Assembly (NCBI GenBank): GCA_020845635.1
Contig: JADLFI010000013.1
Span: forward strand, 1 to 53,724
DNA from: Bacteroidia bacterium
GTDB taxonomy: Bacteria; Bacteroidota; Bacteroidia; UBA4408
Length of the DNA: 53,724 nucleotides
Reading direction: 5' to 3'
Of the stretch, positions 1 through 53,724 are shown piece after piece (positions within the stretch are counted from its first letter, which is position 1; every line of letters starts with the position of its first letter). A program made the position numbers and the translations under genes. Under the pieces are notes generated by a model. That model was not told the origin of the DNA. It did not search any database and worked only from the letters and a program-made list of their open reading frames with translations.

Positions 1-159
1 CAGGGGGAGGTGGTTGAAAACACTACCACACACCCGCAGGGGGAGGTGGTTGAAAACACTACCACACACCCGCAGGGGGAGGTGGTTGAAAACACTACCA
101 CACACCCGCAGGGGGAGGTGGTTGAAATCACTACCACACACCCGCAGGGGGAGGTGGCT
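1..159 (+). repeat. 36-bp tandem repeats inside hsdS (4 copies plus a 15-base partial)
   Basis: Units at 1-36, 37-72, 73-108 and 109-144 are nearly identical; the fourth has one A-to-T change. A partial unit runs to 159. Each unit encodes 12 residues (VVENTTTHPQGE), so copy-number change would keep the frame. Each unit contains an imperfect GC-rich inverted repeat around CCCGCAGGGGG. More copies may lie left of the window. Confidence 0.95.
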
Positions 160-1272
160 AAAAACTTAAACAATCTACCCTACCTTAAAACATTTCGCAA
201 AAACCTACGCAACAACCTTACCCCTGCTGAGGCAAAGCTATGGACTTTGCTAAAAGGTAAACAATTAGAAAATAAAAAATTTAGACGCCAATTTAGCGTT
301 GCCAACTATATTCTTGATTTTTATTGCCCGGCCGAACACTTAGCTATTGAGTTAGATGGTCAAGGACATTTTGAAGCAAGTCAAGCCCAGTATGATTATG
401 AAAGAGATTTGTTTTTAAATCATTGTGGCATTAAAGTGTTACGGTTTGAAAACAAATGGGTGTGGGAAAACCCGGAAGGGTTGCTAGAAGTAATTAAAGA
501 AAATTTTGGGTGGAAAGACAGATTTGACCACTCAGTCCTGCGGACAGCTCCCCTCACAGGGGAGCAGCTTGAGAGTGGTGCTGAATTGCTCAAACGCATC
601 AAAGCCGAGAAAGCAAAATCAGGCAAAAAGGAAAAACCACTACCACCCATCCAACCCGAGGAAATCCCTTTTGAAATTCCAGAAAATTGGGTCTGGTGCA
701 GGTTGGGGGAGATTTGTGAGATTAATCCAAGAAATAAGATTGACGATAACCTTGATGCCGGATTTATTCCAATGCCAATGGTTAGTCAACTTTTTGGAAT
801 TAAACCTACTTATGAAATTAGAAAGTGGGGTTCAATAAAGAAAGGTTTTACCCATTTTGCCAATAATGATGTAGTAGTAGCCAAAATAACTCCTTGTTTT
901 GAAAATTCAAAAGCAGGAATAATCTCAGATTTGCCTAATGGTATTGGGGCAGGAACCACTGAATTAAATGTTTTAAGAGGTAATAAATTTGTGTTGCCAG
1001 AATATATTTATGCTTTTGTGAAACGAATTGATTTTTTAAAAAATGGTGAAAGAATTATGAAGGGTGTTGCAGGACAACAACGAGTTCCAACTGAATATTT
1101 TTATAATACTCCAATTCCTCTTCCCCCACTATCCGAGCAAAAACGCATAGTGGCGGAAATTGAAAAACAATTTGCCCTTACCCAACAGTTAAAAGAAAAG
1201 GTGCTTGCCAACCAACAAGCCACCGAGCAATTGCTCAAAGCTTTGCTGCATCAGGCGTTTGAGGTGCAATAA
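1..1272 (+). CDS. hsdS: Type I restriction specificity subunit (HsdS) with inserted DUF559 domain, 5' partial
   Basis: HsdS chooses the DNA target of a type I restriction-modification complex. The frame is open to the left edge, so the GTG at 10 is not a credible start and the first target-recognition domain is probably outside the window. Counting residues from that GTG: 12-residue repeats (1-50), then a DUF559/Vsr-like nuclease domain (about 55-166) with E74, FRRQ 91-94, D103 and the ELDGQGH strand at 114-120. The usual HsdS central spacer follows (about 190-218, rich in Lys and Glu), then a second target-recognition domain starting at EIPENWVW and ending in a helical conserved region with PLPPLSEQKRIV. 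The DUF559 block therefore sits in the central linker of HsdS. No hsdM or hsdR is visible. HsdS identity of the C-terminal half is secure; whether the fusion works is unknown. Confidence 0.85.
   Translation, partial: QGEVVENTTTHPQGEVVENTTTHPQGEVVENTTTHPQGEVVEITTTHPQGEVAKNLNNLPYLKTFRKNLRNNLTPAEAKLWTLLKGKQLENKKFRRQFSVANYILDFYCPAEHLAIELDGQGHFEASQAQYDYERDLFLNHCGIKVLRFENKWVWENPEGLLEVIKENFGWKDRFDHSVLRTAPLTGEQLESGAELLKRIKAEKAKSGKKEKPLPPIQPEEIPFEIPENWVWCRLGEICEINPRNKIDDNLDAGFIPMPMVSQLFGIKPTYEIRKWGSIKKGFTHFANNDVVVAKITPCFENSKAGIISDLPNGIGAGTTELNVLRGNKFVLPEYIYAFVKRIDFLKNGERIMKGVAGQQRVPTEYFYNTPIPLPPLSEQKRIVAEIEKQFALTQQLKEKVLANQQATEQLLKALLHQAFEVQ
547..565. repeat. Perfect GC-rich inverted repeat at the 3' side of the DUF559 block
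   Basis: GCTCCCCT, three bases, AGGGGAGC: an 8-bp perfect stem. It lies exactly where the DUF559 domain gives way to the HsdS spacer and mirrors the GC-rich palindromic repeats on the 5' side. The surrounding DNA is AT-rich. This looks like a REP-like end of an inserted module. Confidence 0.7.
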
Positions 1273-1397
1273 ATAGTAGAGGCAAGGAGTTAACAAACGA
1301 AAATTTACAAGGATTTTAAATAAAAAAAGCCATGCACACCAACTATGAATTACAATGTGTGTGTTGTGTTTTATCTTGTTCTCACAAAACAATCCCT

Positions 1398-1424
1398 TCA
1401 AAACTGCTTAGGTTTCTTTTTCTG
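1398..1424 (-). pseudogene. 27-bp scrap of a ydeI 3' end (left direct repeat of the hipBA module)
   Basis: On the minus strand this reads QKKKPKQF then stop, the C-terminus of a YdeI/OmpD-associated protein. It is identical over 27 bp to 3332-3358, so the hipBA pair lies between direct copies. The intact relative in this window is at 44399-44971. The remaining sequence from 1273 to 1476 shows no gene. Confidence 0.75.
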
Positions 1425-1476
1425 CTGTTAAGTATTTCCCCAAAAGTCTCACTTTTTCTGAAACTTTTGATTAATC

Positions 1477-1498
1477 TTTAAATTGTTCGTTATTTAAA
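1477..1498. promoter_or_regulatory. Candidate HipB operator upstream of hipBA
   Basis: TTTAAAT, eight bases, ATTTAAA: a perfect 7-bp inverted repeat about 11 bases upstream of the -7 element. Known HipB operators are also inverted repeats with an 8-base spacer. The arms are AT-only, so chance is possible. Confidence 0.4.
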
Positions 1499-1508
1499 AC
1501 ATAATTTG

Positions 1509-1516
1509 TATTTTTG
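1509..1516 (+). promoter_or_regulatory. Promoter -7 element of hipBA
   Basis: TATTTTTG fits the Bacteroidota -7 consensus TAnnTTTG and ends 25 bases before the hipB start. The best -33 match is TTG at 1483-1485, which gives a slightly long 23-base spacer and overlaps the candidate operator. Confidence 0.55.
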
Positions 1517-1540
1517 TCTTAAATATCAATCATTTTTAAA

Positions 1541-1822
1541 ATGAAGAAACAAGTAATACTTCCGAAATACAGCTCTCTTTTGAGTAAAATGGGAGAAAAT
1601 ATCAAGTTAGCTCGAAAGCGAAGAAAACTGACAACAGTGCAGGTGGCAGAGCGTGCGGATATTTCACGTTCTACTTTGTATTTGGTAGAAAAGGGAGATG
1701 CAAGCGTTGCAATGGGTGCTTACTTCAATGTCTTGCGCGTATTGGGTTTGCAGGATGATTTTTTGAAATTAGCTTCTGATGATGAACTGGGTAGAAAATT
1801 GCAGGATTTAGAACTTTTGTAA
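1541..1822 (+). CDS. hipB: HipB-like antitoxin, XRE-family regulator
   Basis: A 93-residue protein with a single XRE helix-turn-helix (about 18-72): GENIKLARKRR, then TVQVAERADISRSTLYLVEKG as the turn and recognition helix. In HipBA modules HipB neutralises the HipA kinase and represses its own operon. One base separates its stop from the hipA start at 1824, so the two are almost certainly cotranscribed and coupled. An inverted repeat and a -7 element lie just upstream. The C-terminal tail (ELGRKLQDLELL) is the part that contacts the toxin in the family. Identity is strong from the gene pair; direct DNA binding is inferred. Confidence 0.88.
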   Translation: MKKQVILPKYSSLLSKMGENIKLARKRRKLTTVQVAERADISRSTLYLVEKGDASVAMGAYFNVLRVLGLQDDFLKLASDDELGRKLQDLELL

Positions 1823-1823
1823 A

Positions 1824-3074
1824 ATGGCAACAAACAAAACAGATATTTACGTTTTTGCGCAATGGTTTGGGGTGAATGAACCCGAATTATTGGGTATTTT
1901 ATCTGCACATCAAGCCAAAGGACGAAAAGCCTTTAGTTTTGAATACGATAAAAACTGGCTGAAGACAAAAGAACATAAGTTAATAGACCCTGATATTCAG
2001 TTCTATTCGGGACAACAATTTCCTAATAATAAAGAAAATTTTGGTATTTTTTTGGACAGTATGCCCGATACTTGGGGACGAACTTTAATGAAACGAAGAG
2101 AAGCACAATTGGCAAAAGAAAAAGGAGAAAAAGCACGAACATTATATGATGTTGATTATCTGTTAGGCGTGTATGACGAAACCCGAATGGGTGCTTTTCG
2201 TTTTAAGTTGGCTGTTAATGGTGATTTTTTGGACAATGATACAGAGAAATCCACACCACCTTGGTCAACAGTCAGAGAACTACAACAAGCTGTGGTGCAT
2301 TATGAAAACGATACTGAAAACGAAGCCATTAATAAGTGGCTGAAAGTATTGATTGCTCCAGGGTCTTCTTTGGGAGGAGCAAGACCCAAAGCCAATATTT
2401 TGGATGAGCACAACCATCTTTGGATTGCAAAATTTCCGTCAAAAAACGATACGATAGACAAAGCATCTTGGGAATTTTTGACGTATCAATTAGCCATTAA
2501 GGCAGGAATTGAAATGGCAGAATGTAGATTGGAAAAAGTAAGTGGACATCATCATACCTTTTTTACCAAACGATTTGACCGAAACGGAAAGGATAGAATT
2601 CACTTTTCTTCGGCTATGACAATGACGGGCAATAACGAAGACACGATTAAGGAAAATCCTGCAAGCTATCTGGATATCGTGGAATTTATTCAAAACTATG
2701 GCAGTAATGTGGAAGAAAACCTGCATCAGCTTTGGCGAAGAATTGTGTTTAATATCGCTGTTTCCAATACGGATGACCATCTACGCAATCACGGATTTAT
2801 TTTGAGTAAATCAGGTTGGGTTCTATCCCCAGCTTACGACTTGAATCCGTCCATAGACAAAGATGGCCTAGCTCTGAATATTGATATGGACAATAATGCC
2901 TTGGATTTTGAATTGGCGATAAGTGTTGGCGAATACTTTAGGTTGACCACTTTACAAATGAATCAAATCATCGAAGAGGTAAAACAATCTGTTAAGAAGT
3001 GGCAAAACATAGCAAAAACCATCGGGATTTCCCGAGCAGAACAAGAGTTGATGAGCTCTGCATTTAGAATATAA
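1824..3074 (+). CDS. hipA: HipA-family serine/threonine kinase toxin
   Basis: A 416-residue full-length HipA family protein, cytoplasmic. Visible kinase features: the glycine-rich ATP loop SSLGGARPKANI near 183-194, the lysine strand WIAKFPSK just after it, TKRFDR near 250, the catalytic loop SNTDDHLRNHG near 314-324, and the metal-binding LSPAYDL near 335-341. E. coli HipA phosphorylates glutamyl-tRNA synthetase and induces persistence; the target here is unknown. The N-terminal subdomain is present in the same chain, unlike the split hipS/hipT system only 1 kb downstream. The module is bracketed by 27-bp direct repeats derived from a ydeI gene, suggesting arrival as a unit. Confidence 0.92.
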   Translation: MATNKTDIYVFAQWFGVNEPELLGILSAHQAKGRKAFSFEYDKNWLKTKEHKLIDPDIQFYSGQQFPNNKENFGIFLDSMPDTWGRTLMKRREAQLAKEKGEKARTLYDVDYLLGVYDETRMGAFRFKLAVNGDFLDNDTEKSTPPWSTVRELQQAVVHYENDTENEAINKWLKVLIAPGSSLGGARPKANILDEHNHLWIAKFPSKNDTIDKASWEFLTYQLAIKAGIEMAECRLEKVSGHHHTFFTKRFDRNGKDRIHFSSAMTMTGNNEDTIKENPASYLDIVEFIQNYGSNVEENLHQLWRRIVFNIAVSNTDDHLRNHGFILSKSGWVLSPAYDLNPSIDKDGLALNIDMDNNALDFELAISVGEYFRLTTLQMNQIIEEVKQSVKKWQNIAKTIGISRAEQELMSSAFRI

Positions 3075-3331
3075 AGTCTTATTATGAAATACACCGAAGT
3101 TTAATAAGAACAAGCGTTTTTAGGCTATACACAAAATACTGGTTGGTAGAAATAAGCTTTAAAAACAGGGTAAAAATCCTTATTACCTACAAAAATGTAA
3201 AAATAAACATGTTTAAGATTGTTTAATTTTTATATATTTATATAAATAAAATAATGAACAAAACAAAGTTTATTCTAACGGAAATTGTTTTAGTTGAAAA
3301 CCAATTAGGATTCTATTAATCTATCAACCCC

Positions 3332-3428
3332 TCAAAACTGCTTAGGTTTCTTTTTCTGTCCCGCATTTACCGCTATTTCATGAATGCGTTGTTGTCGGGT
3401 TTCGGGGCGTTTGGCAAGAACGCCAGCT
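3332..3428 (-). pseudogene. Remnant of a ydeI gene (C-terminal ~30 codons)
   Basis: The minus strand reads VLAKRPETRQQRIHEIAV, then NAGQKKKPKQF and a stop. Over 91 bp it differs at nine positions from the end of the intact ydeI-type gene at 44399. The reading frame is cut off at the left end of the cassette-flanking repeat (3429), so the rest of the gene was lost or displaced there. The first 27 bp also occur at 1398-1424. Between hipA and this remnant (3075-3331) nothing recognisable is seen apart from AT-rich sequence. Confidence 0.85.
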
Positions 3429-3617
3429 GCCAACATATAGGGATTAAACGAAGCTTTGATTTTATCCTGTGCCTGTCTGCCTTTGGCAGGTTGAATAAAG
3501 CTTCCGAAGTTCGATTAAACGGCTTTAAATGTTTATCAGTTTTTATTTGTATTTTTATTTCAAAAAAATAAACAGCTTGTGTTAATCATGGTAAATTTTT
3601 TCACAGGCTAACGCTAG
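3429..3617 (+). repeat. Cassette-flanking structured repeat, copy A
   Basis: Starts GCCAACATATAGGGATTAAA and ends in CACAGGCTAACGCTAG. It carries the inner hairpin CTGCCTTTGGCAG, the block GTTTATCAGTTTTTATTTG, and the 3' stem CAGCTTGTG / CACAGGCT. Its first hairpin is shortened relative to the other copies. It lies between the ydeI remnant and the hipBST unit. Confidence 0.9.
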
Positions 3618-3671
3618 TCAGAAGGCTATCGAGACAGCTTAAGTAGAATTGTTGGACGATATATAAGCATA

Positions 3672-3815
3672 AAATCATGCTATAGTGTGATTTGCCAATT
3701 TTATATTGCGTTTCAGTAATATATAGCCCCATAAATCACAATATAATGTGATTTTGCTTGTGATTTTAAAAATAAATCCTATCTTTAACCCAAAAATCAC
3801 ATTATAATGTTAGTT
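3672..3815. promoter_or_regulatory. Three evenly spaced HipB-type operators of hipBST
   Basis: Three 22-bp inverted repeats start at 3672, 3733 and 3794, exactly 61 bp apart. The middle one is perfect: AAATCACA, six bases, TGTGATTT. The outer two match it in 6 of 8 arm positions. The third covers the hipB start codon at 3807. The spacing is about six helical turns, placing all three on the same DNA face. This fits autorepression by the HipB dimer encoded immediately downstream. Confidence 0.75.
3758..3787 (+). promoter_or_regulatory. Promoter of hipBST
   Basis: TTG at 3758-3760, a 19-base spacer, then TATCTTTA at 3780-3787, one base off the TAnnTTTG consensus. It lies between operators 2 and 3, so bound HipB would block it. 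The predicted leader is about 15 bases. Confidence 0.6.
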
Positions 3816-4016
3816 AAGACTCTTGGTGCAACCATAAAAAACAGACGAAAGGAGTTAAGTATAACTCAACCTCACTTGGCTGAACTGGCAAATGTCAGCA
3901 CCAACACGCTGTATAAAATAGAACGGGGACAAGGCAATCCTTCTTTAGATGTGCTGAACAAATTGGCTGAAGTGTTGGGAATGGAACTAACCCTTGAAGT
4001 GAAAAAGAAACATTGA
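3807..4016 (+). CDS. hipB: HipB-like XRE-family antitoxin/repressor of a tripartite module
   Basis: A 69-residue, single-domain XRE protein: helix-turn-helix IKNRRKELSITQPHLAELAN followed by NTLYKIERGQGNPSLDVLNKLAEVLG. First gene of a three-gene unit; four bases separate it from the next start. In HipBST systems HipB represses transcription and enhances, rather than provides, neutralisation. Three operator-like inverted repeats precede it, the last overlapping its own start codon. It is shorter than the HipB at 1541 and is not an obvious recent duplicate of it. Confidence 0.88.
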   Translation: MLVKTLGATIKNRRKELSITQPHLAELANVSTNTLYKIERGQGNPSLDVLNKLAEVLGMELTLEVKKKH

Positions 4017-4020
4017 GTAA

Positions 4021-4350
4021 ATGAGAGCAATGGAAATATATCGCAATGGAATTTTAGTGGGAACGCTTACAGAAGAAAATCGTAAGCATTATGTTTTCAG
4101 ATATGATGACAAATATTTTAATGATTCCAATTTGCCACCAGTAAGTTTGACATTACCTAAAACACAGCAGGAATATAGAAGCAGTTTTTTATTCCCCTTT
4201 TTCTTCAATATGCTAAGTGAAGGAGCGAACAGAAAATTACAAAGCACACAATTGAAAATAGACGAAGATGATAATTTCGGTTTGCTGGAAGCAACAGCAC
4301 AATATGATACAATTGGTGCAATAACCGTGAAACCAATAGTGGCAAGATGA
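4021..4350 (+). CDS. hipS: HipS-like protein: free-standing HipA N-terminal subdomain
   Basis: A 109-residue protein matching the HipA N-terminal subdomain: IYRNGILVGTL at the start, YDDKYF, then LPPVSLTLPKTQQEY and LFPFFFNMLSEGANRKL, ending in a short strand region. In full-length HipA this block is fused to the kinase; here it is a separate gene whose last four bases (ATGA) overlap the kinase start. In the E. coli O127 HipBST system the equivalent HipS is the main antitoxin. That role here is inferred from domain content and gene order. Two Met codons (4021 and 4030) could serve as start. Confidence 0.82.
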   Translation: MRAMEIYRNGILVGTLTEENRKHYVFRYDDKYFNDSNLPPVSLTLPKTQQEYRSSFLFPFFFNMLSEGANRKLQSTQLKIDEDDNFGLLEATAQYDTIGAITVKPIVAR

Positions 4351-5354
4351 ACTTAGATGAATTAATATATTGTCCGGGAACATTAGCTGAAGGTTTTTCT
4401 ACTTACAGCCCAAGCTGTTTGCGGAATTTGTTTAACGGTAAAAAGGTAAACCATGTTTTGCCTTATGAACAGCCCCAACAAAGCGAAGAAGTTGCAGAAC
4501 AATTCATAGAAAATCGCAAGCGTATATCCATATCGGGTGTGCAGGAAAAATTGAGCTTTCTTTTGGAGAAAAATGCATTACGATTAACAAAGGAAGGGGA
4601 ACAGGGAACATATATCCTCAAGCCGATACCAAAAGATTTGAAAAAGGTTGACCAGGTTCCTGCCAACGAACACCTGACTATGCAAATAGCCAAACAAGTG
4701 TATGGATTGAATACGGCAGAAAATGCTATAATTTTTTTTAAGGATAGTTCACCTGCCTATATCACCAAACGATTTGACGTGAAAGATAACGGAAATAAAT
4801 GGGGCAAAGAAGATTTTGCAACGCTGGCAGAAAAAACAAAAGACAATGCAGGTGCAAATTTCAAATATGAGTACAGCTATGAAGAGGCTGGGCTGTTGAT
4901 ACAAAAATTTGTTCCGGCATGGCGGATAGAAATAGAAAAATATTTTTCTTTAGTTATTTTCAATTTTCTGTTTTCAAACGGAGATGCTCATTTAAAGAAC
5001 TTTTCTTTGCTAGAATCTCCCAGTGGAGATTATCTGCTAAGTCCGGCTTATGATTTAGTAAATACAAGGTTACATGTGGACGATACAGATTTTGCATTGG
5101 ATAAAGGACTGTTTGCAGACGATTATAGAAGTCAGCAATACAAAAAAAGCGGACATCCTTCCCAAAGCGATTTCACGGAATTTGCATTGAGAATTGGAGT
5201 TGCTGAAAGCCGAGTTCAGAAACTATTAAATCCCTTTTTAGAAAAGCAACCTTTCGTGGAAACATTAATCAGTCGTTCTTTTTTAACTGAGGGCAACAAG
5301 AAAGGGTATTTACTTATGTATAACACAAAGAGAAATCATTTAATAGCTCAATGA
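4347..5354 (+). CDS. hipT: HipT-like kinase toxin (HipA kinase core)
   Basis: A 335-residue HipA-like kinase lacking the N-terminal subdomain. The glycine-rich loop reads RISISGVQEKLS with the SIS motif at S61 and S63, the two-serine arrangement described as autophosphorylation sites in HipT. ATP-site lysine lies in TYILKPIP (about 88-95), TKRFD at 140-144, catalytic loop NGDAHLKN with D213 and N218, and metal-binding LSPAYDL with D236. Length matches HipT rather than HipA (about 440). E. coli O127 HipT phosphorylates tryptophanyl-tRNA synthetase; the target here is unknown. It overlaps hipS by 4 bp, so expression is coupled. Confidence 0.87.
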   Translation: MNLDELIYCPGTLAEGFSTYSPSCLRNLFNGKKVNHVLPYEQPQQSEEVAEQFIENRKRISISGVQEKLSFLLEKNALRLTKEGEQGTYILKPIPKDLKKVDQVPANEHLTMQIAKQVYGLNTAENAIIFFKDSSPAYITKRFDVKDNGNKWGKEDFATLAEKTKDNAGANFKYEYSYEEAGLLIQKFVPAWRIEIEKYFSLVIFNFLFSNGDAHLKNFSLLESPSGDYLLSPAYDLVNTRLHVDDTDFALDKGLFADDYRSQQYKKSGHPSQSDFTEFALRIGVAESRVQKLLNPFLEKQPFVETLISRSFLTEGNKKGYLLMYNTKRNHLIAQ

Positions 5355-5387
5355 GATTAAAACATGAAGAGATTATAGAAGCATGAA

Positions 5388-5587
5388 CCGCTAACATACA
5401 GGGATTAAACCAAGCTCTGCTTTGATTTTATCCAGTGCCTGACTGCCTTTGGCAGGTTGAATAAAGCCTCCGAAGTTCGATTGAATAGCTTTAAATGTTT
5501 ATCAGTTTTTATTTGTATTTTTACTTCGTTACTAATAAAAAGCTTGTATTAATTACTACGAGTTTTTTCACAGGCTGACGTTGGCGG
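5388..5587 (+). repeat. Cassette-flanking structured repeat, copy B
   Basis: A full 200-bp copy. The left end CCGCTAACATACAGGG pairs with the right end GTTGGCGG. Hairpin 1 is GGATTAAACCAAGC / GCTTTGATTTTATCC, the inner hairpin CTGCCTTTGGCAG is present, and the 3' stem is AGCTTGTA / CACAGGCT. It separates the hipBST unit from the unknown/MazF-like unit. Confidence 0.92.
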
Positions 5588-5643
5588 AAACCCTAAAAAA
5601 CCAAATCCGCAGCTATTTTGACAATAATAGTGACTTTTTCGAG

Positions 5644-5673
5644 TTGATACAGTGTGATATTTTAGTATATTTG
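5644..5673 (+). promoter_or_regulatory. Consensus promoter of the 5680 gene
   Basis: TTG at 5644-5646, exactly 19 bases, then TATATTTG at 5666-5673, a full TAnnTTTG match. Transcription should begin at about 5677, only a few bases before the ATG at 5680. This argues against the in-frame TTG at 5581, which lies in the repeat upstream of the promoter. Confidence 0.75.
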
Positions 5674-5679
5674 CACATT

Positions 5680-6450
5680 ATGTTAGCGACCGTAAAAAAT
5701 TACGATTTAATTTGTTACCAGTTGAGAAACAACCTTTATTCTCAGCTAGACAACTCTTTGAAAAAAGATATAGATAAACTTTCAAAAGAGATAACTAACA
5801 TTCTTAATTCAAGCAAGAAAATTCAAAGTCAATCCGTTGACGTCTTAGCTCAATTATTTAATTTGAGAGTAAAGGCAATTAAATGGCTTTCCCAAGACAA
5901 TAATTTCAACTATTTGGAAATGTTATCTGAAGTTACTAGCCAAATTGAAGAGATTGGAGAAAACAGAAAAATGGAAATTCTTAAGGATAACATTCTCTTT
6001 GCATTGCGATGCAACAGAAGAGTTATAGAAAGTTTATTCAATTCTGGAGGACAATCGGAAAACCTGAATATTGATTTCAACCAATTGCCTGACATTAACT
6101 ATCAACAATTTTTAGCATCATTAGCCTTTGCAATTCCTGACGATGAAACTGCACAAAAAATTGCAGACTGGACTAATGCTTCATTACACATAGAGTTTGT
6201 GATGTTAGCTGCTGACATAATAAGAGATGAAAAAATTAAAGTGTCGGACAGCTCAATCAATGAGTTATCATTCTTAGTGGCAGATGCTGCTCAAGAATAT
6301 TCTGCTTTAGCAACAGAATTTGGAATATTGAAAACGAAAGCAAATCAACAATCATTTTCAAACCAACCATTCGACAAAAGTTTTGTAAAAGAACAAAAGA
6401 CACTTGCTGATATTGGGATTGAGGACTTTGCATCAAATTTCACAAACTAA
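5680..6450 (+). CDS. Protein of unknown family paired with a MazF-like toxin
   Basis: A 256-residue protein with no recognised domain or signal peptide. It is predicted mostly helical, with a polar helical N-terminal half (NSLKKDIDKLSKEITNILNSSKK) and a C-terminal tail FDKSFVKEQKTLADIGIEDF that could be a toxin-binding segment. The frame is open back to a TTG at 5581, but that codon is in the cassette repeat and a consensus promoter lies between. I therefore start at ATG 5680, which would make the transcript leaderless or nearly so. Six bases after its stop begins a MazF/PemK-like gene, so by position it may be the antitoxin, although it is far longer than known MazE-type antitoxins and lacks a visible DNA-binding motif. 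Function is inferred from context only. Confidence 0.6.
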   Translation: MLATVKNYDLICYQLRNNLYSQLDNSLKKDIDKLSKEITNILNSSKKIQSQSVDVLAQLFNLRVKAIKWLSQDNNFNYLEMLSEVTSQIEEIGENRKMEILKDNILFALRCNRRVIESLFNSGGQSENLNIDFNQLPDINYQQFLASLAFAIPDDETAQKIADWTNASLHIEFVMLAADIIRDEKIKVSDSSINELSFLVADAAQEYSALATEFGILKTKANQQSFSNQPFDKSFVKEQKTLADIGIEDFASNFTN

Positions 6451-6456
6451 CAAAGG

Positions 6457-6801
6457 ATGAACTTAGCTAAAGGTGAAATTATTGATGTTAATCTTGGTCA
6501 ACCACCAAAAGAAGTTAAAGGTCACGAGCAAGGATTTGAAAGACCCTGTATTGTAATAAAAGCATTCAGCAATTTAGGTTTAGCAATCGTGATTCCAGTG
6601 ACAAGTAAACAGCCCAAATACTCGATTTTTACAATAGTCAAATTATTAAAAGGCACTGGTGGTTTAACGACTGACAGCTATGCTTTGTGCCACCAAATCA
6701 GGACTGTTTCATTCGACAGAGTTATTAAAAAACGAGCGAAACTATATAATAAAGACATTTTAAAAATCCACTCTGTTCTCATCGACACTTTAGAGATTTA
6801 A
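6457..6801 (+). CDS. MazF/PemK-family toxin (putative endoribonuclease)
   Basis: A 114-residue protein with the MazF/PemK fold signature in order: GEIIDVNLGQPP at the start, the FERPCIVIKAF strand (family RPxLVL), VIPVTSK, and the late SYALCHQIRTVSFDRV segment that carries the conserved Gln-Ile-Arg-Thr of the active-site region. It ends with IKKRAKLYNKDILKIHSVL, the usual last helix. Family members cut mRNA or tRNA at short motifs and are inhibited by a small antitoxin encoded upstream. Here the upstream partner (5680) is of unknown family. It is the second gene of the unit between repeat copies B and C. Confidence 0.85.
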   Translation: MNLAKGEIIDVNLGQPPKEVKGHEQGFERPCIVIKAFSNLGLAIVIPVTSKQPKYSIFTIVKLLKGTGGLTTDSYALCHQIRTVSFDRVIKKRAKLYNKDILKIHSVLIDTLEI

Positions 6802-6811
6802 CGAAGGGCAT

Positions 6812-6991
6812 CCGCCAACATATAGGGATTAAACCAAGCTCTGCTTTGATTTAATCCTGTGTTGAATGAAGCTTCCGGAGTTCAATTAAGCAGCTTTATA
6901 TGTTTATCAGTTTTTATTTGTATTTTTATTTCGCTAATAATATACAGCTTGTGTTGACTAATACGAGTTTTTTCACAGGCTGCCTTTAGAG
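6812..6991 (+). repeat. Cassette-flanking structured repeat, copy C
   Basis: A 180-bp copy starting CCGCCAACATATAGGG and ending CACAGGCTGCCTTTAGAG. Hairpin 1 is complete (GGATTAAACCAAGC / GCTTTGATTTAATCC). The inner CTGCCTTTGGCAG hairpin is absent, so that hairpin is a separate optional insert. The 3' stem is CAGCTTGTG / CACAGGCTG with one wobble pair. Confidence 0.92.
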
Positions 6992-7015
6992 TACATTTAA
7001 AAAACGACATTTAAG

Positions 7016-7621
7016 ATGAAAAACAAATTATTATTTGTACCCTTGCTCTTAATTTTGGCTTCCTGTCAACCAATTTTGATGAAACTTTATGGAATAAAAA
7101 ATCCAGACATTGAGAATGATAAAAGCATTATAAAAAAGGCACTTAAATATGGACTTGATACTTCAAATATTGTGACGGTAAACAGCAAAGAATTTCTTTA
7201 TGTAATAACTGAACAAGGAATTCCGAATGGAGCAATTTATGACAGAAACGGTAATTACATTGAATATAGACAAACGGACACATCCTGTAATGCAGGATTG
7301 TTTCAATTTATCCCGGCTTTAAATTTAGTTGACAAGTACAATCAACCTGATAGTAGTAACCTGAAAACAGAGCTGAGTAAATTTAGGGACTTAAAAGGAA
7401 ACACACTTAAGCAACCTGAACCTGCTGATTATTACTTGTTAATTTACTGGACTGTGTGGGCAGGAAAACTGAACAGGGATCACGTGAAAATTTGGGAAAA
7501 ACTAGCTCGAGATAACAAAAACTGTAAAGTTAAAGTGATTAAAGTAAACTTAGATATTCAAGAATATTGGAACGAGCAAGAGCGAGATAAAATTGTTAGA
7601 GCAATAAGTAAGAAGAAATAA
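7016..7621 (+). CDS. Lipoprotein with thioredoxin-like segment lacking the CxxC pair
   Basis: A 201-residue protein with a lipoprotein signal peptide (MKNKLLFVPLLLILASC; lipobox LASC, lipidated Cys17). Residues about 138-185 read YYLLIYWTVWAGKLNRDHVK, a helix, then KVKVIKVNLD. This follows the strand-WAxWC-helix-strand pattern of thioredoxin folds, but both redox cysteines are replaced (WAGKLN). It would sit on the inner or outer membrane facing the periplasm. Its start is only 25 bases after the right end of repeat copy C, so its promoter must lie in the repeat. It is the only gene of its unit. The thioredoxin relationship is a pattern match, not certain. Confidence 0.65.
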   Translation: MKNKLLFVPLLLILASCQPILMKLYGIKNPDIENDKSIIKKALKYGLDTSNIVTVNSKEFLYVITEQGIPNGAIYDRNGNYIEYRQTDTSCNAGLFQFIPALNLVDKYNQPDSSNLKTELSKFRDLKGNTLKQPEPADYYLLIYWTVWAGKLNRDHVKIWEKLARDNKNCKVKVIKVNLDIQEYWNEQERDKIVRAISKKK

Positions 7622-7630
7622 AAACACCAT

Positions 7631-7790
7631 ATAACATATAGGAATTAAACCAAGCTCTGCTTTGATTTTATCCAGTGCCTGACTGCCTTTGGCAGGTTGA
7701 ATGAAGCTTCCGGAGCTCAGTTGCCAATAAAATATATTATGGGGTTTTAAAAAATTAGGTGTGTTTTTAAACAACAAACAAGTGTACTTT
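7631..7790 (+). repeat. Cassette-flanking repeat, copy D (left half with variant right part)
   Basis: The left half is standard: AACATATAGGAATTAAACC, hairpin 1, the inner CTGCCTTTGGCAG hairpin, and AAGCTTCCGGAG. After CAGTTG it departs from copies A, B, C and E and instead matches 47980-48010 on the minus strand: TAAAATATATTATGGG and then TTTTAAAAA-GGTGTG. In the 48-kb copy this variant part forms the start of an ORF; here a run-length difference closes that frame at once. Confidence 0.8.
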
Positions 7791-8107
7791 TAAGTACCGT
7801 TGAGGGGTGTTTTATGGAGTTTGTGTTGTGAAGTAGTCAATAAAAAACGAAAGGTGTTTTGCAGGGTTGCCTCTATTTTTACATGTCTTGCGCAATTTTA
7901 AGTCGTTTTACAGCATCTTATTTTTTATTTTAGGGAAATCTATTTTTGAAAAAAGGCTCTTTAAAGTTGCTTAAAATTGAAATAAATATGTAGTTTAGCA
8001 GCAGAAATTTTAAACTAAAAGGGTTATTAGACGGACTGCCGTTAGCGGTGAGCCTAACATTGTACAAGAAACTAACCAACAAACTGAATCCATAAACTAA
8101 ATTTACC
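7791..8107 (+). other. Gene-free stretch ending in an isolated repeat terminus
   Basis: No ORF or family is recognisable at 7791-8030. At 8034-8048 the sequence GACTGCCGTTAGCGG is the best version of the right terminus of the repeat family and is the exact complement of the left terminus CCGCTAAC of copy B. GCCTAAC follows at 8052-8058. The gene of the next unit starts 60 bases further on. A decayed or deleted unit may have occupied this interval. Confidence 0.55.
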
Positions 8108-9322
8108 ATGAAACCACTGTCAACATCAATCTTTATTTTAATGGCCTCTCTCGTCTTTGGACAAAAAATGACACTAGACCCTAAAATGTTAGAAATGGGC
8201 TGGAATTTTGTTTCACCGTTAGTGATTAATAAAGTTGAGGACCCACTTACAAAGGAAATTATAACTAAAACGATTCCTAAAATAATCAGAGAAGATGTGA
8301 AGGGAGCTGCATATGAAATCGGTGATGCGATATACAGAATAAAGAATGTTAAAGTATTAAATAAAGAGTATTTAATACAACAAGAGAGCAGTATAACAGT
8401 TGCATTAAGTGCAATAAAACATAAAGATTACGCAAAAGCTGTTAATGAAATGGCCACATTGGTAGCCATAACTGACAGATATATCAAAAGTGGTCTATTA
8501 GACAAAGAAGAAGCAAAACCTTCTGGAATTGACAATAATATAGAAGCTAATCTCGTTAAGAATGAGGAAATAAATGGCAAAGTAGTCATCGAGAAAAATA
8601 GTAGTTACTATTTCTTTATACCTAACGGAACTGTTAGTGAAATACAATCGAAGGACACTACACTCACTAAATTTAGATTTAATTCAAACAGCGGAAGATA
8701 TTTTGAAATTGGAATTGTTAAACAGCAAGTAGATGAGGAAAATTGGTCAATAGACTATTTAGAGAAGAATCCTTCATTTAGAGATTCTTGGATAAATATC
8801 ATCTCAACAAATGTACTAAAGGATAAATTCGGTGATGGGATAGCGTCTCCTGCATCTTTTGTTAGTACTCAGAATTTTAAAGCGTATAAATTACCATACA
8901 TAGCAACCTCTGATGCTTCAATGACTACAACATTCTTAACATTTCACAACGCAAACATTTATTTAATATATTTCAAATCCAGTCAAGCAGACTTTCCCGC
9001 AAACTATAAGGAATTCGAAGAAATAACAAATATGTTTTTCTTTGGGGAACCACTTCCTTTCTGCCAAATCAAGAAAATCGGGAAAATTAACATTATTAAC
9101 AAATCACTCAACCCTTATGATCTCTATAAAAACGAGGAATTTATCACTACAATCAACGGAAAATCTGAATATAAGCTCAATGTTGCAGTTGGAGTCACAT
9201 ATTTAAAAGCAACTCAAAAATCAGGTTATATGTTATATCCAACTGAGAATAAAAGAACAGTGAATATAAAAACTTCATGTCAAGATGCAACTGTTGAAAT
9301 TGGCTTTGAGGACAAGAAATGA
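8108..9322 (+). CDS. Secreted protein of unknown function
   Basis: A 404-residue protein with a Sec signal peptide (MKPLSTSIFILMASLVFGQK, likely cut near 19-20), so periplasmic or exported; no lipobox and no T9SS tail. The N-terminal third is helical (ENLVKNEEINGK ends it). The middle, about 160-315, is a mixed domain with YYFFIPNGT and FRDSWINIISTN. The last 80 residues look like a small beta domain (LYKNEEFITTINGKSEYKLN) with two cysteines. I do not recognise a family. It is the single gene between the 8034 repeat terminus and repeat copy E. The TGA stop is only 10 bases before the next repeat. Confidence 0.7.
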   Translation: MKPLSTSIFILMASLVFGQKMTLDPKMLEMGWNFVSPLVINKVEDPLTKEIITKTIPKIIREDVKGAAYEIGDAIYRIKNVKVLNKEYLIQQESSITVALSAIKHKDYAKAVNEMATLVAITDRYIKSGLLDKEEAKPSGIDNNIEANLVKNEEINGKVVIEKNSSYYFFIPNGTVSEIQSKDTTLTKFRFNSNSGRYFEIGIVKQQVDEENWSIDYLEKNPSFRDSWINIISTNVLKDKFGDGIASPASFVSTQNFKAYKLPYIATSDASMTTTFLTFHNANIYLIYFKSSQADFPANYKEFEEITNMFFFGEPLPFCQIKKIGKINIINKSLNPYDLYKNEEFITTINGKSEYKLNVAVGVTYLKATQKSGYMLYPTENKRTVNIKTSCQDATVEIGFEDKK

Positions 9323-9330
9323 TAGGCCTA

Positions 9331-9530
9331 CTGCCAACATATAGGAATTAAACCAAGCTCAGCTTTGATTTAATCCTGTGCGTGACTGCCTTTGGCAGGT
9401 TGAATGAAGCTTCCGGAGTTCGATTGAATAGCTTTAAATGTTTATCAGTTTTTATTTGTATTTTTACTTCGTTAATAATATAAAGCTTGTGTTGACTAAT
9501 ACGAGTTTTTTCACAGGCTGCCTTTAGAGG
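9331..9530 (+). repeat. Cassette-flanking structured repeat, copy E
   Basis: A 200-bp full copy: CTGCCAACATATAGGAATTA at the left, hairpin 1, inner CTGCCTTTGGCAG hairpin, GCTTCCGGAGTTCGATTG, GTTTATCAGTTTTTATTTG, 3' stem AGCTTGTG / CACAGGCT, right end CTGCCTTTAGAGG. It is closest to copies B and C, which argues for recent spread or gene conversion. Confidence 0.92.
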
Positions 9531-9586
9531 TCATTCTATAGCAACAACCTCCAAATATTGATCATGCAAGAAATTACAACAAAAAA

Positions 9587-9994
9587 ATGCAACAGAAACA
9601 ACTACCAATTGGATATTACCTGAAACTTGTAGATAACTGTTTGACAAGAGGAATAGATGAAATTCAATCAAAGCACGGACTAAATAGACTGGAATGGCAA
9701 GTTTTGAATTCTATTTACGAGAAACCAGGAATTTTAAAAACTGAAATTCTTGAACTTATGAAACCACTAGCCGACTTTCAAGTGGTTGAATCTATCTTTA
9801 ATAAATTCATCGAAAAAAATCAAATAGAGATTAAAAGCAATATGCTGGCTTTGACAACACTAGGAAAAGAATTGCATAAGTCTTGCTTTGACTCTCAACA
9901 AGAATTTAGAAAAAAAGCTATTACTAATATTTCAGAAACAGAATATCAAACTACGATTTCAACTTTACAAAAAATGATAGCTAACTTATCATAA
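9587..9994 (+). CDS. MarR-like winged-helix regulator
   Basis: A 135-residue single-domain protein. Residues about 28-95 form a MarR-like winged helix: LNRLEWQVLNSIYEKPG (helix before the turn), KTEILELMKP, a recognition-type helix VVESIFNKFIEKN, and a wing QIEIKSNMLALTTLGKELHK. The C-terminal helix fits the dimer region. The ligand and targets are unknown. The usual Pro-Ser recognition sequence is not obvious, so the family call is tentative. The ATG at 9564 is out of frame and closes quickly, so 9587 is the start. It is the only gene between repeat copies E and F. Confidence 0.55.
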   Translation: MQQKQLPIGYYLKLVDNCLTRGIDEIQSKHGLNRLEWQVLNSIYEKPGILKTEILELMKPLADFQVVESIFNKFIEKNQIEIKSNMLALTTLGKELHKSCFDSQQEFRKKAITNISETEYQTTISTLQKMIANLS

Positions 9995-10039
9995 TGTAAG
10001 CTCCCCATAATTAAACTTATTAAAAATAGACTTTATTCA

Positions 10040-10110
10040 TTTTTTTGTATCATTGTAACGATTAATTGTTAACAGCTTGTTTTAAATTTTACACAGGTTG
10101 CCGTTAATGG
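10040..10110 (+). repeat. Cassette-flanking repeat, copy F (right half only)
   Basis: It retains TTTTTTTGTATCATTG (promoter-like), AACAGCTTGT, and ACACAGGTTGCCGTTAATGG. The 3' stem still pairs when G-T wobbles are allowed (CAGCTTGT with ACAGGTTG), so sequence changes have kept the fold. The left half is missing; only AT-rich sequence separates it from the 9587 gene. Confidence 0.75.
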
Positions 10111-10162
10111 AAAGGCTGACAACAACTATATTTAAGGATTTTTTTACATCATAAAATAAATC

Positions 10163-10663
10163 ATGGGACAATACAAAGCTTGCTCGTTAAATTCCAAGAA
10201 TTTCAGCTTGACCTATGAAAATTCAAAAGTTGGGGAACTTAATTATGCCAAATGGTATTCGTTTAAAGCTGAAATACTGTTGGCCGACAATTCCGTTTAT
10301 CACCTAGAACCAAAGGGTTTTTGGGATTCAAAAGTGGAATTAAAGAAAGGAGATATGACATTATTGGAGTTCAAAATGGGATGGAAAGGAATTGTTATTA
10401 ATACTTCTTTTGGTGGAATTGAAAAGAATTATCTGCTAAAATTAAAAGGATTGCTAAATAGCAAATATGTACTTATTGATGCAGAAGCCAATGAAATATT
10501 AGCTGTTGATACAAATTTTAAATGGAGCAAACTAAATTTTGACTACACCATTGAAACTTCAAAAGAGTTTGACATGATGGAAAATAGAGAACTTATGGTA
10601 TTGACAATTTTACATTGTGTAAATTATTATTTGACCATGATTGTTGCTGCTTCTCCTTCTTAA
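10163..10663 (+). CDS. Protein of unknown function, beta-rich
   Basis: A 166-residue cytoplasmic protein with no signal peptide. It is predicted mostly beta: FSLTYENSKVGELNYAKWYS, YHLEPKGFWDSKVEL, LLEFKMGWKGIVINTSF, YVLIDAEANEILAVD. It ends in a hydrophobic helix (LMVLTILHCVNYYLTMIVAA) that may anchor it in a membrane. The alternating strands and the hydrophobic end resemble LURP-one/scramblase-like beta-barrel proteins, but I cannot support that name. Single gene of the unit between repeat copies F and G; last gene of the array. Confidence 0.6.
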   Translation: MGQYKACSLNSKNFSLTYENSKVGELNYAKWYSFKAEILLADNSVYHLEPKGFWDSKVELKKGDMTLLEFKMGWKGIVINTSFGGIEKNYLLKLKGLLNSKYVLIDAEANEILAVDTNFKWSKLNFDYTIETSKEFDMMENRELMVLTILHCVNYYLTMIVAASPS

Positions 10664-10681
10664 ACAAAAAACCCTCCTACC

Positions 10682-10849
10682 CCTAACCTATCAGGATTTT
10701 AGCTAAACGCATATCCTGTGTTGAGTTAAGCGTTGGCTTAGCTTATCCGGTCAAACTCGGCCTTTTTCGTTATATTGGCATGTTTGTTGTATAAATAACA
10801 AACAGTTTGTGTTTAGAGCTTACACTTTTTCAGGTGCTGCCTTTGCGTG
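10682..10849 (+). repeat. Cassette-flanking repeat, copy G (divergent, right border of the array)
   Basis: Starts CCTAACCTATCAGGATTTTA, contains ATCCTGTGTTGAGTTAAGCG, CAAACAGTTTGTG and TTTTTCAGGTGCTGCC. The order of elements is the same as in the other copies but the sequence is diverged. It marks the boundary between accessory DNA and the housekeeping block that begins with the amidase. The rest of the 10664-11000 gap is AT-rich and holds only the amidase promoter. Confidence 0.75.
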
Positions 10850-10981
10850 TTCAATCTAAAACATACATCAATCGGCAGCTATTAATTAGCTCATTTTTTC
10901 GCATCAGCAAATAAAACACTTATTAACAATTAACTATTAATTAATGACGTAAAACTAAGGCGTTTCATTTAGTTTAACTTA

Positions 10982-10989
10982 TAATTTTG
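10982..10989 (+). promoter_or_regulatory. Promoter -7 element of the amidase operon
   Basis: TAATTTTG matches TAnnTTTG and lies 11 bases before the ATG, implying a very short leader. No clear TTG is seen at -33. Confidence 0.5.
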
Positions 10990-11000
10990 CGTTTGTAGGT

Positions 11001-12185
11001 ATGTTTAAATTTAGGTATTCCATATTTTCAATAAAAGTACTTTTATTCTTCTTTCTGGTATGTACGGCATTTAGTTCTTATTCTCCCGGAAAAAGAATAA
11101 GGGTGGTTGTGCTTAATGCGGGTCATGGTGGTAACGATCCGGGCTGTCAGGGCTCAAAATTTTTGGAAAAAGAAGTGGCTTTGGCAATTACACTCAAACT
11201 CGGAAAATATATTGAAGATAATATTAAAGAGGTAAAAGTTTTATACACCCGAAAAACAGATGTTTTTGTTCCGCTCGACCAGATAGCATCACATGCCAAT
11301 AAGAACAATGCAGATTTGTTTATTTGTATTCATTGCAATGCTTCGGTAAACAAGCAGGTGTATGGCTCTGAAACTTATGTTATGGGCTTGCATAAAACCA
11401 AAGGAAATTTGGAAGTAGCCAAACGCGAGAACGCCTCCATACTTTACGAAGAGGATTATAAGAAAAAATATGAAGGCTTTGACCCTAACAGTGATGAGGC
11501 TAATATTATTTTTAATATGTACCAAAATGCTTTTTTGGAACATAGCCTTAATTTTGCCTCCAAGGTACAGGGAGAGTTTAAGAAAAATAAAAACCTTACT
11601 GATAAAGGAGTTAAACAAGCAGGTTTTTTGGTACTTTGGAAAACCTCTATGCCCAGTGTACTTATTGAAACAGGCTTTTTAACTAATCTTGAAGAAGAAA
11701 AATATTTGGGCTCTCAAAAAGGGCAAGACGAAATAGCTTATGCCATATACAGGGCATTTAAGAACTATAAGGCCGAGGTGGAAGGTTATACGCCTGCTCC
11801 TGATAATGAAAAACGACAAATTGTAATTGATTCCCCGGAAAAAGAAAAAGTTGCTTCTAATCAAGATAGCGCAACCAATAACAATACAGCAAACACACCG
11901 ACTGTTCAGGCAAGCAATGCAATTGTATATCGAATTCAGTTAATGAGTTCGTCTAAAAAAATAGCACTAAACAGTTCAAAATTTAAAGGGCTTAGTGATA
12001 TATTTGAGTTTCAAGAAGATGATACTTTTAAATATTTCAGCGGATCATATCAAACTTACGAGGAGGCATTTGAAGCTCAAAGAGAAGTCAGAAAAAATAA
12101 TTTTCCTGATGCCTTTACGGTGGCCTTTGTTGATGGAAAAAAGATGAGTGTAAAAGATGCCAAGGCACTTTCCGAAAAGAAATAA
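11001..12185 (+). CDS. N-acetylmuramoyl-L-alanine amidase (Amidase_3) with SPOR-like C-terminus
   Basis: A 394-residue zinc amidase that cleaves the bond between muramic acid and the stem peptide in cell-wall turnover and division. N-terminal signal/anchor (about 10-27). Catalytic domain about 33-255 with the ligand motifs LNAGHGGNDPG (His42), E57 in FLEKEVA, FICIHCNAS, and the late glutamate in VLIETGFLTN. A low-complexity linker (about 270-305) leads to a SPOR-like domain (YRIQLMSSSKKI... YFSGSYQTYEEAFEAQ), which usually binds denuded glycan at septa. It heads a four-gene block with MCE and Fe-S genes; that neighbourhood recurs in Bacteroidota as far as I know. Confidence 0.93.
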   Translation: MFKFRYSIFSIKVLLFFFLVCTAFSSYSPGKRIRVVVLNAGHGGNDPGCQGSKFLEKEVALAITLKLGKYIEDNIKEVKVLYTRKTDVFVPLDQIASHANKNNADLFICIHCNASVNKQVYGSETYVMGLHKTKGNLEVAKRENASILYEEDYKKKYEGFDPNSDEANIIFNMYQNAFLEHSLNFASKVQGEFKKNKNLTDKGVKQAGFLVLWKTSMPSVLIETGFLTNLEEEKYLGSQKGQDEIAYAIYRAFKNYKAEVEGYTPAPDNEKRQIVIDSPEKEKVASNQDSATNNNTANTPTVQASNAIVYRIQLMSSSKKIALNSSKFKGLSDIFEFQEDDTFKYFSGSYQTYEEAFEAQREVRKNNFPDAFTVAFVDGKKMSVKDAKALSEKK

Positions 12186-12208
12186 ATATACTATGGTTGA
12201 AAATCTGC

Positions 12209-12227
12209 AAAAAGCTTAGGCTTTTTT
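12209..12227 (+). terminator. Weak stem-loop with T-run after the amidase
   Basis: AAAAAGC, loop TTAG, GCTTTTTT: a 7-bp stem followed by T-rich sequence. It may attenuate or end the amidase transcript; a -7 element TACATTTG at 12254-12261 could restart transcription for the MCE gene. Confidence 0.45.
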
Positions 12228-12289
12228 ATTATGGATAAATAAAACAAAATATTTACATTTGATTTTTAATATAAATTTAAAACTAAGTT

Positions 12290-13261
12290 GTGGTTATAAA
12301 AAAGGAAGTTAAAATTGGAGCAATTGTTGTAGTTGCAGTATTTCTGTTTATTTACGGATTTAATTTCTTAAAAGGTAAAAATATCTTTACATCTCGAACT
12401 CATTATTATGTGGTTTATAAAAATGTGGGAGGCCTGACCGAAAGTAATCCTGTATATTTTAATGGCTTTGTTATTGGAAAAGTTAATAAAATAATGTTTG
12501 CCTCTGATATGCGAGGCGATATTGTAGTAGATATAATACTACGCGAAAACGATTTAAAAATTCCAAAAAATACCATTGCTCGCATATTTAGCGATGGCTT
12601 GTTGGGGACTAAAGCCATTGGACTTGATTTTGGCGACTCGAAAGAATACGCACAAAGTGGCGATACTTTATTGCCAAATTTAGAAAACAGTATTACCGAG
12701 CAAATGAGTAAAGAGTTGATGCCTGTAAAAGACAAGGCCGAAAGCCTTATAATAAGGGCCGACTCTTTAATCAATACCATTACCCGAATTTTTTCGCCCA
12801 ATGTTAATGACAACCTGCGTCATAGTATTGAAAATGTAAATACCATAACCTTAAATGTAAATGGATTGGTATCTGAGCAACGTGCCAGATTAAATACTAT
12901 AACTGCTAATATTGAATCTATCTCTAAAAACTTAAAAGATAATAACGAAAATTTAAGTAAAGTTATAGCCAACTTTAAAAACATAAGTGACTCGGTAGCC
13001 AAAGTTAATTTAGCGCAAACTCTCGAAAACGCAAACTTAGCCGTTAAACAAACTGCCGAAATAATGGAAAAAATAAATAGCGGTAAAGGCTCTTTGGGTA
13101 TGCTCATCAATAACGATTCGCTGTACCATCATTTAAATATGGCCTCGCGCGATTTAGATTTACTACTGGTTGACCTCAAGGAACATCCTAAGCGTTATGT
13201 TCATTTATCGGTTTTTGGCAAAAGCGATAAGCCCGACAAATCATCCAAAAAGAAAAAATAG
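12290..13261 (+). CDS. MCE-family (MlaD-like) lipid-transport protein
   Basis: A 323-residue inner-membrane anchored periplasmic protein. One N-terminal transmembrane helix (about 8-27, VKIGAIVVVAVFLFIYGFNF). MCE/MlaD domain about 37-118: YVVYKNVGGLTESNPVYFNG and GLLGTKAIGLDFG. Then a long alpha-helical region (about 130-280) with repeated Asn/Ile heptad-like patterns, and a lysine-rich tail. MCE proteins form rings or tunnels that carry phospholipids between membranes; the ABC partner genes are not here. The start is GTG at 12290. A TACATTTG -7 element lies upstream at 12254. Confidence 0.9.
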   Translation: MVIKKEVKIGAIVVVAVFLFIYGFNFLKGKNIFTSRTHYYVVYKNVGGLTESNPVYFNGFVIGKVNKIMFASDMRGDIVVDIILRENDLKIPKNTIARIFSDGLLGTKAIGLDFGDSKEYAQSGDTLLPNLENSITEQMSKELMPVKDKAESLIIRADSLINTITRIFSPNVNDNLRHSIENVNTITLNVNGLVSEQRARLNTITANIESISKNLKDNNENLSKVIANFKNISDSVAKVNLAQTLENANLAVKQTAEIMEKINSGKGSLGMLINNDSLYHHLNMASRDLDLLLVDLKEHPKRYVHLSVFGKSDKPDKSSKKKK

Positions 13262-13288
13262 TATTTTTAATGATAAAAAAGATTGCCT

Positions 13289-14596
13289 ATGATATCAAGT
13301 ATAATATTTATCATACTGTTGGCTTCGGCCTCATATCTTTTCTACAAAAATATTTCAAAAATTAGACGTAATATTTTATTAGGAAAAGACATTGACAGAA
13401 AGGACAATCCCAAACAACGATGGGAAACCATGGCAATGATTGCCTTAGGGCAAAAGAAAATGGTGGTTCGTCCGGTAGCCGGTATTTTACACATCATTGT
13501 ATATGCCGGATTTATCATTATCAACATTGAGGTTCTTGAAATTATTATTGACGGTATTTTTGGCACACATCGTGTTTTTAGTTTTGCCGGTGTTCTATAT
13601 AATTTTTTAATTGGTTCATTCGAAATTTTGGCCTTAGGAGTTGCCTTAGGTTGCGCTATTTTTTTGATACGTAGAAATATTATTAAATTAAAAAGATTTG
13701 CCAGCAAAGATCTTGATGGCTGGCCTCGGTCAGATGCCAATTATATCTTAATTACTGAAATATTATTAATGACCGCCTTTTTGTTTATGAATGGTTCTGA
13801 TAGTATTTTGCAAAGCCGAGGAGAAGCTCATTACATACAAGCCGGGAGTTTTCCTGTAAGCAGTATGCTAAGTCCTATATTGAGCGGCTTAACTAACGAA
13901 ACACTAATTTTTATTGAAAGGTTTTGCTGGTGGTTTCACCTGGTAGGAATTTTAGCTTTTTTAAACTACTTGCCTTATTCAAAACACTTGCATATATTAT
14001 TTGCTTTTCCGGTAACTTATTTCTCCAACCTTAAACCTAAAGGCGAATTTCAAAATCTGGAAACTGTAACCAACGAAGTTAAGTTAATGCTCGATCCTAG
14101 CTTAACACCACCGCCACCTCCCGAAACACCTTTAAAATTTGGGGTAAAAGATGTATTTGATTTAACCTGGAAACAATTATTAGATGCGTATTCTTGTACC
14201 GAATGTGGGCGCTGTACATCTGTTTGTCCGGCCAATCAAACCGGCAAATTGCTGTCGCCTCGTAAAATATTAATGGACACCCGTGATAGAATTACCGAAG
14301 TAGGAAAAAATATTGACACCAATAACGGCACTTTTGCAGATGATGGAAAAACTCTTTTAGGCAGCTACATTACAGAAGAAGAGTTATGGGCGTGTAACAC
14401 TTGCAATGCGTGTACAGAAGCTTGCCCTGTTAACCTTGATCCTCTTTCCATTATAGTAGATATGCGTCAGTATTTGGTAATGGAGCAAAGCAGCGCGCCT
14501 GCAGCTTTAAATAGTATGTTTACCAATATTGAAAATAACGGTGCTCCTTGGCAGTTTTCACCTTCCGACCGTTTAAACTGGGCTTCGGAAGATTAA
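13289..14596 (+). CDS. Membrane-bound two-[4Fe-4S] electron-transfer protein (HdrC/GlpC-like)
   Basis: A 435-residue protein. An N-terminal helix is followed by several transmembrane segments (to about residue 240), resembling NarI/HdrE-type membrane subunits. The C-terminal part carries two ferredoxin-type clusters: CTECGRCTSVCP and CNTCNACTEACP. The start is ATG 13289; the in-frame TTG six bases earlier is less likely. It is followed after 21 bases by the CCG-domain protein at 14618, so together they look like the membrane and thiol-reductase halves of a heterodisulfide-reductase-like complex. The substrate is unknown. Confidence 0.88.
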   Translation: MISSIIFIILLASASYLFYKNISKIRRNILLGKDIDRKDNPKQRWETMAMIALGQKKMVVRPVAGILHIIVYAGFIIINIEVLEIIIDGIFGTHRVFSFAGVLYNFLIGSFEILALGVALGCAIFLIRRNIIKLKRFASKDLDGWPRSDANYILITEILLMTAFLFMNGSDSILQSRGEAHYIQAGSFPVSSMLSPILSGLTNETLIFIERFCWWFHLVGILAFLNYLPYSKHLHILFAFPVTYFSNLKPKGEFQNLETVTNEVKLMLDPSLTPPPPPETPLKFGVKDVFDLTWKQLLDAYSCTECGRCTSVCPANQTGKLLSPRKILMDTRDRITEVGKNIDTNNGTFADDGKTLLGSYITEEELWACNTCNACTEACPVNLDPLSIIVDMRQYLVMEQSSAPAALNSMFTNIENNGAPWQFSPSDRLNWASED

Positions 14597-14617
14597 TCAT
14601 TTAAAACAAAAACAATC

Positions 14618-15406
14618 ATGAATAAATTGCATGTACCAACAATGGCTGAATGTGTAGCCAGAGGCGAAGAACCTGAAATTCTTTTTTGGGTAGGATGTTC
14701 AGGAAGTTTTGACGACAGGGCCAAAAAAATTACTAAAGCCATTGTAAAAATATTAAACCATGTAAATATAAAATTTGCCGTACTGGGGCCCGAAGAGTCA
14801 TGCACCGGAGACCCCGCCAAAAGAGCAGGAAACGAATTTTTATTTCAAATGCAGGCAATGCAAAACATTAATACCTTAAACGGGTATAATGTAAAAAAAA
14901 TAGTTACCGGCTGCCCGCATTGCTTTAATACCATAAAAAACGAATACCCGGGATTAGGTGGTAAATACCAAGTAGTACATCATACGCAATTGATACAACA
15001 ACTTATTGATAGCGGAAAATTAAAAGTAGAAGGCGGTGCCTTTAAAGGGAAAAAAATTACTTTTCACGATCCTTGCTATCTTGGACGTGGCAATGGCGAA
15101 TACGAAGCTCCACGCACTATTATACAAAAGTTAGATGCCGAACTAAATGAAATGAAACGCTCGCGCGAGAAAGGTTTTTGCTGTGGAGCCGGGGGCGCTC
15201 AAATGTTTAAAGAAGCAGAGAAAGGAAATAAAGAAGTAAACGTGGAGAGAACAGAGGAAGCTCTTGAAACTAATGCAGAGGTTATTGCTACAGGTTGCCC
15301 TTTTTGCATGACTATGATGCGCGATGGTGTGAAGCATTTTGAAAAAGAAAGCAAAGTTCAGGTGCTTGACGTAGCCGAAATGATTGCTCAGGCAAATGAT
15401 TTATAA
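14618..15406 (+). CDS. CCG-domain Fe-S protein (HdrB/LutA-like)
   Basis: A 262-residue cytoplasmic protein with two cysteine-rich CCG modules: the first around VGCSGSFDD ... GPEESCTGDPAKR ... TGCPHC, the second around HDPCYLGRGNGEYEAPR ... GFCCGAGGAQMF ... ATGCPFC. These bind unusual Fe-S clusters in heterodisulfide reductase B and in LutA/GlpC-type oxidoreductases. It is cotranscribed with the membrane Fe-S protein 21 bases upstream, and the pair probably passes electrons between a quinone pool and a soluble donor. The specific reaction cannot be read from the sequence. Confidence 0.9.
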   Translation: MNKLHVPTMAECVARGEEPEILFWVGCSGSFDDRAKKITKAIVKILNHVNIKFAVLGPEESCTGDPAKRAGNEFLFQMQAMQNINTLNGYNVKKIVTGCPHCFNTIKNEYPGLGGKYQVVHHTQLIQQLIDSGKLKVEGGAFKGKKITFHDPCYLGRGNGEYEAPRTIIQKLDAELNEMKRSREKGFCCGAGGAQMFKEAEKGNKEVNVERTEEALETNAEVIATGCPFCMTMMRDGVKHFEKESKVQVLDVAEMIAQANDL

Positions 15407-15570
15407 TAGAATATTCACAATATCTTTCTATTAAAATAATTTTTCTAAAAACTTCTATTTATATTAAGTAAATGAATACCCTGGTGGTATTTACTCACTC
15501 CTTTTGTGATTATAATTGAGTGTTTGATTAATTATAAAGATAAAAAAGTTAAAAAAATATATCATTAGTT

Positions 15571-15602
15571 TTTGAGAAATTAATTTCATACGCTTAACTT
15601 TA
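15571..15602 (+). promoter_or_regulatory. Promoter of rel
   Basis: TTTG at 15571-15574, a 20-base spacer, then TAACTTTA at 15595-15602, one base off consensus. The leader would be about 23 bases. Confidence 0.5.
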
Positions 15603-15628
15603 CGTTATTCAAAAGTTAAAGCTATTAT

Positions 15629-17836
15629 ATGGCCGAAGTTCAAATAGATTTAGAAGCAGAGAAAAAAGAAATATTAAAACGATATCGCTTATTGTTAAAG
15701 TCGTGCAGACGCATGATGGATAAAAACGATAAGGTGATGATACGTAAAGCCTTTGATTTAGCTTTAGAGGCGCATAAAGATATGCGCAGAAAGAGTGGAG
15801 AACCTTATATTTATCATCCTATAGCGGTAGCTCAAATTGCCGTTAGCGAAATAGGTTTAGGTCCCACCTCTGTGGTATGCGCCCTTCTGCACGATGTAGT
15901 GGAAGATACGGAAATTTCACTTGAAGATATACGCATCAGATTTGGCCAAAAGGTAGTTAAGATTATTGATGGGCTAACCAAAATATCGGGAGTTTTTGAC
16001 CAAACCTCATCTTTACAAGCCGAGAATTTCCGTAAAATGTTGCTTACCTTAAGCGATGATGTACGTGTAATTTTGATTAAACTGGCCGACCGCCTGCATA
16101 ACATGCGAACCCTAGAAAGTATGAGGCGTGATAAGCAACTTAAAATTGCCAGCGAAACATTGTACCTTTATGCCCCATTAGCCCATCGTTTGGGGCTAAA
16201 TAGCATTAAAACCGAGCTGGAAGATTTAGGATTAAAATACACTGAGCCTGAAATTTATCAAGAAATCAACCAAAAGTTAATCAATACTCAAAAGGAACGA
16301 AACAGATATATTAATAAGTTTAGCTTGCCTATAATAAATTCACTTACCGAGGCAGGAATGAATTTTGATATTAAAGGACGCTCTAAGTCAATAAAATCTA
16401 TTAGAGACAAAATGAAGAAGCAGGGTGTACCTTTTGAAGAGATATACGATATTTTTGCCATTAGATTAATTATTAAATGTCCGCTTGAGCAAGAGAAATC
16501 AGAATGTTGGCGTGCCTACTCTATAGTTACTGATTTTTATCATCCCAACCCGGATAGGTTGAGAGACTGGATATCAACTCCCAAAGCCAATGGTTACGAA
16601 TCGTTGCACACTACGGTTATGGGGCCTGATGGCAAATGGGTAGAGGTACAAATACGCACCGAGCGTATGGATGAAATAGCCGAAAAGGGTTACGCAGCAC
16701 ATTGGAAATATAAATCGGTTACTTCTGAAACTGCCCTAGATGAATGGATTGAAAAAATACGTGAATTGCTTGAAAATCCGGAAACCAATGCTATGGATTT
16801 TCTGGACGATTTTAAATTAAACCTTTTTTCGGACGAAATTTTTGTATTTACACCCAAAGGCGAGTTGAAGACCTTACCCTTTAACTCTACCGTGCTCGAC
16901 TTGGCCTACGAAATTCATACCCATGTTGGAAACCGATGCATTGCGGCTAAAATAAACAATAAATTGGTAGCACTTAATCATGTGTTAAACAGTGGCGACC
17001 AAGTAGAGATACTAACATCCGACAGACAGAAACCTATTGAAGAATGGCTCAATTTTGTGGTTACTGCCAAGGCAAAATCAAAAATAAAAGAATATCTTAA
17101 AATTGAGAAAAGGCAGAAATCGGAAGAAGGTCGCGAAATGCTGAATAAGAGATTAAGACAGTTAAAAGTTACTATTAACAACGATAATATTGAAAAATTA
17201 CGCGAGTTTTTTGGTTTACCTAGCGTATTTGACCTACATTACAAAATAGCGGTGGGTATTATCCCTATAAAATCAATAAAAGATGCTATTGACAATGATG
17301 GTGCTGTTAAAAGCAAGCAACCTTTGAAAAAGGCTGAGCAAAAAACATTGGAAGAATTGGTGTCTAATGCTCGCGGAAAGTCTGATATGCTGGTATTAGG
17401 CGAAGATTTAAATAAAATTGATTATAAAATATCTACATGTTGTAATCCAATACGTGGCGATGACGTTTTTGGCTTTGTAACTTTAAATGATGGCATACAA
17501 ATACATAGAGTAAATTGTCCTAGGGCAAATGAACTTATGAGCAACTATGCATATAGAGTAGTAAAAGCCAAGTGGACCGATCAGGAGAAAATATCTTTCT
17601 TAACCGGAATAAAGGTTACCGGAACCGATCAGGTTGGTATTGTAAATAATATTACCAAAATTATTTCAAATGAGCTCAACGTAAATATGCGCTCCATTAG
17701 CTTTGATACAAACGAAGGTATTTTTGAAGGAACTATTATGGTTTTTGTTAACGACACTAACCACCTAACCGACCTGATGAAAAAACTGAAAAAAGTAAGT
17801 GGGGTTATTAAGGTAAACAGAATTGACTCTAATTAG
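15629..17836 (+). CDS. rel: Bifunctional (p)ppGpp synthetase/hydrolase, Rel/SpoT family
   Basis: A 735-residue stringent-response enzyme. Domains in order: HD hydrolase (about 30-200) with YIYHPIAVA, HDVVEDT at 88-94 and ADRLHNMRT; synthetase (about 235-360) with YDIFAIRLII, GYESLHTTVMG and VEVQIRTERMDEIAEKGYAAHW; TGS (about 400-465) with FVFTPKGELKTLP; a zinc-finger/linker with STCCNPIRGDDVFGFV; and a C-terminal ACT domain. The intact HD motif indicates an active hydrolase as well as synthetase. It is monocistronic, with its own promoter and a strong hairpin terminator downstream. Confidence 0.95.
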   Translation: MAEVQIDLEAEKKEILKRYRLLLKSCRRMMDKNDKVMIRKAFDLALEAHKDMRRKSGEPYIYHPIAVAQIAVSEIGLGPTSVVCALLHDVVEDTEISLEDIRIRFGQKVVKIIDGLTKISGVFDQTSSLQAENFRKMLLTLSDDVRVILIKLADRLHNMRTLESMRRDKQLKIASETLYLYAPLAHRLGLNSIKTELEDLGLKYTEPEIYQEINQKLINTQKERNRYINKFSLPIINSLTEAGMNFDIKGRSKSIKSIRDKMKKQGVPFEEIYDIFAIRLIIKCPLEQEKSECWRAYSIVTDFYHPNPDRLRDWISTPKANGYESLHTTVMGPDGKWVEVQIRTERMDEIAEKGYAAHWKYKSVTSETALDEWIEKIRELLENPETNAMDFLDDFKLNLFSDEIFVFTPKGELKTLPFNSTVLDLAYEIHTHVGNRCIAAKINNKLVALNHVLNSGDQVEILTSDRQKPIEEWLNFVVTAKAKSKIKEYLKIEKRQKSEEGREMLNKRLRQLKVTINNDNIEKLREFFGLPSVFDLHYKIAVGIIPIKSIKDAIDNDGAVKSKQPLKKAEQKTLEELVSNARGKSDMLVLGEDLNKIDYKISTCCNPIRGDDVFGFVTLNDGIQIHRVNCPRANELMSNYAYRVVKAKWTDQEKISFLTGIKVTGTDQVGIVNNITKIISNELNVNMRSISFDTNEGIFEGTIMVFVNDTNHLTDLMKKLKKVSGVIKVNRIDSN

Positions 17837-17917
17837 AAAATTAGCTTTTACGATATTTGTTTATGAATTATGGGTTAAAGTTTAATTTAGCATAAATGTT
17901 TCTATGAAGAAGCCATA

Positions 17918-17948
17918 AAAAAAAGCCACAAAATTGTGGCTTTTTTTA
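17918..17948. terminator. Bidirectional terminator between rel and the 17970 gene
   Basis: An A-run, GCCACAA, two bases, TTGTGGC, then a T-run. It serves the convergent rel (+) and small secreted-protein gene (-). Confidence 0.85.
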
Positions 17949-17969
17949 TTTTACTGAAAAGACTACTGA

Positions 17970-18218
17970 CTATTTGCTACTAGTTTCTTTAGCCTTGTCT
18001 GTAGATGCTTTGTGGCTGTCGCTAGAAGATTTTTCTGCTTTCTCGCCAGGGGCACAGTCTTTTTTGTTCTTAGCATGGCTGCAGCATGCTTTAGCCTCTT
18101 TAGAACTACATTCTTTTTTAGCACCTTTTTTATCTTTATCCTTGTCATTGCATGGAGTAGAAGCCGAAACGGCAAAGGTAAAAGATACCATAGTTAAAAA
18201 TAAAAATAGTTTTTTCAT
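17970..18218 (-). CDS. Small secreted Lys/Cys-rich protein
   Basis: An 82-residue protein: signal peptide MKKLFLFLTMVSFTFAVSAS, then a very polar, lysine- and serine-rich chain with five cysteines, including KECSSKEAKACCSHAKNKKD. No hydrophobic core is visible, so it is probably disordered or metal-binding (Cys-Cys-Ser-His). I recognise no family. An overlapping ORF in another frame on the same strand lacks a signal peptide and is rejected. It ends against the shared terminator with rel. Confidence 0.7.
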   Translation of the reverse strand: MKKLFLFLTMVSFTFAVSASTPCNDKDKDKKGAKKECSSKEAKACCSHAKNKKDCAPGEKAEKSSSDSHKASTDKAKETSSK

Positions 18219-18408
18219 TGAATAATTGGTTTTTGATTAAGTTATTTCAATAGTTTATTACAACAAATATAATAAATTTATTTAAAATAAAAAAATATAA
18301 ATGGCTTATTTGAAAGAAATTAAAATTAACAATTTTGAATTTGGGTTCAATAATAAATCAGATGAATGAATATTGTTATATTTGGAGGTTTTTTATTACC
18401 AATAAAAT

Positions 18409-18939
18409 ATGATGACAATTTCAAAAAACGCAATGAACTTTGGAGCTATCCTAGGTCTCAGTTTATGTGCTGTTAGCGCTGTTTTTATGGGACTTGGGTA
18501 CGAATCATCCAATATTCAACAATGGATAGGCTATATCCTAACAATAGCTATAACCACCTGGGGGACAATAAGTTTTAGAGATAAACATAATGATGGTTTT
18601 ATGAGTTATGGAAAAGCCTTTACCAGTTGCTTCTTAATTGCTTTTTTCAGTTCAATAATTTTGGCCTTTTTTCTGTATATTTATCTAACGTTTATTGATC
18701 AAAGTATGATTGATAAGATTATAGAAAAATCTGAAGAAAGCATGATGAATCAAAATTTGCCTGACGACCAAATTGAGGATGGGTTAAAATACGTAAAAAT
18801 GTTTACAACCCCTATTGTCATGGCTTTTTTCAGTATTTTGGTAAATAGTTTTATGGGTGCAATTTTTGCCCTTATTACTGCAGCTTTCTTAAAAAAAGAT
18901 AATCCTAATTTTAATAGTTTTATCAATAATAATCAGTAA
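18409..18939 (+). CDS. DUF4199 membrane protein
   Basis: A 176-residue protein with four transmembrane helices, two before and two after a polar stretch (IIEKSEESMMNQNLPDDQIED). This is the usual layout of DUF4199, a family found in Bacteroidota. A TATATTTG -7 element lies at 18377-18384. Its stop is two bases before the GTG start of the glycosyltransferase, so the two are cotranscribed. Molecular function is unknown; linkage to a polyprenyl glycosyltransferase suggests envelope work. Confidence 0.88.
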   Translation: MMTISKNAMNFGAILGLSLCAVSAVFMGLGYESSNIQQWIGYILTIAITTWGTISFRDKHNDGFMSYGKAFTSCFLIAFFSSIILAFFLYIYLTFIDQSMIDKIIEKSEESMMNQNLPDDQIEDGLKYVKMFTTPIVMAFFSILVNSFMGAIFALITAAFLKKDNPNFNSFINNNQ

Positions 18940-18941
18940 TA

Positions 18942-19901
18942 GTGTTTGATATTTCAATAGTCATACCTCTTCTCAACGAGCAAGATTCATTAAAAGAACT
19001 TGCCTCATGGATTGATAGAGTACTTAAAGAGAAACAATTAAGTTACGAAATTATTTTTGTAGATGATGGCAGTAATGATAATTCATGGAATATCATCAAA
19101 GAGTTGTGTGCTGCTAACCCTCATATTAAAGGAATAAAGTTTCAAAGAAACTATGGTAAAAGCGCTGCTCTAAATACTGCCTTTAATGCAGCTAATGGAA
19201 GTGTTGTATTTACTATGGATGCTGATTTACAAGATTCGCCCGATGAGCTCCCCGAAATGTATAATATGATAGTGAATGAGGGGTATGATTTGGTTTCGGG
19301 ATGGAAAATAAAAAGACTTGACCCCTTATCTAAAACTATTCCTACCAAACTATTTAACTGGGCTACGCGAAAAATGAGTGGACTCGAATTACACGATTTT
19401 AATTGCGGGCTTAAAGCGTATAGAAGCAACGTAGTTAAAAGTATTGAAGTGTATGGTGAAATGCACCGATATATTCCGGTAATAGCTAAGTGGGCCGGAT
19501 TTAAGAAAATTACAGAGAAGCCCGTAAAACACTACGAACGTAAATTTGGGCAAAGCAAGTTTGGGTTGGAGCGTTTTGTAAACGGTTTTCTCGATTTATT
19601 AACCATAACTTTTGTGAGTCGTTTCGGCAAGCGCCCAATGCACTTTTTTGGGTTTATTGGTACACTTATGTTTTTGATTGGCGGCTTGGTTTCGGCATAC
19701 TTGATTGTTGAAAAAGTAGTAAACCTATACCGTCATGCTTACGTTCGCGATGTTACCGACCAACCCTTGTTTTATTTGGCTCTAACAGCAATGATTATTG
19801 GAACCCAGCTTTTTCTGGCCGGTTTTTTGGGCGAGCTAATTGCACGTAATTCTCCCTATCGAAATAGTTATTTAATTGAATCAGAACTAAACCTGAAATA
19901 A
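18942..19901 (+). CDS. Family 2 glycosyltransferase (GtrB/DPM1-like, polyprenyl-phosphate type)
   Basis: A 319-residue GT-A enzyme. The catalytic domain (1-230) has VIPLLNEQDSL, the nucleotide-binding FVDDGSNDNSW and the metal-binding TMDADLQDSPDELPEM. Two C-terminal transmembrane helices (about 233-258 and 275-305) are typical of GtrB/ArnC-like enzymes that load a sugar onto undecaprenyl phosphate at the inner membrane. It starts with GTG at 18942. The pseudouridine synthase follows 15 bases after the stop, so all three genes may form one transcript. Confidence 0.92.
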   Translation: MFDISIVIPLLNEQDSLKELASWIDRVLKEKQLSYEIIFVDDGSNDNSWNIIKELCAANPHIKGIKFQRNYGKSAALNTAFNAANGSVVFTMDADLQDSPDELPEMYNMIVNEGYDLVSGWKIKRLDPLSKTIPTKLFNWATRKMSGLELHDFNCGLKAYRSNVVKSIEVYGEMHRYIPVIAKWAGFKKITEKPVKHYERKFGQSKFGLERFVNGFLDLLTITFVSRFGKRPMHFFGFIGTLMFLIGGLVSAYLIVEKVVNLYRHAYVRDVTDQPLFYLALTAMIIGTQLFLAGFLGELIARNSPYRNSYLIESELNLK

Positions 19902-19916
19902 ATTTACTCTTATTTC

Positions 19917-20591
19917 ATGGCCAAGACCATTAACTCCTTTTTAGTTCAAACCCTTAAAATATCTCATAAACAAGCATCTCAAATAATAACCGATAAAAAG
20001 GTTACTATTGATGAATTAACCGCCTTGCACCATCAACCTATAACTGAGCTAAACACTATATATTATTTACAACAGTGCCTGCAAAAAGGAAAAGAACTAT
20101 ATTATTATGCCTATTATAAACCTGTTGGTGTAGAGAGCACATTAAATCAATCGGTAAAAAATAATTTGATTGAGGCTACCGGAATTAGTCATCATTTTTT
20201 TCCAATAGGTCGTCTTGATAAAGCTTCAGAAGGGCTAATGATATTAACCAATGATGGCAACTTATATCAACAAGTTATTAATCATAATAGCACCATTGAA
20301 AAAGTTTATCGGGTACAAACCAATAAGCAAATAAACGATAATTTTTTGCACCAACTCTCCATTGGTGTTGTTATATTAGGTAAAAAAACCAAACCTTGTA
20401 AGGTAAAGCATATTAATTTACATACCTTTGAAATAACACTTACCGAAGGTAAAAACCGGCAAATAAGACGTATGTGCTATAAACTGGGATACGAAGTTAC
20501 AAGCCTCAAAAGAATATCCATAGGCAAACTTTTGCTTAATGAAAATGCTTATACCGTACCAACACTAATAAACAAGAGGGATATAATATAA
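19917..20591 (+). CDS. RsuA/RluF-family pseudouridine synthase
   Basis: A 224-residue rRNA (or tRNA) pseudouridine synthase. The N-terminal S4-like RNA-binding region (about 1-50, FLVQTLKISHKQASQIITDKK) precedes the catalytic domain with YAYYKPVGVEST, the catalytic-Asp motif PIGRLDKASEGLMILTNDG, and GKNRQIRRMCYKLGY. It resembles RluE/RluF more than RluA. The exact target base cannot be assigned. It converges on the hydrolase gene with only one base between the stop codons. Confidence 0.92.
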   Translation: MAKTINSFLVQTLKISHKQASQIITDKKVTIDELTALHHQPITELNTIYYLQQCLQKGKELYYYAYYKPVGVESTLNQSVKNNLIEATGISHHFFPIGRLDKASEGLMILTNDGNLYQQVINHNSTIEKVYRVQTNKQINDNFLHQLSIGVVILGKKTKPCKVKHINLHTFEITLTEGKNRQIRRMCYKLGYEVTSLKRISIGKLLLNENAYTVPTLINKRDII

Positions 20592-20592
20592 A

Positions 20593-21429
20593 TTAAATTT
20601 TAGATTCTAATTCGGCTTTTACCAAATCAACCACTCTACTATCCCACAAAATTTTGTAGTGCCCGGCATTCTCAATGGGTACTAACCTGCAATTATTTAA
20701 GTTATTGGCAACCTTTACAGCACTTTCAAAAGGAATTACCTTATCGTTTACATCATGTATAATGACTGAGTTATTAATGGCAATATTATGACACAAATTG
20801 CTGACACTAATATCACTAATTTTTAAATTAAACTTTTTCTCTACATTTTTCTCAATCTTATCAATAACCTTTTGATTGATATTAAGCAATGCATACAAGT
20901 CATTAAAAGCTTTTTGCAAATCGTTAGGTGTAGTTATCATTATTAGTTTATCCAAACTAATATTTTTGTGATGCAGCAAAGTGTTCATTAATACCACACT
21001 TCCCATAGAATGTGTAATGGCAAGGTCAATGTGATTTAATTCACGGCAAATAACAGAAGCAGCATCAGAATTTTTAAAAATAGTAGTTTGTTTACCTCCG
21101 CTTTGACCATGAGCCGGGTAATCAAAAGCTACAACCCTGTATTGATGTTGGTTTAATAACTCTACAAAAGCACCCAAACTTCCAGCATTACTTTCCCAAC
21201 CATGAACCAAAAAAGCTGTCTTACTATACCCTTCGCCCCAAACATATTTTTTTATGTATGAATCTTCAAAATCAACATTTTCGCTTTTGGCATTCTTTAG
21301 CACTTCCAATTCGCGTTCACGCAACTTTTTATTAAAAGGTGTGCAAAAAATATTAAATGCAATATTTGAAGCTAATTGAGGCGATACATAAGAAGTATAT
21401 TTTATTAACTGTTTATAGTAGTTAAGCAT
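20593..21429 (-). CDS. Alpha/beta hydrolase
   Basis: A 278-residue serine hydrolase fold without signal peptide: oxyanion strand AFLVHGWESNAGS, DYPAHGQSGG, nucleophile elbow ITHSMGSVVL, acid residue in VIHDVNDKVIPFES and catalytic His in ENAGHYKILWD. Substrate unknown; probably an esterase or lipase-like enzyme. It is monocistronic, facing the pseudouridine synthase. Confidence 0.9.
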   Translation of the reverse strand: MLNYYKQLIKYTSYVSPQLASNIAFNIFCTPFNKKLRERELEVLKNAKSENVDFEDSYIKKYVWGEGYSKTAFLVHGWESNAGSLGAFVELLNQHQYRVVAFDYPAHGQSGGKQTTIFKNSDAASVICRELNHIDLAITHSMGSVVLMNTLLHHKNISLDKLIMITTPNDLQKAFNDLYALLNINQKVIDKIEKNVEKKFNLKISDISVSNLCHNIAINNSVIIHDVNDKVIPFESAVKVANNLNNCRLVPIENAGHYKILWDSRVVDLVKAELESKI

Positions 21430-21916
21430 AATTTACATTTCACAAGAGCCAACACAAATATACAAATAATAAAAGTGAAAACCTTTATGACAGTGCCCAA
21501 GGCACATTAAATAATCATAAATCCAACAAATTTTAACCCTAATATGTTAAACAGTAAAATTACTATTAAATGTGTAATTGTGTTCAACAAATAAACTTTC
21601 ATTACCAATCAAGAATGGAATTGTAAGTACCCCCATTGCGGGATAATTAAGTTGTTACCTTGCTTTAAGTAGTTACAAGAAATGTAAGATGTATTTATTT
21701 TATTCTGATACTAAGTTATACCGTAACAATTCGAAAAAGCTTGTTTATTGCCCCCTACTTTGTCCCTCTAATACAGGAAATAAATACCACTATTATTATT
21801 TAATAAAACAAACAATCAAGGGGTGTTTACCCCTACTCTACTTCCTATAAATTTAGACCTCCAAACATGGAAAATTATAAAATGTTTTAACTTTGTGATT
21901 CTTACATCAATTTTAC
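21430..21916 (+). promoter_or_regulatory. 487-base gap with the hutU promoter
   Basis: No ORF is supported. A stem AGGGGT-4-ACCCCT lies at 21819-21834. The hutU -7 element TAACTTTG is at 21888-21895 (leader about 18 bases); no clear -33 TTG is seen. The rest is AT-rich. Confidence 0.5.
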
Positions 21917-23953
21917 ATGGAAAATAATAAGAATAATACTGATTATACAAGTTTTCAAGAGGCTATTTTAGCCGGAATTCCATCACAGCTTCCTCCTGCA
22001 AAGCCTTATGATAAACAAGCTAATCATGCACCTAAAAGAAAAGATATACTAAGTGCCGGTGAGAAGAAATTGGCCATAAAAAATGCCTTACGATATTTTA
22101 ATCCTATACATCATGCTGTATTAGCCAAAGAGTTTGCTCAGGAGTTAAAAGATTACGGGCGTATTTATATGTATAGATTTAAGCCCGAATATGAAATATA
22201 TGCACGCCCCATTACAGCCTATCCTGCAAAATCTAAGCAAGCAGCTGCTATCATGCTCATGTTGCAAAATAATTTGGATAATGCGGTAGCCCAGCACCCC
22301 TACGAGTTAATTACTTATGGTGGCAATGGTTCTGTTTTTCAGAACTGGGCGCAATATTTACTTACCATGCAATATCTTGCGCAAATGACTGATGAACAAA
22401 CATTGGTCTTATATTCAGGCCATCCTTTGGGACTTTTCCCATCATCTGTCAATGCCCCGCGTGTTGTAGTTACCAACGGAATGATGATTCCAAATTACAG
22501 TAAACCTGATGATTGGGAAAAATACAATGCTTTAGGTGTAACCCAATACGGACAAATGACGGCCGGATCATTTATGTATATTGGGCCGCAAGGTATTGTT
22601 CACGGAACTACCATAACCATTTTAAATGCTGCTCGTATGTATCGTCAGCAGCATCATGAGGTTGATGATGCAGATATGCTTCTCTTTGTATCTGCCGGGT
22701 TGGGCGGTATGAGTGGGGCGCAGCCTAAGGCAGCTAAGGTAGCCGGAGCCATAAGCATAGTAGCAGAAATAAACAGCAAAGCAGCACAGAAGAGATTAGA
22801 GCAGGGTTGGGTTGACGAAGTATGCGATAGTTTAGATATAATATTACATAAAATAGAACAAGCTAAAGCCAACAAAATACCTTTATCATTGGCTTATGCA
22901 GGCAATGTGGTTGACTTATGGGAGTATTTGGATAAGCATCAGGTTAAAGTGAATATTGGAAGTGATCAAACATCTCTGCATAATCCTTGGGCAGGCGGTT
23001 ATTATCCTGTTGGATACAGCTATGAAGAAAGCAACCGATTGATGTCGGAAGAACCTGAAAGGTTTAAAAAAGAGGTTCAAAAATCATTAAAGCGACACGC
23101 AGCAGCAATCAATTCAATGCATAGTAAAGGCATGTATTTCTTTGATTATGGAAACGCATTTTTACTGGAAGCCGGAAGAGCCGGAGCTGATATTTTTAAT
23201 AATGACGGAACTTTTATATATCCAACTTATGTACAAGATATATTAGGGCCGTTGTGTTTTGATTATGGCTTTGGTCCTTTCCGTTGGGTATGTACTTCGG
23301 GTAAAGAAACAGATTTGGCTACTACCGATGCTTTAGCGGCTAAGGTTCTGGAAAATATGCTCAAAACGGCACCAGAAGAAATAAAGCAACAGTTAAACGA
23401 TAACTTAACCTGGATAAAAGCTGCACAAAGTAATAAGCTAGTTGTTGGCTCACAAGCCAGAATATTGTATGCTGATGCTGAGGCACGTATTGGTATTGCT
23501 AAAGCCTTTAACGAAGCCATTGCCAAAGGGGATATTTCTGCTCCGGTAGTTTTAGGCCGCGACCATCATGATGTTTCGGGCACCGACTCTCCTTTTCGTG
23601 AAACTTCTAACATATATGATGGCTCTAGCTATACGGCCGATATGGCAGTGCATAACTTTGTAGGCGATTCGTTTAGAGGAGCTACATGGGTTTCGTTGCA
23701 TAATGGGGGTGGTGTTGGCTGGGGCGAAGTTATAAATGGGGGTTTCGGCTTAGTGCTTGAAGGAAACAGTGTTTCGGAAGAAAAACTAAATTCAATGCTA
23801 TTCTGGGATGTAAATAACGGAATAGCACGCAGAAGTTGGGCACGAAACAAAGAAGCTATGTTTGCCATAAAAAGAGAAATGCAACGAACGCCTTCACTAA
23901 AAGTTACTTTGCCAAATTTGGTAGATGACAACCTGCTTAACCAACTATTTTAA
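21917..23953 (+). CDS. hutU: Urocanate hydratase
   Basis: A 678-residue cytoplasmic enzyme converting urocanate to imidazolone propionate, second step of histidine breakdown, with tightly bound NAD+. Motifs: YGGNGSVFQNWAQYLLTMQY, LYSGHPLGLFPS, YIGPQGIVHGT, the NAD-binding GLGGMSGAQPKAAKVAG, and the conserved RDHHDVSGTDSPFRET near the end. Length fits the longer Bacteroidota form. No hutH, hutI or hutG is adjacent, so the pathway must be encoded elsewhere. Confidence 0.96.
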   Translation: MENNKNNTDYTSFQEAILAGIPSQLPPAKPYDKQANHAPKRKDILSAGEKKLAIKNALRYFNPIHHAVLAKEFAQELKDYGRIYMYRFKPEYEIYARPITAYPAKSKQAAAIMLMLQNNLDNAVAQHPYELITYGGNGSVFQNWAQYLLTMQYLAQMTDEQTLVLYSGHPLGLFPSSVNAPRVVVTNGMMIPNYSKPDDWEKYNALGVTQYGQMTAGSFMYIGPQGIVHGTTITILNAARMYRQQHHEVDDADMLLFVSAGLGGMSGAQPKAAKVAGAISIVAEINSKAAQKRLEQGWVDEVCDSLDIILHKIEQAKANKIPLSLAYAGNVVDLWEYLDKHQVKVNIGSDQTSLHNPWAGGYYPVGYSYEESNRLMSEEPERFKKEVQKSLKRHAAAINSMHSKGMYFFDYGNAFLLEAGRAGADIFNNDGTFIYPTYVQDILGPLCFDYGFGPFRWVCTSGKETDLATTDALAAKVLENMLKTAPEEIKQQLNDNLTWIKAAQSNKLVVGSQARILYADAEARIGIAKAFNEAIAKGDISAPVVLGRDHHDVSGTDSPFRETSNIYDGSSYTADMAVHNFVGDSFRGATWVSLHNGGGVGWGEVINGGFGLVLEGNSVSEEKLNSMLFWDVNNGIARRSWARNKEAMFAIKREMQRTPSLKVTLPNLVDDNLLNQLF

Positions 23954-24253
23954 TTCACATCTAAGCAGTCCTGATTTTTCCTGTATTCAAGAAAATAAAT
24001 TATTTATAAGCTTTTTAATAATTTGAATACTGAAGCAATCTTGTAGATTAAACATAATGTACATTTACAATTTTGATGGATAACTTAAAGCATCACATTG
24101 GCAAACTTAAATACATTTCAATATATAGAGGGTTGCCAGTGTGCCTGCGGTTTGAAATAAAACCATTAAAATTTGTTTCCCACTAATACTCTATACTTCT
24201 ATTCGTGGCATAACTCCACTATAAATTTATTCTTTTGTAAATGTATATTCTCT
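23954..24253. other. 300-base gap between hutU and a decayed gene
   Basis: AT-rich sequence with no supported ORF and no strong hairpin; nothing recognised. Confidence 0.5.
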
Positions 24254-24620
24254 TCAGCCTTGTTTAAGTGCAACCACATTCTTTTCGGGATTAAACTCTA
24301 AAATAATTCCGGCTCTACCAAAGGTAAACACATCATTTTCTTTAGCATTAAGCGGCAATTGCTCTTGTTCGGTTGCTTGTGCTATTAATATATCTCGGTC
24401 TATTTTAATGACTAGTTTTAGAGGCAAATCATTTGTTGCATATATTCCTATTTATCTAATTCTTCGAACCAAACTTTGTATATTTTTTGAAATCAGGAAT
24501 ATTATAAGGTTTATTAAACACAGCACTAATAACCGCAACAGAAATAATGTTGTTGTTATATTTATTACCATTGGAGATAAAAGCAAACGAGACTTTATTG
24601 TGTTCGCAACTACTTAAAGT
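24254..24620 (-). pseudogene. Remnant of a serine hydrolase (beta-lactamase-related) with DUF3471 C-terminus
   Basis: The minus strand first reads SFAFISNGNKYNNN, then SVAVISAVFNKPYNIPDFKK and FEELDK, where a stop appears. Reading resumes in another frame with IYATNDLPLKLVIKIDRD, ILIAQATEQEQLPL, AGIILEFNPEKNVVALKQG and a proper stop at 24254-24256. Together these match the last part of class C beta-lactamase-related hydrolases followed by DUF3471. The expected join LDKYVGIYATND needs four more bases (TGTA), so this is a 4-base deletion. The catalytic N-terminal part is absent: the remnant abuts the stop codon of the DUF2490 gene. Confidence 0.8.
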
Positions 24621-24622
24621 TG

Positions 24623-25432
24623 TTACTTGAATGGTCTTTTTGTTCCTTGTACCAAATTAATTGGATTTTTAACAATAATATCAAAGGCAAAATGATGAAC
24701 ATCAAAAACAGTCTTACTGCCCACTAAATTGTTCATATAACCAATATTCAATGTCAATGGAAGTGCTTTTGGTGAAAGCGAGTAATAGAATGAAAACCTA
24801 CTTTCACGATAACCGAAATTTGTCCATTGGTTAGCGGTTGTCATTTTACTTATGGAAAAAAGCTGCTCTGAATTTGCAACGAGCTTTTGTGTTTTGTTTT
24901 TGTTCAAATGAAACACAAATTGCAAACGAAAACGTGAACGAAACTGGAAATCTTCTGAGGTTTTATCAAAGTCAGGAGCATAAAATTTTCTCAAATCTTG
25001 TCGGAAGGTTGGAATAAATTCTATTCGCGAGCTCTTGAGTAAATACGAAAAACGCCCATAGGCTCTAAATTCTTGTTCTATTTTTGGTGTGGCGTGTTTG
25101 TATGGTGATATGTCTAAATATTCATCTTGCCTGCGGTAACTTAATGCAACCGAGTACTGCCAAGCTTTATGAAAGCGATGATAAAACTCTTGGTTAAGTA
25201 TAAAAATTGCAGGTTTGTAAAATGGATTATTATTGTCGGGATTACTTTTTTGCCCAAAGCCAACGTAGGTCATAGATTCCCACCCATTGCCCGGCACGGT
25301 GTCTAGTTCTTGTCGAAGTCCCAGTGCAATCCAATTTGCAGTATTTGCTTTTCCAGTTCCCGGAGGAGTTATTTGACCTAAAACAATATGGCTAAAAATC
25401 AAAAAAGTAAGCAATATTTTTAGTCGTTTCAT
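24623..25432 (-). CDS. DUF2490 outer-membrane beta-barrel protein
   Basis: A 269-residue protein with signal peptide MKRLKILLTFLIFSHIVLGQ, then alternating amphipathic strands (SMTYVGFGQKS, YSVALSYRRQDEY, RIEFIPTFRQDLRKFY, FRLQFVFHLNK, SRFSFYYSLSP) and an aromatic-rich C-terminus, as in DUF2490 barrels. Function unknown; presumably an outer-membrane barrel. A -7 element TATATTTG reads on the minus strand at 25530-25523, with a leader of about 85 bases. Confidence 0.85.
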   Translation of the reverse strand: MKRLKILLTFLIFSHIVLGQITPPGTGKANTANWIALGLRQELDTVPGNGWESMTYVGFGQKSNPDNNNPFYKPAIFILNQEFYHRFHKAWQYSVALSYRRQDEYLDISPYKHATPKIEQEFRAYGRFSYLLKSSRIEFIPTFRQDLRKFYAPDFDKTSEDFQFRSRFRLQFVFHLNKNKTQKLVANSEQLFSISKMTTANQWTNFGYRESRFSFYYSLSPKALPLTLNIGYMNNLVGSKTVFDVHHFAFDIIVKNPINLVQGTKRPFK

Positions 25433-26273
25433 TTTGTTCTCATTAGTTTCGGTATAAATAATTCCGGCAGGATTAATTTCATCATGAAACAGGTTTACAC
25501 CCTTTTATTGTTAATCCCGATACAAATATACGATTGTTTTAAATCGTAAAATTGCTAAACAATTATTATTTTGAATCTCTGACAAAAGCTAAAATAATCT
25601 CTACCGAAGAGCATCATTGAAGGATTAAAATTTATGTATGAGGCAACTTATCCTTCATTGATTCAAGTGTGGTAACTGAATTGATATTTTATTTGGAGCA
25701 ATAGATACTTAAAGGCGCGCTGTACTCTTAACGATTATTATTCTTATGTAGTTGTTAGTACTTTCACTATTGTTTGGGTATAATGATGTTGGAAAAGTTA
25801 TTGATTCCCGTATTGCTGTGAGGTTTTAGTTGAATGTTGGAGCTATGGGCTGTTGAAATACCGACTTTAAAGGGCATGCATGATTCTCAGAAAAAAAATT
25901 TTTAGGGGCATTTTATCTTTGGGGCAATTGCTATTCATGTAGGTTTTCATTTATGGTAAGAGAGATTTTAAAACCATTTTTTGACAACTACCTTTATGAC
26001 TTTTGCAATAATATTGCTCCTCTCAAACACTAAAGTAAGTCAGTACTCGTGGAATATATTTTAAAGAAAATCATTACCTGAAATAACAGCATAGCAGGAA
26101 AAGAAACATTCATCACTCCTATAGTTTTACTTCCGGCAATTCCTTGTTGAAGTATGCTTTATTTGTGGCTTCCTGAGTAATAAGTTGTGATAGAATTGTT
26201 GCAATTTTTACCTTCATCTAAAATGTATATTTTATCAATCTATTTCAGGATAAAACGCAATTTCAATTAAAGG
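25433..26273. other. About 840-base gap, promoter at one end only
   Basis: Apart from the DUF2490 promoter (25523-25530, minus strand), I see no gene family on either strand. Short ORFs, such as one beginning MVREILKPFFDNYLYDF near 25950, are not supported. The many stops and lack of conserved motifs suggest decayed DNA. Confidence 0.45.
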
Positions 26274-26322
26274 TTTACAAAAATCCCTGTTTTGCAAATT
26301 GCAAAACAGGGATTTTTGTAAA
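26274..26322 (-). terminator. 49-bp perfect palindrome ending the T9SS gene
   Basis: Two 24-base arms around a single A at 26298, each arm TTTACAAAAATCCCTG then TTTTGCAA. It lies 11 bases past the stop codon of the minus-strand T9SS gene at 26334. As RNA it gives a long perfect stem with flanking U-run, a strong terminator. It is unusually long and perfect. Confidence 0.8.
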
Positions 26323-26333
26323 CTAAATTTCTC

Positions 26334-27598
26334 TTAATTGTTTACTACTAATTTCTTGTTATAAACAGCATGGTTATTGGCTATCTGAACAATATATACA
26401 CCATTCTCAAATTCTGAAGTATTGATAATAACCTGCTCTTTATTAATAAAAGTACTATAAACTACTTTACCTGCGATATCAGTAATCGTTAAGGTTGAAC
26501 CACTTGCAAGATTTTCAATTATTGCCATTTCTTTGGCAGGATTAGGATAAATGTCAAACATTAATTCATTATTGTACATTTTCGAAATACCGGCTGTTCC
26601 TTCTGTTGCTCCTGATATGTTAGACCAAGCCGAATTTCCGTTAGCATTGTATGCTTTAACTCTATAATAATATGTAACTCCATTGGTTAAGCCCGTGTGA
26701 ATATAGGTTATCACATCAGTGGCTACTGTATCAACTATAGTCCAACTGCCTGAGAGAGTGTCTTGTGTTGTTTCAATAATAAACCCATCTTCATTATTAG
26801 AATTATCCTGCCAGTCTAAGCGAATGCTATTTACCGGAGTTGTGGTTAAATTGCTTGGAGCAGCAGGTGCGCCAATAGTGCCTGCCGGAGGATAAACATT
26901 CATTATGACATTTTTCGTACTATCGTTAAAGGTAAACATTGCCACCAATTGAAAATAGGGTGAAATTTGATAAAACGAGAATTGACGGGTATGAGTGGTC
27001 ATGGTGGGCGAATTTACTGTTTCAAGCAAGGCCAAATTATTGAAGGTATGATTACCCGTTGTTAATGTACCATCACCCACATATTTAAGCTCAGAAACTT
27101 GTGCTATCATTGTAGCATTGATTGGAGTATTAAATACAAAAAAAGCGCTGCAACTGACTGCTAATCGGCATAGTAGGATCTGTGCCTGACTTTTGTGCTA
27201 TCATATTTAAAGAATCTCCTATGTCTTCATAAAAATACAACATATCGGGTACAAAAGTATTTGCTGAAGTTAATTTAACTGCGTAGGTTGCGTTAGAAGC
27301 CGAATCAAGGTCTTGCTGAGCTATAGAGCTAAAAGGAATCACTTCAAATTGCCCGTTATAATATTCTGCCCCCATGCTGGAATGATTGTAAACACTTTGA
27401 TAATCCCATGTTTGGTTTGAGCCGTAACTAGGACTTGGAGGCGTAGGCATATTTGAGTTAAAGCACAACTTGCCATATGAATCCCATTTTGTACCAACTG
27501 TTGGAATATTCTTTGAAAGTGTCATTTGCGCATTTGCATTTACACCCATTGTAATACTTGCTATTACTGCAATTGTTTTAAATAGATTTTTTCCTCAT
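26334..27598 (-). pseudogene. T9SS-secreted fibronectin type III protein, broken by two frameshifts
   Basis: The gene starts at ATG 27598 with a signal peptide MRKNLFKTIAVIASITMGVN once one A is removed from an A6 run near 27590, and continues to RFF, where a T7 run (27138-27144, A7 on the + strand) shifts the frame again. Removing one base restores RFFVFNTPINATMIAQ and the rest. The product has an N-terminal unknown domain, a fibronectin type III domain (PSNLTTTPVNSIRLDWQDNS to AYNANGNSAWS) and a T9SS type A sorting domain (FDIYPNPAKEMAI to KKLVVN). The signal peptide and tail closely resemble the next gene. Either a pseudogene or two homopolymer sequencing errors. Confidence 0.8.
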
Positions 27599-27627
27599 GA
27601 TTTTATATTTTTTATATAGTTTAATAC

Positions 27628-29331
27628 TTACTTGCTTACGACTAATTTTCTGTTGGCAACACTGCCGTTATTCTCAACCCGAATAATGTAAACCCCATTT
27701 TCAAATTCTAAAGTATTGATGATAGACTGCTCTTTATTAATAAAAGAACTATAAACTATTTTACCTGTAATGTCTGTAATCGTTAGGGTTGAACCGCTTG
27801 GCATATTTTCGACAATTGCCGTTTCTGTGGTAGGGTTGGGATAAATATCAAATGAGATAGCGTTCAACTCTAGGCTTCCAAATCCACCAATAGGATTGTT
27901 CCCTAACTTTAATACCAAGATAGGGTCGCCTGTTGGTGCAGGTAATCCATCATAACCAGTACCAGTTATCCAACGTCCTACAACATAACAATTCCCAGCC
28001 GGGTCTATATCTATGTCGTACAAATTATCAAAATTTAGATTTGAACTGGTCCATTTTGCCCATTGAGCCAATCCAGCGTTGTTCAATTTTATGACATATA
28101 AATTGTTTGATGAATTTGTAGTGCTTACCGTTACACCATTCCCGAGGTCTAAAGTTCCCAAACCATAAGGTTTGCAAATACCGGTTATATAGATATCGCC
28201 ATTCCCATCAACCGTCATACCCGCTTCATTTGAAAAACTATTGTTACTCAATAGAACAGGCACAATGGTTCTTGCCCATACCTCGTTCCCGTTATTATCA
28301 TACTTTACTATAAACATATCCGCACCTCCATAAAGATAACTACTACTTTGCGATGTTAACGAATGTGTGCCAAAATTGAAGTCGCTTTTCATCCATCCCA
28401 TTGTATATACATTACCTGCATTATCTACTCCTATACCATAGCCACTTATTTTCTCATTATATTGTGGAAAACTGCTTCGTTTTACCCATGCCACATTGCC
28501 GTTACCATCCGTTTTAAAGGTTATAGATGTTTCGCCTGAACCGCTACCGTTTGCGGGTAAAGAAACACCTCCGAAATCAAAAGGGGCTGTGGAACCAACG
28601 TCAATTAAACCGGTTCCATAAATGTTACCGGAATTATCCGTTGTTAACTCTTTTATCCATGCTCTGTTACTTGGATGAGGATGAGCCGCCTCATATAAAT
28701 TCAACCATTGTCCGTTTCCATTGGCATCGAGCTTCGACAGGAAATAATATTGCTTAGATGATGGTCGAGATGTTGTAAGTCCTCCCAAAGTAATCGTTGT
28801 ATTTGGGTCACCCTGAGTAGTTCCACCAACAATTACTTCTCCTGCCTGATTTACGGTTATCGCTAGGCCTTTCGAAATTGATGACGCTTCTTTTGCCCAA
28901 ATAAAATTACCGCTAGAGTCAAGTTTTGCAACAAATGCACTAATACCAACAAGACTATCTGTAACTAATGTATCTGCACCTATTATTATGTATCCCTGGT
29001 AAAATAATCCGGTAATGTATAAATTGTTGTTGTTATCGAGAGCAATATCGCCAAATGTATTTAAAGCACTACTACCTATGGTTGAAGCCTGCCAAATCAT
29101 TGTTCCGGATGGGGAATACTTTTGAATAGCTAAATTTGCGTTATGCCGTACAGAAACATAACTATTACCCAAGTTATCTACCTTAATATTGTATGATGTA
29201 ACTCCACTTGGATTACCACCATTAACACTGCCTGTACCTATCCATTGCCAGGAAGGAGCTTGGGCATTTGTATTTACACCCATCGTAATACTTGCCACGA
29301 CTGCGATTGTTTTTAGGATATTTTTTCTCAT
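27628..29331 (-). CDS. T9SS-secreted beta-propeller (SBBP/NHL-like repeat) protein
   Basis: A 567-residue protein starting at the ATG of MRKNILKTIAVVASITMGVN (signal peptide); an upstream in-frame TTG is less likely. The body is made of repeats of about 45-55 residues with patterns such as IALDNNNNLYITG, GNVYTMGWMKSDF, GNCYVVGRW and SGNFIWAK, typical of SBBP-type propellers. It ends with a T9SS type A sorting domain (ISFDIYPNPTTETAIVENM ... NRKLVVSK), so it should cross the outer membrane through the type IX system and be attached or released. A paralog of the broken gene just downstream. Confidence 0.88.
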   Translation of the reverse strand: MRKNILKTIAVVASITMGVNTNAQAPSWQWIGTGSVNGGNPSGVTSYNIKVDNLGNSYVSVRHNANLAIQKYSPSGTMIWQASTIGSSALNTFGDIALDNNNNLYITGLFYQGYIIIGADTLVTDSLVGISAFVAKLDSSGNFIWAKEASSISKGLAITVNQAGEVIVGGTTQGDPNTTITLGGLTTSRPSSKQYYFLSKLDANGNGQWLNLYEAAHPHPSNRAWIKELTTDNSGNIYGTGLIDVGSTAPFDFGGVSLPANGSGSGETSITFKTDGNGNVAWVKRSSFPQYNEKISGYGIGVDNAGNVYTMGWMKSDFNFGTHSLTSQSSSYLYGGADMFIVKYDNNGNEVWARTIVPVLLSNNSFSNEAGMTVDGNGDIYITGICKPYGLGTLDLGNGVTVSTTNSSNNLYVIKLNNAGLAQWAKWTSSNLNFDNLYDIDIDPAGNCYVVGRWITGTGYDGLPAPTGDPILVLKLGNNPIGGFGSLELNAISFDIYPNPTTETAIVENMPSGSTLTITDITGKIVYSSFINKEQSIINTLEFENGVYIIRVENNGSVANRKLVVSK

Positions 29332-29442
29332 AACTTTAATTTTTTGTTTGAGCAAAATTCACCAATCGTATAGAGCCAAGAAATAGTACAGATGTACCAT
29401 ACTTACTAATAGCATATATTAATACCTTTGTAAACTCAATCC

Positions 29443-31035
29443 ATGAATAAGAAACTGCAAATATTTTATTGCTTATGTTTGTGCATCCTAAGCACTGTAA
29501 ACTCATATTGCCAATTGGCAGAAACCACACTTCGAGAAGCCAAACAACTTTACGAACAAAATAACTATCCGCTCGCACAGGAAAAATATTTAGAGGCTTT
29601 GAAGCAGGCAGAAGAACAAAATAACCAGGCTGCTATGGCTCGTGCCTCACTATCAATTGCTAAGTGCCACTATTTCTTATACGACCACACGGCATCTTTC
29701 AAATGGAGTTACAATGCTATGCAAATTGCTAGGAAGAACAATCTTGATACTTTGCTTTCGCAAGCATACTATTTTTTGGGTGTTTTATACATTGAAGCCA
29801 AAAAGATTGACTCAGCCGACAAATATAGTTTCAAAGCCATTGAGTTGATGTTGAAGGAAAATGATTATGCCCGCTTATCGCAAACCTATTCTACCCTTGC
29901 CGAACTGCATTTAAACACTTCTAAGAATCCTGCAAAAATTGAAAAGATGATAGCCGAAGCCGAAAAGTATGCCGAATTGTCAAATGACAAAGGAATGATG
30001 GCTTTCGCTGCAAGCAAACGATTTAATTATTATTTTTATTTGATAAAGGATTATGATAAAGCATTGAAGTATGTGAATAAGGAGGAAGAACTTTATTTGA
30101 AAACAGGCAATCGTGAAGCAATTCTAAATGCCTACAGAGCCAAAGCAGAATGTTTAGTTATGTTGCGCGATACCTCTGCGCGAACGTATATGTGGAAGTG
30201 GTTTCACTTCAAAGATTCTGTGCTGCAATCTGAAAAAGCGGTAAACATTGCAAAGTACGAAACCCTTTACGACACAGAAAAAAAAGAAAATGAAAATAAA
30301 TTACTGAAAGAAAAACACGAGCAAAATAAGCTTATATTATTAGTTGTTGTGGTTGTGTTTTTGTTGCTGATAGCATTGGGATTGTGGCTTATCAATAGAA
30401 ACAACTTAAAGATAAAGCAAAACGAACTCATCATACTACAAAACCTGCAGAAAGACAAAGAGCGCATAGCCAGAGATTTGCACGATAATATAGGGGGGCA
30501 ACTTTCATATATAATTTATTCCTTAGATGGCATTAACGATGAAGGTAAAGAAAAGCGCAGAGAAATAACGGAAAGTATCAGCCAATCTGTAAAAATTGTT
30601 ATCAGTAGCTTGCGTGAAACTATATGGACAATAAGTGATGCAAACATCAAAATACAAGATTTTTCGGACAAACTAAAAGTGTTTGCAAGAAACTTATTTA
30701 AACATAGTAACACCAAAATTCATTATATTGAAAGCATAAAAAAACAGCGCGAATTCGAAGCATTATTAGGATTAAATTTGTATCGTATTTGTCAGGAAAT
30801 TTTGAATAATGCTTTTAAATATGCTGCAGCCTCAGAAGTAAAGATAGAAATGTATAGCCAAGATGAAAAACTAATGATAATCATTAGTGATAATGGTGTA
30901 GGCTTTGATGTGAATGAGAAAAACAAGGAACAATACGGACTGCAAAATATAAAAAAACGTGCTGTAGAGTTTGGCATATCGCTTACTTTAGAAACAGAAA
31001 TAAACAAAGGAACAACATACAAGTTATTAGTATAA
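29443..31035 (+). CDS. TPR-containing sensor histidine kinase (NarX/HisKA_3 type)
   Basis: A 530-residue membrane kinase. Signal peptide (1-24), periplasmic TPR repeats (about 30-270: YPLAQEKYLEALKQAEEQN, ARASLSIAKCHYFLYDH, QAYYFLGVLYIEAKK), one transmembrane helix (LLVVVVVFLLLIALGLWLI), a short coiled coil, the HisKA_3 box RIARDLHDNIGGQLS with phospho-accepting H347, and HATPase_c with EILNNAFKYA, ISDNGVGFD and YGLQNIKKRA. It pairs with the response regulator 55 bases downstream. A TACCTTTG -7 element (29423-29430) sits 12 bases before the ATG. The signal sensed is unknown. Confidence 0.93.
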   Translation: MNKKLQIFYCLCLCILSTVNSYCQLAETTLREAKQLYEQNNYPLAQEKYLEALKQAEEQNNQAAMARASLSIAKCHYFLYDHTASFKWSYNAMQIARKNNLDTLLSQAYYFLGVLYIEAKKIDSADKYSFKAIELMLKENDYARLSQTYSTLAELHLNTSKNPAKIEKMIAEAEKYAELSNDKGMMAFAASKRFNYYFYLIKDYDKALKYVNKEEELYLKTGNREAILNAYRAKAECLVMLRDTSARTYMWKWFHFKDSVLQSEKAVNIAKYETLYDTEKKENENKLLKEKHEQNKLILLVVVVVFLLLIALGLWLINRNNLKIKQNELIILQNLQKDKERIARDLHDNIGGQLSYIIYSLDGINDEGKEKRREITESISQSVKIVISSLRETIWTISDANIKIQDFSDKLKVFARNLFKHSNTKIHYIESIKKQREFEALLGLNLYRICQEILNNAFKYAAASEVKIEMYSQDEKLMIIISDNGVGFDVNEKNKEQYGLQNIKKRAVEFGISLTLETEINKGTTYKLLV

Positions 31036-31090
31036 CTGTACTATTTTATAACACTTTTGACTCGTATAACTTTGGCAAAAAATAAATGAT

Positions 31091-31753
31091 ATGATTTATA
31101 TCGCTATTGTTGATGACAAAAAGAATATTCGCTTTACCTTAAAAGAAAAGCTAAATAATATGCCTAATTTCAATGTAGTATTTACTGCTGAAAACGGAAA
31201 AGATTTTCTTAAAGAAATGAGGGAAGCAAGAAATTCCATAGAACCTCACGTGGTGCTAATGGATATCGACATGCCGATAATGAATGGTATTGAAGCTGTT
31301 GCCGAGGGCAAATTGCGTTACCCAAAAATGCACTACCTGATGCTTACAATTTTTGACGAGGACGAAAAAATATTTAATGCCATAAAAGCGGGTGCTGACG
31401 GTTATTTGCTAAAAGATGAACCCCTTGAAAAAATTTCGGAGGCGATTGAAAGCCTCATGAAAGGCGAAAGTGCACCAATGTCGCCAAGCATTGCACGGAA
31501 AGTTTTGAATTTACTCACAAATACTGAACAGAAATTCAACAAAGAAGAAAAAACAGGACAAGAAAACGAACACAACCTTACGGAAAGAGAAAAAGAAATC
31601 TTAACCCTATTAGTGGACGGATTGGAGTACAAAGAGATAGCTATAGAACTAGGGTTAAGCCCAAACACTGTTAGAAATAATGTTACAAAAATATACAGCA
31701 AATTGCATGTTACTTCACGAATACAAGCTGCAAGAGTTGTAGGTAAGAGATAA
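31091..31753 (+). CDS. NarL/FixJ-family response regulator
   Basis: A 220-residue regulator: receiver domain (1-125) with the acidic pair DDKKN, phosphorylation site D58 in VVLMDIDMP, and KDEP near 107; then a LuxR-type helix-turn-helix (about 155-215) with LTEREKEILTLLVDG and LSPNTVRNNVTKIYSKL. Partner of the upstream TPR kinase. Targets unknown; the adjacent T9SS genes are possible ones, but no shared site was found. Confidence 0.94.
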   Translation: MIYIAIVDDKKNIRFTLKEKLNNMPNFNVVFTAENGKDFLKEMREARNSIEPHVVLMDIDMPIMNGIEAVAEGKLRYPKMHYLMLTIFDEDEKIFNAIKAGADGYLLKDEPLEKISEAIESLMKGESAPMSPSIARKVLNLLTNTEQKFNKEEKTGQENEHNLTEREKEILTLLVDGLEYKEIAIELGLSPNTVRNNVTKIYSKLHVTSRIQAARVVGKR

Positions 31754-32211
31754 CCTACCGGCAGGCTTTACATTTTTCGCCTTTCCCAATTGAAATATTT
31801 TTAGACGTTGAATTGTGCTATCCTGATGAATGAAATGAGCATATTCTTCCTGTTTTTATTCAACACTTGGCTTAAGGCAATCAGCTCCTTAGTTTTGGGA
31901 ATATATACCAACCTCTTTGAATTAGCTCGGCATAAATACTTTGACAAATTCTTCAAATATCAATATCATCTATACCTATAACGTGAGATAGAAATGTGGG
32001 TTGACCAACACAAAATCTATTGTACGAGGATTATAAAAACATAAACCATCTTCAAAAGAAAAACGGAGTTTAGTACTGTCTAACGAAAATCTACAGTTTA
32101 ATCATAAGCTAAAATCAATAAATATATTGGGTTAATAGCTTTAATAAATATCGTCTTCTACAACAAATAATAGTTGCATGAGCTAAAAAGAGATAGCTAA
32201 AAAAGCATTAC
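31754..32211. other. 458-base gap, nothing recognised
   Basis: AT-rich sequence between the response regulator and the convergent terC-like gene. No strong terminator hairpin, RNA gene or supported ORF seen. Confidence 0.4.
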
Positions 32212-33021
32212 CTATTCTTCTTTCTTTTTCTCAGAAAGGGCATTTTGATTATTAAGTTGTATATAATGTTTCTTTCTTAAACGCATATTTAAGAATTCTA
32301 CAGACAAGCCAAACGCCATGGCAGTATATATATATCCTTTATTAATATGTTGATGAAAACCTTCGGCTATTAAAATAATCCCAATCGCAACTAAGAATGC
32401 TAAGGCTAAAATTTGTAAGGTTGGGTTTCTATCAATATAATTAGCAACCGGAGTAGCAAAAATCATCATTATTCCAATAGAAATAATCACAGCAATTATC
32501 ATTATCCAAACATTATCTACTAAACCAATGGCTGTTAAAATGGAGTCAATGGAAAAAACAGCGTCAATCATTATCACTTGCAATATAACTGCACCAAAAG
32601 AGGTAACTGCCTTTTTTGAAACGCTTGTTTCTGAACTTTGGGTTATGTTATCTTCTAACTTATGATGAATTTCTGAAACACTTTTTGCTATCAAAAATAA
32701 GCCTCCAAGAATTAAAATCATATCTTTTACACTAATTCCAATAGCTTCCCCCTCGTGTTCTATAAAAGGAACATAAAACAAAGGATTGGTTAGCTTAATT
32801 ATGTAGGTAATACCAAACAACAAGCAAATCCTAAAACCCATCGCTAATAGTAAACCCAGTTGGCGTGACTTCGGCTGCTGCTCTTTGGGTAGCTTTGCAG
32901 ATATTATGGATATAAAAATAATATTATCTATACCTAAAACAATTTCTAAAAAAGTAAGAGTCAATAAAGAAATAATGACTCCGGGGTCTAAAATATTGGG
33001 AAAAACATCAACTAAAAGCAT
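32212..33021 (-). CDS. TerC-family membrane protein
   Basis: A 269-residue protein with seven or so transmembrane helices: SLLTLTFLEIVLGIDNIIFI near the start and VIMIDAVFSIDSILTAIGLV in the middle carry the paired acidic motifs (LGIDN and FSIDS) typical of TerC/YkoY proteins. These are associated with metal (manganese) efflux or tellurite resistance; the ion here is not determined. It ends in a basic tail and is monocistronic. Confidence 0.93.
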   Translation of the reverse strand: MLLVDVFPNILDPGVIISLLTLTFLEIVLGIDNIIFISIISAKLPKEQQPKSRQLGLLLAMGFRICLLFGITYIIKLTNPLFYVPFIEHEGEAIGISVKDMILILGGLFLIAKSVSEIHHKLEDNITQSSETSVSKKAVTSFGAVILQVIMIDAVFSIDSILTAIGLVDNVWIMIIAVIISIGIMMIFATPVANYIDRNPTLQILALAFLVAIGIILIAEGFHQHINKGYIYTAMAFGLSVEFLNMRLRKKHYIQLNNQNALSEKKKEE

Positions 33022-33458
33022 ATATATTTTTTGCGCAAATTTACATATTGTTTTGACAAGATGTTCTTATATGTTGTTACAGATTAAAAAATTTTATTAA
33101 ATTGTGAACTTAACCAAGTAAATTGTTAATGCTATTTGTATTTGGCTATTTCAAACGGTCAAAATATTGCTATTAATCCCCAAGAACTTTTTATACCAAT
33201 TATATTATTAATGAGCAACTTGGGTAAGGTGTATCACAAACTACAAGAGTGTAATATTTTTTCTGATGCAAGAATAAAATAGTTTGAAGAGCAATAATAT
33301 TGTAGGGTTGCAAAATAGGAAGATTGATTTGGACTATTATAAGAAATAAACAGATGTCATGAAGACAAAAGAAAAAAGCCGACATCTTAACCTTCACATT
33401 GCCTAAATTCTTAAATAAAAACAACCGTTAATATAATGTAAAAAATACAAATATCATC
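33022..33458. other. Gap between terC-like gene and the small secreted-protein promoter
   Basis: Contains the terC upstream region and AT-rich DNA. A 74-codon minus-strand ORF at 33200-33424 has no recognisable features and is not accepted. Confidence 0.4.
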
Positions 33459-33488
33459 TTGCCTAAAAAAAGAAAAATGTTACTTTTG
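33459..33488 (+). promoter_or_regulatory. Consensus promoter of the 33494 gene
   Basis: TTG at 33459-33461, 19 bases, then TACTTTTG at 33481-33488: both elements and spacing ideal. Transcription should start within a few bases of the ATG at 33494. Confidence 0.75.
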
Positions 33489-33493
33489 CATGC

Positions 33494-33799
33494 ATGAAAA
33501 CTAAGGCTATATTATTTTTAACCATATTTTCATTTTTTATTGTATCTCCTTTTCTTCTCAGAGCAGGAAGCAATATGGACGATATTTCTATCATTTATAC
33601 CCTATCTGAAGAAGAGGATGAAACTCACAAATTTCAGAAAATAATTGCTTCATTATTATATACTCAAAAACTTAACACCACCCACTTTCAAGATTTAAAT
33701 ATCAGTAATAAATTTTTGACTGATACTAATCTAAGAATAGATAATGGTTTTGTTAAGATAGCTCTACCGCCTCCCGAACCGAACCAGTATATATCATAA
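33494..33799 (+). CDS. Small secreted protein upstream of sulP
   Basis: A 101-residue protein with signal peptide MKTKAILFLTIFSFFIVSPF (cleavage near 23-25), then a short acidic/polar region (SEEEDETHKFQ) and a proline-rich tail LPPPEPNQ. No family recognised. It lies 90 bases before sulP on the same strand and shares its promoter, so it could be cotranscribed with the anion transporter. The ideal promoter ends only five bases before the ATG, implying a leaderless or nearly leaderless message; if that start is wrong, the next ATG (codon 28) would remove the signal peptide. Confidence 0.6.
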   Translation: MKTKAILFLTIFSFFIVSPFLLRAGSNMDDISIIYTLSEEEDETHKFQKIIASLLYTQKLNTTHFQDLNISNKFLTDTNLRIDNGFVKIALPPPEPNQYIS

Positions 33800-33889
33800 G
33801 TTTTTTTATCCATCAAAATATCTTTTGATGAGATATTCATATTCGAACTAAAAACTCGAATACATTGTTAATACTTAATATACTGGAAA

Positions 33890-35587
33890 ATGTCAAAAAA
33901 AATTAATCTTTTGACTAACCTGAAGTATGATTTCCCTTCAGGATTAGTTGTCTTTTTGGTTGCCCTACCTTTGTGTCTTGGCATTGCTATGGCATCAGGA
34001 GCCCCCTTATTTTCGGGAATCATTGCAGGAATAATAGGAGGAATTGTGGTTGGTTTCATTTCCGATTCGCACATCAGTGTTTCCGGACCTGCTGCAGGAC
34101 TAACAGCCATCATACTTTCCGCAATACTTACATTAGGATCTTTTGAAGTACTTTTAACTGCTGTATTTATTGCAGGGTTAATACAACTTACACTTGGCTT
34201 CCTAAAAGCTGGCGCTATTTCAAATTATTTTCCTAACAACGTTATTGAAGGTATGTTGGCAGGTATTGGAATTATTATTTTCATAAAACAAATTCCTATA
34301 GCGCTTGGTTCTGATGTTGAAATCGGGAATGGCTTTGATATCTTCTTAGACCTTTCTAAGGCCTTTACTCAAATTCAGCCGGGGGTTCTTATTATCGCTC
34401 TTGTTTCTTTAGCAATTATCATTGTTTGGGATAAAATAGAATTTCTTAAAAAACTAAAGTTGCTTCCAAGTGCCTTGGTAGCGGTAATTGTTGGAACGGT
34501 ATTGAACGAAATCTTTATTTCAACCGAAAGTCCTTTTGCTATTACTTCTTCAAAATATCTAGTTGAACTTCCAATTGTAAAAAGTCTGAGTGATTTAAAA
34601 TGGGTTATTATTCTTCCTGATTTTATAAATTTCTCCGGGGAGTTAAACTTTTCAAGTTTTGTAAATAAAGAAGTTTGGACAGTTGCCATAACCATTGCCG
34701 TTGTTGCATCTATAGAAACCTTATTGTGCATTGAAGCATCAGACAGGATGGATCCTCAAAAACGTTTGACCGATACTAATCTTGAATTAAAAGCACAGGG
34801 AACAGGTAACATCATAAGTTCATTATTAGGAGGATTGCCTATGACATCAGTAGTGGTGCGTTCATCAGCAAATACTAATGCCGGAGCTAAATCTAAAATG
34901 TCCACAATTATTCATGGAACTTTGCTATTGGTAAGTGTTTTCTCTATTCCGTTTCTATTGAATAAAATACCGCTTTCGGTACTTGCATCAGTGTTATTAG
35001 TAGTTGGGTATAAATTAGCAAAACCTGCTGTATTTAAGCGTTTTTATCAAAGAGGGAAATATCAATTTGCTCCGTTTATCGTTACTGTATTAGTAGTTGT
35101 ATTTACCGACTTGTTGACAGGAGTAGGATTAGGAATGATAATCAGTATCTTTTTTATTTTGCGTGGCAATATGAAAAGAGCTTATTATTTCAGAAAGGAA
35201 GAGTACAAAGATGGTGATGTTATTCACATTCACTTAGCCCAAGAAGTATCATTCCTAAACAAAGCTGCCATATTGTTTACACTAGACAAGATTCCCGATC
35301 ATTCAAAAGTGATTATAAACGCTTCTGATACGGTGTATATAGCTCATGATATTCAAGATAGTATTAAAGAGTTTAAAGAAATTCGTGCTCCTTTAAGAAA
35401 CATTGAGGTAGCTCTTATAGGGTTTAAAGATGTGTATGATTTAGATAATACCGAAACTGATATTAGAAAAGTTTCCATAGAACATAGTTTATTGATGAAG
35501 CATCGCGAAAGGCATAAATCATCGGGTGAAATTATTTCGGGAATTAAATCTGCTATCAATGATGGACAGAAATCCGCAATTCTTTAA
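33890..35587 (+). CDS. SulP-family inorganic anion transporter (likely bicarbonate)
   Basis: A 565-residue inner-membrane transporter. The N-terminal membrane core (about 10-430) contains ISVSGPAAGLTAII and the family hallmark GTGNIISSLLGGLPMTSVV; the C-terminal STAS domain (about 440-545) starts with HIHLAQEVSFLNKAAI. The carbonic anhydrase gene follows after 70 bases on the same strand. SulP-carbonic anhydrase pairs are known, and BicA-type SulPs carry bicarbonate with Na+. The substrate is inferred from this neighbour; sulfate is the alternative. Confidence 0.92.
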   Translation: MSKKINLLTNLKYDFPSGLVVFLVALPLCLGIAMASGAPLFSGIIAGIIGGIVVGFISDSHISVSGPAAGLTAIILSAILTLGSFEVLLTAVFIAGLIQLTLGFLKAGAISNYFPNNVIEGMLAGIGIIIFIKQIPIALGSDVEIGNGFDIFLDLSKAFTQIQPGVLIIALVSLAIIIVWDKIEFLKKLKLLPSALVAVIVGTVLNEIFISTESPFAITSSKYLVELPIVKSLSDLKWVIILPDFINFSGELNFSSFVNKEVWTVAITIAVVASIETLLCIEASDRMDPQKRLTDTNLELKAQGTGNIISSLLGGLPMTSVVVRSSANTNAGAKSKMSTIIHGTLLLVSVFSIPFLLNKIPLSVLASVLLVVGYKLAKPAVFKRFYQRGKYQFAPFIVTVLVVVFTDLLTGVGLGMIISIFFILRGNMKRAYYFRKEEYKDGDVIHIHLAQEVSFLNKAAILFTLDKIPDHSKVIINASDTVYIAHDIQDSIKEFKEIRAPLRNIEVALIGFKDVYDLDNTETDIRKVSIEHSLLMKHRERHKSSGEIISGIKSAINDGQKSAIL

Positions 35588-35657
35588 AAATCTAAGAAGT
35601 AAAAAAAGTAAAAAAGAACTATATAATAATAATACGAATTAATAGAAATTGAATACT

Positions 35658-36302
35658 ATGTCAGAATTTTATAATAAATTAATAGAGAATAACAAAAAGT
35701 GGGTTGAATCAAAATTAGCCATAGACCTTGATTATTTTAATAAATTAAAAAATGTACAAACTCCCCCACTTTTGTGGATTGGATGCTCGGATAGTAGAGT
35801 TCCGGCAAATGAAGTTATTGGAGCTCAACCGGGTGAAGTGTTTGTTCACAGAAATATCGCAAATATGGTTATCCACTCTGATATGAATATGTTAAGCGTG
35901 TTGGACTACTCTATAAACATACTGAAAGTAAAACATGTAATAGTATGTGGACACTATGGCTGTGGAGGAGTTAAAGCAGCCATGGGAAGTTCAACGATAG
36001 GTATAATTGACAACTGGATTCGACATATTAAAGACAGTTATAGGTTTAGAAAAAATGAGATAGAGGCTATAGTTGATGAGAAAGAAAAATTTGACCGTTT
36101 TGTAGAATGGAATATCAAGCAACAAGTATTGAATTTAGCTATAACTTCGATTGTTCAGGAGGCATGGAGTAAAGGGCAAAAATTATCTGTTCATGGCTGG
36201 GTTTACGGTCTTGATACGGGGCTTGTAAAAGATCTTGGTGTAACATTTAGTTCACACCATGACATTAAAAACAGTAGTATTTACAAACTGAATTTTAATT
36301 GA
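35658..36302 (+). CDS. Beta-carbonic anhydrase
   Basis: A 214-residue zinc enzyme interconverting CO2 and bicarbonate. Zinc ligands C43 and D45 in GCSDSRVPANE, H99 and C102 in CGHYGCGGVKAA, all present. The start is ATG 35658; the in-frame TTG nine bases upstream is less likely. It is cotranscribed with the SulP transporter, suggesting supply of bicarbonate for carboxylation or pH control. A strong palindrome at 36457 probably ends the transcript. Confidence 0.94.
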   Translation: MSEFYNKLIENNKKWVESKLAIDLDYFNKLKNVQTPPLLWIGCSDSRVPANEVIGAQPGEVFVHRNIANMVIHSDMNMLSVLDYSINILKVKHVIVCGHYGCGGVKAAMGSSTIGIIDNWIRHIKDSYRFRKNEIEAIVDEKEKFDRFVEWNIKQQVLNLAITSIVQEAWSKGQKLSVHGWVYGLDTGLVKDLGVTFSSHHDIKNSSIYKLNFN

Positions 36303-36456
36303 TTGTTTAAGAATAAAAGCTGTATGAAAGAATCTATAAGGGTTCTTAAGCTTATGATTAAAGAAATGAGTTATTAATTTGGTATTAGTAAATATTAATT
36401 GAAAAGAAATTGCCAAGGTAATAATCTAAACCATCTACTCTTAAAGCAAACACAAT

Positions 36457-36494
36457 AAAAAAGGTTGAAGAACTTAAGTTCTTCAACCTTTTTT
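36457..36494. terminator. 38-bp perfect palindromic terminator
   Basis: AAAAAAGGTTGAAGAACTT followed by its exact reverse complement, with the T-run built into the arm. It works in either direction and lies 155 bases after the carbonic anhydrase stop. The rest of the 36303-37137 gap is AT-rich with no supported gene. Confidence 0.8.
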
Positions 36495-37137
36495 AAAAAT
36501 TCTCACACTTTATAAACATCATATTACTTAGCTCTCTTCTCACGAAAACAATTCTAATCTAATGGCTGAGTATGTGTATAAATTTTATTACTATTAAATA
36601 TCAGCTTGCTAGTATATCATAATCTGCAGGTAATATTACTGCTTTTGTATTCAGTATATTTCAAAGGTTTTTGGGCTTTAATAAATCAATAATTTGCGAA
36701 GACAATAGTGAAAATCGTTTCATTTATTGCCAAATTTCCAGGTTATTGAGAAGTTAATAATATTTGTTCTGAACAATGTATTACGTAGTAGGATTACCTT
36801 ACCTATAAACTTTATCTCCTTTATATTTTGATATTATATTTCTGTTTGAAATTTATCGCAACAATGAAACTCCAATTAAAGGCTAGTAACCACAATCTAT
36901 TCCTTTATGGAAGGTTATTGTAATAAGTTATAAGGTTGAATAACTCAATACAAATATCCAAAAATATGCAAGGTAGCTCAATAAAAGAAAGCTAGGATAT
37001 GACAGTACAGTTAAACAAATAAACTGCGTGTGATGAAGTTAATGTAAACATAATAGTATTAAAAATACTAAATTATATTAGGCAAAACAACCAGAAAAAA
37101 CTACATTTAGGCATTGATTTAGTTCAAATCACGTACC

Positions 37138-38985
37138 ATGCTACAAGATAAATTAAGAAAGCTTTATAGTAATTTCAAATATTTTAGTAGAATAGTAAAA
37201 ACTTACACTTTACAGAAATATAACATTTTTGAGATTCTAGTACTTTGGTCGAAACGACAATTAACTCGCTTTCAATTTTTAGTTTTATCAGGAATTATAG
37301 TTGGTTTTTTAGGAGGTGTTGCAGGTATCTGTCTCAAGACAATTGTGCACTATATTCAGGTAAATTTGATGGGTAACCTATCAGAACAAAACAGGATGAT
37401 TGCTTATGGTACATTGCCCATTATAGGTATTTTACTTACAACCTTTATATCACGTTATATTTATAGAAGACGGGAAGAAATTAAATTAAGCTCTATTTTG
37501 ATAGATATTGCACAACACGAAAGTAATATAAACAGAAAAGAAACCCATTCACAAATGGTGCAAAGCGCTATTACTGTTGGGTTAGGTGGCTCTGCCGGAT
37601 TAGAAACTCCAATGGTTATTACAGGTGCAGCAATAGGTTCAAACTTTGCCAAGAGATATAGATTGGGGTATAAAGAAAAAACCTTGTTGCTTGCCGGAGG
37701 TGCTGCAGCAGGCATTGCATCAGCATTTAATGCTCCTATTGCAGGTATTATGTTTTCATTCGAAGTATTATTGACCGGAATTGTATTTTCTGATTTTATC
37801 CCATTGATAATAGCTTCAATGTGTGGGAGTTTATTAACCACTGTAGTTTTAAATAACGATATTTTGTTTATTTTAGGAAAAAGAGAGCTTTTTGATTACA
37901 GGAATGTGTTCTACTTTGTAGCACTAGGTTTAGTTTCCGGAATATATTCTCGTTACTATATTCTTATCGGACATAAAATAAAAAAAATACTTCAAAAATT
38001 TAAATATGGAAGTTTTCGTAGGGCACTCATTGGCGGCATCATATTGTCGAGTATGTGCGTGCTTTTTCCGGGTGTTTATGGCGAAGGGTACATAAACATT
38101 AAAATGTTGGATCAAGGGAATATTCATTCTTTAATCAATCAGCATATAATTGATTTCTTTAGCGGCCATGAAGCTTTTATTTTTATAATGCTTTTATTAA
38201 CTACTTTAGCAAAAGCTGTTGCCACAAGTGCAACATTAAATTCCGGAGGGGTAGATGGAAATTTTGCCCCATCATTAATTTCCGGAGGCTTATTGGGATA
38301 TACCTTTGGATATGGACTTTCATTAATAGGATTTAACCATGTTCCTGTAACTAATTTAATGCTTGTGGGCATGGCGGGTGTACTCTCTGCAGTTATGTAT
38401 GCACCACTTACCGCAATATTTTTGATTGCAGAAATAAGTTCGGGATATGATTTGTTTATTCCGCTTATGATAGTATCAGTAACTTCCTTTTTGATAAATA
38501 AATATTTTTCCCCTATAAATCCCGAAATGATACATTTAGCCGGTGAAGGAAAAATCTTCACTTCTCAGTTAGACAGAAATACAATTACACAAATTTCATT
38601 AATGGAATGTGTAGAAAAAGACGATATAATAATGAATAATCATTCAACCATTGCTGAAATATATACTAGGTTTAAGAATACAGACAAATCTGTGGTAGCC
38701 GTAGTCGGGGAAGATGGTTATTTTTTCGGAATGATATCAAGAGAAAGGTTAAATCAAGTGATGAGTAAAACAGACCAATCTCACATAATAACAGCAAGTG
38801 AAATATCTGAATATCCAAACGGGTTTGTAATGAAAGGCGAATTAATGCAAAATGTAGTTAGAAAATTTGAAGAGTCTGATACGTGGTATTTACCTTTAGT
38901 TGATGAACAACATGTTTTTATAGGATTTATCAGCCGATATCTTTTTTTGAAAAGATATAGGGCATTACTTAAAGAATTATCTTGA
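37138..38985 (+). CDS. ClC-family chloride channel/antiporter with CBS domains
   Basis: A 615-residue membrane protein. The ClC core (about 35-460) has GGSAGLETPMVITGAAIG (family GREGP; the gating glutamate is kept), FNAPIAGIMFSFEV, and the GNFAPSL anion-site motif. The GSGIP motif near the N-terminus is not evident, a deviation seen in some bacterial relatives. Two C-terminal CBS-like segments (about 495-610) suggest nucleotide regulation. Ion (Cl- or F-) and channel versus exchanger mode cannot be decided from sequence. Monocistronic. Confidence 0.92.
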   Translation: MLQDKLRKLYSNFKYFSRIVKTYTLQKYNIFEILVLWSKRQLTRFQFLVLSGIIVGFLGGVAGICLKTIVHYIQVNLMGNLSEQNRMIAYGTLPIIGILLTTFISRYIYRRREEIKLSSILIDIAQHESNINRKETHSQMVQSAITVGLGGSAGLETPMVITGAAIGSNFAKRYRLGYKEKTLLLAGGAAAGIASAFNAPIAGIMFSFEVLLTGIVFSDFIPLIIASMCGSLLTTVVLNNDILFILGKRELFDYRNVFYFVALGLVSGIYSRYYILIGHKIKKILQKFKYGSFRRALIGGIILSSMCVLFPGVYGEGYINIKMLDQGNIHSLINQHIIDFFSGHEAFIFIMLLLTTLAKAVATSATLNSGGVDGNFAPSLISGGLLGYTFGYGLSLIGFNHVPVTNLMLVGMAGVLSAVMYAPLTAIFLIAEISSGYDLFIPLMIVSVTSFLINKYFSPINPEMIHLAGEGKIFTSQLDRNTITQISLMECVEKDDIIMNNHSTIAEIYTRFKNTDKSVVAVVGEDGYFFGMISRERLNQVMSKTDQSHIITASEISEYPNGFVMKGELMQNVVRKFEESDTWYLPLVDEQHVFIGFISRYLFLKRYRALLKELS

Positions 38986-39164
38986 CAATTAATTACCATA
39001 ACTATTTAACTTATGATTATCTGCCATGGTAATAAAATATTTTATCGAACAAGAAATATGCCTTATGATGTCTGTCAACCAGAGTTTGTTGCCCTAATAA
39101 AATACTATCGGTAAATTTCCAAACATAATATTGAAATAATTTATTACAAATAAATGAATTAAAA

Positions 39165-39875
39165 ATGGCAAAACTTCAAGACCTTCAAAAGCAATTATTA
39201 TCATTAAGTAATCCGGAAAAGTCGGAAAAACTTTCCAGTTTTTTTAAAACCGGTAAAGGACAATATGGGGAAGGAGATATTTTTATTGGTGTTACTATGC
39301 CGCAAGTAAGAAATTTAGTAAAGAGTTTCAAAACACTTTCCTTAGAAAGTATTGAATTGTTATTACAATCAAAAGAACACGAGTTTAGAATGGCGGCTCT
39401 ATTGATTTTGATTGAACGATACCGAAAAGGAACAAAAGAAACTCAAAAAGAATGTTACGATTTGTATTTGCGAAATACCGAACAAATAAATAACTGGGAT
39501 TTGGTAGATGCAAGTGCAGAACATATTGTAGGGCACTGGTTAGAAGATAAAGCATACAAAACAGAAGTATTGAGCAAGCTCGCTCAATCAACTCTATTAT
39601 GGGAAAGGCGAATTGCCATGCTATCCACATTTCATTCCATCAAACAAGGTAAAGAAGAAGATGCCTTACACATAGCCTTCATGCTTATGAAGGATAAGCA
39701 TGACCTCATACATAAGGCTGTTGGGTGGATGCTTAGAGAAGTTGGTAAGCGTTGTTCAATGGAAGCCGAAGAAAAGTTTTTAGAAAAGAACTATTCGCAA
39801 ATGCCGCGAACCATGTTGCGCTATGCCATTGAACATTTTCCTGAAGAAAAAAGAAAGGCCTATTTAAAAAAGTGA
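39165..39875 (+). CDS. DNA alkylation repair protein (AlkD-like, HEAT repeats)
   Basis: A 236-residue all-helical protein of the AlkD/AlkC type: FIGVTMPQVRNLVKSFKTL, HEFRMAALLILIERYRKG, NNWDLVDASAEHIVGHWLED, LWERRIAMLSTFHSIKQG, LIHKAVGWMLREVGKR. The WDLVD and WERR residues match the DNA-contacting surface of AlkD, which removes bulky or cationic alkyl bases without base flipping. Monocistronic. Confidence 0.92.
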   Translation: MAKLQDLQKQLLSLSNPEKSEKLSSFFKTGKGQYGEGDIFIGVTMPQVRNLVKSFKTLSLESIELLLQSKEHEFRMAALLILIERYRKGTKETQKECYDLYLRNTEQINNWDLVDASAEHIVGHWLEDKAYKTEVLSKLAQSTLLWERRIAMLSTFHSIKQGKEEDALHIAFMLMKDKHDLIHKAVGWMLREVGKRCSMEAEEKFLEKNYSQMPRTMLRYAIEHFPEEKRKAYLKK

Positions 39876-40092
39876 AGCAGTAAGGTATTGAGTAATATAC
39901 AAATTTCTTATAAATCCTATTAATTCTAATCGAAGCTTAATGCAGTATTAATTACAATCAGCATCAGCGATTTTATGGCGAATAAACGATCGTAAAACCA
40001 AAATAGACACAAAAAAAATAAATTATATCATGTGAAATTTATTTGTGTTGTTAAATAGACTTATTATTTTCGTATTAGAAAACCTTAGTACA

Positions 40093-40443
40093 ATGATTCC
40101 GAAAATTCTCAACTCTGTTCTGATTCTTTTTGCCGTATTTATGGGCATTAAACACGGATGGAACATGCTTACGGCCAAACCAGAAATGTTGGAAATGTTT
40201 GGCAAATGGAACTTCGGCAAAAATGCTGTGATTATTAATGGGGCAGTAACTTTGATGGCCTCATTGTTGATACTACTTCCTAAAACATTTGTATGGGGCA
40301 ATTTTTTGATGGCTGCCGGAATTTTATTGATTATATGTATGCAACTCCTTCATAAAGATTTAAAAGGTGCTGCCATTGAAGTTCCGTTTCTGTTGCTCAA
40401 TTTAATTATCATTTATTTGCAACATCCTTTAAAAAACAGGTAA
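40093..40443 (+). CDS. DoxX-like small membrane protein
   Basis: A 116-residue protein with four transmembrane helices (MIPKILNSVLILFAVFMGIK; VIINGAVTLMASLLILLP; FLMAAGILLIICMQLL; IEVPFLLLNLIIIYLQ), the size and layout of the DoxX-like group. I start at ATG 40093; the frame is open to a TTG at 40045. Its stop TAA overlaps the next ATG by one base, so it is coupled to the NTF2-like gene. Function unknown. Confidence 0.7.
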   Translation: MIPKILNSVLILFAVFMGIKHGWNMLTAKPEMLEMFGKWNFGKNAVIINGAVTLMASLLILLPKTFVWGNFLMAAGILLIICMQLLHKDLKGAAIEVPFLLLNLIIIYLQHPLKNR

Positions 40444-40874
40444 TGATAAAAGAGATATTAATACTACTTTTGTTTGCGCTTACCTTGAGCCTTCATGCGC
40501 AAACATCAAAAACAAAAACTTCATCAACTCAAACAAAAACAGACCAAAAGATGGATATTTCAAAAATTACTAACCCTCAAGTTAAGCAAGCCATAGAAGC
40601 ACTGCAAAACAATGATAAGAATGCATGGTTTTCTTTTTTCACAAAAGATGCTGTGTTTACGGATGACGGCAGAACCATGAATTTTACTTCATTTTTTGAT
40701 AATGCGTTTAAGCACAAAGAGAAATTCTTGACTATTGATAAAGTAGAGAACAACGGCAAGGATATTTTGGGAAATTTCTTTGCCGGACAGTGGGGAACTT
40801 TCAAAGTCTATTTTAAGTTTCATCAACAAGCAGATGGGAAATTTAACCGTTTAGATATTGGGCAATCGAAATAG
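40443..40874 (+). CDS. Secreted NTF2-like (SnoaL-type) protein
   Basis: A 143-residue protein with signal peptide MIKEILILLLFALTLSLHAQ, a Thr/Lys-rich linker, and an NTF2-like alpha+beta domain (AIEALQNNDKNAWFSFFTKDAVFTDDG to WGTFKVYFKFHQQADGKFNRLDIG). Such domains bind small ligands or act as enzymes; no catalytic set is clear. It is second in a small operon with the DoxX-like gene and lies 46 bases before the antiporter. Confidence 0.75.
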   Translation: MIKEILILLLFALTLSLHAQTSKTKTSSTQTKTDQKMDISKITNPQVKQAIEALQNNDKNAWFSFFTKDAVFTDDGRTMNFTSFFDNAFKHKEKFLTIDKVENNGKDILGNFFAGQWGTFKVYFKFHQQADGKFNRLDIGQSK

Positions 40875-40920
40875 CTTTTTTATTTATTAAATATAAAAAC
40901 AGGTAGTTCATTTCTTAAAT

Positions 40921-42528
40921 ATGCACCTTACAATACTTTACATTTTAGCTCTTTTATTTGCCGTATTCCTTTTGGTCATGCTTGCAAGACGCATTCATGT
41001 TGCTTATCCCATTTTTTTAGTGATAGCCGGCCTAGGCATTAGTTTTATTCCGGGTGTTCCTAAGTTGCATTTAGACCCTGAATTGATTTTTTTAATCTTC
41101 TTACCACCATTGCTATACGAAGCTGCATGGTACACTTCATGGAATGATTTTTGGAAATGGAAACGACCTATAACACAATTGGCTTTTGGCCTGGTGTTTT
41201 TTACATCTACGATAGTAGCCTATTCATCGGCTTCTATCATACCGGGATTTACGCTGGCATTGGGATTTCTGCTAGGAGGCATTGTTTCGCCACCCGATGC
41301 CATTGCTGCGGCAACAGTATTAAAGGGTATGAAAGTACCTAAGCGGTTATTAACGATATTGGAAGGCGAAAGTTTGGTCAACGATGCCTCCTCACTTATA
41401 GTATTCAAATTTGCTTTAGCAGCGGTTCTTACAGGAGCTTTTTCAATGCAGGAAGCTACCGGGCAGTTTTTCCTCGTTGCCGGAATGGGTGTGGTAATTG
41501 GTCTTACAGGTGCACATGTGATGTATGTAATCCATCGATTTTTGCCTACCACACCAGCTATTGATGCAGCCCTAACGGTAATGACACCCTATATCTTGTT
41601 CTTGGCTGCAGAGCATTTTCACTATTCGGGAGTGATGGCGGTGGTGAGTGGCGGTTTGTTTATTTCGTATCGCTCGCATGAGGTTTTTCAAACAGGGAGC
41701 ACACGCCTAAACATGTTGGGCGTGTGGACAACCATGATATTTGTAATGAATGCCTTGGTATTTATTTTTATAGGGCTTTCTCTTCCCGACATCGTTGCGG
41801 GTTTGGGCGAATACTCCATAGCCGATGGTATTAAATACGGCTTAATCATCAGTGCCATTGTAATTGCCTTGCGCTTTTTATGGGTTTATCCAACTATGCA
41901 TCTTCCTCGGTGGTACAGTGTAAAAGCGCGGAAAGAGCCTTCGCCCGGGTGGAAATTGCCTATGGCCATGAGTTGGGCAGGAATGCGTGGCGTGGTTTCG
42001 TTAGCTACTGCACTTTCCATTCCGATGTTGATGAGTGATGGTACCGAATTTCCGCACCGCAATTTGATTGTATTTGTTACCTTCGTAGTCATTTTTGTTA
42101 CGCTGGTTTTTCAAGGATTGACCTTACCTTTTTTAATTAAACTCATCAAGCTTGAGGAGATAGACAATATTACTCCTGAAGATGAACAGGAAGCGGGGAT
42201 TCAATTGCGATTAAACAAATTAGCGTTAAAAATTATTCAAGAAAAATATGCCGAAGCTGTGCATGAGAATGAGTTGATAGGTTTTTATAAAAGCCGCTTG
42301 GAAGAAACTGTTACGAATGATACACAACGTTTAGAATCTTTAGAATGTAGCGAAACCGAGCAATACGAAATAGATTTATACCACCAGGTATTACTTGACA
42401 TTTTTGCCCAACAGCGTAAAGAACTTTTTGTATTGCGTAAAGAAAAATACTTCAGCGATGAGGAAATTCGCAAAGCAGAAATGCAATTGGATTTGAACGA
42501 GCTAAGAATTACCGGAGCAGGGCATTAA
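40921..42528 (+). CDS. Na+/H+ antiporter, CPA1 family
   Basis: A 535-residue inner-membrane exchanger. About 12 transmembrane helices (to about residue 410) with IFLPPLLYEAAWY near 60, GGIVSPPDAIAAATVLKGM (the CPA ion-site region near 118-136) and ESLVNDASSLIVFKFALA, the ND motif typical of electroneutral CPA1. Also MSWAGMRGVVSLATALSIP. The C-terminal 120 residues are a charged helical cytoplasmic domain. Likely role: sodium and pH balance. Confidence 0.93.
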   Translation: MHLTILYILALLFAVFLLVMLARRIHVAYPIFLVIAGLGISFIPGVPKLHLDPELIFLIFLPPLLYEAAWYTSWNDFWKWKRPITQLAFGLVFFTSTIVAYSSASIIPGFTLALGFLLGGIVSPPDAIAAATVLKGMKVPKRLLTILEGESLVNDASSLIVFKFALAAVLTGAFSMQEATGQFFLVAGMGVVIGLTGAHVMYVIHRFLPTTPAIDAALTVMTPYILFLAAEHFHYSGVMAVVSGGLFISYRSHEVFQTGSTRLNMLGVWTTMIFVMNALVFIFIGLSLPDIVAGLGEYSIADGIKYGLIISAIVIALRFLWVYPTMHLPRWYSVKARKEPSPGWKLPMAMSWAGMRGVVSLATALSIPMLMSDGTEFPHRNLIVFVTFVVIFVTLVFQGLTLPFLIKLIKLEEIDNITPEDEQEAGIQLRLNKLALKIIQEKYAEAVHENELIGFYKSRLEETVTNDTQRLESLECSETEQYEIDLYHQVLLDIFAQQRKELFVLRKEKYFSDEEIRKAEMQLDLNELRITGAGH

Positions 42529-42612
42529 TAAAGAAAATAAATGAATATAATTGCACATAATAAATTACTCATGTGTTTATTGTTCTCATTCTTTAACTGA
42601 TCAGTACACCAT

Positions 42613-43152
42613 TTACTCAACCATTTTCAGCAGCTCTAAGGTTGTTTTCAAGTTTCTGGTGGTTGCTTGTACCTTTAATTTCGATTCCACAAAATTATTG
42701 TTCAACTTGGCTTTGCCATAACCATTAGGACAATAAAGGTAAAGCGCATTATCAATAAGAAAAATTGCTTCTTGCTCTCCTATTTTTGGCTGTTAGTTGG
42801 TCAATGGTATCATGCTTAGGTGTTGAAGACAAAAATGTAACGTGCATAAACACTGGATTTTTAGTGCTATCGCTCAAAAACGGATTGTTTTCAACTATCT
42901 GTCGTAACTCAGCTTGTGTCAAAACAATAACAGGTACTTGAAATTCAAATTCGTTTTCGATTTGTGAAGTAATTAATTGTTCCAATTCTTTTGAATTTGT
43001 TTTCTCACCCAAAAAAGTACACTGCCACTTTGAATGTAAGTGCGAACATTGAAAAAACCCGTGTTTTCGAAAAGGTTACGCAACAAATCCATTATAATAA
43101 TTTTTTGTCCGCTAACATTAATGCCACGTAAAATTGCAATGAAGGTATTCAT
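42613..43152 (-). pseudogene. DUF1697 protein, broken by two homopolymer frameshifts
   Basis: The full reading begins at ATG 43152 (MNTFIAILRGINVSGQKIII, then VRTYIQSGSVLF), shifts at a T6 run (A6 near 43011-43016 on the + strand), continues GEKTNSKELEQLITSQIE to IDQLTAK, shifts at an A5 run (T5 near 42782), and finishes IGEQEAIFLIDNALYLYCPN ... LLKMVE with stop at 42613-42615. Restored length is 180 residues, the normal size of DUF1697. One inserted or two deleted bases at the first site and one deleted base at the second restore the frame. It follows the 43161 gene by eight bases. Confidence 0.85.
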
Positions 43153-43160
43153 GTGAAGAG

Positions 43161-43781
43161 TTATTCTTTGGCTGCTAATTTGAAATTTTCGTTGGTAGTA
43201 AAATATTCTAAACTAAAAATGAGAATTAATGCACTTATGTTATTTATCTTTTGAATAATTACTAAAGTTTCCCAACTCTGAGTTAGGTACAAATAGGTGG
43301 CATAATAAAAAATGAGAATACATATCAAAGCGTAAATGGCAAAAACATAGCTCTTTGATTTGAATAAATATACCGTAATGGCAATAATGCAGGCCCAAAA
43401 TAAATAGTTGGAGACTGCCAACATTAAATCGTGAAAAGGTGTTGCCACCATTAAAATGCACGGCATAGTTAAAATTCCTGCATATTTGATAAAGTTTGAT
43501 GCAGTTGTATGGGGTATTTTTTTGGCAGTATGAATGAAAAATATGGCACAAGTAATGGAATAAAAAAACATACCTGCAAAAGCCCATAATTGAGCCTTGT
43601 TATCCGCACCATTCAAAGCTTTTTCTTTAAATAAATTACTGATAAAATTTTGCGTCCAATCATATCCGGTGGTGGTGGCATCTAAGTAGGTTCCTCCGGG
43701 GTACTTAAGCATGGCTATTGCCATAAGCGCTATGGTGCAAAAGATTCCAATAGATACCCCATAATTTTTAACTATCGTCAT
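43161..43781 (-). CDS. DUF998-like membrane protein of unknown function
   Basis: A 206-residue protein with six predicted transmembrane helices, starting GVSIGIFCTIALMAIAMLKY, followed by a polar loop with WTQNFISNLFKEKALNG. Layout resembles DUF998, but that is tentative. It lies between the VOC protein (13 bases upstream) and DUF1697 (8 bases downstream) on the minus strand, so probably in one operon. Confidence 0.65.
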   Translation of the reverse strand: MTIVKNYGVSIGIFCTIALMAIAMLKYPGGTYLDATTTGYDWTQNFISNLFKEKALNGADNKAQLWAFAGMFFYSITCAIFFIHTAKKIPHTTASNFIKYAGILTMPCILMVATPFHDLMLAVSNYLFWACIIAITVYLFKSKSYVFAIYALICILIFYYATYLYLTQSWETLVIIQKINNISALILIFSLEYFTTNENFKLAAKE

Positions 43782-43794
43782 AAAGAATTAATGG

Positions 43795-44316
43795 CTATTT
43801 GGTAGTTTGTGCACCAATTTGTTTTCCTAACTTTTCAAACTCCACATCGTTTGGTTCCCAAAGTTCAATTTTATTGCCTTCGAGGTCTAATATATGCACA
43901 AATTTACCATAATCGTACCTTGCAATGGAATCAACTATTGTAACACCTTCAGTTTTTAAAACAGTAACTAATTTATTCAAATTTTCAACCCTATAATTAA
44001 TCATAAAATCTTTATCGGAAGGCTCAAAATAGTTTGTTTTCTCGTTAAAGGGACTCCATTGTGTAAACCCTTTTTTGGTGCTATCAGCCCCTTGATACCA
44101 TTCAAATACTGTTCCATAATCATTGGTGCTTAAACCCAAATGTTTGCTATACCACTCACGCACTTTCTTGGGATCCTTGCACTTAAAAAAAATGCCCCCA
44201 ATGCCGGTTACACGTTTCATTTCCGGTGTTTCCTTTTGAAACATGAATTTATTAAATGCCATTCCTGAGCAAAATGTTGCTACCAGCAGTAGTCCCAATA
44301 ATAGTTTCTTTTTCAT
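43795..44316 (-). CDS. VOC-family (glyoxalase-like) protein with N-terminal membrane anchor
   Basis: A 173-residue protein: hydrophobic N-terminus MKKKLLLGLLLVATFCSGMA (signal or anchor) then one VOC module (about 38-160): GGIFFKCKDPKKVREWYSKH, TQWSPFNEKTNYF, FVHILDLEGNKIELWEP. The usual VOC metal ligands are His/Gln/Glu at strand ends; H139-type and E in IELWEP are visible, so metal binding is plausible. Its periplasmic location would be unusual for this family. First gene of the minus-strand run 44316-42613. Confidence 0.82.
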   Translation of the reverse strand: MKKKLLLGLLLVATFCSGMAFNKFMFQKETPEMKRVTGIGGIFFKCKDPKKVREWYSKHLGLSTNDYGTVFEWYQGADSTKKGFTQWSPFNEKTNYFEPSDKDFMINYRVENLNKLVTVLKTEGVTIVDSIARYDYGKFVHILDLEGNKIELWEPNDVEFEKLGKQIGAQTTK

Positions 44317-44398
44317 GGTGTGGTTTTATGATGTAAAAGTCTAAATTTTTTGCAAATAAAAGAGAAGAAAAATTATTCAAATTCAAACTTAACTTTTC

Positions 44399-44971
44399 TC
44401 AAAACTGCTTGGGTTTCTTTCTCTTTCCGGCATTTACCGCAATTTCATGAATGCGTTGTTTTCGGGTTTCGGGTCGTTTGGCTAAAACTAACCATTGCAG
44501 CATCATTTTTCGAACAGACCTACTCAAACTTTCAAAAAACAGTTGTGAGCCCTGAAATTTATCAAACTCAGTTTTTAAATCTTGAGGTATAATGAGCTTT
44601 TCAACTTCGTCTAATAAAGCCCACGAACCATTTTGTTTTGCCAACTCAATACTGCGTAATCCTGCAGCTTGCATACGTCCGCTTGCAATAAGTTGGGTAA
44701 CTTTTTCTTTATTAATTTTTGACCAAGTGCTATTGGCTTTGCGTTTGCTAAAAAACTGATGCGAAGTTTCAGAATCAATTCTTACTTTCTTACTGTCAAT
44801 CCAACCATAGCAAAGCGCCACATCAACAGTTTCACTCCAAGAAAGCGAAAATCTACCAGATGCTTTGGTATGAAAAACAAGCCACACAGCAGTTTCCGAA
44901 AGGTGGTGCGTTGACAACCAATCTTCCCATGCTGCAAGGCTTGATGGATAGAAAATTTTAGTTTCTGACAT
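44399..44971 (-). CDS. YdeI/OmpD-associated family protein
   Basis: A 190-residue protein with the YdeI family pattern: FYPSLAAWEDWLSTHH, VALCYGWIDSKKVRIDS, HQFFSKRKANSTWSKINKEK, VTQLIASGRMQAAGL, and the C-terminal AKRPETRKQRIHEIAVNAG then KRKKPKQF. The function of the family is poorly known. Two decayed copies of its 3' end lie at 1398-1424 and 3332-3428, one on each side of hipBA. Confidence 0.88.
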   Translation of the reverse strand: MSETKIFYPSSLAAWEDWLSTHHLSETAVWLVFHTKASGRFSLSWSETVDVALCYGWIDSKKVRIDSETSHQFFSKRKANSTWSKINKEKVTQLIASGRMQAAGLRSIELAKQNGSWALLDEVEKLIIPQDLKTEFDKFQGSQLFFESLSRSVRKMMLQWLVLAKRPETRKQRIHEIAVNAGKRKKPKQF

Positions 44972-45060
44972 TGATATATTAGCTAGAGTTTATTGTTTCA
45001 TTATGCTTTAAAACTTTTGTGATGATAACAAAAATAATTTACAACACCACCAAAAGTTAT

Positions 45061-45082
45061 TTTTGATTCGCGAATCAAAAAC
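45061..45082 (-). terminator. 22-bp perfect palindrome downstream of the FG-GAP gene
   Basis: TTTTTGATTCG followed by its reverse complement CGAATCAAAAA. It lies 50-70 bases past the stop of the 45134 gene and probably ends that transcript; an operator role for the YdeI gene is possible but less likely. Confidence 0.6.
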
Positions 45083-45133
45083 AGCCATCCAATATTTGGA
45101 CAGCCGTTAGTGTATTCTCGCTTAAACGAATTA

Positions 45134-46981
45134 TTATTGTACTTCCACTAAGCGAAAGCTTACCCCTTGTTTGGTTTCAAGTTGTAACAAATATAATCCA
45201 TTGGATAAATGCGAAACAGGTATTTTATGTTCATGACTCACAGAATTAGTTTGATATACTATTCTACCTAGATTGTCTAATAAGGTTAAGGTACTCAATT
45301 CGGTTTGCTGACTAAAAACAGTAATATAACTAGAGGCAGGGTTTGGATAGACACGAATTGCTTGTAAAGCCGAATTCTCTTTTAACATCACTGTGGTAAT
45401 AGAATAACAAGTTGAGGTATCGGTACAGCCATTTTGTGTTACGGTCACAGCATAATTTCCATTTGTTGGTGCTATAAATTGGGCATTGGTTTCCCCTAAA
45501 ATTTCACTCATGTTAGCATCACAATCCAGCCATTGATAAGTGGCATTAGTGGCATTGGCAGTTAGAATTGGTGCTGCATTGGTAACACTTACATCTACGC
45601 TTTGTATGGTCAAGTTCAATGTTACAACACTATCACAACCTGCTGCATTGGTTAAGGTGTGTGTTGCAGTATTGTTGTTAGCAGTATAAGTAACACCATT
45701 TATCCATGTGTAGCTGCCGCAAGCTGTTTGTGTGTCAGTTCCGGTTGTAGGGGTACACATTGAAAAAACTCTTGCATGTCCGGCATTTATTGCCGACCCA
45801 TCATTAAATCTTGAGCCAATGGCAACGGTATTAGCATCTCCCATACTTACCGAATACCCGCTATGGTCGCCAGCTACTTCTCCATCTATATCTACACCTT
45901 TTTGCATCCATGCGTTTCCGTTCCAATTAAAAATTCTTACATGGCCGGCATCTGAACCATTCCCATCACTGTAAATAGCGCTTATAGCAAGTGTATTGGC
46001 ATTAGCCATGCTAACTGACCAACCACTGTGATCATTTGCTGCTTCACCGTTTATATCTATACCTTTTTGCGTCCATGCAGTCCCGCTCCATTGATATATG
46101 CGTACATGCCCTGAATTGGTTCCACCTCCGTCATTATATCGAGCCCCAATGGCAACCGTATTGGCATCTCCCATACTAACAGACCAACCACTGCGATCAT
46201 TAAATGTTTCGCCATCTATATCACTTCCTTTTTGAACCCAAGCAGTGCCATCCCAATTATACACTCTTACATGACCAAATTCATTCCCTGCACCACTATT
46301 ATAGATAGCTCCAATAGCTACCGTGTTGGTATCTGGCATACTTATCGAATATCCGCTCTGATCTCCGGCAGCTTCTCCATCAATGTCAATTCCTTTTTGT
46401 ACCCAAGCAGTTCCATCCCACCTATACACTCTTACATGACCTGCATCTAATCCGGAACCATCATTAAATAAAGCACCTATGGCTACTGTATGAGCATTGG
46501 GCATGCTTACCGAAAATCCACTTTGATCTCCGGAAGCTTCTCCATCAATGTCCAATCCTTTTTGTGTCCATGCATTTCCGTTCCAGCTATATACTCTAAC
46601 ATGACCGGCACTTGATCCTGCCCCATCATTTCCACTAGCCCCAATGGCAATAGTGTTTGCATCGGGCATACTTATGGCACTGCCACTTTGGTCATCAACA
46701 TTTTCTCCATTGATTTCTAATCCTTTTTGAACCCAAGCATTTCCATTCCAACTATACACTCTTACTTGACCCGCATTAGATCCTACTACATCGTTAAGGG
46801 GTGCTCCAATAGCAATTGTGTTTGCATCAGGCATACTCACCGCCCAACCACTGTAATCATCAGCAGATTCACCATCTAAGTCTATTCCCTTTTGAATTTG
46901 AGCCTTACAGTTCTCTATAGTTACAAAGGAAGTCAAAAGCAATCCTGTAAGAAGTGTTGGGAACCATTTATTGTTTTTCAT
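45134..46981 (-). CDS. T9SS-secreted protein with seven FG-GAP-like repeats
   Basis: A 615-residue exported protein. Signal peptide (about 1-27), seven tandem 55-residue repeats (about 30-412) of the form GxDIDGE...D.SG.SVSM.DANTVAIGA..NDG.G...GHVRVY.W.G.AW.QK, then a cysteine-containing beta region (TACGSYTWINGVTYTANNN) and an Ig-like segment, and a T9SS type A sorting domain (IRVYPNPASSYITVFSQ ... FRLVEVQ). FG-GAP repeats form propeller blades; seven copies would close a ring. Cell-surface or released; ligand unknown. The repeats are also direct DNA repeats of about 165 bp. Confidence 0.9.
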   Translation of the reverse strand: MKNNKWFPTLLTGLLLTSFVTIENCKAQIQKGIDLDGESADDYSGWAVSMPDANTIAIGAPLNDVVGSNAGQVRVYSWNGNAWVQKGLEINGENVDDQSGSAISMPDANTIAIGASGNDGAGSSAGHVRVYSWNGNAWTQKGLDIDGEASGDQSGFSVSMPNAHTVAIGALFNDGSGLDAGHVRVYRWDGTAWVQKGIDIDGEAAGDQSGYSISMPDTNTVAIGAIYNSGAGNEFGHVRVYNWDGTAWVQKGSDIDGETFNDRSGWSVSMGDANTVAIGARYNDGGGTNSGHVRIYQWSGTAWTQKGIDINGEAANDHSGWSVSMANANTLAISAIYSDGNGSDAGHVRIFNWNGNAWMQKGVDIDGEVAGDHSGYSVSMGDANTVAIGSRFNDGSAINAGHARVFSMCTPTTGTDTQTACGSYTWINGVTYTANNNTATHTLTNAAGCDSVVTLNLTIQSVDVSVTNAAPILTANATNATYQWLDCDANMSEILGETNAQFIAPTNGNYAVTVTQNGCTDTSTCYSITTVMLKENSALQAIRVYPNPASSYITVFSQQTELSTLTLLDNLGRIVYQTNSVSHEHKIPVSHLSNGLYLLQLETKQGVSFRLVEVQ

Positions 46982-47098
46982 AAGACATTGTGTTTTAATG
47001 TTAAGGCAAAATTAGTAAAAAGCTCATTTAAAGTATTTGTATTATAAATTATTTTCTAAATGTCGTTCTCCATACAGAGGCTAATGAAATACTAAGAA

Positions 47099-47173
47099 CC
47101 ATTCAATATTTGGACAGCCATTAGTGTATTCTTGTTTAAGCGAATTAATAAGGTGCTTCCACTAAGCGAAAAC
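47099..47173 (-). pseudogene. Remnant of the 3' end of a second FG-GAP-type T9SS gene
   Basis: This block closely matches 45086-45158, the last codons and downstream region of the T9SS gene. On the minus strand it reads FRLVEAPY then stop, where the intact gene has FRLVEVQ. Only the end of the paralog survives, just upstream of the intact gene. The rest of the 46982-47599 gap holds a doubled ATTCATCATTA motif (47175-47240) and a possible + strand 47-codon ORF at 47482-47625 with a lipoprotein-like start (ILSILLLFCCCSK) that I cannot confirm. Confidence 0.75.
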
Positions 47174-47599
47174 ATGATGACTTTATTCATCATTAACCAT
47201 TATAAACATTAATTATGATGGTTTTATTCATCATTATTATGTTTAAATATCTTTTGAAGCGATTTTGATTTGCCCCTTAGAATTATAATATAACTTGTAA
47301 AGAGGTGTTTATCTGTTTTGTATAGTGAAATTTTTATGCTTTAATGTACTGACCTTCTGTGAAATAATTCACGGTATTAAATATAAGCTATTTATTATTT
47401 ATATAAAAGCTGAATAAGGTATAATTTGTTTAACTAAGTATAACGGAGCTATTATCCTTCTAGGCAACCTTCAGTTCATTTATGAGAGATTATTCTTTCT
47501 GTTTTTTCTCAAATCTAAAAACCATTTTATCAATTCTCCTTTTATTTTGTTGTTGTAGTAAAGTAGGAAATAAATTCATAATGATGTTTACCAATAACA

Positions 47600-47989
47600 T
47601 TATCGATGCAAGTGTAAATTTTTGATTGTAATTTGCGCAATAACAAATATGGTAACTATAATAAATGCAAATAAATGATCTATTTCAGATTTAGTCATTT
47701 CATTTCTAATATATCTCATGTCTGAAATATTCATTTTATGGTCAAATTTTAGTTTCAGGTTAAAGAACCTAAAAAATGTGTTTTTCACAATCCATTTAAC
47801 TACACCTACTCCAATGATTTTATTTGTCAATTCGTTTTTAATAAAATTGAGATTTGATAATTCTTTATTATAGAAATTCGTCTTTCTGATTGATGCAGTG
47901 AAAATCATTCCTGCAATAAATGAAAGGAATACAATTGAAATACTGAAACTAAAATACTTTAAAATCACACCGAAATTTTTAAAACCCAT
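47600..47989 (-). CDS. Small membrane protein of unknown function
   Basis: A 129-residue protein with two transmembrane helices: one near the N-terminus (YFSFSISIVFLSFIAGMIF) and one at the C-terminus (LFAFIIVTIFVIAQITI), with a basic middle. I start at MGFKNFGVILK; the longer frame begins inside the repeat. The start codon itself lies in the variant part of the cassette-flanking repeat, shared with 7730-7790. No family recognised. Confidence 0.5.
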   Translation of the reverse strand: MGFKNFGVILKYFSFSISIVFLSFIAGMIFTASIRKTNFYNKELSNLNFIKNELTNKIIGVGVVKWIVKNTFFRFFNLKLKFDHKMNISDMRYIRNEMTKSEIDHLFAFIIVTIFVIAQITIKNLHLHR

Positions 47990-48082
47990 AATATATTTTA
48001 CTTGCAACTGAACTCCGTAAGATTCATTCAACACAGGATTAAACCAAAGCAGAGCTTCGCTAAAATCCTATATTTTGGCGAC
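47980..48082 (-). repeat. Cassette-flanking repeat, minus-strand copy H (left half, variant)
   Basis: On the minus strand it reads GTCGCCAAAATATAGGATTT, a hairpin AGCGAAGCTCTGCTTTGG, TTTAATCCTGTGTTGAATGA, GGAGTTCAGTTG and TAAAATATATTATGGG. It lies nine bases after the stop of the 48091 gene, the position such repeats take after genes in the 1-11 kb array. The variant end equals that of copy D. Confidence 0.8.
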
Positions 48083-48090
48083 AGTAATTT

Positions 48091-50080
48091 TTATTCTTTC
48101 TTGTTCCATAAGTAGTCTGCAACTTCCATTATTAAACGGCTGTTGTTAAAAACTCCTTTGTCCGTAAAGTTGTCAGGAATGCAAGAGTTAATAAGTCGTG
48201 AAAATTCAATATTGTAACAGTTAAAGTGTTGTCCGTTGTATTCAAATTTCCAAGGAAGATTCCAAGGAAGTGTTTTTATATAATATGATCTTAAAATGTT
48301 AAGCGTGTCGTTATTTTGGTTTATAATCTGAATTGTAAACCAATTGCTTGTTGTGCTTGTCAAACCTTCTTGTTGATTTAAAATAGTTGCGATAACTGAA
48401 TTATTTAATGTGTCAAGCATTGCAGGGACAGAATAATAAAAGTCTTTATTGATAGATTTTTTCTTTCTATCTAAGTAATCTGTTTCCTTATTTGCAATTT
48501 GATTGTCCACCATTTTCAAATAGCTCTTTTTGTCGCTTTCTGTAAAGCGAAAATCTTTAAAGGTCGGAATTACAGTGGGGTTGGAACTAATGTCGGTTAA
48601 TACTGTTGTTAAAACTGAACTACTGATTTTATTCTTAAAATTTGACGGTTTCTTTTCTTGGTAACGGTTGACTGAAATTGCTGTTGTTTCAAAAGTAGAA
48701 TCATTTACTCTTTCATAGTAAACTTCGTCACTATAACTATGAAAACAACCTTGACTTCCTGAGTTTATTATTAACGCTTTGACAGGCGAAGCTAAAAAGT
48801 TTTCAAGTGGGGTCTCGGGAAAATAGTGTTTTGAAGTGTGGTCGTTCAAAGAATAGATATAATTGTTATTGTTGCCGTCCCAAAGAATTGCAACACTATC
48901 GTTTAATAGCCTAAAATCATCAATGTAAAAATTAAGTGCATTTTCTCTATACCACTCTCGCTTATTGTTGTCATATAAATAGATTTGTTTTCCGTTTGTT
49001 CCCCAAACTAATTTAGTTCCTTGTTTTACAATGCTTGGTTCTGCAATTCTTTCGTCTGTCGTGTATGGAATTGCGTGTGTAAATCCATTTTTGTTTACTT
49101 TGTAGACTTCGTAATCGTTTGATAAAAGAAACAGCGAACCATTGACGGCTTTGATATCAATAACATTTCTTGAAAGTCGCTTGTTTGTGAGTAAATGAAA
49201 TTTAGTTGGTGAAGTGAAAGAGACAATTTTTAAACTGTCACAAATAGCAAAAAGAGTTTTTGAATCATTATCAACTTCAAAATCGAAAACTTTTGTTGGG
49301 AAAGACTTCCAATCTATGTTATTCGCGTCTGAATAATAAACTCGTCCGTGTTGATTTAATACAATGTAATTGTTCCAAATTTGGATTTTAGAAATTCTTT
49401 CATCAGAGTAGCCGGTTTCATCTTTCTGATATTTCATTTGATCAAGAGGTGTAGGTATGTGTTTTACTGTTTTCCAGTTATCAGTAGTTGTCAAAATCTC
49501 GTTGTGATCAGAACTCGCTATTCCGTTTTTAGAATCCGTCATATAGATACCGTAGGTTCTGTCAGAGTTTTTATATGGTAGTTTTAATGTTTTCCAGCTT
49601 TGTCCAAAGTCGTTGGAATAGTAAACTTCTTTAGATAAACCGCCCATCCAAGCATTTCCTTGTTTGTCTGTGTAGATAGTATAAATCCAAGAGTTACCAC
49701 CGAAGTCAAGAAGATTCCAATTTTTACCTGCGTCCTTTGTCAAATAGTAGCCGTTCTTTTTGTATTCCTTTTTACTAATTGAAATGTAACCTGTCATTAT
49801 TGCGGTGTCTTTGTTGAAAAAGGATATTCGTTCAAGATGTGGGTTGTCAAAACCAAATTTGTCAGTTGATTGAAATATAGGTTTTCCGTAATGCCAATTT
49901 GAATCAATATTTTCGGTGTAATAAGTGTTTCCAATAGCTGTTACCAACCAAATTTTCTCGTCAGGCGAAACAGAGATTTCCTTAATTCGTCCTTTGATGT
50001 CAAGCTCTGCCCGTCTGTCTTTCTTTTGCCCGAAAACAGTCGTTGTGAAAAGTAATGTCAATATGTAAATGGTCAGTCTC
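48091..50080 (-). CDS. Secreted BNR/YCF48-like beta-propeller protein
   Basis: A 663-residue protein starting at a GTG (50082-50080) with signal peptide MRLTIYILTLLFTTTVFGQK. It contains BNR/YCF48-type blades: YLTKDAGKNWNLLDF, YYSNDFGQSWKTLKL, TTTDNWKTVKHI, DSKNGIASSDHNEI, AVNGSLFLLSNDYEVY. It has no T9SS tail. YCF48-like propellers often assist assembly of membrane proteins or act as sensors; role unknown here. The start overlaps the stop of a 49-codon gene by one base (TAGTG), so translation is coupled. Confidence 0.75.
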
Positions 50081-50081
50081 A

Positions 50082-50231
50082 CTATATTGCCATATACCTT
50101 TCGTTGGGGTTCACATAAAAGTCAAAAAACTCCTTTTGCTGATTTGTTTTTTTATAAAATTCAGCTACAAGGTCAATAAACTTATCTTTGTCAAGTTTTT
50201 TAAGTTCTTTTTTGATATCAATCAGTCCCAT
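50082..50231 (-). CDS. Short DUF6155-like fragment coupled to the BNR gene
   Basis: A 49-residue ORF: MGLIDIKKELKKLDKDKFID, LVAEFYKKTNQQKEFFDFYV, NPNERYMAI. It resembles the N-terminal part of DUF6155 proteins, which are about three times longer, so it is probably truncated. Its TAG stop shares a G with the GTG start of the 663-residue gene. The pair is flanked by minus-strand repeat copies, like a two-gene unit of the array. Confidence 0.55.
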   Translation of the reverse strand: MGLIDIKKELKKLDKDKFIDLVAEFYKKTNQQKEFFDFYVNPNERYMAI

Positions 50232-50261
50232 ACTTTTTGGTTGTTACGGTTGTCTTACCAC

Positions 50262-50490
50262 TGTCTGTAATGGCAGCTCTTAAAAAAACTACCTTTAACC
50301 CGAATTTACTGTTGGTTATTGATAATAACAAAGATACAAATAAATAACACATACAACCAAAGTTGTTTATCTGCACAAAACCCTTGCTTATTCAATCTGC
50401 CATAGGCATACAGGCACAGGGCTAAATGGAAACACGGCTCCTGTTTAGGATATAGGGCTATGTGATAACGTACAATAGGAGAGTATTGCT
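50262..50490 (-). repeat. Cassette-flanking repeat, minus-strand copy I
   Basis: On the minus strand: AGCCCTGTGCCTGTATGCC, TATGGCAGATTGAATAAGC, CAACTTTGGTTGTATGTG, TTATTTATTTGTATCTTTG, AACCAACAG and GAGCTGCCATTACAGAC. Element order is the same as in + strand copies A-E, including the inner TGCC-TATGGCA hairpin. It lies just upstream of the DUF6155-fragment/BNR pair and downstream of the methyltransferase. Confidence 0.75.
50329..50361 (-). promoter_or_regulatory. Consensus promoter inside repeat copy I
   Basis: On the minus strand: TTTG (50361-50358), 21 bases, TATCTTTG (50336-50329). Both elements match the Bacteroidota consensus. It faces the DUF6155-fragment/BNR unit, about 100 bases ahead of its start. 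The same place in the copy at 53.5 kb has TTTG-21-TATTTTTA. Confidence 0.7.
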
Positions 50491-50504
50491 CGCGTACTCT
50501 TGAT

Positions 50505-51542
50505 TTATTTAGTGCATATAATTACACCAAATCCCGGGGCATTTAATTTTTTGAGAACTGTTTCTTTAAACCCTGCTTTTTGAGTAAAAGTGTCCACCTC
50601 ACTTTTTGAATAAGTTTTACCACCTGCTTGATGCAATAAATTCAAAGCCATATATGAAGTTGTAGCTTTTGACATCTGCGACTTGCCGCCAATACCTTTT
50701 ATTTGGTCAAGTATCACGTAAATCCCTCCATTGTTAAGCGACTTGTAAACTTTTTGTGCAAGTGCTTCATTCTCGGATGGATTAAGCCCATGTATAATGT
50801 TGAAAGCAAGAATCACATCATTATTTTGAGGAAGCTCGTCCTTTATAAAATCTGCCGGAAGAAATGAAACATTATTACCCGCATTATATTTAGCGATACA
50901 CTCATCTGCATATTTTTTAACAGGGGGCAAGTCAACAATAGTAGCTTTTAAATTTGCGTTTCGTTTACATAGTTCTATGCTATATAACCCATGCGAACCA
51001 CCAAGATCCAGCAATTTTGAAGCAGATTTTGCCAACGGAATCTTTCCTGCCACTTCTTTGTAATTTGTACTTGAAATATCTATCATGGCTCTCGAAAATA
51101 ATTCCCATTCATAATCAGTCATTTCTTCTAACATACTAGATTTTGCTCGCTTACCAAGGCGAATTGTTTCGTCTAAACTAAGATATCCTTTGTATAAATA
51201 ATCGCAAAAGAGAATAAAGTAACGAAAATTATGAGGCGAGTTTGCAGAAAGATTTTTGAACCCCCTTTTTGTAAAGGCATATTGATTGCCATTTTTTTGA
51301 ACATATCCTAAGGCATCCAAACAGTCAAGTATTAGCTCAGCACCTACTTCACTAACTTTAGCTGCTTTTGCAATATTTCCAATATCTTTATAATCCATTG
51401 AAAGCTGATCTACAATTTTAAGTTTCACAGCGCTACCTAAGGCAAAACCTAAACCAACAGATGAAGATACATCCGTAAATGGATGTGGAATAATATCATT
51501 GGACAATAATATTTTTTCTATTAAAGAGAATTTATAAATCAT
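50505..51542 (-). CDS. SAM-dependent O-methyltransferase-type enzyme
   Basis: A 345-residue enzyme of the plant-O-methyltransferase/acetylserotonin methyltransferase type: N-terminal winged-helix dimerisation domain (about 18-100, GNIAKAAKVSEVGAELILDC) and a Rossmann methyltransferase domain with the SAM motif LLDLGGSHGLYSIEL, the acidic VDLPPVKKYADE, and AFNIIHGLNPSENE. Substrate unknown, commonly a hydroxyl of a small aromatic or polyketide compound. The cytochrome c gene ends 28 bases before its start, so the two are probably cotranscribed. Confidence 0.9.
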   Translation of the reverse strand: MIYKFSLIEKILLSNDIIPHPFTDVSSSVGLGFALGSAVKLKIVDQLSMDYKDIGNIAKAAKVSEVGAELILDCLDALGYVQKNGNQYAFTKRGFKNLSANSPHNFRYFILFCDYLYKGYLSLDETIRLGKRAKSSMLEEMTDYEWELFSRAMIDISSTNYKEVAGKIPLAKSASKLLDLGGSHGLYSIELCKRNANLKATIVDLPPVKKYADECIAKYNAGNNVSFLPADFIKDELPQNNDVILAFNIIHGLNPSENEALAQKVYKSLNNGGIYVILDQIKGIGGKSQMSKATTSYMALNLLHQAGGKTYSKSEVDTFTQKAGFKETVLKKLNAPGFGVIICTK

Positions 51543-51570
51543 AATGTAATTATTTAAAGTGTATAATTAT

Positions 51571-52551
51571 TTAATCTTTTGCAGGTTGAAATTTTGTAAT
51601 GCTATTTTCAACAGGTTTTATAGTCTGTAAATAGGTATAAATTGCTGCTAAATCTTCTTCTGTCATTCCTGCATACATTGTCCATGGCATAGTCGTTTGA
51701 AAATCTCCTTGCTTCACTGCAATAGGTACATAAGCACTATCGGCAAACATTTTAAAACGTGAAATAAATTGTTCTTTTCCCCAGCTTCCTATTCCGGTTT
51801 TTTTATCAGGTGTGATATTGGCAGAATTTACGATAGAGCCATCCGGAAATTTAAATACAAAACCACCTGCATAAGCTTCACCCACCACTCTTCCTTTTTC
51901 TTCCTTAGTATGGCAATTTTTACACCCGGCAGCTGTTGCTATATAGTTACCATAAGCCACCACATCTGATTTGGAAGGTATGGTTGATAAGTTTGCTTTT
52001 TGTGGCATGGTATTAATTAAAAAATTCATGGGAAAATCAGAATGAGAAACCTCAGTAGTGTTTTCAATGGAACTTAGAGTTCTAATATATGCGATTATAG
52101 ATTCAATATCTTTTTTATCCAACAGCCCAAAATTGTGATAAGGCATGATTGGAAATAAAGCTCTACCATCTTTCGAAACACCAGTGGTAATAGCTCTAAA
52201 AATTTCTCCATCTGTCCAATCTTTCAAATGATAGGGTGTAATATTATTAGCCACATATTTACCTGGAAATCCAAGTGACTGGTCAAACACTTCTCCACCT
52301 TTACCTTCAGTACCAATTATGGGAGGGCCGGCAAATTTTGACCAATCCCTAGTAGAATGGCAATCAATACATACTGTTACATGATTTGCCAAATATTGAC
52401 CTCTTACTATGTTTTCAGATGCCATTGACACTTTCAGTTCCGGAGGCTCTCCTACTGATGGCAGCATGGTTTTTATATAAAATAATAAAATGGCAAGGCC
52501 TATTAAAACAAAGACCAATAGATACTTCAAAAAAATAATAATACGCTTCAT
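51571..52551 (-). CDS. Membrane-anchored di-haem cytochrome c
   Basis: A 326-residue protein with an N-terminal membrane anchor (about 9-27) and two class I cytochrome c domains: CIDCH (C61, C64, H65) with LFPIMPYHNFG as likely axial Met region, and CKNCH near 210 with FQTTMPWTMY. The layout matches cytochrome subunits of periplasmic dehydrogenases and related mono/di-haem proteins. It would pass electrons in the periplasm; partner unknown. Probably first gene of an operon with the methyltransferase. Confidence 0.9.
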   Translation of the reverse strand: MKRIIIFLKYLLVFVLIGLAILLFYIKTMLPSVGEPPELKVSMASENIVRGQYLANHVTVCIDCHSTRDWSKFAGPPIIGTEGKGGEVFDQSLGFPGKYVANNITPYHLKDWTDGEIFRAITTGVSKDGRALFPIMPYHNFGLLDKKDIESIIAYIRTLSSIENTTEVSHSDFPMNFLINTMPQKANLSTIPSKSDVVAYGNYIATAAGCKNCHTKEEKGRVVGEAYAGGFVFKFPDGSIVNSANITPDKKTGIGSWGKEQFISRFKMFADSAYVPIAVKQGDFQTTMPWTMYAGMTEEDLAAIYTYLQTIKPVENSITKFQPAKD

Positions 52552-52630
52552 TTTAATTTTGAGTTAAAAAACAAAATCAAAATTACAAGCGAGGTATTCT
52601 TAATAATTGTATAATTCGGACATTATGAAA

Positions 52631-53443
52631 TCAACGGAATATATGCCCGAGTACACTGGAATTAGCTGATTTGTATTCTTTGGGTTTCATACCTGTGTAT
52701 AACTTGAAATCTCTGATAAAATGAGATTGGTCATAAAATCCTGCTTCCATACCAATTTGTGTTAAAGTTAAATCAGAATTATGAAGCAAATACAGGGAAG
52801 AAAGATATTTATTATATAGTAGAAATTTCTCAGTACTCATACCTACCCACTCAGATGACAATCTTCTTAATTGTCTATCTGAAATACAAGTATTATTACA
52901 AAATTCCTTTACCGAGAGAATATTGATATTCTGAGAATAAAACCAGCCATACAATTTTTGAATTTCTACAAAATGTTTGGAAGTTGAAATCTTATGGTAT
53001 AACCATTTCTTGATTATTTCTACTTGGCTATCAAACAAGCTTTTTGCGAACAACTGATGATATAAATCAGCTAATGATTTGCACACTTGCGAACTTTCTA
53101 CAACAGTATTATTAAGTTCAGTTGCCGGAATATCAAATAAGGCTTTAATTCCAAGTGCATTTAATTGTATTCCTAAAAATATTTGTTGTCCGCTTTTTAT
53201 TAATTGTAAAGGTTTAAAGTTAATACCGTTAATAAAGCAGCATGGCAAATTTGTAGTAACATTTGTTGTTGGGTTTAAATAAGTTATTTTGTCAGAAAGA
53301 TTGAAAATGAGTTCAACTGTTCCTTTGGGCAATATTGTTTCAGTTTGAATGTTATTATTAAACTCCTGAACTCGCCAAATACTCTTAAGAATAGACTTTT
53401 CTACTTCATTTATCGGATAATATATATTAGAAGAGTTAGTCAT
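52631..53443 (-). CDS. AraC-family transcriptional regulator
   Basis: A 270-residue regulator. The N-terminal ligand-type domain (about 1-160, TILPKGTVELIFNLSDK, CCFINGINFKPLQLIKSG) resembles DUF6597. The C-terminal double helix-turn-helix has LSVKEFCNNTCISDRQLRRL and LTLTQIGMEAGFYDQSHFIR, ending in FKLYTGMKPKEYK, the AraC signature. It lies 79 bases upstream of the cytochrome c/methyltransferase pair on the same strand, which makes those genes plausible targets. Confidence 0.92.
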   Translation of the reverse strand: MTNSSNIYYPINEVEKSILKSIWRVQEFNNNIQTETILPKGTVELIFNLSDKITYLNPTTNVTTNLPCCFINGINFKPLQLIKSGQQIFLGIQLNALGIKALFDIPATELNNTVVESSQVCKSLADLYHQLFAKSLFDSQVEIIKKWLYHKISTSKHFVEIQKLYGWFYSQNINILSVKEFCNNTCISDRQLRRLSSEWVGMSTEKFLLYNKYLSSLYLLHNSDLTLTQIGMEAGFYDQSHFIRDFKLYTGMKPKEYKSANSSVLGHIFR

Positions 53444-53472
53444 TATTTTGTGTTGATTGGTATATTAGCCTT

Positions 53473-53600
53473 GTGCCACAACAGAAGCTTCCGAAAAACT
53501 ACTAATTAACAACATAAGCTGTTGGTTATAAATAATAGTAAAAATACAAATAAATAACACATAAAACCAAAGTTGTTTATCTGAGCAAAACCCTTACTTA
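53473..53600 (-). repeat. Cassette-flanking repeat, minus-strand copy J (right half)
   Basis: On the minus strand: AACTTTGGTTTTATGTG, TTATTTATTTGTATTTTTAC, AACCAACAGCTTATGTTG, GTAGTTTTTCGGAAGCTTCTG. It matches the promoter half and 3' stem of the other copies, and lies just upstream of the AraC gene. The left half is not visible. Confidence 0.7.
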
Positions 53601-53620
53601 TACCAAAAGGATATTTATTT

Positions 53621-53666
53621 TAGACCAAATGTTGTACGTATCGTTTTTTTTATTACTTTTGGTCTA
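53621..53666 (+). promoter_or_regulatory. Promoter with overlapping operator-like inverted repeat
   Basis: TTG at 53632-53634, 19 bases, TACTTTTG at 53654-53661. The inverted repeat TAGACCAAA (53621-53629) and TTTGGTCTA (53658-53666) brackets the promoter, the second arm overlapping the -7 element. This would suit a repressor of the gene starting at 53684. Confidence 0.6.
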
Positions 53667-53683
53667 TTATAAATATCATTATT

Positions 53684-53724
53684 ATGTCTTCAGCATTATT
53701 TATCCCCGTAAAGGAAAGTTTAAA
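53684..53724 (+). CDS. Start of a + strand gene, cut by the window end
   Basis: ATG at 53684 opens MSSALFIPVKESL and runs off the window. The consensus promoter leaves a leader of about 17-19 bases. Too little remains to name the product. Confidence 0.5.
   Translation, partial: MSSALFIPVKESL

Follow-up and report, generated by a model that had tools for sequence, protein, structure and literature searches.

Integrons capture gene cassettes by means of a tyrosine recombinase, IntI, encoded divergently from an array that begins at attI. Their cassettes mostly carry one gene, lie in one orientation and end in hairpin-forming attC sites with an AAC/GTT core, in which the crossover falls between G and TT (written here G/TT). 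The two ends of the same cassette are complementary, since they meet in the circular form, and the bottom strand of attC is preferred about 1000-fold (PMC8946536). IntI proteins carry an additional domain that a survey of tyrosine recombinases calls essential for integron function, although it is not fully conserved in the integron-like subgroup of that survey (PMC8138268). Searches for integrons demand this domain (PMC9668308), and for the Bacteroidetes proper IntegronFinder 2.0 names a complete integron in Salinibacter. Clusters of attC lacking an integrase are known as CALINs. Here we describe part of a gene-cassette array from a Bacteroidia genome that resembles an integron in its organization, and a recombinase elsewhere in the same genome that lacks the IntI-specific domain and is inferred to serve it. 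We found no paper describing this system in a literature search that did not cover preprints and most subscription journals.

The window, that is, the whole stretch of 53,724 nucleotides that we analyzed, contains one family of four repeat copies of ~200 nt (a ~190-nt repeat) at 3421, 5387, 6792, and 9330, with 61-87% identity, plus a left-half copy at 7632. The genome (3.05 Mb, 60 contigs) holds 40 matches to the copy at 5385-5592 at E<2e-7, in arrays on contigs C10, C13 (the window), C42, C45, and others, often at contig ends. All window copies between 3.4 and 10.9 kb lie between genes and in one orientation. The repeats and the units that they delimit are as follows.

3432 to 3615, plus strand: attC-like site S1 (R'' AAC at 3432; degenerate R' GCT at 3613); the arm after it pairs poorly with the next cassette end (2/6), so it has probably decayed.
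3614 to 5580, plus strand: cassette 1, with an HTH regulator (3807-4016; Pfam HTH_3), a HipA N-terminal protein (4021-4350; Couple_hipA), and a HipA C-terminal protein (4347-5354; HipA_C).
5393 to 5582, plus strand: attC-like site S2 (R'' AAC at 5393; R' GTT at 5580).
5581 to 6985, plus strand: cassette 2, with an unknown 289-aa protein (5581-6450) and a PemK/MazF toxin (6457-6801); its arms, GTTGGCGGAAACCCT and GTTGGCGGATGCCCT, match 6/6 + 4/4.
6817 to 6987, plus strand: attC-like site S3 (R'' AAC at 6817; R' TTT at 6985).
6986 to 8041, plus strand: cassette 3, with a 201-aa protein with a lipoprotein-like signal (7016-7621); its arms match 2/6 + 3/4.
7633 to 8043, plus strand: attC-like site S4, long form (R'' AAC at 7633; R' GTT at 8041), whose interior resembles an insertion-sequence end.
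8042 to 9523, plus strand: cassette 4, with an unknown 404-aa protein (8108-9322); its arms, GTTAGCGGTGAGCC and GTTGGCAGTAGGCC, match 4/6 + 4/4.
9336 to 9525, plus strand: attC-like site S5 (R'' AAC at 9336; R' TTT at 9523).
9524 to 10103, plus strand: cassette 5, with an unknown 135-aa protein (9587-9994); its 3' arm was not recognized.
10060 to 10105, plus strand: right part of attC-like site S6 (R' GTT at 10103).
10104 to 10842, plus strand: cassette 6, with an unknown 166-aa protein (10163-10663); its arms match 3/6 + 1/4.
10685 to 10844, plus strand: divergent attC-like site S7 at the array end (R'' AAC at 10685; TTT at about 10842).
47958 to 48081, minus strand: orphan left half of a long-form site.

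The cargo thus comprises a three-gene HipA-type set, a PemK/MazF toxin with an unknown partner, and four proteins without a Pfam match. The original prediction, which proposed an integron-like array and, as one reading, an unrecognized cassette system of Bacteroidota, is supported by our results, yet some of its details were incorrect. The elements at 7631 and 8034, taken as two partial copies, are the two ends of one long site (7633-8043); the element at 10682, counted among the full or nearly full copies, is a divergent site, whereas only a right part is present at 10040; and the left-half copy at 48081-47958 was an additional one. The complementary termini, assigned to the two ends of one copy, belong instead to neighboring copies, that is, to the start and end of the same cassette, and the CCTGTG/CACAGG interior is partly shared with the end of an insertion sequence.

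To distinguish a cassette array from a transposon-derived repeat, in which the two ends of one copy would be related, we compared the 15-nt arm starting each unit (G/TTRNNNNN...) with the arm preceding each AAC. In the genome containing the window, arms across one cassette match at 75 positions in 12 pairs, against 48.4±5.2 with permuted partners (0 of 100,000 permutations), while arms of the same repeat match at 46 positions, against 47.0±4.9. The clearest cases are a cassette on contig C10, with arms GTTATAAGTAATGGTTGTGG and GTTATAAGTTGTGGTTGTGG, and window cassette 2; in contrast, several window arms are decayed, among them the one at 6985. This pattern is the signature of integron cassettes.

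The genome encodes three tyrosine recombinases. Two are Xer-like proteins of 303 residues, and the third, of 358 residues, is encoded on contig C38 beside a tRNA-like sequence. In addition, a decayed tyrosine recombinase with several stops lies beside a left-half site on C42 (99623-99865). Relatives of the C38 protein exist in scattered Bacteroidota (26 loci) and, at 50% identity or more over most of the length, in about 18 of 395 genomes of the class; plasmid-borne integrases with 40% identity are found in Chryseobacterium. The C38 protein falls inside a clade with 100/99 support, with IntI1 and the Xer proteins outside, although the long branches of these outgroups leave their order unsure. 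The catalytic R, K, H, R, H, and Y columns are conserved. Yet IntI1 residues 197-220, the heart of the IntI-specific insertion, have no counterpart in the ~50 family members aligned; between the two aligned blocks, IntI4 has 62 residues, whereas the C38 protein has 17; and the score to the integron-integrase model TIGR02249 is 182 bits, against a cut-off of 265. The C38 enzyme is therefore not an IntI by definition. Its best sequence and fold matches are XerA/Xer-type simple tyrosine recombinases (NF040815, 209 bits, below its cut-off of 220; 4a8e and 5hxy), and its fold neighbors are XerA and IntI4; it differs from the Xer-type enzymes in its linkage to attI and cassette arrays and in its N-terminal extension. 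This extra N-terminal module of ~65 residues has an invariant WS...WY..D motif and is modeled as a bb-a-bb-a fold (pLDDT near 88 there; overall pTM only 0.52), with a sub-threshold hit to DUF5710.

Directly upstream of the integrase gene, and divergent from it, lies a conserved site, TKCGTATATTTGNGNG/TTR, that behaves as attI. It was found with at most 6 mismatches in 21 positions in 17 of 19 loci and in 12 of 17 further genomes; of the 5 further genomes in which it was not seen, two have short or unusual upstream stretches. The site on C38 departs from the consensus at 5 of 21 positions. Further TGCGTATTTTGTAT-like copies occur between attI and the integrase start in loci L064-L081, possibly representing binding repeats as in attI1. 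Many contigs end 100-1500 bp beyond attI, as expected for repeat arrays. Immediately beyond attI lies a cassette: the reverse complement of its first 9 nt recurs downstream exactly in 7 of 12 testable genomes and with one mismatch in 2 more, against 3 of 190 for 9-mers from other genomes and 0.57% for shuffled ones. In the genome containing the window, however, the array is not seen joined to the C38 attI, since the first cassette there runs to the contig end, and a search of the genome for its 3' arm returned only attI itself. An exact attI pattern searched across 395 genomes of the phylum gave 4 hits, about the number expected by chance, in genomes with no close relative of the integrase.

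We next examined arrays in relatives. A scan for AAC plus stem followed by stem plus GTT identified sites of mostly 124 nt and none in 45 kb of shuffled DNA, while an Rfam search of three arrays returned nothing. In these sites GTTR is constant and the next bases are free (GTTACCTG, GTTATGTG, and GTTGAGTG), so that they do not follow the GTTRRRY/RYYYAAC consensus. In the C. lacus and KLAP123 arrays, 7 of 8 tested pairs of arms are identical over the six free positions; the eighth (C. lacus locus L132, 1228/3893), 2.6 kb apart, matched at 2/6 and probably skips an undetected site. Five further arrays chain from attI, one of them over four cassettes. The inner stem covaries strongly, with 89 double-change cells against 34.1±4.1 expected by shuffling. 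Interestingly, arm position 11 is A in the 5' arm and G in the reverse complement of the 3' arm in 16 of 18 pairs, which gives a mismatch on the top strand and a T-G wobble on the bottom strand. Predicted folding of the circle-form junction gives averages of -30.8 (top) and -34.2 kcal/mol (bottom), against -24.3 and -25.6 for the array form, so that cognate-arm junctions fold 6-9 kcal/mol better on average; the bottom strand is predicted to be more stable in 17 of 18.

Naturally differing genomes break exactly at G/TT. Namely, G604 (contig C2) and G617 (contig C14), two genomes placed in different families, share 2,732 identical bases including the integrase; identity ends at GTTA, after which GTTACAGG and GTTAGTGG begin different cassettes. 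This may reflect recent transfer, or the two could be one population's DNA binned twice, which would still represent two alleles differing at the crossover. Loci L072 and L077 share a cassette start, with 125 of 125 bases identical up to the contig ends; it follows an attC in one and attI in the other, with no shared base to the left of G. These are precise gains or replacements of the kind asked for in the original prediction, although recombination itself is inferred.

The sites of the genome containing the window (about 170-190 nt, and about 410 nt for S4) differ from the 124-nt sites of relatives. Their right half is contiguous with the start of a transposase-like reading frame (MPKITPKNRTQIEF...) on C20 (4200-4312) and C55 and in another genome, G039, and the long form resembles an element end present at attC cores in Epilithonimonas and Chryseobacterium. 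We infer that the interior of these sites is partly derived from insertion sequences while the outer arms, and so the cassette logic, persist, although it is possible that many of these sites are no longer recombined. The copy at 9320-9545 had no match among plasmids.

Given these results, we conclude with high confidence that the region is an integrase-less, CALIN-like stretch of a gene-cassette array belonging to an integron-like platform. Each cassette runs from the TT of one site to the G of the next (TT and 5' arm, gene or genes, 3' arm and AAC, hairpin body, and G); the arms of one cassette are complementary, so that in the excised circle, or its single strand, they close a stem around the hairpin body. 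We infer that the C38 recombinase recognizes the folded site by shape, preferably on the bottom strand, and exchanges a strand between G and TT of attC and attI; that it acts on the window's array is inferred from shared architecture. In comparison with IntI integrons, the recombinase lacks the IntI-specific domain and carries the N-terminal module, the arms are 15 nt with six free positions instead of the 7-nt RYYYAAC/GTTRRRY, the sites range from 124 to >400 nt, the arm has a conserved T-G wobble, and attI has a sequence of its own. In comparison with CALINs, the sites do not follow the canonical attC consensus. Searches that demand the IntI-specific domain would not report this platform, which would explain mobile toxin-antitoxin and unknown single-gene cargo across many genera, would show that this domain is not indispensable for moving cassettes with folded sites, and provides simple handles, the attI motif and the arm rule, to map cassettes. 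More tentatively, Bacteroidota may have evolved a cassette-capture platform independently of IntI integrons, in which a Xer-like recombinase with an N-terminal module instead of the IntI-specific domain reads long cassette-specific hairpins and selects the strand by the conserved T-G wobble.

Alternatively, the repeats could be MITEs or insertion-sequence ends scattered between genes, with the genes lying between them by accident or through homologous recombination, the latter being the second reading offered in the original prediction. The transposase-like frame next to the right half, the element-like left half, and the many half copies in the genome are in line with this scenario. Yet the two ends of a MITE should resemble each other within a copy, whereas here same-copy arms match no more than by chance, only a short CCTGTG/CACAGG pair being present in the interior, and arms across the gene do match. 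Moreover, relatives show the same arm rule with a different 124-nt site, and natural junctions break at the exact crossover. This scenario is thus contradicted for the arms, capture by homologous recombination is disfavored, and we consider both very unlikely. It is also very unlikely that each unit is a transposon with terminal inverted repeats, the arms, inserted next to hairpins. The arms do flank genes as inverted repeats, and some units carry element-like ends (GTTGAAC...) next to such hairpins; but the arms are different in every unit while the crossover GTT and the hairpin after AAC are constant, one G/TT junction serves both attI and attC, and arrays start at attI beside a tyrosine recombinase. 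Finally, an ordinary IntI supplied from elsewhere, with the C38 recombinase unrelated, would agree with the AAC/GTT core and with the general lack of intI in CALINs, but is equally unlikely because the genome has no TIGR02249 match above cut-off, the arrays of relatives begin at the attI of the C38-type gene, and the R' box breaks GTTRRRY.

It is noteworthy that elements with a tyrosine-recombinase gene and ends reading GTTGAAC... abut the AAC of attC-like cores in loci L066 (about 10780-13230 in the array direction), L141 (4800-6112), and L132 (near 117), as if targeting or mimicking cassettes. Within the window, two HipA-type sets lie side by side, one outside (1541-3074) and one inside (3807-5354) the first cassette, and a 91-bp sequence is repeated at 90% identity at 3331-3421 and 44398-44488, one copy directly before the first site. 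The window also contains six to seven tandem copies of a 165-bp unit, 66-70% alike, at 45798-46922, and in-frame 36-bp tandem repeats at 1-180, at the start of an ORF that continues into a restriction-modification specificity-like protein.
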